Source: Notolepis coatsorum
Lineage: Eukaryota; Chordata; Actinopteri; Aulopiformes; Paralepididae
DNA: 64,000 nucleotides
Assembly (NCBI GenBank): GCA_963971535.1
Contig: OZ020592.1
Span: 58,750,324 to 58,814,323, forward strand
Direction: 5' to 3'
The notes under the pieces were generated by a model. It searched no databases and was not told where the DNA came from. It saw only the letters and a list, made by a program, of their open reading frames with translations. Shown piece by piece: positions 1 to 64,000 of this stretch. How positions within the stretch are numbered: position 1 is the first letter of the stretch; every line of letters starts with the position of its first letter. The position numbers and the translations under genes were made by a program.

Positions 1-11
1 AATGGGTATAG

Positions 12-253
12 AGGTGTGATAGGTGTGATAGGTGTGAGAGGTGTGATAGGTGTGAGAGGTGTGATAGGTGGGATCGGTGTGATAGGTGTGATATGTGTCA
101 GAGGTGGGATAGGTGTGAGAGGTGTGATAGGTGTGAGAGGTGTGATAGGTGTGATAGGTGGGATCGGTGTGATAGGTGTGATAGGTGTGATAGGTGTGAG
201 GGGTGTGATAGGTGTGAGAGGTGTGATAGGTGTGAGAGGTGTGATAGGTGTGA
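12..253. repeat. 9-bp minisatellite (GGTGTGAKA)n, array A1
   Basis: Tandem 9-mers GGTGTGATA and GGTGTGAGA, with occasional GGTGGGATC variants. The array starts directly after a LINE-type tail fragment (gcagaatgggta end at bases 1-11), exactly as at 27601-27612. Because the unit is a multiple of three, it stays open in several frames and gives spurious Gly-Val-Ile/Arg ORFs. It is the left arm of a composite inverted-repeat element. Confidence 0.95.
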
Positions 254-474
254 ATAGTATTGTATATTATATGGTAACTCAGAACATTGTACATATGTCT
301 ATACCGAACACTGTGACCTCATTTTCTTCTTCTAAATTACATGCTATACTATGTTATTTGATACTATCTTGTCTAGCACAGTCTCTGGAGCGTAACAGTA
401 AGAAGCATTTTGTATGAAAGTATTCTGTACTTCTGTATGACAACTATTAAAGAAACTTGAAACTTGAAACTTGA
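254..474 (+). mobile_element. 5'-truncated L2-like LINE, 3' UTR only
   Basis: This stretch matches the 3' end of the L2-like LINE at 44440-44660 nearly base for base, including the final direct repeats of gaaactt. It contains no coding sequence. It interrupts the 9-bp minisatellite, which resumes at 475, so it looks like a 5'-truncated retrotransposed copy that landed inside the array. Confidence 0.8.
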
Positions 475-663
475 GAGGTGTGATAGGTGTGATAGGTGGG
501 ATCGGTGTGATAGGTGGGATCGTGTGATAGGTGTGAGAGGTGTGATAGGTGTGAGAGGTGTGATAGGTGTGATAGGTGTGAGAGGTGTGATAGGTGTGAG
601 AGGTGTGATCGGTGTGATAGGTGGGATAGGTGTGAGAGGTGTGATAGGTGTGAGAGGTGGAAT
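475..663. repeat. 9-bp minisatellite, array A2
   Basis: Same GGTGTGATA/GGTGTGAGA unit as 12-253, separated from it by the L2 tail. Its right edge cuts into the endonuclease start of a minus-strand LINE at about 664. Confidence 0.95.
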
Positions 664-832
664 CATCAAGGTGCGTTTCAGAGATGGCAAGGATATTAAT
701 CCAGTTAACTTTGACCATACATTCAATTTCATAGCACTTATTTCTCAGGCTACACACATTGATATGAGCTATAACCAAACCCTTATGCAAGCCTAGCTTA
801 ATACAGGAAGTATCAGTAGGCCTACCGACCAT
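664..832 (-). pseudogene. LINE ORF2 N-terminus (apurinic-like endonuclease), truncated
   Basis: The minus-strand frame begins at Met 832 and reads into an endonuclease/exonuclease/phosphatase start. It has the IAHINVCSLRNK strand and, further on, ILAISETHLDDS, the typical N-terminal motifs of LINE endonucleases. After about 56 codons the frame runs into the 9-bp minisatellite, so the rest of the endonuclease and the whole reverse transcriptase are missing. It lies 22 bp downstream of the ORF1 stop, the usual ORF1-ORF2 order. The clade is not certain. Confidence 0.75.
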
Positions 833-854
833 AAAGCAATAGTCTCAATGGGTT

Positions 855-1665
855 TCAGAATAACCAGGGAGTGATACTGGAGTCCCTAAACAGTTGGTTG
901 TTGATATATAGTCTATCCACCGACACGTTTGTTTAGGCTTCGATGTTCTTTCATGATAGGATATAATAGCTTACATCTTCCATTGATCTCGGGAGGAAAT
1001 TGGTCGTTCATGCCAATGGTGGTGTTCTTTAACTCCCTGCCCCTACCCTTGACAAGCTCCTTCTGCTGGTGATGCTCAAAACGAGCCACTATTGCCCGTG
1101 GTCTGTCCCCTGAGGGTTTTCCAATTCTGTGTACTCTAGAGAAGGTGATGTTCTGAACAGTGTCCCTAGGCAGTCTTAGCTGGTCTGACATAAACTCCCT
1201 TATGACTGTTTCACAGTCCTTGCTCTCCTTCTCTGCTATCACTGTAAAAACCAGATTGTCTTGCATAGACCTACGCTGTACATCCAGAAGAGATTCCTTC
1301 AACTTCCTGTTGTCTATCTCAATTATATCTACTTTGTTTCCCATGTATTCCACCTTTCCTTTCAGCTCAGCATTATCCTTGACCAGCTCATCAATTTGTC
1401 TCTGACTGAACTCCAAGCTTTCTTTGAGGCTCTTAATTTCCTGCATAATCAAGTCCAACATATCCAGTTTATCAAGTCTCTTATTGATGGCCTGTAATGT
1501 TAGATTCATGTCAACCTCTCTTATTGTCAGCGCTTCCTCCAATGAAGCTTCCTCTGTATCTTCAATGTCAGAACGTGATCTTTTACTCAGTTTGGGCTTA
1601 ATACAGTCTGTAATCTTCTGTGACTTTGTCTGAATGTTAAGTTTCACAGGCTTCTGTTGCGACAT
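855..1665 (-). pseudogene. LINE ORF1 protein (coiled coil plus RRM-like, L1/Tx1 type), frameshifted
   Basis: The minus-strand frame from Met 1665 encodes about 250 residues. There is a basic N-terminus, a long heptad-rich coiled coil (roughly residues 45-130), then an RRM/C-terminal region with RRSMQDNLVF, FSRVHRIG, RPRAIVARFEHHQQKELV and a GMNDQFPPEI motif. These features are characteristic of L1/Tx1-type ORF1 RNA-binding proteins. The frame stops at 913, but a one-base shift near 920 opens the expected tail (DRLYINNQLF... to a TGA at 855-857). So this is a decayed ORF1 followed closely by ORF2. A second copy, cut by satellite, is at 28150-28634. Confidence 0.8.
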
Positions 1666-1789
1666 GTTGATATTGTCGTAATGTTTGTCTATAAAATGCT
1701 CCAGCTGAAACAGCTGTTCAGAAGGATCCAGTGTGCTATCCCTGTGCGGTATTTCAGTACAAGAAATGCCCCTCTACACAGTTAAACAG

Positions 1790-2015
1790 TTAAACTGGCC
1801 TGATGGTGTAGCCTGGGGCTGGCCTGGTGGCTGGTAGCTGGTAGGCTGGGGCTGGCCTGGTGGTGATGGCTGGTAGCAGCTAGGCTACTACTAGCCTGGT
1901 GGCCTGGTGCAGCCCGGTTGGCCTGAGCTGCTGCAGGGCCTGGCCTGGTGGTAGCTGGCTGCTGCTGGAGCCTGGTCCTGGCCTGGCCTGGTGTTAGCTG
2001 GCTGCTCCTAGCAGG
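1790..2015. repeat. CTGG-rich degenerate minisatellite
   Basis: Low-complexity tract of imperfect units built from ggcctggtggtagctggctg. The counterpart at 28770-29540 carries the same flanks but has expanded to many units, so this locus is length-variable between the two duplicates. Confidence 0.75.
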
Positions 2016-2019
2016 CTTG

Positions 2020-2245
2020 TTTGTTTATCCAAGCAGGTAATCCAAGCAGATTTCCAGACTAAATCCAGTCAGTATATCACTGAAGGCAATATCAAGCAAG
2101 CTTTAGCAAGAAAACCCATAAAAAGCTATAAAACACATTTAAAAGACATTTAAAATCTCATAAACGTTACACAGCTGTGAAGCACTTTGAGCTGCAATTC
2201 TTGTATGAAATGTGCTATACAAATATTTATTATTATTATTGGGCT
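2020..2245 (+). repeat. SINE/LINE-type tail ending in (ATT)n
   Basis: It ends in tgaagcactttgagctgc, gtgctatacaaatattt and an ATT microsatellite. This is the common 3' end of fish non-LTR elements (the aagcgcttt...gctatataaa type). The upstream part is not recognised. The same block recurs at about 29580-29800 in the second composite copy. Confidence 0.55.
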
Positions 2246-2765
2246 GGATATTGTGCTGGGTTGCTAAAAGCAGGTCCATGTATGAGAAACAAGATGAGCT
2301 ACCCAGTGATGAACAACCTTTCTGAGAAAACTACCATTATTATTAATTAATTGGGAGGTTGTGATGTCACACTGTATGGGGCTTCACAAATCTTTGAAGT
2401 CACCCGCACATTCTTATTTTATTTTATTGCACTTGTGTTTATTCTATTCTCAATTAAATGTTTCTTATGTTTGACCCCAGAGAGCAGCAGTTGGCTAAGC
2501 CACCAAATACTGGGGATCTAAATTACCAAACAAACCACACAGTACATGTCATCGGTCATATGGCGCCCTAGTGCCAGTTTCATAATAAATATGGATCGCC
2601 ATGAAATAAGGAATTAACATACATGACTATTATATGCAAGTAGGCTATGTCTAAGCTATTTTACAATATTATACATGAACTGCTTGTTTTTTTTCATCTG
2701 TTTATTACTTGTTTTTTATTATTATTTATTTTCAATTTATGTTCGAAATAAATAAACTCATTCAT
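2246..2765. other. Unassigned non-coding segment of the duplicated block
   Basis: No gene or recognisable element is visible. The sequence is present almost unchanged at about 29800-30335, so it belongs to the interior of the duplicated composite element and is not unique host DNA. Confidence 0.6.
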
Positions 2766-3291
2766 TCAAGATAGAATAGAATAATTGTCATTGCACAGTA
2801 TACAACGAAATTTCAGGGGAGCTCCCACAGACCGTAGTACAATATATACATACATGAACAACACATATAACACTGTACATAACAGAATATTTTAAATAAA
2901 GTGCATGATGAGTGGTAACAGTGATTATCAAGTCCAGGTAAGTGCATGGTGCACGTGAGGGGACAGTCAATGAGCGTTTACAGTAACAGTCTGACTGCTT
3001 GGGGGAAAAAGCTGTTCTTAAATCTTGAACTCTTGGCATGTATGGACCGGTATCTCCTCCCTGGGGGAAGGAGCTGAAAGAGGTGATGTGCTGGGTGAGA
3101 CTGGTCCTTGATGATACACTTGGAGCGGTGGAGGCAGCGGGAGGTGAAGACGGAGGTGATGTTTGGTAGAGGAGTCCCGACGATCCTGCCTGCCGCCTTC
3201 ACCACCCTCTGTAGAGCCTCTTGCTCTGCCTTTGTGCAGCTGGAGAACCACACAGACACACCGTAGGTCAGCACACTCTCTATAGTTACTG
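2766..3291 (-). pseudogene. LINE reverse transcriptase C-terminus plus 3' UTR
   Basis: The minus-strand frame (2978-3291) encodes about 100 residues of the region C-terminal to a LINE reverse transcriptase, including LTYGVSVWFSSCTKAEQEAL, HHLFQLLPPGRRYRS and KNSFFPQAVRLL. This domain is typical of L2/Rex1-like elements (compare [14 protein letters not shown] in the L2 at 43213-44175). The 3' UTR follows, down to an A/T-rich tail near 2766-2780. It is truncated before the catalytic motifs. A duplicate is at 30325-30865. Confidence 0.8.
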
Positions 3292-3355
3292 TCTGTACAA
3301 TACTGCTGTAGGCCTATAATACTTATGTAAATAAGTAAGGCAATTGAAATATATC

Positions 3356-3561
3356 TGCAGTACAGCTCAATACACACAATTGTTAAGGGGATGCAGACCA
3401 GAGAAAGACTTCCGTCTTGTTTACATCAGGGTCCCCCATTTTCAATTCATCATAAATGTACAGTTTCCTCCCCCTTGTATATATTTACTGTATGTCACAA
3501 ATGTAACAGTACTCCATGGTCTGCATCCCCTTAACAATTGTGTGTATTGAGCTGTACTGCA
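3356..3561. repeat. 45-bp inverted repeat of LINE tails
   Basis: Arm 3356-3400 is the reverse complement of 3517-3561. Each arm contains the motif gcatccccttaacaattgtg followed by tgtattgagctgtactgc, part of the shared LINE 3' tail. The spacer holds another part of the same tail in minus orientation. The same hairpin is at 30910-31115. Confidence 0.85.
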
Positions 3562-3627
3562 TTCTGCAATCTGTTAATAAAATGTTCAATCAATCAATCA
3601 ATCAATCCGGGCCTGTGACGGTCACTG

Positions 3628-5103
3628 TATCACACCTATCACACCTCTCACACCTATCACACCTATCACACCTCTCACACTGATCCCACCTATCACACCT
3701 ATCACACCTCTCACACCTATCACACCTAGCACACCTCTCACACCTATCACACCTATCCCACCTATCACACCTATCACACCTCTCACACCTCTCACACCTA
3801 TCACACCTCTCACACCGATCCCACCTATCACCTCTCACACCTATCACACCTCTCACACCGATCCCACCTCTCACACCTATCACACCTATCACACCTATCA
3901 CACCGATCCCACCTATCACACCTATCACACCTCTCACACCTATCACACCTATCCCACATATCACACCTATCACACCTATCACACCTCTCACACCTCTCAC
4001 ACCTCTCACACCTCTCACACCGATCCCACCTCTCACACCTATCACACCTATCACACCGATCACACCTATCACACCTATCACACCTCTCACACCTATCCCA
4101 ACTCTCACACCTATCACACCTAGCACACCGATCACACCTATCACACCTCTCACACCTATCACACCTATCACACCTCTCACACCTCTCACACCTCTCACAC
4201 CTATCCCACCTATCACACCTCTCACACCTCTCACACCTATCACACCGATCCCACCTCTCACACCTATCACACCTATCACACCGATCCCACCTATCACACC
4301 TATCACACCTCTCACACCTATCCCACCTCTCACACCTATCACACCTATCACACCTATCACACCGATCCCACCTATCCCACCTATCACACCTCTCACACCT
4401 ATCACACCTATCACACCTCTCACACCTCTCACACCGATCCCACATATCACACCTCTCACACCTATCACACCTATCACACCTCTCACACCTCTCACACCTA
4501 TCACACCTATAACACCTATCACACCTCTCACACCGATCCCACCTCTCACACCTATCACACCGATCCCACCTATCACACCTCTCACACCTATCACACCTCT
4601 TACACCTATCACACCTCTCACACCTATCACACCTATAACACCTATCACACCTCTCACACCGATCCCACCTCTCACCTATCACACCGATCCCACCTATCAC
4701 ACCTATCACACCTCTCACACCTATCACACCTATCCCACCTATCAGACCTCTCACACCTATCACACCTATCCCACCTATCACACCTATCACACCGATCCCA
4801 CCTATCCCACCTATCACACCTCTCATACCTATCACACCTATCACACCTCTCACACCTATCACACCTCTCACACCGATCCCACCTATCACACCTCTCACAC
4901 CTATCACACCTCTCACACCTCTCACACCGATCCCACCTATCACACCTCTCACACATCTCACACCTATCACACCTATCACACAGATCCCACCTATCACACC
5001 TCTCACACCTATCACACCTATCACACCTATCACACCGATCCCACCTATCACACCTATCACACCTCTCACACCTATCACACCTCTCACACCTATCACACCT
5101 CTA
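3628..5103. repeat. 9-bp minisatellite, inverted orientation, array B1 (about 1.5 kb)
   Basis: Units TATCACACC and CTCACACC, the reverse complement of array A. Overlapping minus-strand frames of 357 and 437 codons lie here, but they only translate the repeat (Gly-Val-Ile/Arg or Arg-Cys-Asp units) and are not genes. Together with arrays A1 and A2 it forms the inverted flanks of the LINE-bearing core at 664-3600. Confidence 0.95.
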
Positions 5104-5207
5104 TACTCATTCTGCAATCTGTTAATAAAGTTTTCAATCAATCAATCAATCAATCAATCCAGGCCTGTGACGTCACTGTACCCATTCTGCAATCTGTTAA
5201 TAAAGTT

Positions 5208-5246
<39 letters not shown>

Positions 5247-5295
5247 CGGGCCTGTGATGTCACTGTACCCATTCTGCAATCTGTTAATAAAGTTG

Positions 5296-5329
<34 letters not shown>

Positions 5330-5378
5330 CGGGCCTGTCACGGTCACTGTACCCATTCTGCAATCTGTTAATAAAGTT

Positions 5379-5409
<31 letters not shown>

Positions 5410-5625
5410 CGGGCCTGTCACGGTCACTGTACCCATTCTGCAATCTGTTAATAAAGTTTTCAATCAATCAATCAATCAATCAATCAAACAATCAATCAAT
5501 CGGTCACTGTACCCATTCTACAATCTGTTAATAAAGTTTTCAATCAATCAATCAGGGCCTGTGGCGGTCTCGTGTACCCATTCTGCAATCTGTTAATAAA
5601 GTTTTCAATCAATCAATCAATCAAG
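5104..5625 (+). repeat. Tandem LINE-tail array (about 70-85-bp units)
   Basis: Seven units. Each consists of a cattctgcaatctgttaata core, then aaagttttc, a (CAAT)n run, and cgggcctgtgacggtcactg. The core is the 3' terminus of the LINE at 54839-56095. The same array in reverse orientation is at 27002-27605, and in forward orientation at 31793-32291. Confidence 0.9.
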
Positions 5626-5728
5626 AAAGAATGCATACACTGTATTGCTGCAACAATTACCAATGTGTTTTACACAAATGGCTCAATAAAGGAATCTGAA
5701 TCTGAATCTGAATCTGAATCTGAATCAA
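5626..5728 (+). mobile_element. Short retroelement tail with (GAATCT)n end
   Basis: About 100 bp ending in aaaggaatctgaatctgaat is inserted in the CAAT run. The second composite copy reads straight from the CAAT run into tcccgcagtg at 32290, without it. Duplicated aatcaa flanks are compatible with target-primed insertion. No coding sequence. Confidence 0.7.
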
Positions 5729-6200
5729 TCCCGCAGTGCAACGTGACCCAAATCAGCCAATGCCTGCAGTGCAACACTCAAATTCAGCCATTGGGTGGGA
5801 CGATCACGTGACCCAAATCAGCCAATGGAAGCGTGCAGGACCTCAGCCTGCGGGACCCCAGCCTGCTGATGCTGTGGTTCTGCAGCTGCATGCTTCTCGC
5901 TCAGCCATCCCTCGTCTGGGTTTCGCGTCACGTCGCAGGACGGCCTTGCCAAGCGCGTTGCGTGCATGTTGTCCGACTTGCTCTGGAAATCTGACGAGGC
6001 GAGCCGCGGAAATCTCACAGGAACGAGCCACGCACAGCCTTCAGAGCGAGGCGCCACAGTACCTCTCACCCGAGTGACCCGACTGCTCCACGCAAATCCA
6101 TGATGGGAAACAACTTGCTATCGTTGCGCAAAGCGCCCATTGGCTCAGAAAAGTTGTCACCGCCCACAAGAGGAAGTTATGAGACGTTTGATTGATTGAT
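5729..6200. repeat. Outer arm of composite element and adjoining foldback sequence
   Basis: 5729-5880 matches 32292-32352 plus 33463-33560 of the second copy: gtgacccaaatcagccaatg repeats, then cctcagcctgcgggac units. From about 5880 to 6200 the sequence is the inverse of 19810-20060 and of 26160-26360, including the motif ggctcagaaaagttgtca and ttatgagacgtttgattgat. Short frames here are not conserved genes. Confidence 0.7.
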
Positions 6201-6239
6201 TGAAAACTTTATTAACCGATTTGCAGAATGGGTACAATA

Positions 6240-7876
6240 CAGTACAGGTCCCGTCTGCGTGTATACTTTCCGCAACGCAGTTGTGTTTCCGCGTTCCCGT
6301 TTTGCGCTCTGATTGGCAGAGCGCGCGCACGCGCATGAGCCGCGGTAACGGCCCAGGCGCGTGAACACTTTAGGCAACCAACATGCCCTTCCACGTTGCT
6401 CTGAATTGCTCTGATTGGCCGAGTGCACGCATACGCATGAGCCGCGACGCGCTCCTCAGAGGCAGGAATACTAAGCTCCCCCTTAAGCTCCAGGAGAGAG
6501 GAGAGAGGCTGAAAACCCGCAGTTCTTGCCCGACTGATGGGAGCCGAATCCCGGATCCGATTTTTCTGATGAATACCCCCAAAACATGGAGGTCCCGAAC
6601 GCATGGAAGTATTGATTGCGCCGTAACGAATCATTAAAAAAATATACCGTTAACTGGAATATGTTGTGCCTTTATGTAACGGGGAAGTCCGTGGGGTCCA
6701 CAGTCACTGAAACAGGTGTGTTGACGGGTGACTGTGGCAGTGCGGGCTGGTAAATTAAACTCACTTCCCCATAACAGGGTTAATAGACGCATAGGTACGG
6801 TAGTTAGGAGTGGATCCACTTCTTAGTGCAGCGGTCTGTGTCGTCGCCCGCGGATGCGGGAGCCCCCTGTTCGACTCCCCCTCGGGACATTCTCATTTAA
6901 CATTTAACATCAAACACAACGCAGACCAATATGATCCGTCACAGTGGTGCCCAGTGACCCTGATGTCCTGAGGCGCGTGAGTTTAGGGAGGTGAGTGTAA
7001 CGGGGAAGCCCGTGGGTATGTCCACAGTCACGGAAACAGGTGTGTTGACGAGTGACTGTGGCAGTGCGGGCTGGTAAATTAAACTCACTTCCCCATAACA
7101 GGGTTAACAGACGCATAGGTACGGTAGTTAGGAGTGAATTCACTTCTTAGTGCAGCGGCCTGTGTTGTCGCCCGCGGACGCGGTAGCCCCCTGTTCGACT
7201 CCCCCTCGGGACATTCTCATATAACATCAAACACAACGCAGACCAGTATGATCCGTCACATTTACACATACGTTGGATTATGTAATTGGTTTGTCATGAC
7301 AAACTAATAAAAAAATCGCGATTTACCCGGTGGCTACAACAACACACAGTAACTACATGCATCATTGTTTACAATGAACGGTGGGGCTAATCGAAAGGAC
7401 TGGACACGGACAAGTTAAACTAACCTAAAGTTAGTTGTTCACCAACAATCTACAGACACAAACAAACACAGAACTGGACTGTTATATTAAATTAATTGAT
7501 TGCTGTTTAACGCGTCCGTGTCCAGTCCTTTCGATTAGCCCCACCGTTCATTGTAAACAATGATGCATGTAGTTACTGTGTGTTGTTGTAGCCACCGGTT
7601 AATTCGCGATTTTTTATTGGTTTGTCATGACAAACCAATTACATAATCCAACATATGTGTAAAGAAACAACATATTCCAGTTAAGGGTATCTTTTTTTAA
7701 TGATTCGTTACGGCAAAATCAATACTTCCATTTGTATAAATTGCGTTAAGCGGAGCTTAGTATTCCTGCCTGGCTGAGAGGCTTACCGCGGCTCATGCGC
7801 ATGCGCGGCCAATCAGAGCGCAAAACGGGAACGCGGAAACACAACTGCGTTGCGGAAAGCATACATGCGTCCCGTC
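6240..7876. mobile_element. Large foldback (palindromic) element, centre near 7460
   Basis: Both outer ends carry gcgttcccgttttgcgctct in opposite orientation (about 6290 and 7815). Inside, cggctcatgcg, taagctcc/ggagctta, aatcaatacttcca, aacatattccagttaa, ggtttgtcatgacaaac and gctaatcgaaaggactgg all recur inverted at mirror positions. The left arm is lengthened by the miniature LTR element at 6675-7260 and by a partial duplication near 6340-6440. No transposase is seen, so mobility, if any, would be non-autonomous. Confidence 0.8.
6675..7260 (+). mobile_element. Miniature LTR retrotransposon (TRIM-like)
   Basis: Two direct repeats, 6675-6943 (269 bp) and 6996-7260 (265 bp), each begin TGTAACGGGGAAG and end GATCCGTCACA (TG...CA). 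They enclose only 52 bp. That interval starts GTGGTGCCCAGTGACC, a plausible primer-binding site, and ends in the purine-rich AGGGAGGTGAG just before the second repeat. The four bases before the first repeat and after the second are both TTTA, a perfect 4-bp target duplication. There is no coding capacity. Each LTR holds a tRNA-like stretch (about 6829-6890; box A TAGTGCAGCGG, box B-like TGTTCGACTCC). The repeat orientation fits a + strand element. Confidence 0.85.
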
Positions 7877-7901
7877 TACCCGTCTATCCCGTATGGGTCT
7901 A

Positions 7902-8276
7902 CCAAACGGTTTGTGTTTCCGCGTTCCCGTTTTGCGCTCTGATTGGCCACGCACGTTTCTGGACATGTGCGCCCAATCGCATGACACGCCCATTTCCGCC
8001 TCGACCAGCAGCAAACTACCTAACGCCTACGATCCACACTCTAACCTTAACCAACTTCGAAAGAGTGCCTAAGCTTAACCGGCGAAATAACTTGCCTTCA
8101 CACGATATCGCCCTGCTCTAAGACAAACTCTAACCTTAACCAACTTTGAAAGAGCGCCTAAGCTTAACCGTCCAAAGTAATTGCCGTCACACGATTGGGC
8201 GCACATGTCACATGACCAGAAACATCAGTGGCCAATCAGAGCGCAAAACGGGAACACAACACGAACCATTTGGTAA
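7902..8276. mobile_element. Palindromic element 2 with telomere-like core
   Basis: Arms about 7902-7984 and 8187-8276 are inverted copies sharing gcgttcccgttttgcgctct, gattggcc and acatgtgcgcccaatcg. The core holds direct repeats of aaactctaaccttaaccaac followed by gcctaagcttaacc. No coding sequence. Confidence 0.75.
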
Positions 8277-8296
8277 AAGCAATCAGGCTGCCCGTC

Positions 8297-8707
8297 TATG
8301 CTTTAAGCAAGTGGCTTGTCCTTCCGCGTTCCCGTTTTGCGCTCTGATTGGCCACGCACATTTCTGGTCATGTGACATGTGCGCCAATCGTGGGACGAGC
8401 TGTGTCTTTGCCCATTTCCGCGTCGAACAGCCTGCAAATACCTGGCGTTCTATCGCCATGCTCTAAGACAAACTCTAACCTTAACCAACTTCGAAAGAGT
8501 GCCTAAGCTTAACCGTCGAAAGAACTTGCCGTCACGCTCTAAGACAAACTCTAACCTTAACCAACTTCGAAAGAACACCTAAGCTTAACCATCCAAAAAC
8601 TTGCCGTCCCACGATTGGGCGTACATGTCACATGACCAGAAACGTGTGTGGCCAATCAGAGCGCAAAACGGGAACGCGGAAGGACAAGCCACTTGCTTAA
8701 AGTATAG
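8297..8707. mobile_element. Palindromic element 3 with telomere-like core
   Basis: Arms 8297-8395 and 8606-8707 are inverted. They run from gctgcccgtctatgctttaa through ggcttgtcc and the shared gcgttcccgttttgcgctct to gtcccacgattgggcg. The core carries two more copies of the ctaaccttaaccaacttcga unit. It is adjacent to palindrome 2 and clearly of the same family. Confidence 0.8.
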
Positions 8708-8719
8708 AAGCTGCCCGTC

Positions 8720-9190
8720 TATCAGATATATTTATTATTATTATTGGATTATACCAATAAGAGCTTCTTCAAATAACGTTATCTTATCCATCATTATTCC
8801 AAGATAAACGTATATGGACATTCACGCTTTACAGATTCCTCATAAATGCTGTCTTAATAACCATATCTCTGCAATGGAGTTTATATCAAAATAACAGTAT
8901 CAACCCCCCGGAACCAAATATAATGGGAAAGTTCATTGCAGAAGCTCTTAGTACATAAACTCCAATTATAATAATAATCAATTTGTGTGCATGAGTGATA
9001 GTATTTCTGTATACCTGCTCTCATTATACCCCCCACATAAAATCCAAAAGATAATTAGCTGGCCAAACATTATCAGTGCTCTCTAAATTATAATTAGCCA
9101 AAACTATAATCTTACATGATAAAGCGTTTGCTGAATAATTCAGTTTTGCCTCAATATATATATGTGTGTGTGTGTAAAGAAATGAGCTGG
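8720..9190. other. No gene recognised
   Basis: AT-rich sequence with short ATT and TATATG microsatellites. A 20-30-bp motif, actccaattataataataatc / tggagtttatatcaaaataa, suggests further weak inverted similarity. I see no supported coding or RNA gene. Confidence 0.5.
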
Positions 9191-9195
9191 CCAAA

Positions 9196-9312
9196 CAGTC
9201 TTCTCTCCGAGCAATTCAAACTTCTCCTCTCAGGCCGCAGGTACAGGCTACCAAGGGCACAGTGTAACAGGTACACATTTTATTTTATTCCACGTGCAAT
9301 AAATATTATAAT
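9196..9312 (+). pseudogene. LINE RT C-terminal remnant
   Basis: The + frame reads SEQFKLLLSGRRYRLPRA, then CNRYTFYFIPRAINI. This matches the conserved end of L2-like reverse transcriptase proteins (compare [14 protein letters not shown] ... [10 protein letters not shown] at 43213-44175). The fragment has no catalytic motifs and no intact upstream frame. Confidence 0.6.
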
Positions 9313-9540
9313 TTGCAGTGTGAAATGCTGCACTACCCACATTTGCATGGTTGCCCACTTCAGCACTTTCTTTAATGATTAGATTATTTAAGGACCACAC
9401 AGCCAGGCTGGTGGAATTTATTTGCAATACATTAAGCAGGATCCAACATTAAAACACCAGTACAACATACAATACAGGACCCACATCACAGCACACATAA
9501 CATATTACACATTCCATGTCCACAGTAATAAATAAATGAA

Positions 9541-9765
9541 TCATAGACATAGTATTATACATCTACCTCTGTATGCATTACACTCTGTATTAGCACTCAA
9601 GAGATTGTTTCACAATGAAAAGTGCTTTATAAATAAAATTATTATTTTCTTATTATTATTACATGAACTGACACTCATTCCTGTCCACTGTATTGACCTT
9701 TATTGTGCCTTGCTGCAAGCTAAGTTTCCCATTGTGAGACAATAAATATCTGAACTGATCATTAA
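9541..9765 (+). repeat. LINE/SINE 3' tails
   Basis: Two typical tails lie back to back. One is gaaaagtgctttataaataa with an ATT tract. The other is agtttcccattgtgagacaa followed by taaatatctgaactg, a form common at the ends of fish non-LTR elements. No coding sequence. Confidence 0.5.
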
Positions 9766-9954
9766 GGTGGGATTAGTGGTGCATGGATATAGACAGATCA
9801 CACCTGTACATTGGCCATTCGAAATAGTTTAACTCAACATGTGTGCCGGCTCCTTAGAACCACTTAATCCCAATCCACAGTCACTTAATACACATGTGCC
9901 ACTCAGAATCATTCAATCAAGCAGGTGTGGTTTCTCATTAGGGTTTACCTACAG

Positions 9955-9963
9955 TATATAAAG
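9955..9963 (+). promoter_or_regulatory. TATA box of the Harbinger accessory gene
   Basis: TATATAAAG lies 35 bp upstream of the ATG at 9998. The spacing fits a core promoter with a very short leader. This is a prediction from sequence only. Confidence 0.45.
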
Positions 9964-9997
9964 CTACTAAATGAGATCACCTTTCTCTTGGACAAAA

Positions 9998-11225
9998 ATG
10001 GCAGCTTGTTACTGTGACACTCAGAGACGCTCAAGGAGTGATAAACCTTCACAGTTACCAAAGAGACAGCAGAAAGAGACAGCAGAAAGACTAACAAATG
10101 GTGAGTAAACAAGTAAAGTGTAAATCAAATGTCATGTAACAATTATTACTGTAGGAGTGGACTTTTTATTTGATACATCTGCTTTTTCCAGATAGAACAT
10201 ATGCAGCTCAGATAATGATGCAAGCCAGAGGTATGGGAAATCATTTAAAAGCAAATAAAGGACTCATTCAAATGTTTATATTAACACTTTTATTGTGTTT
10301 CTCCATTCATGTAATCATTTGCAGCTACAACCCCACGAGCGCTCACTCCATGCCCCCTAGTAGCCAGGCCACCTTCAGCCCCCACCCAGTACCCTCCAGA
10401 CCAGTGGCCATTCCACCTTCAGCCCCCACCCAGTACCCTCCAGTGGCTATTCCACCTTCAGCCCCCACCTAGTGGCCATTCCACCTTCAGCCCCCACCCA
10501 GTACCCTCCAGTGGCCATTCCACCTTCAGCCCCCACCCAGTGCCCTCCAGTGGCCATTCCATACCTCACACCTGCATCTCCACAACAGTCAGGTCTGTAC
10601 AAACAAGGTACATTAACCAAAATTACAACCTAAATAAAGCAAAGGAAATTTGTTTGTCAATAACACTTGTGTCTTTACAGACTTCACGCACAACAATGCT
10701 GCTCCTGGAGCTGACAAGGACCCACCAACACCTCTACTACCGCAATAAAATATCATTCTACAAGAAACTGGAAGAATTCAAAAACCATGGCTACGACTTC
10801 ACAATTGAAAAGCTGCGGAAAAAACTGGACAACATGCTCATAACATATAAGAGGGCTAAGGACCGGAGTCACGCTACAGGAGAGGGGAGCATAACATGGG
10901 AATACTATGTAGTATGTGCAGTTTGTTAATGCATTTCCAGTTGTAGCTTCTTTTCCAGTTAGAGCTTCTTTTTCTTAACAACTGTGCTCTTCCACAGATA
11001 ATGGATGACTTATTTGAGTCCTGTGGGGTCGGGAAGGCACCACGAGGCACCATTGTGTCAAGCCCTCTATTACCCAGGAAGAGGGGTTCGAGTGCCACTG
11101 CTACATCCTCTGGGCAACTCCCCAGCTTCCCTGAGGAGACGCCTGGTCCTGGTGCTCCAGAGGTCCCTGAGGAGCAGCCTGGTCACTCCACGGCCCTGCC
11201 CAGATCGATGAGTCGGACGCATTAG
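9998..11225 (+). pseudogene. PIF/Harbinger Myb/SANT-like DNA-binding protein, decayed
   Basis: Autonomous PIF/Harbinger transposons carry two genes, a nuclease and a Myb/SANT-like protein that binds the transposon ends. Here a + strand gene faces a minus-strand Harbinger nuclease. Visible exons: 9998-10100 (Met start, donor GTGAGT); 10192-10230; 10325-10592 (Pro-rich, with a repeat); 10681 to about 10914 with the SANT-like core (TMLLLELTRTH, FYKKLEEFKNHGYDF, KLRKKLDNMLITYKRAKDR, ITWEYY); and 11000-11225 starting DDLFESCG. Frames do not join cleanly, and a possible further tail near 11281-11472 is in another frame. I infer a dead copy. Confidence 0.65.
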
Positions 11226-11885
11226 TCATCCGTGTTTCTCCGAGACGTATGATTCTCATGCGGATGCCCGATCAGGACCGATGGAGAAGGACAAAGGAGA
11301 GAATTTGAGACACAACTTTTACTTCTCACCCAAAACAATAACACTTTTAAATAGTCTCAACCACACCAATAACCACCTTCTAACCGGTGTCACCCAACTC
11401 ACTAATACACTCCAAGAAATCAGTAGCCAGCCGAAAACACTTATAACACTCTTGTTATCAGTCACCAGGTAAATGCATGCCACTTTGAGTTTCTTTTTTC
11501 ATCACAGTCATCAGATAACTAACATTTCATGCATGCATGCCACTTTTGAGTTTCCTTTTCTTTTTTTTGCAATGTTTTGGTTGTCACAGTTCCTGCCTGG
11601 ATGTGCTCTCTCTCTCGCTCTCTCGTCCTTCCCCTACATCGCCGCTCACCCAGTACTGGAGGGTAATGGGTGAGCACTGAAGGTGGCCTGGCTACTGGAG
11701 GGCATGGAGTGAGCGTTTGTGGGGTTGTAGCTGCAAATTACATGAAACACAATAAAAGTGTTATTAATATAAACATTTGAATGAGTCATTTATTTGCTTT
11801 TAAATGATTTCCCATACCTCTGGCTTGCTTCAATATGTGAGCCGCATACGTTCCATCTGAAAAAGCAGATGTATCAAATGTCTGC
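10168..11885. repeat. Inverted repeat around the Myb-like gene
   Basis: 10168-10390 (gatacatctgctttttccag, gccagaggtatgggaaatca, cagctacaaccccacgagcg) recurs inverted at about 11676-11885. The right arm is therefore an inverted duplicate of exon 2 and the start of exon 3 of the accessory gene. This points to rearrangement within the element. Confidence 0.8.
10343..10560 (+). repeat. 36-40-bp minisatellite inside Pro-rich exon
   Basis: About five imperfect units of ccaccttcagcccccaccca followed by gtaccctccagtggccatt. In frame it gives Pro/Ser/His-rich sequence in the Harbinger accessory gene. It is a likely source of frame decay. Confidence 0.75.
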
Positions 11886-12719
11886 ATATTGGGTTCAGTA
11901 CCATCTGTGTCAAAGCATTTCTTTTATTCCCTGCTAGCCAGGGAATTCTAAACAAAATGTATTCAAGGTTTCTAGCACTAACAATGTTGTCTCACAACAA
12001 ATAGGGCAGTGGTTGGTTGGCCACTTTCGTCCCCTTGACGTGACTCAGTACCTCTGGGGACCACTGATGCTCCGAGATCCCCTGCTGGTTTAGCCTGGCT
12101 TTTAAATCTCCCAGTTTCCATGAGCTGCCACATGGAGGCACAGCAGGAGTCTTGATGATGAAATGCACTGTACAAAGTCAATGCATGTAATCCATGCCTG
12201 GTGACAAATACTCAATATGTGCATCACATCACCCTGTGGGATATGGCCCACCAGCTCACAAAAAAGGAGAGGGCGAGGGGCTAAAAAAAAGGAGGGTGGG
12301 GGGCTAAAAAAAGGGGGAGGGTGGGGGGCTAAAAAAAACAATCAAGTGTGTGGCATTGGCAGAGGTGATGTTTACAAACTGAGACAGATTAGATCCCTAC
12401 GATGATTTGCACCTCTGTTCTGGTCTACTGCTGGTGGCTCGTGATCAGCTTCCACCTCAACATCCTCTTCAGCTTGGTCAGTGAGCTCTATGCATTAGGG
12501 TTGCAACGATTAGTCGACATAATCGACGATGTCGATTATAAAAAATCGTAGACGAGAAATTGTTGCGTCGATTAGTCTTTTTTTTTTTTGTGCACTACCT
12601 ATCTTTGTGAGAGTGGCTTCTCAGGGTTCCAGACAACATCATAACATGATGACCCCATAGCAAATTTTGGACATTGAAAACATTGTTCCCCTGCAGGAGA
12701 TGATGATCAGACTAGACAC

Positions 12720-13240
12720 ACAATACATTACACACACACTCCTCTCACTCACACACAGCGATCAGAGTAAGACACACACATACACACTCCTCTCACTCAC
12801 ACACAGCGATCAGAGTAAGACACACACATACACACTCCTCTCACTCACACACAGCGATCAGAGTAAGACACACACACATTCACACTCCTCTCTCACACAC
12901 AGCGATCAGAGTAAGACACACACACATTCACACTCCTCTCACTCACACACAGCGATCAGAGTAAGACACACACACATTCACACTCCTCTCTCTCACACAC
13001 AGCGATCAGAGTAAGACACACACACATTCACACTCCTCTCACTCACACACAGCGATCAGAGTAAGAAACACACACATACACAAATTACACAGTACACACC
13101 TCTCACTCACACAGCGATCAGAGTAAGACACACACACAAATTACACAGTACACACACTCCTCTCACTCACACAGCGATCAGAGTAAGACACACACACATA
13201 CACACATACACACACGGACTCCTCTCACACACAGCAAACA
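12720..13240. repeat. About 52-bp minisatellite in hAT element
   Basis: Roughly ten units of cagcgatcagagtaagacac followed by acacatacacactcctctca. The frames across it only translate the repeat. Confidence 0.9.
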
Positions 13241-13557
13241 AAAGACCTAGAAGTCTGTCTGATCTGACTCATCCCCCTCTCCCCTTACAGCTGTTCCAAG
13301 TCACCCTCCTGGTCCTGGACCAAGTTACAGCCCCATCAGCCGCGGTGCTGGGGGCAGATGCTGCTAGTTATTTCTTTTTTATTATTATTTTTTTAGTTAT
13401 TTAAAGTACACTTCCACTTTAATTTGTATTATTTAATTTATTTATCTTGTTATGAGTGATTGCTGTATTGTTCTTCAAATACATTTTCATTTAAAGTGGC
13501 TTAAGATCCAAATTCAAATGTTTCATGAGTTAATTATTTTAATTTGCTATGGGATCA

Positions 13558-13779
<222 letters not shown>

Positions 13780-14719
13780 TTAGTCGACTAATCGAAAAAA
13801 TAATCGACAGATTAGTCGACTACCAAATTAGTCATTAGTTGCAGCCCTACAGTATGCATACATTGTGCAGGATGCAACAGGCAAAGACTGCTGCGCTGAT
13901 GTTTCCTGTATCCTTCATATGCAATCATCTAAGCCTCCTGAACTTGTTCTTGAGGATGCCGAAGGAATGCTCGATCACCACACAAGCAGTATTCAACCTC
14001 TTGTTATACCGCCTCTGCCTAGCAGTCAAATGCCCGTTGTCCCTGTAGGGCTGCATGAGCTGGGGCATTAGTGGGTACGCAGAGTCCCCAATGATGTGCA
14101 TCCCATCCGGCACCAGGGACTGGGGATCTGCTTCTAGCAGCCAGCCAACCTCCGACACCCGAAATGCTCTCGCATCATGCCAGCTACCAGGATTGCCCAC
14201 ACTGATGTGACGGAACCGCCGCTGGCTGTCACAGTACCCAGTGAGTATGACTGAATAGAACCCTTTCCTATTCAGGTACACCACTGGGTTCTCGCAGTGT
14301 GGCCTCACAATGGGGATGTGGCAGCCATCCGCGGCACAGACTGTGTTGGGGAAACCTGCTGCGCTGAATCCTAGCTAGGAGGACTGTAGGGCTTCCCCTG
14401 TGGGCCAGGAAACGTGATGGCCCATATGTGCATTCACTAGTGCACAGAAGTCGTGCAGGTGTTTGCACAGGGTGGATTTTGTTGTGTTGAATCGGTCTGC
14501 AACACCCCTATAGGACTCTTGATTAGACAGAGTCCACAGACATGCAAGCACACTGCGATTCAGTGGCAACTTTGTGTGCAGTGTTTTATTATACACAGGG
14601 CCAAGGGCAGTCATCAGCTCCTGAATGGTTGAGGAAAGAGCAAAAGGGAGTGAATGGTGTAGCAGCATAGGCTTTAATACGGTAATAGCCAACATAGAAT
14701 GTCTGCTGATTGTATACAT

Positions 14720-15240
14720 ACCTCCACGTGCCCACGGGAGAGTCTAAAGTGACTTCTTCGACAAATATGATCTACAACAGAAGGCAACTTCGGCATAATG
14801 TTTACTTTAACTACTACCATCTCAGTGTAGGCTAATACAAATGGCAACAATGTACTGGACGTACATTGGCGACATTTTAAGTAGCCTTGCTTGGACCTTG
14901 TTGGAAATGTATTTACAAATATATGGCATGCACCATTTGATTGATCTGTGAAGTGCATCATTTAGGAAATGTGTCGTGATTGTACTGTGTAAATACACCA
15001 CTATCTTGTCGATAGGGCAAACAATATTATAAGGAGGGGGGCAAATGTGTAGGAGTTGACAATATTTATTAGACTTGATCAAGTGGAGCAAGATTGGCCC
15101 CCCATTTCTCAAGAGGGGTGTATTATTACATGTAGAATCTACCCATTACTAGAAATGCTTTGTACAACCACAACACTAGATTCAACGCATTTTTGATTTA
15201 ATTGCAAAATCACTGAAATAACACTTGTACTGCTACAGCA
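14720..15240 (-). other. Upstream region of the Harbinger nuclease
   Basis: On the minus strand, fragments such as LLPFVLAYTEM and RRSHFRLSRGHVEVCI resemble N-terminal Harbinger sequence, but they are in frames separated from the Met at 14719 by stops or an intron. Beyond about 14900 no coding sequence is recognised. I could not identify the terminal inverted repeat. Confidence 0.4.
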
Positions 15241-15510
15241 GATGAATGAACAGATTGCAGAATGGGTACAATACAGTACGGCTCAATACACACAATTGTT
15301 AAGGGGATGCAGACCAGAGAAAGACGTTTGTCTTGTTTACATCATTCACAGGGTCCCCCATTTTCAATTCATGAATGAATGAATAATAGAAGACATATGA
15401 TACATAGGCAATACGATTATAGTAAAGATTTTTTTAAATATTGGTCGCAAACAGGTGGTTCCGATTGTAATCAAATAGCAGGTGATTCTCATTAAATGAT
15501 GGCCAATGTC
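15241..15510 (-). mobile_element. SINE-like element with LINE tail
   Basis: On the minus strand it reads cacctgctatttgattacaa, cacctgtttgcgaccaatat, then gatgtaaacaagac, gcatccccttaacaattgtg and the cccattctgcaatctgtt tail. The same head and tail are joined at 37140-37556 on the + strand, which defines a short dispersed family. The tail is shared with the LINE at 54839-56095. No box A/B promoter is evident in the head. Confidence 0.65.
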
Positions 15511-15698
15511 AATGAGCTTTTGAGAATTTCATAGTGATAGATTACCTCCACGGACGACACCCATCATGTCCATCATCATACCCATCGTGTACATGGTCAC
15601 GCAAGAGTTGTCGGACTTCAATGGCATCTAACTTGTCAGCAACGAAGAACATGCGTGCAATGTGTTTGCCATTACGAGCAGAACATTCACCTGCAGGA

Positions 15699-15862
15699 AG
15701 TGTCCGCCTTTTTAACTCCTCCCCCGGCTGCACTCGTCTACTCTCGTCTATTTTCGAGGCGAGCCGAAATCAGGCGTGTTCGAGATGGATTTCGGTTTGC
15801 CTCGACTAGTAGACGAGAGTAGCCGAGTGAAGCCGGGGGAGGAGTTAAAAAGGCGGACACTT
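15699..15862. repeat. Palindrome with about 72-bp arms
   Basis: The left arm (gtgtccgcctttttaactcc ... gaggcgagccgaaatc) is mirrored in the right arm (gatttcggtttgcctcgact ... ggagttaaaaaggcggacac). The right arm plus downstream bases to 15892 recurs in direct orientation at 20115-20226. Confidence 0.85.
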
Positions 15863-16135
15863 TCGATTTCACGAGAGCCTCTCGCCTAGGCTCGCATGGC
15901 AGATACGCTTTCACGTCACCACACACACATTACACACCTGTCCAGCTCATTATAATGCGATGGCCGTGTGCAAAATTAGACCAGATTCAAATGTACAGCA
16001 CACCATATACTGCTATAGTGGAATATACTATTCATATACCCAGGGCCGCCTCAGGGGGTGTGCGAGCAGTGCGGTCGCACAGGGCCTCGCGGGAAGGGGG
16101 GCCTCGCACAAAACATTTTTTTTTTTTTAATTATT

Positions 16136-16301
<166 letters not shown>

Positions 16302-17076
16302 TTTGCGAGGCCCCCCTTCCCGCGAGGCCCTTTTTCATCACAGACCTAAAATCTAGTTTTGCTTATATGCTTATATATTTCACATTAGACACGTTTGTAG
16401 AATGTGTCTGACTTGTTCCTGGCTCTGAGGCTCTGCAGGCAGCTCTGAGGCTCTGCAGGCAGCAGAATTGGTTTCAATGAGGGGAGGGGTTACAGGTAAG
16501 GTAGCATCTGTTGAGTTCATTGTGTGTGTCTGTGTGCGTGCCGGGGGGGGGGGGGGGGGGGGGGGGGGCGTGAACCGACTCATTGCCAGACGTGTGCGAT
16601 TCGACTCACGCTCACGGCAATGAATCGGCTCTTATGAACGAGTCGCTCATGACCGACCCATCACTAGCGTCTGACTATTTCGCGCGTGCAGCATTGGAGG
16701 TTATGCCAGCCAAGATGAAGAGGACATCGTTCGGCAGATGGACTGAAGATGAAAGTTGTTGCATGTTAGACAGTTCAGTCAGGCTAGCCATCCCGGCTAA
16801 AGACAGGGACAGCTAGTTAGCTTTAGCTACGTTATAATATTGAGTGCTAACGTGTGGTTCAGTCGGGATATAGCCATGATGATGTCGGCTAGTAGCTAGC
16901 TTAGCTATAGGCTAACTAGCGTTAGCTAACCTAGAGACAGCGCGTGCAGCATTGTTATGCCAAGATGAAGAGGATGGTCGTTCGGCAGATGAACTTCGTC
17001 AACTCCACGCGGTTGTCTCCATCCTCTTGGACGTTTGGTGAGTTTTTAATGCACTCTATTCTATTCCCGCCGTGGA

Positions 17077-17200
<124 letters not shown>

Positions 17201-18293
17201 GGAAGCCAAACGGGCTGACTAGCTGTTGTAGTACTAGTAGCTAACGGTGTGTGGCCTGGACTTGTTGCCGGCACCGCTATGGTAAACACCACTCTGTAGT
17301 GGGACGTGTATTGCCTTCTTTTTCCCTTCTCTCTTCGTATGAGAAGAGGAAAACACAGCGGCTGTCTGAAGTGTTGGCCTGTATTGCTTTTCTCACGTTG
17401 TACAGTTTTTCAGTGGTAGCCGCATAGCTTGCTTCTGCGTTAGCTAATGGTTAGCGATAGCCGGGTTGAGCTAACTGTTAGCCAGTTAGCTGTTTAGCTA
17501 TGACGTTAGCTGCCGGCTGCGCTCGGCTGGGAACGTTAGTTTGATGCTATCAGTTAGCCTAGAGTTAGCTGTTAGCTTGTGCTACGACCATTGACATTAG
17601 TCGTGAGAATAGCAGGGGGCCCTGGCACTCTGACTACGACATCATCTTTGACAGAAGATGTAGTCGGGCCTGCACCATGACAAGGCTCCGGCCATAGCTT
17701 CTTTTTGTCCCGCCAGCGAGAGGCCTTTCGTCAACGTGGAGACCTGTGTTGCGGCCTTTCGCCCTGCGTTCCTTGGTGCAGGTAAGATGTCCATTGGACA
17801 TTACCCCACTCTTCCTTCCTTCCTTCCCCTCCCGAATGTTTTGTTAATAACGATGTTTTTTTCCAGGCAAAACATATGTTACTTCACAACATTTGGAGAT
17901 ACGACATGTGCTGTGTGTGAATTGTCTTGGTCGTTTGTGTAGCTTGGGTAGCGTTGGCCAAAGCTGTGTGTGGCCTGGTGTCAGTACCTGGCTACTCTAT
18001 TTGCAGTTAGCCTATTTAGCTGATGTCGGCCCTTGGCTCCTTGCTACTTTGTTTTCTCTGGTATAGACCCTCTTCTCTTTGGATTTAAGTGTTGATCTTT
18101 GTCCTTTTGGATCTATGTATATTCATTTTGCCTTTGTGAAGTTATCTTTTCCTTCTGTTTTGTTCTTCCATTAAAAGTTGAATATCCTTTAGGGGCTCAT
18201 CTTTGCTTATCTCTCTCATACATGCTCTCTCTCTAACACACACACACACGACACACAGACATGCTCTCTCTCTCTAACACACAAACACACATG

Positions 18294-18325
<32 letters not shown>

Positions 18326-18381
18326 AACACACACAGTCTGCCTATGGCGGCCTTTCTCGATGGCTAGGCTGTGCTCGCTGA

Positions 18382-19236
18382 GGCCCCGTCCACACGAACG
18401 CTGGGTTTAATGTAACCGTGATTGTATGTGCGCAGTTGCACTGTTCGGCCACACACAACCGGGGATTTGCTACACTGCAACCGCGGTCTTTTGAAACCGG
18501 TGGCCAGGGTGGAGTTGTGCGGTTTTGCAGTTGCGTGTGGGCATAGCAACCGAGGTTATTCCCAGTGTTTACAGCAGAGCTGTCGCAATTATTCCCCATG
18601 TTCACGGCAGACCGCGGGGTAGAGAGATTAGAGCAGAGCCAACTACACCAGTGTTTACAGCAGAGCTGTCCCAAGTAGCGTTATATGAAAATGATTGTAA
18701 CAAACTTTTGTTCAAAACGTATCGTCTGTGTTGAAGAGTGTTGTGATCGACTGATGTCTGTTGACGCTCAGAGTAAACATGTAGCTGCAGCTAAACTAAA
18801 CTCATGTGTTGTCAAGTTATTGTTATAACTTATAAGGAACCCAGTCCAGACTGCATCCCCTTAACAATTGTTTGTATTGAGCCGTATTGTATTGTACCCA
18901 TTCTGCAATCTGTTAAATAACGTTTACATCCATTTCATATCGGTAACGTTACTTCTTCTTCTTCAGTTAATTAATGGCAGATCGCGACCCAACAGGAAGT
19001 TTAGTGAGCGTTCAGTCTTTTCTGATTGGTTGAAATGGCCTTCATGTCTGAACAACATCGCCGCCTACTGCTTTGGCATTGTATTACATTGTACTAAATG
19101 TATCGGTTGCTGGGTTCCAGCTCTGCCGTGAGTACGCAGTTATACACGGTTGTCCACCTGTGTTCACCGTGTGGACGGAGTTTTATTTTTTCAAACTTCG
19201 GTCATATTAAATCCAAACTCTCGTGTGGACAGGGCC
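18382..19236. mobile_element. Non-autonomous DNA transposon nested in the hAT element
   Basis: The ends are GGCCCCGTCCACACGA on the left and, inverted on the right, GGCCCTGTCCACACGA. Both sides are flanked by TGA, a possible 3-bp duplication as in PIF/Harbinger elements. Inside is a LINE-tail fragment (18848-18925: gcatccccttaacaattgtt, cccattctgcaatctgtt). The short duplication makes superfamily assignment tentative. Confidence 0.65.
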
Positions 19237-20226
19237 TGAGTCTGTACCTAGTCAAGGATCTTCAGTCACAGTGCTCAGGTATTCTGCCACTGTGTACTCT
19301 CTGTTTAGGGCCAAATAGCATTTCAATTTCTTTCCAATGTGTCTCTCTCTCTCTGTACACTATATATTGACTGTAGAACAGGAGCTCTCTCTCGCTCTCT
19401 CTCTTGCTATATGTTGACTGTATCATGCCCAGCCTTGGGCAGCGCTATTATTTAAGAATATGTTGACTGTATGAAAAAAAAAAAAAAAAAATTGCCTTTG
19501 GGGGGGGGGGGGGGGGGGGGGCCTCACGTTTAAATCTCGCACAGGGCCCTGCATATACCATAATGTATACCATCTTGTTGCACGCTCCTGGCCGCACGCA
19601 CACACAACACACTGCTGAATAATTCTGTTTTGCATCAATATATATGAATTATATATATGAATTATATATGAATTCTATATGAAACAGAATTATATATACA
19701 GTATTGAGGCAAAACAGACGACAAATGTGTGTATGTGTGTGTCTGACAGCTTGAAGTTTATCATGATGATATGATGATAACGCATAACATAATAAAGTTT
19801 TCAATAAATCAATCAAACGTCTCATAACTCCCTGGCTGTCACATGGCTGGTGACTGACAACTTTTCTGAGCCAATAGGCGCTTTGCGCGACCGTAGCAAG
19901 TCGCTTCCCAGCCGGGAGCAGCCGAGTGAGAGGTACTGTGGAGCCTCGCTCTGAAGGCTGTGCGTGGCTCGCTCCCGCGAGAGTTCTGCGCCTCGTCTCG
20001 TCAGATTTTCAGAGCAAGTCGGACAACATTCTAACCGTCATGCAACGCGTTTGGCGAGGCCGTAGTAAAACCTGCGCAGATCTGCGTCCGCCTATCCCAT
20101 CTCGAACAAGCCTATGGATTTCGGTTCGCCTCGAAAGTAGACGAGAGTCACGAGAGTAGCCGAGTGAAGCCGGGGGAGGAGTTAAAAAGGCGGACACTTT
20201 CGATTTCACGAGAGCCTCTCGCCTAA

Positions 20227-20737
20227 AGGCCTCTGCATGCTACAGAAACTTCAAAGCAACTGCAACACAACATCGACAAAGCAACGGTGTTGTAGACACT
20301 CTGCCTTTATGCTTCTGCAACATCGACGCGCAAAGTTAGTTTAACTAAAGTTAGTTTAGGTTCGTGTTAACGTTAGATAATGTACAAAATAAACGTATTT
20401 CCGGTGCTTTTAGACGTCGCTCTTTTATTTTGAAATCCCCCGACCGGAAGTGTTATAGTGTCTGTTGCTAGCAGCTTAACTTCTGTCGCCCATTTCTGTG
20501 CTTTTCGAGCTAACGTTACCGTAACGTCATTAGTTTCCAATGGAGAGGAGAGAAAGACCTCAAACTACCTGTTGGAATAAATTAATTGATTGATGTTTAA
20601 CTTGTCCCTGTGTGTGTCCAGTCATTTCGACTAGCAAACGTTGTATTTAACGTTACCTCAGGATACCATTGTATTTAGTTGGTTAGCTATGTAGCTAATG
20701 TGGATAGTGTTGAGTTATAATCATGAGATCTTAGGTT
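20227..20737. other. No gene recognised
   Basis: Mixed sequence with aactaaagttagttt and taacgttac motifs. The stretch near 20575-20640 resembles the centre of the foldback at 7495-7530 (aattgattgatgtttaac, gtccagtc, ttcgac). Nothing codes for a supported product. Confidence 0.5.
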
Positions 20738-20870
20738 TGTTATAATGAAGAGACGATATGACACAGGCGATAGCTTTCGAGTCCTGTGCATGCTTTATTT
20801 AACTCCCCCCATCACACATCAAGGTTCCTACCGCACAAAGGTTCCTATACAAATATAACCTAATACTACA
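20738..20870 (-). mobile_element. 3' LTR of the gypsy element (133 bp)
   Basis: On the minus strand the repeat starts TGTAGTATTAGGTTATATTT and ends CTTCATTATAACA. It is preceded by the polypurine tract GGAAGGGAGA (20871-20882). It contains an AATAAA-type signal (gttaaataaagcatgc). The matching 5' LTR is not in the window, because the gag side is replaced by repeat X at about 25771. At about 133 bp the LTR is very short for a Ty3/gypsy element. Confidence 0.75.
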
Positions 20871-21126
20871 TCTCCCTTCCTAGGATAAATAACTTTCCCT
20901 GAACTTAGGATAAATAACTTTCCCTGAACTTATAACATGACAGTCTCAACAATCAACCATAGTAGCTAAATATAACTAACTAATAATATTTTCCGCTTCT
21001 TCTGTATAAAGTTATTTGCAATTATACAACACATTACAATGGTAACTTAACTTCTTTCTTAGAGAAGGGTGGGGTAGACTGCCCAGCCCTTCTGCAGAGT
21101 GTGAGGATTATTCTGCCCCATATATA

Positions 21127-21233
<107 letters not shown>

Positions 21234-21238
21234 GGGAC

Positions 21239-24158
21239 TTAACTACGTGTGCACACAAAGTCCTTTAGGTGCCCTGGAGGGCCCCTCACTCTAGGTGGGT
21301 ATCGTCTCTCAGTCATTAAGCTCTGTGGCTGCCGCTGCTGTTGGTTTTGAGTCACTTTAGCGACATGTGTCTCCACTACATCTGTTTCACGGTTCACCCA
21401 TGGTGTCGTCTCAGGTAAGTCGGTTTCAGAATCTGGAGCCACCAGGGTTGGGGAGAGGTGAGACCTGTTTCTCCGTAGGGTACCTCCTCCGGGTGTCTCC
21501 ACAAGGTAAGACCTGGGTGTGCCTGCCATAGACACCACTGTGCCTCGCTCCTTAGTGTCTCTGATCCACACATGTTCACCCGGTTGGATAAGGGGCAACT
21601 GATGTGTTCTGTGTCTTCGATCGTAGTTCAGTCGCTGTTTTTGTCTGTAAACTTGTTCTGTCCTTCTTAGTTTCTCTGTGTCGGCACATCTTGGTTTTAG
21701 TTGGGACGGGATGACAGGAACAAGAGTTCTGATTTTTCTCCCCATCAGAAGCTCCGTGGGACTGAATCCGTTTGCGAGTGGGGCGTTGCGGTAGGCCATT
21801 AGAGCAAGGTAGGGATCACTTGACTTTTTGATCAGACTTTTTATAGTTCTCACTGCGCGCTCTGCCTCCCCATTGCTCTGTGGAAAGCGAGGACTGGATG
21901 TCACATGGCTGAAACACCAGTCCTGTGAGAACTTGCGGAAACACTCTGATGCATACTGTGGTCCATTGTCCGTGCGGACCTCCTCTGGGATCCCCGTGAC
22001 GAGCAAATATTAACTTGAAATGCTGGATCATTGCCTCTGATGTTGTGGATGTCAGTTTGGCGACTTCCACATATCTGGAATAATAGTCAACGATGACTAG
22101 GTAGTGTTGGTTGTTGTTTTGAAACAGATCTGCTCCGACAGTGGACCATGGTCTTGTTGGGAATTCTGTTGACATCATCGGTTCTCTTTTGTTCACCCTC
22201 TCACGTGCACATGTGTCACAGTTCTCTACCATCTTTTGCAATTCCTTGCTAAGGCCTGGCCACCATACTGACCTTTTAGCCCTCTCCCTACATTTTGTTA
22301 TCCCGAGATGTCCTTCGTGCAGCTTTTCCAGTATGTCAGCTCTGAGTGCTGCTGGGATGACTATTCTCTCCCCCTTTAGCATCAGTCCATTTTGCACCGT
22401 GAACTCTCCTGAGAGTGGCAGGTAGGGCTGAATCACGCGTTCTATGGAGAACTTATCTGGCCATCCTTCCACACAGTACCTCTTAAGCTGGCATACTATG
22501 GGGTCATTGTCTTGGTGTGTTTGGATCTCTCTGAGCCTTTTCTCTGTAGCGGGCAGGCTTGTCATGATGGAGTCGACATACAGGTTTATTTCTTCCTCTT
22601 GTAGCCCGTCTGCTGTGCTGCTTACAGGAGCTCTGGAGAGCACATCTGCTGTCGCAATGTTTTTGCCCGCCACATGTGATATGGTGTAGGAGAACCTCAT
22701 CAGTCTCATCCTAAGCCGTTGTATGCGTGGTGGAAGTTGGTCTAGGGTCTTCGAGCCTAGCAGAGGGACCAGAGGTTTGTGGTCTGTCTCAATGTGGAAG
22801 TCTTTCCCAATGAGGAATTCAGCAAACTTCTCACAGGCCCATGTGGAGGCCAGTGCCTCCTTTTCTATTTGAGCGTATCTCTGTTCGGTGTTGGTGAGGG
22901 CTCGCGAGGCATACGCCACCGGTTTCCATGCTTGTTCAGCTTGCCTCTGGAGAAGGACTGCACCCAGCCCATATGACGAGGCATCAGCGGAGACCAAGGT
23001 TTCTGCGTTTGGGTCGTACAGTGTCAATCCAGGGGGTGTAGTCAGTTGTTTTTTTATATTAACGAAGGCCTCCTGTTGTGGGGGCCCCCATGCCCACATG
23101 TTTGACCTCTTTAGCAGATCTCTGAGTGGAAGGGTCTTCTCCGCCAGGTGAGGCAGAAACTTTCCAAGATGATTTACCATCCCCAGAAATCCTCTCACTT
23201 CTCTGACGTTCCTCGGTTCCTTCATGGCTTTCACTGCGTACACTTTGTCTGGGTCTGCGCTCACCCCTGACCCCTCGATGACCTGTCCCAGGTACTTGAT
23301 TTTGCTCTTGGAGAACTCGCATTTTCCAGCATTGAGCGTGACCCCTGCCTCCTGGAGTCGTGTCAGTGCTGTGTGTAACCTCTCATCATGCTGTTGTTGT
23401 GTGGCTCCCCAGATGAGCACATCATCCATCTGACACACAACGCCTTCCAGACCCTCTAGGATTTGTGTCATGCGCTTCTGAAAGTGCTCTGGTGCAGACG
23501 ATATTCCAAAGCACATGCGGTTATACCGATACCGTCCAAATGGTGTCATGAAGGTGGTTAATAGCGATGACTCATTTGACAGTGGAATCTGCCAGAAGCC
23601 TGAGTTTGCATCCAGCTTAGAGAACACTCTGGCTCCAGCGAGCTGTCCCAGTGTGTGTTCAACTGAGGGAAGTGGATGCCTCTCCCTCTTGACAGATTTG
23701 TTCAGTTCAGTGAGGTCTGTGCATATTCTCACCTTTCCCGTAGCCTGCTTGGGAACCACCACCATTGGTGCACACCAGTCCGTTGGCTGTTCCACCTTTG
23801 AAATTACTCTCTGTTGCTCCATGTGTTTTAGTTCTTCCTTTACTTTTGGTAGGAGGGGGAGGGATATCCGCCTAGGAGTGGAGACAGAAAAGGGCTTAGC
23901 CCCTGGCCTTAATACAATATTGTATTCTCCCTGCATTTTCCCCAGACCATTGAAGAGCTTTGGGAATTCCTGTTTCACATCTTCTTTTGAGACTAAAGCT
24001 AGTGATGGCATCCAGCCTTGCCACCAAGTGCAGTGCTATGGCAGCTGACCGGCCTAGCAATGGTACGGCCAGTTCCTCCACAACGTAAACATCCTGTTTT
24101 GTGATCCTCTCACCTTTCTTGAGTGTGGCTGTGAATTTCCCCTTTACATTCAGTGGCC
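21239..24158 (-). pseudogene. Ty3/gypsy Pol: reverse transcriptase, RNase H, integrase
   Basis: Minus-strand pol, protein order running right to left. The RT has PTDWCAPMVVVPK, VRICTDLTELN, FSKLDANSGFWQIPL and MTPFGRYRYNRMCFGISSAP, with a catalytic QMDD box in place of the usual Y/FxDD. The RNase H has VSADASSYGLGAVLLQ and TDHKPLVPLLG. The integrase has an HHCC finger (HEGHLGITKCRERA, CDTCAR) and the core VRTDNGPQYASE and PQSNGEAERAVRTIKSLIK. An integrase frameshift near 22000 splits the frame into 24011-21816 and 22006-21239, so the copy is inactive. The C-terminal basic tail ends at TAG 21239. The protease is displaced to 25550-25745 by a DNA transposon. Confidence 0.93.
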
Positions 24159-24651
24159 TTCCTCTGTTTCATGTACGTGGTTCAACTAAGTCGATCAACA
24201 TGTCCATTATCCAGCTTCAGTTAACCCGATGTTCAAAGCCGGGATTTTCCTGTTTCACAAAGGAGGATTCAGTCTCGTTAACTCAAGCCAGACTTGAGAG
24301 TCAGGCTCAAGTCAGGCTAGATGCGCGCTCCCGTTTTAGGTGGAAAGCCAGCACGTATCGATGGCAGAGACCCTGATTCTCAACGGCATTGATTGATTAA
24401 TTGATTTAAGACTTTATTGACAGATTGCAATAGGCTCAATCGCCTCGCCGACAAGTTAAATGCGTTATCTATAGGCTAATTCTAAATCCCTCATTACCTC
24501 AATCAATCAGATTATATTTCTTTAAACTTGCCTGCTGGATTGAATAATCAAATGAGATCTTGCTAGCGAAAATAACTAGTTAACTGTTATACAGAATTAC
24601 GAGACGGCTTTCTTGCCCATTGATTGATGTATAGTCAATATTTAACTTATC

Positions 24652-24727
24652 TCCAATGTGGTCCAACGGGTTGTTCTTTTGACTTCCACACGGACGACCG
24701 GGGTTCAAGACCGGGGTCCTTCTTTTT
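24652..24727 (+). repeat. tRNA-like sequence (degenerate)
   Basis: Box A TGGTCCAACGG (24659-24669) and box B GGTTCAAGACC (24702-24712) fit RNA polymerase III consensus, and TTTTT follows at 24723. The acceptor and T stems do not pair well. A tRNA-derived SINE head or relic is more likely than a working tRNA gene. Confidence 0.45.
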
Positions 24728-24868
24728 GCAATATAGGAATAATTCAATTTGGTGCACGTTGAGAGCTATATAAAGAATGACATCCTCAATGCATGTAGAT
24801 TTATAATATTTTAACTTAAAACCAGGCTACTTTGGCGTATAATCATTAATATTATATTCAAAAAAATC

Positions 24869-24943
24869 ATATTGGACACACGGGGATTTGAACCCCGGTC
24901 AGTGGATTGGGAGGCTTGAGCACTACCGCTGGGCCACTGGGCC
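24869..24943 (-). repeat. tRNA-like sequence (degenerate, minus strand)
   Basis: Box A TGGCCCAGCGG and box B GGTTCAAATCC match consensus exactly. The T arm CGGGG/CCCCG pairs perfectly, but the acceptor and anticodon stems do not. It is a relic of a tRNA or SINE head inside the DNA transposon. Confidence 0.5.
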
Positions 24944-25549
24944 AGATGGGATAAATTCATTGTTTATACATTAATGAACGAGAGACCCGTGTTTAGAATA
25001 TCCTTTGTTTTGAATGAAGTTTATCTCTTTATCCTCATTCATTAATGTGACGTCAACGGCTCATTCAATTTCTCAAATCCGTCAAACAGCGCATCTCATC
25101 AGACATCTTAATCCCAGTTACAATTAAAATAACCACATCATGTGTACATCGCACGAGCGAGCGCCACCGTCGCCACGGTATATATAACGTGCATTATTTA
25201 GGACAAAGTGAATTTAATATCAGCATTTTGGGTCTATTTTACATTTCAAAAGCCCCCTCTGGAAGAATGGAGCACAAAAACGTAATTCAGAATGGTATAA
25301 TGCAGATCGTAGACTGTGGGAATAGTTTCAGGAAACGGGCTGTCACTTCTTTGCGGGGGCGTGGCGATAGTTCAGGCTAACTTGAACTTGAACTCTGCTT
25401 TCGACCAGGCTCAAACTTTTGGATATGTTGTCATGGTGATTTGGAAAATCCAGGTACATGAAATCGGAAAGTCAGGCTAACCCAGTTATCCAGCTAAAGT
25501 TATCCGGCTAACTCGGTTATCCCGGTACATGGAACGGGGCCCAGTGGCC

Positions 25550-25770
25550 CCTTTAAAGGCTTTGTTGATCTCCCCATTTTACTGAGCTGATCCTGACTAC
25601 ACATGGTCTCTGGCACTGCTGTTACATCCGCACCTGTGTCTATCTTCCACACAATGTTGCAGTGGTCCATTTTTACTTCCGTCATCCATGGACCTTCATC
25701 TGAATCGACAGTCAGTGAGCCAAGGAATGAAGCCTCTTCATCCACATCGTAGTCATCCCCCTCATAGTCA
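25550..25770 (-). pseudogene. Gypsy aspartic protease fragment
   Basis: The minus-strand frame contains WKIDTGADVTAVPE, the DTG-type active site of retropepsins, preceded by an acidic linker. It belongs to the same gypsy element as the pol at 21239-24158. It is cut on the C-terminal side by the 24159-25541 insertion and on the N-terminal side by repeat X at about 25771, so gag is missing. Confidence 0.85.
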
Positions 25771-26640
25771 CGTCACCACCACACACACATTACACACCTG
25801 TCCAGCTCATTATAATGCGATGGCCGTGCGCAAAATTAGATCAGATTCAAATGTACAGCACACCATATACTGCTATAGTGGAATATACTATTCATATACC
25901 ATAATGTATACCATCTTGTTGCGCGCTCCAGGCCGCACGCACACACAACACACTGCTGAATAATTCTGTTTTGCATCAATATATATATGTATACTGTGTA
26001 TATTGAGGCAAAACAGAATTATACAGTATTGAGGCAAAACAGACGACGCATACACGCCGTTATGTGTATGTGTGTCAGTGTGTGTGTGTGTGTGTGTGTC
26101 TGACAGCTTGAAGTTTATCATGATGATATGATGATAACGCATAACATAATAAAGTTTTCAATCAATCAATCAATCAAACGTCTCATAACTCCCTGGCTGT
26201 CACGTGGCTGGTGAGTGGTGACTGATAACTTTTCTGAGCCAATAGGCGCTTTGCGCGACCATAGCAAGTCGCTTCCCAGCCGGGAGCAGCCAGCTGAGAG
26301 GTACTGTGGAGCCTCGCTCTGAAGGCTGTGCGCGCCTCGTCTCGTCAGATTTTCAGAGCAAGTCGGACAACATTCTAAACGTCATGCAACGCGTTTGGTG
26401 AGGCCGTAGTAAAACCTGCGCAGATCTGCGTCCGCCTATCCCATCTCGAACACGCCTCATCTCAGCCGGCTGCTCCCGGCTGGTGAGCGACTTGCTACGG
26501 TCGCGCAAAGCGCCTATTGGCTCAGAAAAGTTGTCAGTCACCAGCCACGTGACAGCCAGGGAGTTATGAGACGTTTGATTGATTGATTGATTGAAAACTT
26601 TATTATGTTATGCGTTATCATCATATCATCATGATAAACT
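25771..26640 (+). repeat. Dispersed repeat X, copy 2, ending in a palindrome
   Basis: Uninterrupted counterpart of the repeat at 15905-20226. Its right part is a palindrome: arm 26103-26298 (tatcatgatgatatgatgat, aataaagttttcaatcaatc, aaacgtctcataactccctg, gaagtcgcttcccagccggg-type sequence) is mirrored by 26461-26640. It contains a (TG)n tract near 26080. No coding sequence. Confidence 0.85.
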
Positions 26641-26852
26641 AAAACCCAGTGCTCTATGATACACAGCGTGGATGGGCTTTCAGGTGGAGGGAGGTCACTC
26701 TCTGCCGCGTCCTCTCTGCCGCGTAACAACACACAGAGCGGCGCGGCGCGGATAAGGGCGTGTGCTAGGGCGGTCATGTGGCCGTGTGGCCAATCAGGGA
26801 AACGCTGAACGAAAAGCTGAACACAAGTAGGTTGCCTTTAATATTCACGCGT
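26641..26852. other. No gene; foldback-related flank
   Basis: It contains gtggccaatcagggaaacgc and cacaagtaggttgcctttaa, motifs also found at 35900-35950 and 34740-34760. It is therefore related to the telomere-like-repeat element family. Nothing codes. Confidence 0.5.
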
Positions 26853-27001
26853 CCCGCAGGCTGAGGTCCCGCAGGCTGAGGTCCCGCACGCTTCCATTCA
26901 TCCATTGGCTGATTTGGGTCACGTGACCGTCCCACCCAATGGCTGAATTGGAGTGTTGCACTACGGGCATTGGCTGATTTGGGTCACGTTGCACTGCGGG
27001 A

Positions 27002-27214
27002 TTGATTGATTGATTGATTGAAAACTTTATTAACAGATTGCAGAATGGGTACACGTGACCGCCACAAGCCCTGATTGATTGATTGAAAACTTTATTAACA
27101 GATTGTAGAATGGGTACAGTGACCGATTGATTGTTTGTTTGATTGATTGATTGATTGATTGATTGAAAACTTTATTAACAGATTGCAGAATGGGTAGTGA
27201 CCGTGACAGGCCCG

Positions 27215-27257
<43 letters not shown>

Positions 27258-27306
27258 AACTTTATTAACAGATTGCAGAATGGGTACAGTGACCGTGACA
27301 GGCCCG

Positions 27307-27341
<35 letters not shown>

Positions 27342-27536
27342 AACTTTATTAACAGATTGCAGAATGGGTACAGTGACGTCACAGGCCCAGATTGATTGAT
27401 TGATTGATTGATTGAAAACTTTATTAACAGATTGCAGAATGGGTACAGTGACCGTGACAGGCCCGGATTGATTGATTGATTGATTGAAAACTTTATTAAC
27501 AGATTGCAGAATGGGTACAGTGATGTCACAGGCCCG

Positions 27537-27583
<47 letters not shown>

Positions 27584-27605
27584 AACTTTATTAACAGATT
27601 GCAGA
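27002..27605 (-). repeat. Tandem LINE-tail array, reverse orientation
   Basis: Units of (ATTG)n, then aaaactttattaacagattg, then cagaatgggtacagtgaccg. Inverse of the arrays at 5104-5625 and 31793-32291. About eight units of differing ATTG length. Confidence 0.92.
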
Positions 27606-27611
27606 ATGGGT

Positions 27612-28149
27612 ATAGAGGTGTGATAGGTGTGATAGGTGTGAGAGGTGTGAGAGGTGTGATAGGTGTGATAGGTGTGATAGGTGTGATAGGTGTGAGAGGT
27701 GTGATAGGTGTGATAGGTGTGATAGGTGGGATCGGTGTGATAGGTGTGAGAGGTGGGATAGGTGTGAGAGGTGTGAGAGGTGTGATAGGTGTGATAGGTG
27801 GGATCGGTGTGATAGGTGTGAGAGGTGTGATAGGTGGGATCGGTGTGAGAGGTGTGATAGGTGTGAGAGGTGTGATAGGTGGGATAGGTGTGATCGGTGT
27901 GATAGGTGTGAGAGGTGTGAGAGGTGTGATAGGTGTGAGAGGTGTGAGAGGTGGGATCGGTGTGAGAGGTGTGATAGGTGTGATAGGTGTGATAGGTGTG
28001 AGAGGTGTGATAGGTGTGAGAGGTGTGATGGGTGTGAGAGGTGTGATAGGTGGGATCGGTGTGGGAGGTGTGATAGGTGGGATAGGTGTGATAGGTGTGA
28101 GAGGTGTGATAGGTGTGAGAGGTGTGATATGTGTGAGAGGTGTGATAGC
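27612..28149. repeat. 9-bp minisatellite, copy 2 left array
   Basis: Same GGTGTGATA/GGTGTGAGA unit as 12-663. It ends abruptly inside LINE ORF1 at the junction gtgatagctggtctgaca, whereas in copy 1 the LINE continues to 664. Confidence 0.95.
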
Positions 28150-28634
28150 TGGTCTGACATAAACTCCCTTATGACTGTTTCACAGTCCTTGCTCTCCTTC
28201 TCTGCTATCCCTGTAAAAACCAGATTGTCTTGCATAGACCTACACTGTACATCCAGAAGAGATTCCTTCAACTTCCTGTTGTCTATCTCAATTATGTCTA
28301 CTTTGTTTCCCATGTATTCCACCTTTCCTTTCAGCTCAGCATTATCCTTGACCAGCTCATCAATTTGTCTCTGACTGAACTCCAAGCTTTTTTTGAGGCT
28401 CTTAATTTCCTGCATCATCAAGTCCAACATATCTAGTTTATCAAGTCTCTTATTGATGGCCTGTAATGTTAGATTCATGTCAACCTCTCTTATTGTCAGC
28501 GCTTCCTCCAATGAAGCTTCCTCTGCATCTTCAATGTCAGAACGTGATCTTTTACTCAGTTTGGGCTTAATACAGTCTGTAATCTTCTGTGACTTTGTCT
28601 GAATGTTAAGTTTCACAGGCTTCTGTTGCGACAT
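28150..28634 (-). pseudogene. LINE ORF1 N-terminal half, cut by satellite
   Basis: Near-identical to 1178-1665. It has the basic N-terminus and coiled coil, then RRSMQDNLVF-type sequence (here CRSMQDNLVF) up to EFMSDQL. The open frame then runs on through the minisatellite as a Ser-His-Leu repeat, creating an artefactual 347-codon ORF. It is the second copy of the core of the composite element. Confidence 0.85.
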
Positions 28635-28769
28635 GTTGATATTGTCGTAATGTCTTTATGTCTGTCTATAAAATGCTCCAGCTGAAACAGCTGTTCAGAA
28701 GGATCCAATGTGCTATCCCTGTGCGGTATTTCAGTACAAGAAATGCCCCTCTACACAGTTAAACAGTTA

Positions 28770-29540
28770 AACTGGCCTGATGGTGTAGCCTGGGCCTGGC
28801 CTGATGGTGAAGCCTGGGCCTGGCCTGATGGCGGTAGCTGGGCTGGTGATGCCTGGGCCTGGCCTGATGGTGAAGCCTGGACCTGGCCTGATGGTGATAG
28901 CTGGGCTGGTGATGCCTGGGCCTGGCCTGATGGTGAAGCCTGGACCTGGCCTGATGGTGGTAGCTGGGCTGGTGATGCCTGGGCCTGGCCTGATGTTGAA
29001 GCCTGGGCCTGGCCTGATGGTGGTAGCTGGGCTGGTGATGTCTGGGCCTGGCCTGATGGTGATGCCTGGGCCTGGCCTGATGGTGAAGCCTGGACCTGGC
29101 CTGATGGTGGTAGCTGAGCTGGTGATGCCTGGGCCTGGCCTGATGTTGAAGCCTGGGCCTGGCCTGATGGTGGTAGCTGGGCTGGTGATGTCTGGGCCTG
29201 GCCTGATGGTGAAGCCTGGGCCTGGCCTGATGGTGAAGCCTGGGCCTGGCCTGATGGTGGTAGCTGGGCTGGTGATGTCTGGGCCTGGCCTGTGGTGAAG
29301 CCTGGGCCTGGCCTGATGGTGTTAGCTGGGCTGGTGATGCCTTGGCCTGGCCTGATGGTGTAGCCTGGGGCTGGCCTGGTGGCTGGTAGCTGGTAGGCTG
29401 GGGCTGGCCTGGTGGTGATGGCTGGTAGCAGCTAGGCTACTACTAGCCTGGTGGCCTGGTGCAGCCCGGTTGGCCTGAGCTGCTGCAGGGCCTGGCCTGG
29501 TGGTAGCTGGCTGCTGCTGGAGCCTGGGCCTGGCCTGGCC
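28770..29540. repeat. Expanded CTGG-rich minisatellite
   Basis: About ten higher-order units made of gcctgggcctggcctgatgg, tgaagcc, and tggtagctgggctggtgatg. Copy 1 (1790-2015) retains only the degenerate edge, so the array expanded or contracted after duplication. Trp/Pro/Gly-rich frames here (135 and 164 codons) are repeat artefacts. Confidence 0.92.
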
Positions 29541-30324
29541 TGGTGTTAGCTGGCTGCTCCTAGCAGGCTTGTTTGTTTATCCAAGCAGGTAATCCAAGCA
29601 GATTTCCAGACTAAATCCAGTCAGTATATCACTGAAGGCAATATCAAGCAAGCTTTAGCAAGAAAACCCATAAAAAGCTATAAAACACATTTAAAAGACA
29701 TTTAAAAGACATTTAAAATCTCATAAACGTTACACAGCTGTGAAGCACTTTGAGCTGCAATTCTTGTATGAAATGTGCTATACAAATATTTATTATTATT
29801 ATTGGGCTGGATATTGTGCTGGGTTGCTAAAAGCAGGTCCATGTATGAGAAACAAGATGAGCTACCCAGTGATGAACAACCTTTCTGAGAAAACTACCAT
29901 TATTATTAATTAATTGGGGGGTTGTGATGTCACACTGTAGATGGGGCTTCACAAATCTTTGAAGTCACCCGCACATTCTTATTTTATTTTATTGCACTTG
30001 TGTTTATTTTATTCTCAATTAAATGTTTCTTATGTTTGACCCCAGAGAGCAGCAGTTGGCTAAGCCACCAAATACTGGGGATCTAAATTACCAAACAAAC
30101 CACACAGTACATGTCATCGGTCATATGGCGCCCTAGTGCCAGTTTCATAATAAATATGGATCGCCATGAAATAAGGAATTAACATACATGACTATTATAT
30201 GCAAGTAGGCTATGTCTAAGCTATTTTACAATATTATACATGAACTGCTTGTTTTTTTTCATCTGTTTATTACTTGTTTTTTATTATTATTTATTTTCAA
30301 TTTATGTTCGAAATAAATAAACTC

Positions 30325-30865
30325 ATTCATTCAAGATAGAATAGAATAATTGTCATTGCACAGTATACAACGAAATTTCAGGGGAGCTCCCACAGACCGT
30401 AGTACAATATATACATACATGAACAACACATATAACACTGTACATAACAGAATATTTTAAATAAAGTGCATGATGAGTGGTAACAGTGATTATCAAGTCC
30501 AGGTAAGTGCATGGTGCACGTGAGGGGACAGTCAATGAGCGTTTACAGTAACAGTCTGACTGCTTGGGGGAAAAAGCTGTTCTTAAATCTTGAACTCTTG
30601 GCATGTATGGACCGGTATCTCCTCCCTGGGGGAAGGAGCTGAAAGAGGTGATGTGCTGGGTGAGACTGGTCCTTGATGATACACATGGAGCGGTGGAGGC
30701 AGCGGGAGGTGAAGACGGAGGTGATGTTTGGTAGAGGAGTCCCGACGATCCTGCCTGCCACCTTCACCACCCTCTGTAGAGCCTCTTGCTCTGCCTTTGT
30801 GCAGCTGGAGAACCACACAGACACACCGTAGGTCAGCACACTCTCTATAGTTACTGTCTGCTGTA
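30325..30865 (-). pseudogene. LINE RT C-terminus plus 3' UTR, second copy
   Basis: Duplicate of 2766-3291 with the same FQLLPPGRRYRS and KNSFFPQAVRLL motifs and a few substitutions. A short deletion upstream (tacaatact missing) joins it differently to the following LINE-tail hairpin. Confidence 0.8.
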
Positions 30866-31172
30866 GGCCTATAATACTTATGTAAATAAGTAAGGCAATT
30901 GAAATATATCTGCAGTACAGCTCAATACACACAATTGTTAAGGGGATGCAGACCAGAGAAAGACTTCCGTCTTGTTTACATCAGGGTCCCCCATTTTCAA
31001 TTCATCATAAATGTACAGTTCCCTCCCCCTTGTATATATTTACTGTATGTCACAAATGTAACAGTACTGCATGGTCTGCATCCCCTTAACAATTGTGTGT
31101 ATTGAGCTGTACTGCTTTCTGCAATCTGTTAATAAAGTTTTCAATCAATCAATCAATCCGGGCCTGTGACGG

Positions 31173-31792
31173 TCACCGATCCCACCTATCACACCTATCA
31201 CACCTATCACACCTCTCACACCTATCACACCTCTCACACCTATCACACCTCTCACACCTCTCACACCTATCACACATCTCACACCTCTCACACCTATCAC
31301 ACCTATCACACCTCTCACACCTCTCACACCTATCACACCTCTCACACTTCTCACACCTATCACACCTCTCACACCGATCCCACCTCTCACACCTATCACA
31401 CCTATCACACCTCTCACACCGATCCCACCTATCCCACCTATCACACATCTCACACCTATCACACCTCTCACACATATCACACCTCTCACACCTATCACAC
31501 CTCTCACACCTCTCACACCTATCACACCTATCACACCTATCCCACCTATCCCACCTCTCACACCGATCCCACCTATCACACCTATCACACCTCTCACACC
31601 TATCACACCTCTCACACCTCTCACACCTATCACACCTATCAAACCTATCACACCTATCACACCTATCACACCTCTCACACCAACCCCACCTATCACACCT
31701 ATCACACCTATCACACCTCTCACACCTCTCACACCTCTCACACCTATCACACCTCTCACACCTATCACACCTATCACACCTATCACACCTCT
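31173..31792. repeat. 9-bp minisatellite, copy 2 right array (inverted)
   Basis: TATCACACC/CTCACACC units, inverse of 27612-28149. Frames of 240 and 380 codons across it are artefacts. Confidence 0.95.
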
Positions 31793-31822
31793 ATACCCAT
31801 TCTGCAATCTGTTAATAAAGTT

Positions 31823-31861
<39 letters not shown>

Positions 31862-31909
31862 CGGGCCTGTGACGTCACTGTACCCATTCTGCAATCTGTT
31901 AATAAAGTT

Positions 31910-31944
<35 letters not shown>

Positions 31945-32291
31945 CGGGCCTGTGACATCACTGTACCCATTCTACAATCTGTTAATAAAGTTTTCAATCA
32001 ATCAATCAATCAATCCGGGCCTGTCACGGTCACTGTACCCATTCTGCAATCTGTTAATAAAGTTTTCAATCAATCAATCAATCAATCAATCCGGGCCTGT
32101 CACGGTCACTGTACCCATTCTGCAATCTGTTAATAAAGTTTTCAATCAATCAATCAAACAATCAATCAATCGGTCACTGTACCCATTCTACAATCTGTTA
32201 ATAACGTTTTCAATCAATCAGGGCCTGTGGCGGTCACGTGTACCCATTCTGCAATCTGTTAATAAAGTTTTCAATCAATCAATCAATCAAT
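31793..32291 (+). repeat. Tandem LINE-tail array, forward orientation
   Basis: Same unit and junctions as 5104-5625, including the shared variant with tctacaatctgttaataa. Right arm of the composite element. Confidence 0.92.
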
Positions 32292-32352
32292 CCCGCAGTG
32301 CAACGTGACCCAAATCAGCCAATGCCCGCAGTGCAACACTCCAATTCAGCCA

Positions 32353-33462
32353 TAGACCACCGCAACACTTCCGGGATTCTGAAATCGGGGAGGAGATTGC
32401 GGGGGGGTCAAATGAATGAATGTGGATGAGAGCCTTGACATTACAGTAAGTGATTGCAGATACGGCTGTGGGGGTGCTAGAGTCATGATCGAATAGACTT
32501 GTATGCGCCTGAGTCTCCTGAACACGGCGCGAGACATTCCTAATCGATCAGAACTAAATTGGCAGCGAAAAAGACAGTTTTTAAGCATCGATTTCCCCAT
32601 GCACATGCGCAGATTGGCCACGGAGTGTGACGCAACGCACATGCACCTGGGATGTTCCATTAGAGGGGCATTAGAGGGGGTGTTGTGTTGTGAGAATGAT
32701 AAGATAGAATTAAATATACAGTAAAAGGAATACAGTACAAATATACAGAAGTCTACAGTAAGTGTAATATTGCACAGTGTTGTGCATTTATAATCAGTAG
32801 CTTAGGCTACATAGTAGGCTAATAACAGCCTATTCTAGTCTAGCAGGTGCTGGTATAGACGTATAATATATGACATATATGACATATATGAAATGTTTTG
32901 CCTAGATATACGGTATATCTAGGCAAAAAATTTCATAGATGACTGAAAATCAACATTACTAGTCTATACCAGCACCTGCTAGACTAGAATAGGCTGTCAT
33001 TAGCCTACTATGTAGCCTAAGCTACTGATTATAAATGCACAACACTGTGCAATATTACACTTACTGTAGACTTCTGTATATTTGTACTGTATTGAATACA
33101 GTGTATTCCTTTTACTGTATATTTAATTCTATCTTATCATTCTCACAACACAACACCCCCTCTAATGCCCCTCTAATGGAACATTCCAGGTGGATGTGCG
33201 TTGCGTCACACTCCGTGGCCAATCTGCGCATGTGCATGGGGAAATCGATCTTTTTCGCTGCCAATTTAGTTCTGATCGATTAGGAATGTCTCGCGCCGTG
33301 TTCAGGAGACTCAGGCGCATACAAGTCTATTCGATCATGTCTCTAGCACCCCCACAGCCGTATCTGCAATCACTTAATGTCAAGGCTCTCATCCACATTC
33401 ATTCATTTGACCCCCGCAATCTCCTCCCCGATTTCAATGTAACGCGGAAGTGTAGTGGTCTA
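32353..33462. mobile_element. 1.1-kb palindromic element inserted in composite arm
   Basis: Begins TAGACCACCGCAACACTTCC and ends GTAGTGGTCTA. The two halves are inverted copies of about 550 bp (gacttgtatgcgcctgagtc, ctgccaatttagttctgatc, accagcacctgctagactag), meeting near 32910. The composite copy at 5781-5800 reads cagccattgggtgg without it, so the boundaries are exact to one or two bases. At most a 2-bp duplication (AT or TA) flanks it. No coding sequence. Confidence 0.9.
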
Positions 33463-33559
33463 TTGGGTGGGACGGTCACGTGACCCAAATCAGCCAATGG
33501 AAGCGTGCGGGACCTCAGCCTGCGGGACCTCAGCCTGCGGGACCCCAGCCTGCTGGTGC

Positions 33560-34090
33560 TGTGGTTCTGCAGCTGGATGCATCTCTGCGTGGCTCGCTCC
33601 CGTGAGATTTCCGCGGCTCGCCGTGTCAGATAGATGGGATAGATAGATTCATAGCCCTCACTTGCTATGAACCCTCTTTCTCTGCCATTGCCCAGTCAAA
33701 GAAGTGCAATCTCTCAGATGTGTGTATGTAGGCTAGGCCTGTCTGCCCCCCACCCCCCCTGATGTTTGAGAGTTAAGAGTGGACAATAAGTGCTAATAAG
33801 ATGCTGTGATTTGCTGTTGTTGCACAGACATGAAGCACTTTTTCATAAGCTCAGCTGCACTATAAATGTGTTTTTTTGTTCAAGTGTTGATGTTAGAATG
33901 TTCAGATGCACATGATGCACTTGTTTGTTTTTTATTTTATTTGTATATTGAAATGTTGAAGAGGAGATGTTGCAGTTGTTGCACAGTCATAAATGAAGCA
34001 CTTTTTGCAGGAGATGTTGCAGATGTGGCACATAAATGAAGCACTTTTTTTGAAAAGTATACTACTTTTGCAATGTAGTTAAATAAAAGT
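33560..34090. other. No gene recognised
   Basis: Contains direct repeats of a motif with aaatgaagcacttttt and gagatgttgcag (33965-34050) and a gatagatgggatagatag tract. It looks like decayed repetitive DNA. I see no supported ORF. Confidence 0.45.
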
Positions 34091-34901
34091 TGTGAAAATG
34101 TGGTTGCGTGTTGTGTCAAGACAAGTGTACATATATTCATAGCACGGGGAGGCGCCGTGGCAGTCCGGCCCGCCTATTGCTTAATAACAGCGGAGCAGTG
34201 CTGCTTTTGCTTCCGCGTTTTCCCTGATTGGCTGCGACACGCCCCGCGGCAGGCGCGGCAACCGCAGAGCGGCGCGGAGCGGCAGAGCTTGCGGAATTAT
34301 GTAACCGCCCTAATCCGCCATGATTTTCATTCGGCGCTTCAGCTCACCTGGCAGAGTAGTGGTCCTGCGGTCCGTTGTTGACAAGTTTGAATCCCATCAA
34401 ATTTTTTTTTTTAATGTGATTTTTTTTTTTAACATGTATTCTTTCGCCGGTTAAGGTTAGGCATGGTTAAGGTTAAGGTTAAGGTTAGGCATTGTTTCGG
34501 AGTTGGTTAAGGTTAGAACGGTTAAGTTTAGGCGCTGTTAAGGAGCTGGTTAAGGTTAGAGTTTGTCTTAGAGAATGGCAATATTCTTTCTATGGTTAAG
34601 GTTAGGCATGGTTAAGGTTAAGGTTAAGGTTAGGCATTGTTTCGGAGTTGGTTAAGGTTAGAACGGTTAAGTTTAGGCGCTGTTAAGGAGCTGGTTAAGG
34701 TTAGAGTTTGTCTTAGAGACAGCCTATTTCCGCACGCCTAAATATTAAAGGCAACCAACTTGTGTCTAACCACGCCCAACTTGCGTCTAGCCACGCCCCC
34801 GCGGCGACGCGGCAGCAGCAGAGCGGCAGCTCCGCTCTGCCGCGGAGCGTAGCGGCAGAGCGGAGCTCATTATATGCCAGTAACCGCCCCTTATTTAGTA
34901 T

Positions 34902-34980
34902 CCAGAAATAGCTCAATTGGCAAAGCTGCATGGCTGTGGATCCTACGGCTTGTTGCTGGCTAGTTTGATTCCCTTCAATT
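34902..34980 (+). repeat. tRNA-like sequence followed by poly-T
   Basis: TAGCTCAATTGGCAAAGC (box A type) and AGTTTGATTCC (box B type) are spaced as in a tRNA, with a T run immediately after. A sister copy is at 34335-34400 (CAGCTCACCTGGCAGAGTAG, AGTTTGAATCC). Stem pairing is poor, so these look like tRNA-derived relics within the repeat. Confidence 0.5.
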
Positions 34981-35224
34981 TTTTTTTTTTTTTTTTTTTT
35001 TACGTGCATTCGCATTCTTTCGCCGTTAAGTTTAGGCATAACTTTAAGCATTGTTTCGGAGTTGGTTAAGGTTAGGCATTGTTTCGGAGTTGCTTAAGGT
35101 TAGAAGGGTTAAGTTTAGGCGCTGTTAAGGAGCTGGTTAAGGTTAGAGTTTGACTTAGAGAATGGCAATATTTTTTGGTTAAGTTTAGGCATTGTTTCGG
35201 AGTTGGTTAAGGTTAGGCATTGTT

Positions 35225-35706
35225 GGGCGGCTAGGTGGTGTAGTGGGCAAGGCACTCGCCACCAGTGTGGAGACGCTAGGATTCGCGTGTTCGAATCCAG
35301 CTCTCCACATTGTTTTCAGTTTAGCTGGTCGTCCGCAGTAATACACATTGGCCGTATTACGGGGAGGGAAAACTGAAGGGTGGGGATCGAACGTTGTGAA
35401 CAAGCGACTCCTACAAGTCGGTTGGTGCGCCTGCGCAGTAGAATCAGGAAGTGTCGGGGGCAGCGTGAGCCTCCCACGCGTTACTCCTCGACACTGAGAG
35501 ATCGAGCTGCGCAGGTGAAAAGATGCGACTGCTGTTACCTCAAGTACCGGAGGGGACTTGTGCTATGTATGACTTAGTCCACATTGCAGCCGGCTTGTGG
35601 GAGGCAAGAAACAGCGTTCGTGACAGGGGAGGATTGAATTGGATGATACGAAATTGGGATGGGAGAAAATATAGAAAAATGGGAGAAAAAGTGGATCAAA
35701 AAAAAA
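35225..35706 (+). mobile_element. tRNA-headed SINE, copy A
   Basis: The head has tRNA promoter boxes (tggtgtagtgggcaaggc and gtgttcgaatcca). A conserved body (gcagcgtgagcctcccacgc, gcgttactcctcg) and an A-rich end follow. It is flanked by the 14-bp duplication GGTTAGGCATTGTT at 35211-35224 and 35707-35720. Copies at 40144-40618 and 63191-63651 define the family. Short Met-started frames in it are not genes. Confidence 0.9.
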
Positions 35707-36585
35707 GGTTAGGCATTGTTTCGGAGTTGCTTAAGGTTAGAAGGGTTAAGTTTAGGCGCTGTTAAGGAGCTGGTTAAGGTTAGAGTTTGACTTAGAGAAT
35801 GGCAATAGACAGCCTATTTCCGCGCTGCAGCGCGAGGCAATAGACAGCCTATTTCCGCGCTGCCGCTCTCTCGCGCTGCCGTGGTCACATGGGCGTATTG
35901 GCCAATCAGAGAAACGCTAAACACAAGTTGGTTGCCTAAAATATTCACGCTTTCCGCACTGCCGCTCTCCCGCGTTGCCGCGGTCACATGGTCAAATTGT
36001 CACATTCTTGCACTGCTCCGCTGTTAAAAAGCAACACGCGTGCGGCCCCTGGCCCCTTGGGTTTCTGACAATGTGGCCCCCTGAACAATTTAGTTGAATA
36101 GCCCTTTATATATGGCTTTGTTTGTTTTGTTGCAATGAAGATTCCAATCTGAGGCGATCCCAGAACCAGAAGAGGACAAAGGTTAATAATTGTTATGAGT
36201 CACGTCATCACGTGACTTTATATTGCGCTTGAAAGTGATTGCGCATCTGTGTCTAATCTAATCAAACCCTGGTAAAGACAGTTTGACTAGAACTAGCGAC
36301 AGCCAGGCCCAGGTGGCCGTTTGACAGGTGTCAAACAAATGTTTGGATACGTGTCAATTTGAAGGGTTGGGGTTTGGTAGTATTTGTAATCTCTTGTAGA
36401 CGCGCCCCAAGTCCACGATTTCACAACGCGTGTCTAGTTGTGCGCAAAGCGCCTTGCAGTGAGTGAGTCAGTACTGTCTGTAGCCTACACTGAATGCCGA
36501 GAGATGGACTGAGAGAGAAGTTGATACATTTGTTAATATATTATTGTGTTCACCTTGGTGGATTCACGGCTATTGAAGATTCAAG

Positions 36586-39500
36586 ATGGAAGTTATTGCC
36601 CAAACCTTGGCTACAGTCGGCACATTCATTGCTGGCATTTTTAACCGTTTCACCGACATGTTTCTTACACGACCGCTGAAGGCAACTCTCAGTCATCTAG
36701 AGGAGGCTGACCTGAAAACCCTGAAAGGAGGTAATTATTGTATAAGGAGCGCGTGCTACTTCCCATTAACTGACAGATTGCCGTCACGTGGCTGGCATGG
36801 TTGTACTGGAATAATGATGCATTTGATTGGAATGTGTGTTCGAATGTGCGCTCGGTCTAGCTTCCTCCGTTGCCAAATGCCCTTTCGCCCCGTTTCTCCA
36901 CACAGAGACTTTCAAGGCCAAAGCTCTATGGGAGAAATCTGGAGCTGTAATCATGGCAGTAAGAAGGCCTGGATGATTTTTGTGCAGAGAGGTAAATTAA
37001 TCAGACATCTTTCCCATCAGTGTGATGCAAACCTCACGAGTTATAAATGGGAAATCACCAGCTACAGTCTTTTCTCAGGGCATCTGGTTTATGAGTGACT
37101 CATATTTATAGTAAACATGACGTGTTTTACCATACAATATGGCACAATGCCACAGCTCATTGGCCATGGTTGTCATTTAATCAGAATCACCTGCTATTTG
37201 ATTACAATCAGAACCACCTGTTTGCGACCAGTATTTAAAAAAAATCTTTACTATAATCGTATTGCCTATAATGTATGTCTTCTACTATTGGTACATGTCC
37301 ATACATGTACCCCCCCCCCCCCCCATGCTGCTATGACGCCTGCATTTCTCCAAGGGGATCATCAATAAAGGAATATCTAGCCTGCACTCTAATACTAATG
37401 AATACAATTCCATTGTATAGGAATGGAGGACCCTGATGTAAACAAGACGAACGTTTTTTCTGGTCTGAATCCTCTTAGCAGTTGTATGTATTGAGCTGTA
37501 CTGTATTGTACCCATTCTGAAATATGCTAATAAAGTTATCAATCAATCAATTGTAGTGATCAGAATATTCCTCTGGCATGGCATTTCTGTTACATATTGA
37601 AATAGTATTTTAGGTCACTAGTGCATAGGGGTGGATCATAACGGTATATGGTATAAACGGTATGAATTTGCACTACGGTATGGATTTTGATTATACCTTC
37701 ATACCTTGTGACCGGTAGACTAGAGCAGCTAGTCACAGCAGTAGCAATGACGTTAATGTTACTTGACGATTCACTCAACGTTTGCAGTGGTCGTTGCATA
37801 GTGTTTAATTGTACTGAGTTTTTCTCCACTTGCTCACGGACCTTGTCATATAGTTTGGGCATTTCAATTTGGCTAAGGAGGCTGAGAGGAGACTTGCTTT
37901 AGAAACAGGCTAACGTTAGCCATTTTAAGATAAATTAATATACCGCGATATATACCGTTACCGTCTATGCTTCAAATTATACCGTGATATACATTTTAGA
38001 CCATACCGTCCAGCCCTAGTGCACAATTTTATTTAGATTTCTCAATCTTAAAAGGGCACTCTGCAACCTAAGATCTCAGCGGCAATGTACAATGCAAAAT
38101 TACTTCACGAGTTTGATGGTGTTGGACAACTGCAGTTACACAATGCTTAATTTACAGTTGACATTCTTGGATGAAAATAATAAAATGTGAAATGTGTTTT
38201 CCTCCAGGAGGCCGCTGAGCTGTCCTCTCTGAGGCCCCAGCTGGAGGAGCTGGGGGTCCCTCTGTTCGCTGTAGTGAAGGAGGACATTGGCACAGAGATC
38301 CAGAACTTCAGACCCTACTTCACTGGAGAGATCTTCCTGGATGAGAAGGTGCGTCTTGTTCACTAGCCTGACACGTCAGACCCATGGCATGCAAGCTTCT
38401 CCCTCGAGCTTCTCTTCCTTGCATAGTTCTCACATGTCAGGCCACTTGTCTACATGTGATAAATGTACTGTTTCAGCAATCTTTCCTAGCCACACTAGTC
38501 ATCGTTTTGCAATATATCTACAAATCATCTTGCCAGTCAATGACTGAACCAGTACCAACACAATTAGTCAGAATACCCTATGCATTCAGTCATTCAGTGT
38601 ATGTAGGATTCACTTAAAGGAACACGCCAACATTATGATAAATGCGCTTACCGTCTTCTCCAAAGTCGGACAAGAAGATGGATACCGATTTTCTCTCATG
38701 CATTCAGTAGAAAGCTGCAGGCTCGTCTAGCTTCAGGGGCGCGAGAAGTCCGCGGGGAGTGGGGGTGCTGAGATATCGATAGTTTTTGATTAATTATTTT
38801 TTTTATATAAATTTTTTTTTATATAAAATATATATATTATATAATTATACTTGTAGTTGTATTGTCTGCGAGACATCGCCACCACGCAACACGTCAAAAT
38901 GCTCGCTATCTGCAAACAGCTCCACTGTCTGTCAGTCATAACCAACACTCTCGTTCACTAGGATACTATGATGAATTGAAAATGGGGGACGGTCCCTGAT
39001 GTAAACAAGACGAAAGTCTTTCTCTGGTCTGCATCCCCTTAACAATTGTATGTATTGAGCTGTACTGTACTGTACCCATTCTGCAATCTGTTAATAAACT
39101 TTTCAATCAAACTTTTCAATCAAAACAGCTGCCCAACTCCGCGCTCTGAGCGTTCTGATGCACACATCACAGCCCAGCTTACCCCATCTGGCTGTTGCGC
39201 CCTCTGTGTCACTGTCGCAACAACAATAGCTGCAGGAGCGATAATAATAATAACACACACATTACCTATTCCGAAGACGGTAAAACACAGAAGGTGGTCT
39301 TGCGTTCAGGAGTGGTGGAAATAAACTCCTTCATGACAACATGAATGTCCAGTGAGTCCAGAATATCCGGATGCATATGCTGCAGCAAGTCCAGGTTATT
39401 ATTATTAAAGAAATCAGATGAGTCATTTATTTTCTGAGACACAAGTAAACACACTCTCCACTTCAGACAGTCCTCCCTCTCTGCAATTCGTTCCCGCATA

Positions 39501-42500
39501 CAACATCGCCGACAGATATATTCCTTTACTGCGAATTGTCCCAAAACAAAAACTATTCCAGGCCGCTATTTATTTTACCAACGGATTTCCAGTTCCGCGT
39601 TGACGCTTCCAGGCCGCGTCTATTCGAATCCCAACCGGTTCATGAGTGGCTACACGCTGTTTTAATAACACTGCATTATCGAGACAGCGCCCCTATGGAT
39701 CTGGCAATGAATTCCAAGAATAGGGTAAATCTGCAGTTCCGTTCCGCTCTATGACATTGAGTAGCGTCGGTATTCCAATGGAATAAAGGCCAAAACCACC
39801 TTGCAGTTGCAGTTACCCTCCCCGCCAGCAGGGGGTGCTGGAGCACCCGTCGCACCCCCACTTCTCGCGTCCTTGTCTAGCTTAGCACAAATTAATGGAA
39901 GTGGATACGGATCAGCTAGCCTGTTGGCCAAAAACACCTCCCAGAGTTTTAAGCTTCCATATCCGCTTCCATTCATTTGAGCTAAGCTAGGCTAGCTTTC
40001 TACGGAACGCACAGAGGAAATTGGTATCTATCTTCTTGTCTGACGACAGTGGAGAAGACGGTAAGCGTATTTATCATAATGTTGGCGTGTTCCTTTAAGT
40101 GATTCCTACAAACACTGAATGACTTAATGCATAGGGTATTCAGGGCGGCTACGTGGCGTAGTGGGCAAGGCGCTCGCCACGAATGCGGAGACGCTGGGCT
40201 CGCCTGTTCGAGCCCAGCGCTCCACATTGCTTTCAGTTTAGCTGGTCGTTCATACTAATACACATTGGCCATATTAGGGGGTGGGAAACTGATGGGTGGG
40301 GATCGGGCGTTGTGGACAGTGACTCCTACAGGTCGGTTGGTGCGCCTGCGCAGTAGAATCAGGAAGTGTCGGGGGCAGCGTGAGCCTCCCACGCGTTACT
40401 CCTCGCCACTGAGAGATCGAGCTGCGCAGGTGAAAAGATGCGACTGCTGTTACCTCAAGTACCGGAGGGGACTTGTGCTATGTATGACTTAGTCCACATT
40501 GCAGCCGGCTTGTGGGAGGCAAGAAACAGCGTTCGTGACAGGGGAGGGTTGAATTGGATGATACGAAATTGGGATGGGAGAAAATATAGAAAATGGGAGA
40601 AAAAGTGGATCAAAAAAAATGCATAGGGTATTCAGATTAATGTGTTGGTAGTGGTTCAGTCATTGACTGGTAAGATGTGTAGATATATTGCAAAACGATG
40701 ACTAGTGTAGTTAGGAAATATAGCTGAAACAGTACATTTATCACATGTAGACACATTTCCCATAATGTTGCCATGTTCCTTAACTCCTTGCTGAAACACG
40801 GACACCCTCTGTTTGTTTGGTTGCAGAGACGTTTTTATGGCCCCCGTGAGAGAAAGATGGGCCTGTCGGCCTTCCTACGTGTGGGTGTGTGGATGAGTGG
40901 CCTGAGGGCCTTCAAGAACGGCTTTGTGGGAAATATCTTCGGGGAGGGCTTTGTCCTGGGTGGGGTGTTTGTCATCGGACCAGGACGGCAGGTACAACTT
41001 CAACACAGTCCTGGGAATTATTATGAATACATTTTCGCACAAATCGTCTGTGGTATTATGGATTGTATATCAAACCAGCACTCTCAGTTTCAATGTTTTT
41101 AATGGCAGCCTGAATAAATAGCAGACATGTTTCAGACAATGTCCTTCTTCAGTGATATGGCTAGCAATGGAAATACAATCAAGATGGTAGTTAAATACAC
41201 CTGGCAGGTAATTACATGACATGACACGGCAGGAAATGACATCACAACGCAGGTGTTCCGGTGCAATGTGACCAAAGGGATGACCTATCAAAGTAGAGTC
41301 CAATCATAAATTATACATATATATAGATATATCTATATCTAACAATCTATATTATAAACAATACAAAACAAAACAAAATTACAAAATTACCAGAAACTTG
41401 ATATTATAACATATAACATGCCCATTAATTTCTAGGGCTAATTGAGCCCCTTTACATATTTAATTAAATAGTTTCAAATTATACATTGGGCATCCTTGTG
41501 AAACATGCCTCTTGTTTAGCAACAAACAATTTTTTTTTAATAATAAAACCAGAAATAACACTGTAGGTGTAAGGAGGTTAGAGGAAACAGGTTAAAACGT
41601 TCTCTTCATTCATTCCTCTAGGTTCGATGCAATTGAACAGGTGGATATAATAACATTCACGTTGCAACAGCAACTTGTGTCTGTCTCCACCTCGCGCTGG
41701 CCTGAGTACTAACTCTAGTCCCATATATTTGAGATCGTTGACGGTATGTTTACACTTAGAGAAATGTCGAGCTACCGACGACTTGACATCTGAATTTCTC
41801 ACAGCACATTTGTGTTCACTGATTCGTGATTTAAAGGCTCTCGTTGTTTTGCCCACATAAGAAAAATTACAAGGACATTTTAGCAAATACACCAGATTAG
41901 ACGAATTACACGTAATCCGTCCTTTGACTGGTATATTTTTCCCCGTTTTAGGATGTGTGAAAAATTTATCTTTAATCATGCCCTGGCACTGTACACAGGA
42001 TTGGCAGGGAAAATTCCCATCTGGGATATTGGACATAAAATGAGAAGGTTTCTTTAAGGGCAAATCAGTTTTGACTAGGAGATTAGATAAATTCGCTTGT
42101 CTCTTATAAAAATAGTTAGGCGAATGCTGAAACGCTGTCCCTATAAGAGGGTCGGACTGCAGAATATGCCAATGTTTATTGACAATACTCCGTGTGTCTC
42201 TCGTGATAGGGCTGTAAGTAGACACAAAAGATACTTTGTCTGTTTTATCTTCTTTCTTTCTGAGGGTGAACAACGTGGCCCTGTCGATATGTTTGGTTTT
42301 GTTGAGGGCTTTGAGTGTCAAATCGGCACTGTAGCCTCTCTCGTGGAAACTGCCACGGAGGACCTCTGCTTGTGACATAAATCTATCGTCAGTATCACAT
42401 ATTCTCTTATAACGAAGTATTTGGCTATAAGGAAGACTGTTCTTCAAGGCTGGGGTGTGATAACTGGAATAATGCAAGAACGAGTTATGGTCTGTCTCCT

Positions 42501-45500
42501 TTTTAAAAACCTCTGTGTAATGAGATGCCATTAGGGGCTTTCTTGATCAGAACATTGAGCAAGGGTAAATTATGCATATCAAACTTCAATGTAAACTTTA
42601 TCGTTCTTCTACAGGTGTTCAGGTACTCAAGGAAGGCAAAAAGATCCAATGCTGAACCAGACCAAATAAAAAACAGATATGCGCTATATTGACGATCTGT
42701 TTTTTATTTGGTCTGGTTCAGCATTGGATCTTTTTGCCTTCCTTGAGTACCTGAACACCTGTAGAAGAACGATAAAGTTTACATTGAAGTTTGATATGCA
42801 TAATTTACCCTTGCTCGATGTTCTGATCAAGAAAGCCCCTAATGGCATCTCATTACACAGAGGTTTTTAAAAAGGAGACAGACCGTAACTCGTTCTTGCA
42901 TTATTCCAGTTATCACACCCCAGCCTTGAAGAACAGTCTTCCTTATAGCCAAATACTTCGTTATAAGAGAATATGTGATACTGACGATAGATTTATGTCA
43001 CAAGCAGAGGTCCTCCGTGGCAGTTTCCACGAGAGAGGCTACAGTGCCGATTTGACACTCAAAGCCCTGAACAAAACCAAACATATCGACAGGGCCACGT
43101 TGTTCACCCTCAGAAAGAAAGAAGATAAAACAGACAAAGTATCTTTTGTGTCTACTTACAGCCCTATCACGAGAGACACAGGAAGGGGAAGGGGAAGGGG
43201 AAGGGGAACTATGTGAGAATGCTGTTCATCGACTACAGCTCAGCATTCAATACCATAGTCCCCTCCAAACTCATAGCCAAGCTCAGGGACCTGGGCTTGA
43301 ACTATGACCTGTGCCAGTGGGTCCTGGACTTCCTGACGGGCAGACCCCAGGTGGTAAGAGCCGGCAACTGCACCTCCTCATCCATCACGCTCAACATAGG
43401 GGCCCCCCAGGGCTGTGTTCTGAGCCCCCTCCTCTACTCCCTGTACACACATGACTGCGTAGCACAGCGGAACAACAACACCATCATCAAATTTGCTGAT
43501 GACACAGTAGTGGTGGGCCTGATCTCTGCCAACGACGAAAGGGCCTACCTGGAAGAGGTAGAGAACCTGTCACAGTGGTGTCAGGAGAACTGCCTCTCCC
43601 TGAACGTCAGCAAAACAAAAGAGATGATTGTGGACTTCAGGAGGTCGGGGGTCAAGGACTACAGCCCCCTCAGCATCGACGGGGCACCAGTTGAGAGAGT
43701 GAACAGTTTCAAGTACCTCGGAGCCCACATATCCGAGGACTTGACATGGACCACACACATTGACAGTGTTGTGAAGAAGGCACGACAACGCCTCTACTTC
43801 CTCAGGCGCCTAAGGAAGTTCCAAGTCAGTCAGAAGATCCTTAGGAACTTCTACTCATGTACAATAGAGAGCATCCTGACCGGCAACATCACCTCCTGGT
43901 TTGGGAATAGCACTGCACAAGACCGTAGCAGACTACAAAGAGTGACACGTTCAGCCGAACGCACAATTAGAGGGGGGCTTCCCACCCTCCAGAACATTTA
44001 CAACAAGCGGTGCAAGGGGAAGGCTAAGAGAATTATTAAGGACTCGAGCCACCCGAACAACTGCCTCTTTGAACTGCTGCCGTCAGGCAAGCGATACCGG
44101 AGTCTTATGGCGAGCACAGAAAGACTCAGAAGGAGCTTCTATCCCCAGGCCATCAGGCTGCTAAACGAACAATAATCGCTAAACGAACAATAATCACTAT
44201 GCAACAACCATCAAATGCACACAGCACACACACCCACACGCACACACACACTCACTCAAACAAACAACACACTGCAGCACCCACTCTCCACACTTTAGAT
44301 CACACAAACACACTTACACTTTATATTTATTGATAAAGGATTTGCACTACAACTCGTACACCTACTGTGAATTGTACCTAAACTGCACCTCGTCCATTTA
44401 TGCCTTGCACTATATAGTATTGTATATTAGTACACTGCACAGTATTGTATATTGTATGGTAACTACGTCTACGAACATTGTACATATGTCTAAACTGAAC
44501 ACTGTGACCTCTTTTTTTTTTTTCTTCTAATTTTTACTATGTTTTTATTTCATACTTATCTTGTCATGCACAGTCTCTGGAGCGCAACAGTAAGAAGCAT
44601 TTTGTACAAAAGTATTCTGTACTTCTGTATGACAACTATTAAAGAAACTTGAAACTTGAGTATTGTCAATAAACATTGGCATATTCTGCAGTCCGACCCT
44701 CTTATAGGGACAGCGTTTCAGCATTCGCCTAACTATTTTTATAAGAGACAAGTGAATTTATCTAATCTCCTAGTCAAAACTGATTTGCCCTTAAAGAAAC
44801 CTTCTCATTTTATGTCTAATATCCCAGATGGGAATTTTCCCTGCCAATCCTGTGTACAGTGCCAGGGCATGATTAAAGATAAATTTTTCGCACATCCTAA
44901 AACGGGGAAAAATATACCAGTCAAAGGACGGATTACGTGTAATTCGTCTAATCTGGTGTATTTGCTAAAATGTCCTTGTAATTTTTCTTATGTGGGCAAA
45001 ACAACGAGAGCCTTTAAATCACGAATCAGTGAACACAAATGTGCTGTGAGAAATTCAGATGTCAAGTCGTCGGTAGCTCGACATTTCTCTAAGTGTAAAC
45101 ATACCGTCAACGATCTCAAATATATGGGACTAGAGTTAGTACTCAGTCCAGCGCGAGGTGGAGACAGACACAAGTTGCTGTTGCAACGTGAATGTTATTA
45201 TATCCACCTGTTCAATTGCATCGAACCTAGAGGAATGAATGAAGAGAACGTTTTAACCTGTTTCCTCTAACCTCCTTACACCTACAGTGTTATTTCTGGT
45301 TTTATTATTAAAAAAAATTTGTTTGTTGCTAAACAAGAGGCATGTTTCACAAGGATGCCCAATGTATAATTTGAAACTATTTAATTAAATATGTAAAGGG
45401 GCTCAATTAGCCCTAGAAATGAATGGGCATGTTATATGTTATAATATCAAGTTTCTGGTAATTTTGTAATTTTGTTTTTTTTTGTATTGTTTATAATATA

Positions 45501-46060
45501 GATTGTTAGATATAGATATATCTATATATATGTATAATTTATGATTGGACTCTACTTTGATAGGTCATCCCTTTGGTCACATTGCACCGGCACACCTGCG
45601 TTGTGATGTCATTTCCTGCCGTGTCATGTCATGTAATTACCTGCCAGGTGTATTTAACTACCATCTTGATTGTATTTCCATTGCTAGCCATATCACTGAA
45701 GAAGGACATTGTCTGAAACATGTCTGCTATTTATTCAGGCTGCCATTAAAAACATTGAAACAGAGTGCTGGTCCGGCTACCCTGCTTTTTGATATACAGA
45801 ACTTTCTGGGATTGCAGCACCCAGTGTGAGAACTTGTGAGCGCGGTCTAACTTGACTATATGGATTGTGAAATGTTTTTACTAGGAATATGTTGGCTAAA
45901 TTAGTCATGGTGGCACCCTTTGTATAATTTATTTTCTTTCTTCCAGGGCATACTGCTGGAACACAGGGAGGTTGAGTTTGGGGATAAGGTCAACATCCTT
46001 GATGTCCTCAAAGTTGTCAGGAAAATACCCCAAGAACTCAGGATAATAGAGAAGAAATAA
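36586..46060 (+). CDS. prxl2a: Peroxiredoxin-like 2A / selenoprotein U1 (five coding exons)
   Basis: A thioredoxin-fold redox protein of the PRXL2A (FAM213A, SELENOU1) family. Exons: 36586-36730, 36906-36991, 38208-38348, 40827-40991, 45947-46060. All introns are GT...AG and the phases join exactly, giving 216 residues (the human protein is about 229). Order: hydrophobic N-terminal segment ([12 protein letters not shown], about 11-22), [20 protein letters not shown] (51-70), Gly-Sec-Phe-Leu-Cys (71-75), [49 protein letters not shown], and [14 protein letters not shown] near the C-terminus. The codon for residue 72 is TGA, where mammals have the first Cys of CxxC. Family members act as antioxidants. 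The start is the first Met upstream of the conserved block; exon 4 to 5 spans a 5-kb intron full of transposons. The orthologue letter (1a/1b) cannot be set. Confidence 0.95.
36974..36976 (+). other. prxl2a: Selenocysteine codon (TGA, residue 72)
   Basis: The frame reads AGA AGG CCT GGA TGA TTT TTG TGC AGA, then the exon 2 end, so TGA precedes FLC to form UxxC. Exon 2 sequence on both sides matches the family without a gap, and the splice phase is kept. A nonsense mutation is less likely, because the position is the known Sec/Cys exchange site and a SECIS lies in the 3' UTR. Confidence 0.93.
37140..37556 (+). mobile_element. SINE-like element with LINE tail in intron 2
   Basis: Same head as 15241-15510 inverted (cacctgctatttgattacaa, cacctgtttgcgaccagtat). 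It carries a C run, then ggaccctgatgtaaacaaga and a divergent cccattctgaaatatgctaa tail ending in CAAT repeats. Confidence 0.7.
37626..38015. mobile_element. hAT-type MITE in intron 2
   Basis: Flanked by a perfect 8-bp duplication CTAGTGCA (37618-37625 and 38016-38023). The ends are taggggtggatcataacggt and, inverted, ggctggacggtatgg. Internal ggtat/ataccg motifs are inverted across the element. 390 bp, no coding capacity. Confidence 0.85.
38985..39125 (+). repeat. LINE 3' tail fragment
   Basis: Reads ccctgatgtaaacaagacga, tttctctggtctgcatcccc, ttaacaattgtatgtattga, cccattctgcaatctgttaa and a CAAT-like end. Similar fragments lie at 58065-58196 (+), 18848-18925 (+), 15249-15370 (-) and 54716-54790 (-, divergent). 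Confidence 0.85.
40144..40618 (+). mobile_element. tRNA-headed SINE, copy B (intron 3)
   Basis: About 95 percent like copy A by eye. It is flanked by the 17-bp duplication ATGCATAGGGTATTCAG (ends at 40143; repeats at 40619-40635). It is inserted in the right arm of the intron-3 foldback, so it is younger than that element. Confidence 0.92.
41578..42531 (-). pseudogene. Penelope-like element C-terminal ORF with GIY-YIG endonuclease (left arm)
   Basis: 317 codons. Penelope-like elements encode a reverse transcriptase followed by a GIY-YIG nuclease that nicks the target. Visible here: the post-RT region ([24 protein letters not shown]); a Cys-rich linker ([11 protein letters not shown]); and the GIY-YIG core [19 protein letters not shown], with [10 protein letters not shown] and the downstream basic helix. 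The RT YIDD-containing region lies in another frame upstream (only about 50 codons are preserved), so the element is 5'-truncated and frameshifted near 42530. Neptune-type assignment is likely but not proven. Confidence 0.85.
43180..44660 (+). mobile_element. 5'-truncated L2-like LINE inserted in the Penelope arm
   Basis: It begins after a GGAAGGGG repeat and ends with gaaactt direct repeats. The interrupted host sequence is known from the left arm (agagacacacggagtattgt at about 42180). The 3' UTR of about 480 bp is the same as the fragment at 254-474. Target duplication is unclear. Confidence 0.85.
43213..44175 (+). pseudogene. L2-like reverse transcriptase (C-terminal two thirds)
   Basis: 320 uninterrupted codons. 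RT motif [12 protein letters not shown], motif B region [16 protein letters not shown], catalytic FADDTVVVG, the thumb motif FKYLGAHIS, and the C-terminal [13 protein letters not shown] with [10 protein letters not shown]. The endonuclease and the N-terminal part of RT are absent, as expected for a 5'-truncated LINE copy. The frame is intact, so the insertion is fairly young, but no function is expected. Confidence 0.9.
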
Positions 46061-46230
46061 CATCTTAACTAAAGAAAGTACATTTTGTCTGAATGCAAAA
46101 CGATGACAAAAAAAACTCACATTTGGTAAAGTTGACTGAATATCTTATAGTTGCTGTTTGGTGAAGTGGTCTCATTGGTGTCCTCGGATGTTTTGTCTGC
46201 TGATGGGTGCATGAATGGCGAGCGCTCTGG

Positions 46231-46289
46231 GTGTGTTAATGATGGTCTGTTTCTAAATACTGAGGGAGCAGACTTGATGCTTAACACTC
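46231..46289 (+). promoter_or_regulatory. prxl2a: SECIS element (selenocysteine insertion) in the 3' UTR
   Basis: Helix 1 GTGTTA (46233-46238) pairs with TAACAC (46282-46287). The non-Watson-Crick quartet is ATGA (46239-46242) opposite TGAT (46275-46278). Helix 2 has 11 pairs, 46244-46254 with 46264-46274, several of them G-U. The apical loop (46255-46263) starts with the conserved AA. It lies 170 bp after the stop codon and before the polyadenylation signal. It recruits SBP2 and the Sec elongation factor to decode UGA at residue 72. Confidence 0.92.
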
Positions 46290-46357
46290 TGTTTTCCTTG
46301 TTACCATGGACTCATGGCAGACCCGCCATCTCAAGAACCTAGACCTTCACTTTGAAC

Positions 46358-46363
46358 AATAAA
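46358..46363 (+). terminator. prxl2a: Polyadenylation signal AATAAA
   Basis: AATAAA 70 bp downstream of the SECIS, followed by a T/G-rich stretch (tgtggtggaatgtcttgttt). It probably sets the mRNA 3' end near 46380. Confidence 0.75.
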
Positions 46364-47385
46364 GATCTAATTATGTGGTGGAATGTCTTGTTTATTATTT
46401 CAACTCTGTTGGGTTGACACATCACTTAAGTCTTCACTAGGGGTATCACGATACACACACTCTTATCAGAATCAATACGAATTTTGAGGTTGATTCTTTG
46501 TGTTAAATACGCTTTCAGGCTATTTCACTTAATTAATGACTGGAGCAACTTTAGACTTGGGACGTGGTATCTTCCAAAAAGCATCTCACGACCCCAAACA
46601 CTGTTTTAGACGACAGCCAGGAAAAGACGTATAGAGAAGGAGAATTGACAATAGTTAAAAATGTCTATACATATTGAACTTACTTTATTTTCCTGTATTG
46701 AGATCATTACACCCATAGTCCTCATATTAGTCTAGATGGAAACATAGGTCCACCTACATGGTCTGGATTTTTTTTAACCACCTGTTTTTTCTTAATCCTT
46801 GAATGGTCTATTTTAAGATTTTAACAGGTTGAAATAATGTCCCATGGGGTTTATTTTTTAACCCTTTATTACACCTATCCTGAACGAAAACCTGAAAAAG
46901 AAAACGGCATAACTTTTGAAGTTAACATATAGACAAATTAAAACAAACAGTATTGACCCAAGGAATTCAGTAAAACTTATTTTTAAGATGCAAACACATC
47001 TTGATTCTATTTCAGGACAAGAAAATGCAAAAAAGCTGAAAATGTTTAGATCACATCTCTATTTTCCCACTTTACTCAAATGTAGTCCATCAGATGAGAT
47101 CAATTTGAGGTTAATATTGGAAATACAATGTTAATGATTGTATCATGCTGTTATGCCCTAAATATTGTAGATTTGCCAAAAGTGGAAGACTAATGTGAAA
47201 AGACTAATTCGTCCTACATAGACAAATTAACACATTTTCCTATACAATTTGAAATCCAGTGAAATATGTTTTAAGGTTCAAACAAAGTACTATTACAGTA
47301 CATCTTCTCTGTTGGCACAACATTAAAACCTAAACTACTAATCATCATCAAAGAGATTGTCAAAGTCTATCTCCAATCTCCATCC

Positions 47386-47980
47386 TCATCTACTTTGTTT
47401 TGCATAATCTGCCTCCTTATTAAGAGCTTCTTGCTCTTCTGACTCCGCTTTCTGGGCCAGTACCTCAACAAGATAAGGAGGGAGGATGGGGCCAATCGTC
47501 CAGACAGGCTCTAACACCCCCTCATCCATCATCTTCTCCCAGCCCATATCCTGATCATAGGGTTTGGGCATCTCAAATATTGGCTGGTCTGCCCTTTTGT
47601 AGCAGGCAACTCTGAAGTTGACTCGCTGTACATGTGGGATGAGACAGACCTTGGGAGGAGGCAGGCGTTCAAGGTCTACTTCGGATTTTGCATCCAGGAC
47701 TTTATCAAGACCCACCATTTTCTGCAGCATCTTGGCCCGCGCACAGCATCAACTGACTTGATCCGACCATGAAAGCCTTCTGGAACCTAGGGTTCTTCTG
47801 CAACTTCTTCAAGGGATTCACCTTTCCCTTGCCTTTGAAGGCGCTGGTACAGTCTTCCCCAGAAAATACATAGTATCCCAGCAGAGTGCTGCAGTCCTCA
47901 GGGCCCAGAGACTCAGCCAGTTCAGACACATTTATCAGCTTGCGATGCATGCCAGTGCCATGGTCGAGGTATATGGAGAG
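47386..47980 (-). pseudogene. Transposon-associated PIN/FEN-like protein fragment (left arm)
   Basis: Two minus-strand frames. The first contains INVSELAESLGPEDCSTLLG, YYVFSGEDCTSAFKGKGKVN and LKKLQKNPRFQKAF. This resembles a large family of repeat-borne proteins with a GCDTTSAF-GKGK motif, which looks like the helix-two-turn-helix of FEN/XPG-like nucleases. The second frame, after a deletion, has LPPPKVCLIPHVQRVNFRVACYK and WEKMMDEGVLEPVW, the usual C-terminal block of that family. The nuclease-core assignment is inference; the family resemblance is from memory. Confidence 0.5.
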
Positions 47981-47989
47981 GTTGATCCT

Positions 47990-48630
47990 GCTGGCATGGT
48001 AGAGGAGGATCATCACCAGTATATAGAGGTTGGTCATGCTGACATGCTAGAGGAGGATCATCAGTATATAGAGGTTGGTCATGCTGACATGGTAGAGGAG
48101 GATCATCAGTATATAGAGGTTGGTCATGCTGACATGCTAGAGGAGGATCATCAGTATATAGAGGTTGGTCATGCTGACATGGTAGAGGAGGATCATCAGT
48201 ATATAGAGGTTGGTCATGCTGACATGCTAGAGGAGGATCATCAGTATATAGAGGTTGGTCATGCTGACATGGTAGAGGAGGATCATCAGTATATGGAGAG
48301 GTTGGTCATTCTGGTAGAGGAGGATCACCAGTATATAGAGAGGTTGGTCATGCTGGTAGGAGGATCATCAGTATATAGAGAGGTTAGTCATGCTGGTAGA
48401 GGAGGATCATCAGTATATAGAGAGGTTGGTCATGCTGGTAGAGGAGGATCATCAGTATATGGAGATGTTGGTCATGCTGACATGGTAGAGGAGGATCATC
48501 AGTATATGGAGAGGTTGATCATGCTGGTAGAGGAGGATCATCAGTATATAGAGAGGTTGGTCATGCTGACATGTTAAGAGGAGGATCATCAGTATATAGA
48601 GAGGTTGGTCATGCTGGTAGAGGAGGATCA
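47990..48630. repeat. About 47-51-bp minisatellite at palindrome centre
   Basis: Around 14 units of gtagaggaggatcatcagta, tatagaggttggtcatgctg, acatg, with length variants. The 210-codon frame over it is a repeat artefact. Confidence 0.93.
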
Positions 48631-48696
48631 TCATTGTTTGTCTTGGCAAAAAAGCCATCGGGAGAGCCAAGTGCATGAGGCGAGAAAGGGTAATGC

Positions 48697-49110
48697 ATGA
48701 GTTCTTGGAGGTTGATGGGCATATCCAGATCCAAAGTAGACCGTGAACACCTGCCTCCTCCCAAGGTCTGTCTCATCCCACATGTACAGCGAGTCAACTT
48801 CAGAGTTGCCTGCTACAAAAGGGCAAACCAGCCAATATTTGAGATGCCCAAACCCTATGATCAGGATATGGGCTGGGAGAAGATGATGGATGAGGGGGTG
48901 TTAGAGCCTGTCTGGACGATTGGACCCATCCTCCCTCCTTCTCTTGTTGTGGTACTGGCCCAGAAAGCGGAGTCAGAAGAGCAAGAAGCTCTTAAGGAGG
49001 CAGATTATGCAAAACATAAAGTGGATGAGGAGGATGGAGAGTACGAGTGTGATGAGGAGATTCGAGAGATAGACTTTGACAATCTCTTTGATGATGATGA
49101 TGATGATTAG
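48697..49110 (+). pseudogene. Transposon-associated protein C-terminal fragment (right arm)
   Basis: Inverted counterpart of 47386-47680: LPPPKVCLIPHVQRVNFRV, EMPKPYDQDMGWEKMMDEG, then a longer acidic tail (EDGEYECDEEIREIDFDNLF followed by Asp repeats) and a stop at 49110. The tail is intact here, whereas the left arm stops early. The upstream part of the protein is absent, so it is probably non-functional. Confidence 0.5.
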
Positions 49111-49905
49111 TAGTTTAGGTTTTAATGTTGTGCCAACAGAGAAGATGTACTGTAATAGTACTTTGTTTGAACCTTAACAAAACATATTTCACTGGATTTC
49201 AAATTGTATAGGAAAATGTGTTAATTTGTCTATGTAGGACGAATTAGTCTTTTCACATTAGTCTTCCACTTTTGGCCTTGTTTACACAAAATCTACAATA
49301 TTTAGGGCATAACAGCATGATACAATCTTTATTAACACTGTATTTCCAATATTAACCTCAAATTGATCTAATCTGATGGACTACATTTGAGTAAAGTGGG
49401 AAAATAGAGATGTGATCTAAACATTTTCAGCTTTTTTTGCATTTTCTTGTCCTGAAATAAAATCAAGATGTATTTTAATCTTTAAAATAGCAATTTTACT
49501 GAATTCCTTGGGTCAATATTGTTTGGGGGAATGTTTTAATTTGTCTCTATATGTTGTTAACTTCTAAAGTTATGCTGTTTTCTTTTTCTTCTTTTTCAGG
49601 TTTTCGTTCAGAATAGGTGTAATAAAGGGTTAAAAATAAACCCCATGGGACATTATTTCAACCTGTTACCTGTTAAAATCTTAAAATAGACACTTCAAGG
49701 ATTAAGAAAAAAAGGTGGCGAAAAAAAATCCAGACCATGTAGGTGGACATATATGTTTCCATCTAGACTATATTCATCATTATCCTGCGACCATTCAGCT
49801 CTAGAAGTGTGCAACTGATGGAAGAGATAACATTTTCTGGAATTACTGGAAAGTAGGTCAAGTAAGATCGGTTTAGATGGGGAAACCTTTTGGGAATACT
49901 TGTCC

Positions 49906-50050
49906 TTAACCCTTTCACTACCACACTACAGAAGATTAACCCTTTACTATCACACTACAGACGGTTAACCGTAGTAGTGAAAGGGTTAACCTTCTGTGTT
50001 GTCGCAGTGAAAGGGTTAACCGTTTGGTAGTGTGGCAGTGAAAGGGTTAA
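49906..50050. mobile_element. 145-bp MITE or hairpin repeat
   Basis: The ends TTAACCCTTTCACTACCACA and TAGTGTGGCAGTGAAAGGGTTAA are inverted. Internal copies of the same motif (ttaaccctttactatcacac, gtagtgaaagggttaacc) make a cloverleaf-like array of hairpins. No coding capacity. Confidence 0.65.
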
Positions 50051-51101
50051 GCATGGTGAATCAAGTGGTGGGGTTGTGACCTCCTCTTTATTTTCTACAG
50101 AATAGAAGGACGTTTCCACTGTTCCTGTTTTGAGAGCTGCGATTGGCCAAATTCCTCTCCTTACATCACTTTTAGTGCCTGCCTACTCTTCCACCAAAGA
50201 AGGGTCTATCTGGGTTGATTGCAGATGGATGGGGACATATTTTGATGTCGGACATGAACTAAAGCTGAGTGAGGAACACAGGACCTTCTCAACTCTTCTC
50301 AGACCCTGGACATCTATGGCAGAAAGTTGGTATTCATTTTCAAATAACCCAATTTTGTTTTAGAATGTAAGCTGTTTTAATTCATGCTCAACTAAGTACT
50401 GTTTCTGATAAAGGTTATACAGTAGGACATTAAATATAGAAATGTATTTAATTCACAGGATAAGTTCCTTGAGATGTGGCATCATGTAACAAAAACTAAC
50501 AGTACAGACAGAGACAATTGATGACTAAACCGCAGCAACAATGTCAACAAGACAAAACGATAGGTTATGTAGATAACCTAGTTATATTAGTATTGGCTGA
50601 GCGTCCCGCTCTGAGCATTATGAGATACCCCTTATCTCCTATGATACCTATTGTATCCAACGAAACAACTACATGCACCCCACCTGTATGGGGCCCCGCC
50701 CCTATAGTGGCATAGCCCATATAACCGTGACTCTGGTCACCAAACACCCTTCCTCGCCAAATCCCGTCCCAGGAAAAGATCCCTCAAGAGGGAACTCAGG
50801 GCCGCGCAGAGCGGGACGCTCAGCCAATACTAATATAACTAGGTTATCTACATATATATATCGTTATATATCGTATTTGCTTTCGCGTCCCGCTCTGAGC
50901 CTTATGAGATATGGGGAAGAGCGGACGCGAGACCCGACAAATGTACCCCCTGAGGACCCGTAAGCCCACATCAAGGGGTGTGGGGAGCCCTGTCACCCCA
51001 TCCTTCCTAATGAAGGGGGGGCGCAGTCAACTCCACCTGAATGCGAACAAGAGGGAACCAGAACCCCTTGAACACACCGTACAGGCGGAACCACGTGTGA
51101 C

Positions 51102-51923
51102 TCAACACACTGTGGCCCATACCCATACACTCCTGCTACCCGACCAAGGACGGGAAGCAGGAAAGGCCACAGACCCCAGAACCGCCTGGGAGACAGAACC
51201 CCCGGTCATGTCCATGAGGTAAAACCTTACAAAGGGACCCGGGGAGGACCATGAAGCTGCAGCACAGATGTCCTCCACCGAGGCCCCACCCAGGAGAGCG
51301 GCAGGAGCAGCCACCCCACGAGTAGAGTGCGCCCTGACGCCCCCAGGGGGATCCTGCCCAGCCAACGTGTAGCAGAGGGTAATGCCCTCGCACAACCAAT
51401 GGGACAGGCGCTGCTTCGACAGTGCCTTACCAGCACGAGCCCCACCGTAACAAACAAAAAGCTGGTCGGTAACCCTGAAGTCCTGAGTACGGCTGAGGTA
51501 AATCCCCAAAGCACGGACTGGACATGACAGGTGAAGGCCCGCATCTAACTCACTAGTGTGAGGAGGAGGACGAAACGCCTGAACCACAATATCCCGGGAG
51601 CGGAAGGAACTCCGGATATTCTTAGGCACGAAAGCAGGATTAGGTCGCAGAGTGGCACCGCAATCGGTCCGAAAAGACAGGCACTCTGGACGTACCGAGA
51701 GAGCACAGAGCTCACCTACGCGTTTAGCGGAAGTGACAGCCAGTAGGAACGCGGTCTTGAAGGACAGCTGTCCCAACGGCGCCTGCTCGAGCGGCTCAAA
51801 CGGGGCCAAGGACAACCGAGCGAGGACCAATTGAAGATCCCAAGTCGGAGCCAAGGAGCGTTGCACCGGCTTAACGCGTCGAGCGCCAAGCAGGAAACGC
51901 TTCACAAGAGGGTGGCTGAACAA
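51102..51923 (-). pseudogene. DIRS tyrosine recombinase
   Basis: 273 codons, minus strand. DIRS elements integrate with a tyrosine recombinase, not a DDE integrase, and so make no target duplication. Visible: LSFKTAFLLAVTSAKRVGEL (first catalytic Arg region), VKPVQRSLAPTWDL upstream, CPVRALGIYLSRT, FVCYGGARAGKALSKQRLS, RAHSTRGVAA (the HxxR box) and DICAAASWSSPGPFVRFYL (catalytic Tyr). The core is complete. A Met start inside the polyprotein-like region is arbitrary, since the upstream frame is closed at about 51924. Confidence 0.88.
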
Positions 51924-52362
51924 GACATCCCCTCAAACCCCTCATGATAGGAGGACATAGCTGCTGCATATACCCTCACCGTCGAAGCCGACAGTCTATC
52001 AAGGAGAGACTAAGAGAGAGGAGGTAACTAAGGACAGCATCCAGGGGGCAGGAGACTGAGTCCCGGCCCCCCGCCTTACACCACACTTGGAACATACGTC
52101 ATCTGCCCGCGTAAGCGTGACAGTGGAGGGAGCATGCGCATTCCGGATGGTAACACCATCAGGATCAAGAACCTGCGCCCCTCAACGTACCCGTCCCAAC
52201 AACTGACCTAACAGATGTATGGGGAAGAATCCCTGGCGGCACGGCATCGGTCCCAGACCTGCCTGGCCATGTCCAGACGTAATCCTCACCCGTCAGGATG
52301 AGGACCGCCCCGCGACAGTACACCTGCACCCACATTCTCCCTGCCGGGGATGTGGGGAGCCC

Positions 52363-53329
52363 TCAGGCCGCGCAGATGGAGGACGCCCATAGCCAGCCGC
52401 CCGCCGCCTGGTGCAGACAGGGGGAGCGTACTCCTCCCTGTCTGTCGATACACGACACTGACGTCGTATCGTCCGTCCTGATCAACACCATTTGTGGACC
52501 AGAAGGACCGCTTTCAAAACCAACACATTGAACGTAGCGCAGACCGGGCAGCATGGTTTGCCAGCTGCCCCCTACTGCGTTGGCCCGACGCGTCACCAGC
52601 GAGGGAGGCGTCGGTGAAAACGCGACGTGAGACAGCGCCATAACCGTCCTAGGACGGAACCTCCCAACACCTGTTGACAACACGCTCTGAGATGGATGCC
52701 CATAGCCCTCCAACCGTTGACTGGGAAGAGGAGTACTCTACATCCAGTCTACAGCAACCCCAGGCTGGTAGAGACCTGCCTGGTACGAGACCTGACGATC
52801 CACCTTGACCGCGAAGGACCAGAACGTCATCAGGGCAGAACACTCCGTAACCCCTGACGACGCAGAGGCCCCAGTGCTGTCTCCACGCACTTGGTGAAGA
52901 TGCAGGGAGCCAGAGAAAACCGAACGGCAGCCTCTGGTACTCATACGCTAACCCTGCAAAGGAAGCGTAGGTAAGCCCTAGGATGGAAGATCGGAGATGC
53001 GCATACGCATCCTACAGGTCTATGGAGGAGAACCAGACCCCCACCTGACAGTGTTCAACAGGTAGGAGACAATCCAAAAAATGCTGAACCTTCCCATGGG
53101 ACAGGTCCATCCTGGGTCTTACACCCCTCCCTCCCGACTTCTCAGGCAGAGAACACCGGGAGGAGAACGCCACGACGATGGCTTGCTTCGTCCACAGAGA
53201 TTGGATCTCGTTGACCAGAGCTGTCACTGCTGGAGACCCTGACAATGGGGTCTGTACCAAACCTGAAAACGGGTGAGGTTGTGTAAACACAAGTCCCCGC
53301 CTCAGCGTTCTCTCCATCCACCTCGACAT
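52363..53329 (-). pseudogene. DIRS reverse transcriptase and RNase H, broken
   Basis: The RT begins LRRGLVFTQPHPFSG, then RGVRPRMDLS, then GVWFSSIDL with an in-frame TAG before DAYAHL (motif A, 53010-53040), then YEYQRLPFG. A degenerate catalytic box CPDDVLVL appears in a shifted frame near 52840. The RNase H remnant follows: VLIRTDDTTSVSCIDRQGG and RSPCLHQAAGGWLWA near 52370-52500. The order RT-RNaseH-recombinase and the wording of these motifs fit DIRS. At least one stop and two frameshifts show it is inactive. Confidence 0.75.
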
Positions 53330-54720
53330 ATGGTACTGCCGTAGTCATATGTGACGACACTCCCATCACGTGGCGCAGGTCCGCCAGGAACTGTAGATAG
53401 TTGGCCCGGTCCCCCCGCTGTGCGTAGCCAACCCTGGAACCGTGCGAGCAGCGCGTTCCGTGTCGGAACATCTGACCCTGACACCACCCACGAGGCAATC
53501 GCACCCAAGGGGGAACCCCGACAGAAAGGGCCGGTCTGATACGGGGGGCTTCCGATGAAAAAAGCCCCCCCACTGAACACCCCTCCAGAACATGCTGAGG
53601 AGTTGTTCTGCAGCCGGACATGCAAGGTGTAAGGCCCCCATGGGTTCCTACACACTGTAGCCCTGCAGTGATATTACTACCACCCCAAATCATGTGAGCT
53701 GCGACCACTTGCCAATATTTCAGGAGTGGGAGGCACCAACATGATACCTGGCCTGGCGAAGGCGAGGCCGGGGAAGCCCGCACTGTGTGCCTCAAAAGGT
53801 TTCGAGCCCCCCTGCTGACAACACTTAAGTTGACAGACGTAACACCAGGCTCAACCAACACAGTTCAAGGTGTGGGAGCCGCTTGACAGCACAACATTCT
53901 CACGGACAGACCCAGGCTCAGCCATCAACTGGGTGTCAGCCCCTGTCCCCATGAGAAGCGAAAGGGGGGCCGCCCGCGCATCAACGAAGGCACGCGGCCC
54001 GCAGCCAAAGGAAACAATCAGAGCCCACTTCTTCCGCTGGTGTTGGGGAAGGGAGTGATCGGAGAGCGGGCTGCTCACGGCAGGACGGTGACGGCTTGTT
54101 TGTTCAAGCCGAACCCATCCTACATGGCCGATCCCTCGGCCGCCAAGGCTGTCGGCCTTGTGGACACCTGTCGAATCAACGCCCAGGATACCTCCGGCGG
54201 GGGAAAACATGGCCGCCTGTCGAGGGCCTCGTCATCGCCGCTGACGAGGCCGTGCTCTCTCTTCTTCTGGCTGCGCGGTGTGAGGCGGTGTAGGGCCTAG
54301 GACAATACCGCCCACGCTCCAGCAGAAGACCAAAATCCCCTGCGGAGAGGGGAACCCTGAGCGGTAATAGCTTGCGGCTGGGTCAAAGCTAATAACGTCA
54401 ACAACCTCGCACGATGTGTCGACGTCGGCTGGCCCTCAAGGCCCCTCCACCAGACACAATTTTTTTAATAGAAAAAAACAGCAATTCGAATACAGTTCTA
54501 ATCGTTTCCAATTCCATACCGTGGCGGTACAAGCCTTAACAGCCCACCAGCCACTCGCCAGGCCGACCCACCCATGGCGTCGGCCGGGCGGGGCACTGTT
54601 TCAATATGTCAAAAACAAAGGACTGATGTTAACACGGAGCACCAGTGGTGATTGCAAACAGCAACCTCCACTGTGGTGTGCACCATGAAAGGGTTAAATG
54701 AATAAAAGAACTAAACCACA
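53330..54720 (-). other. Probable DIRS leader/gag region, not resolved
   Basis: Several overlapping minus-strand frames of 90-240 codons lie here. None has a domain I recognise, except that the end of the 53142-53861 frame abuts the RT start. GC-rich sequence similar in style to the rest of the DIRS. I treat the frames as decayed gag-like sequence or chance frames. Confidence 0.35.
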
Positions 54721-54838
54721 AAATACTGTAGAATGAGCAAACCCATACACACAAGTTAAGGGGAGGCGGACCAGAGCGAAGTAGTCCCGCCTTCATTAAA
54801 AATATTCACAACAGCACACCAGCCCTAGTTTAGCCCAT

Positions 54839-55904
54839 TTGCCAAAAAAGGTAAACAAAGCCCCCCCCCGCACTACTCCCCCAGTATACCGATTGACCGT
54901 CAGTATGAATGAATACCTGGAGGGGAGAGAGCAGATGGTGGAGGTAAACGGTACCCTATCCCCCCCCCTCACAGTAAGCTGTGGTGTTCCACAAGGAAGC
55001 ATACTAGGTCCGCTACTGTTCCTAATTTATGCAAATGACATGTCGTCAGCTTGTGACTGCAACTTGTTCCTGTTTGCGGACGACTCAGCCCTGCTGGTCT
55101 CTGACAAGAACAAGTTACAGGTTGAAAAAACCCTCAGCTCAGAACTAGGCAAAATATGCATATGGCTCGCTGATAACAAACTATCATTACACATGGGCAA
55201 AACAGAGTCCATTCTCTTCGGTTCAAATAACAAACTCAGCAAGACCGACGGCTTCTCAGTTACAGTGGGTGACAATATTGTCACAAGGAAAGAAGATATT
55301 ACCTACCTGGGTTCCATCCTAGAGGCAAATCTTTCCTGTGACAAAATGGCATCCAATGTAATAAAAAAAGTCAACCAACAAACTCGATTCTTGTACCGGA
55401 TCTCCTCACTGGTAAACAAGAATACCCTGAAGACTCTAGCAGGAGCACTCATTCAAGGGTACTACGACTATGCTTGCACCTCATGGTACCAAAGCACCTC
55501 AAAGGCGCTAAAAACAAAATTACAAACATCTCAAAACAAACTGGTCAGACTACTGCTTGACCTTACTCCTAGAACCCACCTCACCCCTGCCCACTTTGAC
55601 AACCTAGGATGGCTTAGAGTAGACGACAGAGTACAGCAACTTGTAATGGGCCTGGTCTACAAGATACACTACACGACCAAGGTACCCATGTACATGTCAA
55701 AATACTTCCCAAAGGTCAGTGAATACCACGATCACAACACCAGAGGGAGCTCCACAAATCATGTTAAACCCAGATTCGGCTCAAACAACATCAATGTGGA
55801 ACGCCCTACCCAAAGCTGTAAAGGAATGTGAATCACTACCCACTTTCAAAAACACTCTCAAAAAACACCTAAGGGAGACTGCAACTCGAAACTGGCCCCT
55901 GTAA
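54839..55904 (+). pseudogene. LINE reverse transcriptase, 5'-truncated and frameshifted
   Basis: 330-codon + frame. CGVPQGSILGPLLFLIYAND (RT motif B), FLFADDSALLVSDKN (catalytic motif C, ADD), LSLHMGKTESILFGS, ITYLGSILEANL, and C-terminal LGWLRVDDRVQQLVMGLVYK. The upstream palm and endonuclease are missing. Near 55790 the frame shifts; the alternative frame carries the conserved end WNALPKAVKECESLPTFKNT with KKHLRE to a stop at 55904. The 3' UTR follows to about 56095 with ttctgcaatctgttaataaa and a CAAT tail. Jockey/CR1 superfamily; clade undetermined. Inserted within the DIRS element. Confidence 0.88.
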
Positions 55905-56095
55905 ATGTCCGAACACAACCCCCTCCAATGTACAGTAAATTACCAAGTATGGTCTTGTCAATAATCCAATGTACAGTTTTGTTTGTACAGTTGTACAGTG
56001 TCGCCCACCCACCCCTCCTACCCAACCCCCCCCCCCCACTCCTACCCAACCTTCTGCAATCTGTTAATAAAGTTTTCAATCAATTCAATTCAATC
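55905..56095 (+). mobile_element. 3' UTR and tail of the LINE
   Basis: Contains a C-rich tract and ends in ttctgcaatctgttaataaa, agttttc and (CAAT)n. That terminal 36 bp is shared with the tandem arrays at 5104-5625, 27002-27605 and 31793-32291 and with the SINE-like elements. This makes the LINE family the likely mobilising partner. Confidence 0.8.
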
Positions 56096-56171
56096 AATGA
56101 GAGGAGAGAAAACTGTAGCAAGACAGACCTTCTCATAGCAGAATGACATAACGAAACAATAGCCCACTACA

Positions 56172-56246
56172 CAGGGCCGCCTCAGGGGGTGGGGGGCCTC
56201 GCGTCTAAATTCGCACAGGGCCTCACATTTCTCCCAGGCGGCCCTG
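56172..56246. mobile_element. 75-bp hAT-like MITE
   Basis: Starts CAGGGCCGCCTCAGGGGGTG and ends CCCAGGCGGCCCTG, the same ends as the 3.5-kb element at 16041-19551, with only 75 bp left. Clear target duplication not seen. Confidence 0.75.
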
Positions 56247-57130
56247 CCCTTATACTACTACAGCCTAGCGTGAGGCGATGTGGGACCCAGATCAACAAAC
56301 GCCTGCGCACAGACACGCAACATGTTTACCATGTCGGCTGGACCCATAGCCCCACTACCCGACGCCAATATGGATAGGAACTAGCCAGCTGAGCCATAAC
56401 CCGCCGTCAAGTCCCATCCTGCAGTAATATAGCTCTACTGCTACACCGCCGAGCTCACGCATCGCCCCAGATGGGGACACCGTTCAACAGACCCCGCCGG
56501 AACACAAGGTAACATACCTGGCTAGGAAACCTAGCCACGGCCTACCCTGTTGTCAACCCATTTACCCGAAAAAAGGTAAATAGGACTCAGCAAAAAAAAA
56601 CACAACAGCTACCGACTGACCTTCATTGATGAACCGGGCAAGAGGAGGGAGAAGTGACAACATCTCACGGCGGAGACATTAGAACAGCGTAGCAGTTAGC
56701 AGTAGTAATAGCATGTGGCATTAGCGATAGCATGTAGCATAGCATTAGATGTTTAGTAGCATGCCCAAGACAGCTTGGAAACCGTTCCCTGCAGTGAACG
56801 TTCACCAAACCATCCTGCCCCCGGCGCCAACACACAACATGGTTGTGTAACAAAACAAACCAGCATTACTAACACTAATACCCATGCCTGAAGACACAGG
56901 GCCTACCTGAGTACAAGCTGGCCCGACAGCCAATCTTGTACAGCTGAACCTCGATGTGCTGTCATCAAACGAGGAACATCAACATAGGCCCGTCGTGTCG
57001 CCGAAAACATGCGTCGAAGATGCCAGGGGCCAGCAACCTCCGGTAAGCTTTCAACATTATGACTCTGATCTTTTTCATCCTGCTAGTTACGTATGGTGCA
57101 CGCAGCCAGTACGCTGGGACGAAAATAGAG
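56247..57130. other. DIRS-flank sequence, no gene recognised
   Basis: GC-rich, with scattered Met-started frames of 60-110 codons but no conserved domain. It includes an agcattag/tagcatgtagcatagcat tract (56690-56765). It is probably the 5' region of the DIRS element. Confidence 0.4.
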
Positions 57131-57799
57131 GAAGGGTGTTTGGTGACCAGAGTCACGGTTATATGGGCTATGCCACTATAGTAGGGTGACCAGGTGTCCC
57201 CCTTTTGGTTGTACTGTCCCACCATTTGAGACTGCGTCCCACATATTGAGAGGATGTCCCTCTTTTCGAAGCAAAAAGAAAATATCGAACACAAGACATT
57301 CCTGTCAAGTGATAAAGTTTGAATATTTAAAACAGATGTTAGGTGGTAACAAGCCGGCTGCCAGTGCCAAGATGAATGTGGAGAGATATAATTCTGTATT
57401 TAATTTGTATTTATTTTGATTTAACCTTTATCTATTCGGTGAAGACGACTTATTCTAATAAAAAAAATTACATTATCTATTTGTCCCACTTTGTCACACC
57501 AAAATCTTACTGTTGTCCTGCTTTTGGACTTTTTGCATCTGGTCACCCTACTAGTGATGGCCAAATGAAGCACTGAACCAGTATTGAACCACTTCACCAA
57601 ATGTATTGAACATGGGTTCATTCATTCAAATGTTCGTTTCAGTGCCATCGCCTGGCGAAATAGGAGACTGCAAAACAGGTTAGGAGACTGCAAAACAGGT
57701 TTGCTTTGCAGTCTCCTATTTCGCCAGCAGATGGCACTGAAAAAAGCAATGTTTAGAATTGATTGTTTTGTAATATATATATTGTTACGCACTCACACT

Positions 57800-58196
57800 T
57801 AATTGATCTGATCATAACAATAACAGGTGTTCCCAATGGAACAGAGTATAAAGAGGCTGGCATGCAACACACCTTTCTCTTCCCTACACAGGTTCACACA
57901 CAGGTTTTTACTTTGAATTATTTCCTTCTGGGGATGGAGATTAATTGTATGATTGATAGTGTAAATATATGTAGTTGGGACAGAGAGGGTGTGCTTGGAA
58001 AACGGGATGTGCAGGATAATGATGATGGCTGTGCTTGTGTAACTAGGGCAGGGTGTGATTATGGGACTCTGGGGGACCCTGATGTAAACAAGACGAAAGT
58101 CTTTCTCTGGTCTGCATCCCCTTAACAATTGTATGTATTGAGCTGTACTGTACCCATTCTGCAATCTGTTAATAAACTTCTGTTAATAAACTTGTT
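57800..58196 (+). mobile_element. Retroelement fragment with LINE tail inside hAT
   Basis: Ends with ggaccctgatgtaaacaaga, gcatccccttaacaattgta, cccattctgcaatctgttaa and a duplicated ttaataaacttctg. The upstream 260 bp is a head not seen in the other tail-bearing copies. No coding sequence. Confidence 0.65.
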
Positions 58197-58198
58197 AT

Positions 58199-59687
58199 TC
58201 AAAGATTTTTATTGAGGAATAGAATTTTTTCAACAGTTTTTGGACTGAGACGGTTTCTTTTCTTGCTGACCACTTCTCCAGCTTTTGAGAAAACCCGTTC
58301 ACATGGAACAGATGAGGCTGGAATACAAAGATAGCGTTTTGCCAGTCTGAACAAATGAGAGTACACATGCTTGTGGTTGCGCCAGTACAAAAGTGGATCT
58401 TCAGATCTTTCCAGGGGAGGATCAGTGTTGTATCTCTGGACCTCTACAGTGGCATCTGCTGTGGCATTTCGTGACCTTCTCGCAGTCGCAGCATCTTGGT
58501 CCATAGTTTTCCACAGGTTAAAGGCTGAAAGAGAAACACAACAGTATTTATTTAGTACTTAAAGGTTTCAATTTGTATCATATTTTTTACTTATTTAGTC
58601 CTGTACATCAATAATAATCTAGTTATAATATTACCTGTGGAGGGTGGATTTTCTACATTTGGTGCAGTGTGTTGTGGTTGAGCTGATGTGTCTGTGTGCT
58701 TCATCAGTGCTGCACATTCACCTGTCAGTCTTGTTACTGCTACATTCGCTTGGGTTCTGCTGTGGAAGCCGATGGTTTTGAACCTTGGGTCAAGCAGTGT
58801 TGCCAGGGTCAAACTTTTTGAGGTCTCAAGTGTGTGCCCCACTCCTGCATGACATGAGAGACCTCAGAGTAGCTGCAAGGTTTTCAGCTGTATGCACTTG
58901 AGGGAATGGCAGCACTCCCAAAAGTACAGTGGCCATCTTTGCAGCGTCACCTTCGTGGACATAATGGCATGTTACTGCGAGATAAGCATCCATATTAATG
59001 GAGGTCCACATATCTGCAGTCAGGCTCGCACCCTCTATATCCTGCAGTTGAGCCTTGGCCTTGGTTTTATCCTCCTCATACTTATCAACTACCATTTTCT
59101 TCAGAACCTGTGAAGTCAAGAGTTTTATTTGTCACAGGATACAATCATACAGTGAAATGCGGGTGGTCATGCCCGCAGCAATTGTGCAATAATACAAGTA
59201 ATAAGAATAAGACATAACAGGTATAATGTACATAAAGTTTACTAAATCTAAGGTCCTGCGATAGTGCAATACAGTGTAAGCTACCTGTCTAGAAGGCAGA
59301 ATGTATGTGGGATCAAGCTTTCCCACAAACTCTTTGAAGCCCTTATCATCCACGATGGAAAAAGGCTGGGAGTCTTTCACCACCATGTTGACAAGGGCCT
59401 CATCCAGCTCTTGCTTCCGGTCCACTAAGACAGACAAACGAATGAGAGAATTTTTTAAATAAGGCAAGGCATGATGAACGATACTATTATATCATATTGC
59501 ATTTGTATAGTGTGTTTAATGAATGATAATGAGTTAATGTGTGTAATGTTTGTATGTACAGTCAATAAAACCTACCTTGATCTGAGTCCTGCTGGTTCTC
59601 CTTCTCATGCTTGGCTCTGAAGTGCCTCAACATTGAGGACGTATTGTTATTATAGGCCAATTCGTGTTGACACAGCAAGCACTTGAC
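58199..59687 (-). pseudogene. ZBED-like hAT transposase, internally deleted
   Basis: Exons on the minus strand with GT/AG borders: 59576-59687 (BED zinc finger, CLLCQHELAYNNNTSSMLRH then KH), 59285-59424 (LDEALVNMVVKDSQPFSIVD, TYILPSRQ), 58635-59107 (SLTADMWTSINMDAYLAVT, then SLTLATLLDPRFKTIGF) and 58199-58524 (C-terminal dimerisation: CIPASSVPCERVFSKAGEVV, RNRLSPKTVEKILFLN). The stretch between LAATLRSLM and the LDPRFK block is deleted and out of frame. Most of the catalytic RNase-H-like domain is therefore missing, and this copy should be non-autonomous. Confidence 0.85.
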
Positions 59688-60430
59688 CTGTAGACAAATC
59701 AAATTGCATCCAAACTAATTATTTGATGGTCTCTACAAAGCATAATAAATAGGCTACACAACACATATCTAATCATATAGAAATCGAATGCTACTCTTAT
59801 TTGTACACTCTCAGAATTACACATTATTAAGGATTATTACATGGCGTTTTCACATTCGCCAAAATGCTTGCTTGTGATTGGTCAATAGCCCCCGGCAGCG
59901 GTGAATTATTTTTCGATAACCACCGGTGATTATTGTTTTTCGCAGCTGGAGTAATCAAGCCCCACTGACACACACTGTTTCAGTGCAGCCAATCAGACAC
60001 ACCTGCCGGGCTGCCCGCGATAATAATAATCACTTTATTTGGGCTGACAGAGCCACAGAACTGCTTGGGGCGTTTATGTAGAGTAGAATGCCGCGCAAAC
60101 AAAGTCTCGCGTTACGAAACATTCTCGCTGTGTCGAAACCAGTCACATGATTCACTGAGCGAACGATACACTTACTGGTTCGGACGTCATAGGTCACGTG
60201 ACTTTTGCCGTAGCAAAGCAGGCTTTGAAGCAGGGTTTGGGGGAAATGTAGTTTCGAGTTTGACGCTTGTATCGGAGCATTGGTTTCATAGGGCCATCAC
60301 TACCCTACACTATAGGGGCGGGGCCCCATACAGGTGGGGTGCATGTAGTTGTTTCGTTGGATACAATAGGTATCATAGGAGATAAGGGGTATCTCATAAG
60401 GCTCAGAGCGGGACGCGAAAGAAAATACGA

Positions 60431-61313
60431 TATATAACAATTATTCTAAGCATAAGCAGCTAGTTTTAAGTAGGGGGAAACAAAGTTGTTTTGAATATAC
60501 CAAATTAGGTTAAAGATAGTAAATTATCTGGTAAATTCTTGCTGTCGGAAGGAGCCCAAAGAAACTGCCCCTTTACTCATTTCTGAGGAAAGGTTGGAAC
60601 AGAAAATCAAATATTGTCTAGTGTAATGTTGCCTTAATGTAAGAAATCTGGGACAGATCTTTTGGGGGAAGAAAGCTGTTTATTTAGGTCTCTGTAACCA
60701 CTAGTGCTCTGGTATAATGTATTCTAGTTTACTGCTCTGGAGTGAGTCAACTCATTGGGGAATAGGTGTGAGGTTTGTGGAAGGGAAGGGCAACAGTTAA
60801 TATACACAAAGGATGTAGTCCTCAACACATGTTATCTGAACTGCCCCAAGAGCAGATACAATGTTGCCTATTGTTAATCAGATGAGGACAACTTTTGCAA
60901 CATTTACTAAACTCCTAAAGTGTGTGTTTTATTAGTATAAATAAAACATTTAATAATTTGGAAGGTTTTCCGTAAAACTATAGTGGTTTATAGCAGGGTC
61001 TAGGTGGGGTGCTGGCTTATCAAGCAACTCATATTGTCCTTGACATAGACAAGTGATCGCTGCTGAGAGAGAACCAGCTGGGAGACGTGTTTATCAGGGG
61101 AGCTGAGTCACTGGTAGGAAAGCAACATGGCCCACAGAGTCTTGCAGGATTCACAGCATAAAGCCAGACTAAAACACTTCTGAAGAAAATATTTCTAAAA
61201 CAGGAAATCAATGCCCAAGTCAGCACTGCACCAGTAAGTGTTTTATATGAGAGATATACAAGGAGTGTAGATACTTTTTTAAGATCTATATATTTATCTT
61301 TATATCTTTCAGT
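60431..61313. other. No gene recognised
   Basis: Unique-looking AT-rich sequence. No splice-consistent exons or mobile-element signatures could be supported, apart from the LINE end that follows. Confidence 0.45.
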
Positions 61314-61446
61314 GTGGCAGCTCCCACCCTCTGGAACTCCCTCCCCGCAGAACTCTGCACCGCCCCAACTCTGGACTCATTTAAAAAACTGCTCAAAACC
61401 CACCTTTTCAACTTGGCATTTGGCTTTAACCCCTAATTTCTCACTC

Positions 61447-61495
<49 letters not shown>

Positions 61496-61600
61496 TGTGT
61501 CTGTCCACTATGTTTGTTAATTTGTCACCCCCCCCCCCCCCTATGTAAAGCGACCTTGGGTCTTATGAAAGGCGCTATATAAAACGAAGTTATTATTATT
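61314..61600 (+). pseudogene. LINE RT C-terminal end plus 3' tail
   Basis: Frame 61314-61436 encodes VAAPTLWNSLPAELCTAPTL, then DSFKKLLKTHLFNLAF, then stop. This is the conserved end of L2/CR1-like RT proteins. The 3' UTR contains a (TATATG)n microsatellite and a C run. The tail tatgaaaggcgctatataaa leads into an ATT array. Confidence 0.8.
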
Positions 61601-61614
61601 ATTATTATTATTAA

Positions 61615-61710
<96 letters not shown>
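61587..61710. repeat. (ATT)n microsatellite
   Basis: About 40 units with one interruption (aatatt), grown from the LINE tail. The Asn and Ile frames are artefacts. Confidence 0.97.
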
Positions 61711-61712
<2 letters not shown>

Positions 61713-61904
61713 TTTTCTGCTTTATTGGAGAGTCTGAAAAGAAATATAGGGGTAGAAAGTAGGGGGATGACATCATGCAACAAAGGCTGAATTTTAACCC
61801 AGGATGTTGTGGCTAAGGCCCTGGATTAAAACCTAGACCAGTAGGAACCTGTGTGGCTCTATGAGGTTACCATTAATCATTTAGTTTGAACATGTGTTTT
61901 ACTC

Positions 61905-62310
61905 TAAAGGGCCACTTCACCAAACAGTGCTGATTCATTTTGCACGTAATCTCGCACATCCAAAAACTCTAAACCGTTTTGCACACATTAATTTAGTTTG
62001 ACAGTTATATTGAGAGTAAATTAGTTTGAATATGGCCACCAGTGATCATATTGGACATTGAATCCTTGTGTTAATTACAGCACCACTAATTGATGTATAG
62101 TAGATGAATAAATTACAATACCTTGTCTTATGCTACCTCATCATTTCATTGAGCTGTAATTAACACACGGATTCAATGTCCCCAATGACATCACTGGTGG
62201 CCATATTCAAACGCATTTACTCTCAATAACTGTGAAACAAAATTAATGAGTCTTTAGATGCATGTGAGATTATGTGCAAAATAAATCAGCATTGTTTTTT
62301 TCCCCTTTAA
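61905..62310. mobile_element. Palindromic MITE, about 400 bp
   Basis: agtgctgattcattttgcac, aatctcgcacatc, gaatatggccaccagtgatc and attgaatccttgtgttaatt on the left recur inverted on the right (to about 62297). Loop near 62100. Ends aaagggccac and inverted aaaggggaaa. No coding capacity. Confidence 0.8.
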
Positions 62311-62539
62311 GCCATAAAAATGCAAACCCATTGACGCTTTTGTATTGATACAACCGTTTTTACTGAATAACCGGGTTCTCATAATAATCTCATGGCATGT
62401 CTTGCCAACCAATGTGCTACATCGCAGCTCATTGCCAACGGTTGACATCTAATGATAACCACCTTGGTTAATGAGGCATGCAACTGTTTGCTGCCCAAGA
62501 TGTCTGCGATGGAATACTATGAATGCAGTTGATCTGCCA

Positions 62540-62700
62540 AGTATACAGAATTGAACTGCCATGTAGCTGTGCTGCAGTGCAACGCGGACGTCCGGGGTTC
62601 GACTCCCGGACCCGGAAACCTTTGCCGCATGTCTTCCCCCACGTCTTCTCCCATCCTTCCTCTCTGGCGGGCCTATCAGAATAAAGCAATAAATGCTTTC
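62540..62700 (+). mobile_element. tRNA-like SINE
   Basis: Contains gctgcagtgcaacgcggacg and gggttcgactcccgg (box B) in tRNA order. A C/T-rich body follows (ccgcatgtcttcccccacgt), ending in aataaagcaataaa. This is the layout of common fish tRNA-derived SINEs. It lies directly upstream of the putative PRXL2A-like exon. Confidence 0.6.
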
Positions 62701-62722
62701 TCCTGGAGGGGGAGCTCCTCAG

Positions 62723-62865
62723 TGTTTGGTCTCTGGGTCTCGGGGTGGTGGCTGCAGCGGTGTCTGCTCTGGTCCTCCTGGCCAACACTGACCTATTACT
62801 GACCAAGCCCGTGCCATGCTCTCCTCAACAGCTGGAGAGCGCTGACCTCAACACGACCACTGGAG
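62723..62865 (+). CDS. Putative N-terminal exon of a second PRXL2A/SELENOU1-like gene
   Basis: In one frame the sequence reads VWSLGLGVVAAAVSALVLLA, then NTDLLLTKPV, then QQLESADLNTTTG. It has the same pattern as PRXL2A N-termini: hydrophobic segment, NTD, LxKP, LE-ADL. It ends GGA G|gt at exactly the donor phase of exon 1 at 36730. A candidate acceptor (gctcctcag) precedes it at 62722; no in-frame ATG is near, so the start would be in an upstream exon or lost. No exon 2 is found before 64000. It could be a tandem paralogue continuing past the window, or an isolated relic. Confidence 0.55.
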
Positions 62866-63190
62866 GTGATGGAACTAAACAATGTTTACACTGTTTAGGG
62901 CTCAATGTGGTGGCAGAGGTGGAGAGGACTTGCAAAGTACACATTTAGTTAGAGCCAGTCGATTTGATTGATTGTCCCTGGCCTGGGAAATGAACAAAAA
63001 ATTATAATTTTTTTTTAATTTAAATTTAAATTTTAAAATGTTTTAATCTCATTCATTCCATAAGAACGTAGAATACACATTTACAGACTTTTTTTTAATA
63101 TGGTCCATTTGCATGTTCTTGGTATCTGATTCTAGGGACATCTATGGATCTCAGGGAATGTATTCCCAGTGTCAAAAATACTGTGTCTGT
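62866..63190. other. No feature recognised
   Basis: If the exon at 62723-62865 is real, this is its intron. AT-rich, with an A/T palindrome tract (63000-63040). Nothing else supported. Confidence 0.45.
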
Positions 63191-63651
63191 GGGCGGTCGG
63201 GTGGCGTAGCGGAGATTGCGCTCGTCAAGAGGCTGCGGTCTCGACTCCCGGAGTCAGCATTGCCTGCGGCTTGGGCCGATCGTCATACTAACTCGTTTGG
63301 CTGAGTTAGCGGGAGGGAAGTCGTGGGTGGGAATCTGGCGTTGTGGACAGCAGGTCAGGTCTGGGCACCTGCTCAGCGAAAGGCAGGAAGTGGTGAAGGC
63401 AGCGTGACCTCCCACGCGTTACACTTCACCAATGAGAGTCCTCGCTGCCAGGTGAAAAGAGAGCCGCTGGCTGTCTCCACATGTGTCGGAGGAAGCATGT
63501 GGTAGACTTCAGGGTTCCCTTGTACCGACCAGTAGGGGGAACATGCGCACAACAACCAGGTAGGGGAGGGGGGGAATTGGCATAACGACAAAAAATTGGG
63601 ATGGGGAGAAAAGCATAGAAAAATCAGGCGGAGAAAAAGAGGATAAAAAAA
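63191..63651 (+). mobile_element. tRNA-headed SINE, copy C
   Basis: Same family as copies A and B: ggtggcgtagcggag (box A), ggtctcgactcccgg (box B), body with gcagcgtgacctcccacgcg and gttacacttcacc, and a gaaaaagaggataaaaaa end. It is flanked by the 11-bp duplication ACTGTGTCTGT (63180-63190 and 63652-63662). More diverged than A and B. Confidence 0.9.
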
Positions 63652-63662
63652 ACTGTGTCTGT

Positions 63663-64000
63663 TAATAGGCTTGAGTAAATTGTAATGAACCAAATGAGAA
63701 TATCAATACATTTTTTTTTATCTTTGACTGTGAATAACACCATGCTAAAATTGACCAGACCTGAAAAATCTAAGCAAATGAATAAATGGAAGATGATTAA
63801 ACGGAAGGTTTTGTACAATACTGAATTCTGCCATCCGGACACATGCCATTTGAAATATGATTCTAGAATATAGAATATCAGGCCTAAAATGGTTATGCGA
63901 TTAAAATGTGATTAATTAGATTAATTAATTACAAATCCTGTAATTAATTAGATACATTTTCTTAATCGCCTGACAGCACTAGTCATCATTACACCGGACA
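63663..64000. other. No gene recognised
   Basis: AT-rich. The segment 63895-63960 has ttaattagattaattaatta inverted motifs, as in MITE termini. No supported ORF. Confidence 0.4.

Follow-up and report, generated by a model that had tools for sequence, protein, structure and literature searches.

The window, the whole 64,000-nucleotide stretch of Notolepis coatsorum DNA that was analysed, contains a SELENOU1 coding sequence in five forward-strand exons, interrupted by one in-frame TGA and followed by a candidate SECIS element. Its features are as follows.

36586..36730, + strand: coding exon 1, with the ATG (tblastn; donor GAG/GTAATT)
36906..36991, + strand: coding exon 2, with the putative Sec codon (donor GAG/GTAAAT)
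36974..36976, + strand: in-frame TGA, predicted selenocysteine at residue 72 (motif RRPG-U-FLC)
38208..38348, + strand: coding exon 3 (exon joins and aligned proteins)
40827..40991, + strand: coding exon 4 (exon joins and aligned proteins)
45947..46060, + strand: coding part of exon 5, terminating at TAA 46058-46060
46230..46288, + strand: predicted SECIS element with no extra apical helix (Rfam SECIS_1, fold and descriptor)
46358..46363, + strand: AATAAA polyadenylation signal (from the sequence)

The coding sequence comprises 651 nt and specifies 216 residues followed by TAA. Every intron has GT..AG borders, the phases after exons 1–4 are 1, 0, 0 and 0, and the sole internal stop in the joined exons is the TGA at 36974-36976, residue 72. 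No frameshift, second internal stop or broken splice site was found across the five exons. Exon joining confirmed the five exons, their phases and the position of the TGA as given in an earlier note on this DNA. That note had counted skipping of exon 2 among the likely gene-finder errors; such a join leaves no open reading frame, as the frame shifts and stops follow, and it was rejected.

Residues 81–187 of the predicted protein, downstream of the TGA, match Pfam AhpC-TSA_2 (PF13911; 65.2 bits, cut-off 27), and residues 40–104, which span it, match AhpC-TSA (PF00578; 29.2 bits, cut-off 26). Searching 5.8 billion proteins yielded 497 matches at E <= 1e-3, of which the best 120 were used for naming and for site counts. 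The named sequences in the best 120 of the 497 are mostly peroxiredoxin-like 2A or FAM213A, from fish and tetrapods, and the names PRXL2B, PRXL2C and PGFS occur in none of these 120. The CxxC or UxxC that follows RRPG in family members is found here as RRPG-TGA-FLC at residue 72. On sequence grounds, the protein is a member of the PRXL2A/SELENOU1 family; selenoprotein U1 is a protein of antioxidant type.

The 120 sequences were divided by hand into tetrapod and fish classes. All 69 sequences classed as tetrapod have Cys at the residue-72 site, where it opens the CxxC motif; this upholds the earlier observation that the TGA stands in place of this Cys of mammals. On either side of the TGA, the window protein reads VRRPG and FLCRE, as tetrapod sequences most often do. 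Among the 51 sequences classed as fish, 25 lack exactly the 11 residues VRRPG.FLCRE, four show RRPG-FLC with one residue missing, five have Cys at the site (three Sinocyclocheilus, one Cyprinus and one Coregonus) and 17 deviate in other ways: exons are joined irregularly, residues are substituted or the sequence starts only past the site. Neither U nor X occurs in any of the best 120 of the 497 relatives, so Sec is not directly visible in any of them, and the database may drop such letters. As far as protein sequences alone can tell, the fish sequences thus evade the Sec codon in several ways, as would be expected if the TGA is shared.

A tree was made from 52 sequences, the window protein and 51 of the best 120, with a midpoint root and bootstrap support that had not settled. 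The nearest neighbour of the window protein is a Myripristis sequence. The window protein sits within a fish-only group of 36 sequences, which includes long branches for Labeo and Coregonus, and falls outside a group of 26 fish sequences that are mainly percomorphs by name. The remaining 16 sequences of the tree are tetrapods, the three Sinocyclocheilus and the Cyprinus sequences, single Oryzias, Poecilia and Kryptolebias sequences, and Albula, Anguilla, Conger and Megalops. Because Oryzias melastigma has one sequence on either side, the fish SELENOU1 groups in the tree were taken to be paralogues. Over exons 3–5, identity to the window protein is 86% for the Myripristis sequence, 74–83% for 36 of the 45 fish sequences in the tree and 61–67% for the other eight; for the six tetrapod sequences of the tree it is 59–67%. 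This similarity of exons 3–5 across fish indicates that the sequence downstream of the TGA is kept as protein.

The predicted SECIS element begins 170 nt beyond the stop codon, and its quartet starts 616 nt downstream of the TGA in the mRNA. It combines an ATGA/TGAT quartet, an 11-pair helix and an apical loop that opens AAA, with no further helix; an element of this architecture is type I. Rfam SECIS_1 was matched over its full length at 34.5 bits, where the gathering score is 35; the E value was 2.7e-5 for a search of 401 bases and 4.3e-3 for the 64-kb window (both over 4227 families). Correspondingly, an Rfam scan of the whole window at gathering scores gave no match anywhere, SECIS included. 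Other sub-threshold Rfam matches, for example to microRNA families at 42606-42767 on a palindrome in intron 4, were taken as chance or repeat effects. The 59-nt element alone folds at -20.1 kcal/mol, compared with a shuffle mean of -9.9 (z = -4.21; 0 of 200 shuffles as good), and with flanks (82 nt) the z value is -2.20, with seven of 200 shuffles as good. A descriptor of our own (quartet, at least 10 pairs, AA), which was written after the site had been seen, matched a single place in the two strands of the window taken together and gave three hits in total in 60 simulated 64-kb single strands, a chance expectation of about 0.1 per window. The count with this descriptor at 8 or more pairs was discarded, because window and simulations had been counted differently, by fits and by positions respectively. 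The SECIS fold that the earlier note had described in the 3′ UTR, with its quartet, 11-pair helix and AA loop, was therefore recovered, at an Rfam score 0.5 bit below gathering but with E-value and fold in its favour.

As the family assignment, the place of the Sec codon (where CxxC has its first Cys), the predicted SECIS of the 3′ UTR and the conservation of coding sequence after the TGA all agree, the locus is very probably a selenoprotein-producing fish SELENOU1 (PRXL2A) gene, as first proposed from the letters of the DNA; from these features we infer transcription, Sec insertion and redox activity. It is proposed that the five-exon mRNA would retain UGA as codon 72, and that the SECIS in its 3′ UTR would cause this UGA to be read as Sec through SBP2, eEFSec and tRNA-Sec, the usual Sec-insertion machinery. 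UGA is a stop codon by default and Sec insertion is often inefficient, so translation might instead stop at the TGA to yield a 71-residue peptide; given that exons 3–5 are kept as protein, this outcome is hardly credible. A recent pseudogene or Cys-to-stop mutation, with no Sec decoding, would fit a TGA that is one base away from TGT or TGC and a SECIS slightly below the Rfam cut-off. Such an origin is exceedingly improbable, as the five exons are otherwise intact in stops, frame and splice sites, the SECIS is correctly placed, the several ways in which fish sequences evade the codon point indirectly to a shared TGA, and Sec forms have been published in fish (PMC3316567, excerpt).

Exon 2 also contains an internal GT at which the Sec codon could be removed.

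36959..36991, + strand: 33 nt (VRRPGUFLCRE) that would be missing from the mRNA should GT 36959 act as donor, with the join to exon 3 in frame

Use of this donor would bypass the TGA and produce a 205-residue protein without U and C, the same omission as in 25 of the 51 fish sequences. With an approximate donor matrix, the internal donor (GCA/GTAAGA) scored 0.88; this exceeds the 0.43 of the normal exon 4 donor and the scores of 91% of the GTs in the window, but is clearly below the 4.18 of the exon 2 donor with which it competes. The codons at stake retain family residues, a SECIS is present and both redox residues would go. Moreover, the omission of the Sec part of an exon from automatic gene models is a documented artefact, and the mis-annotation of vertebrate selenoprotein genes was already published in 2026 (PMC12822975, excerpt). 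The 11-residue omission in fish sequences was read as an artefact of this type, and a gene that bypasses its TGA is considered very unlikely. The expectation in the earlier note that a standard gene finder would fail on this gene holds in general, but the form seen most often in the fish sequences is one in which exon 2 loses its final 11 codons rather than dropping out whole. A further idea is that the internal donor is conserved in fish as a genuine site of alternative splicing, such that one gene would give both the UxxC protein and an in-frame 205-residue form without redox residues, perhaps switched by selenium supply; this is speculative and improbable. In the open-licence literature, as judged by titles and the starts of abstracts, no report was found of such an internal donor or of a tandem SELENOU1 pair.

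For the selenoprotein reading, structural comparison bears on what Sec72 would do. In a sequence comparison with solved structures, the protein matched prostamide/prostaglandin F synthase (PGFS; 9us9, E 1.8e-16), in which residue 72, with C as a stand-in, falls on residue 44. In entry 9usa two cysteines are mutated, and residue 44 is one of them. An AlphaFold2 model was made for a Cys-type cyprinid relative, P0047 (33 aligned sequences; mean pLDDT 74.4, low at the N-terminus). In this model, CxxC lies at 74 and 77, between a strand (64–69) and a helix (75–85), and the nearest solved fold is that of human PGFS. Human PGFS (9us9/9usa) has a related CxxC fold, as in the SELENOU1 family of the window, but shows only 27–31% identity in the fold comparison with P0047, carries Cys at the site and represents another subfamily, SelU3 (PMC3473315, excerpt). 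Tetrapod PRXL2A (FAM213A, PAMM, adiporedoxin) has the family and the CxxC site in common with the window gene, with Cys where the latter has a Sec codon. The CXXC of mammalian PRXL2A (Adrx/PAMM) has been reported as required for redox activity (PMC5150245, excerpt). Because of the residue match to PGFS, the P0047 model and this report, the predicted product is most likely a UxxC redox protein. In such a product, Sec72 and Cys75 would act as a UxxC redox pair where a helix begins in a thioredoxin/peroxiredoxin-like fold, the position that mammalian PRXL2A gives to its redox CxxC.

A palindrome in intron 4 (41083-45765) has two-piece arms, each about 1.6 kb long, formed by inverted repeats of 1108 nt (41083-42190 / 44658-45765) and 491 nt (42188-42678 / 42695-43185), each 99% complementary; a large potential hairpin thus stands between exon 4 and the SECIS exon. 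A reverse transcriptase frame (71.1 bits) is inserted in one arm, between the arm pieces. An arm frame matches GIY-YIG at 21.0 bits, below the cut-off of 22.6, and the opposite-strand frame of the arm has no Pfam match. We take the palindrome to be Penelope-like sequence. Intron 3 contains a SINE-like insert (40128-40635), flanked by a 16-nt repeat, TGCATAGGGTATTCAG, identified by eye, and a similar stretch lies near 35500-35700. This insert breaks the right arm of another pair of inverted repeats (38447-38668 / 40044-40753). Elsewhere in the window, LTR-retrotransposon coding sequence with reverse transcriptase, RNase H and integrase zinc-binding domains lies at 21239-24011 (- strand), and a DDE_Tnp_4 transposase fragment at 13925-14308 (- strand; 84.2 bits). 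Arrays of a 9-bp minisatellite of the AGGTGTGAT type occur in both orientations at 12-659, 3628-5100, 27616-28148 and 31174-31790, and those at 3628-5100 and 31174-31790 are each followed immediately by tandem repeats of 80–83 bp.

One further exon of SELENOU1 type was found 16.7 kb downstream of the main gene, on the same strand.

62724..62865, + strand: putative exon 1 of a second SELENOU1-type gene (tblastn, local alignment), the rest of which would lie past the window end

Its donor codon and phase are identical to those of exon 1 of the main gene, and it contains no in-frame ATG (62724-62865). The top tblastn value, to a Megalops sequence, was E 5.4e-5. Local alignment scores were 126–130 against four Sinocyclocheilus and Cyprinus sequences, 90 to 111 against the other tetrapod-side sequences compared, 61 against exon 1 of the main gene and 49–58 against three fish sequences of the main gene's group, compared with a maximum of 48 in a shuffle control (300 shuffles, six sequences). 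Further candidate exons at 13976-14326, 5821-5946, 50058-50321 and four other places were rejected at E 0.017 or worse, that at 50058-50321 also containing an in-frame stop, which leaves 62724-62865 as the only convincing extra SELENOU1 exon match in the window. From these alignments, the second exon 1 appears to be cyprinid/tetrapod-like, and two paralogue types appear to stand in tandem.

Bony-fish SelU1 proteins with Sec were published by 2012 at the latest (Mariotti et al. 2012; PMC3316567, excerpt), in line with the earlier note's remark that such members of the family are known. The family and its use of Sec in fish are therefore already known, and the gene described here is a further case, ordinary in kind. 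Like the published SelU1a, SelU1b and SelU1c, it is a Sec-type SelU1 of a bony fish with paralogues; it differs in that the window copy groups with fish alone, separately from the sequences that cluster with tetrapods, and has a cyprinid/tetrapod-like exon 1 downstream. In PMC3316567, SelU1c is put down "probably" to whole-genome duplication and SelU1b to a duplication in Percomorpha, and the word 'tandem' is used three times, for SelW2 and GPx.

With this locus, a complete SELENOU1 of Sec type becomes available from a fish that falls outside the mainly percomorph group in the tree, and it illustrates how many database proteins come to lack the SELENOU1 active site. A tandem arrangement of two deep SELENOU1 types of fish is suggested by the second exon 1. 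If these neighbours correspond to one of the SelU1 paralogue pairs, an older local duplication would better explain at least one of them.
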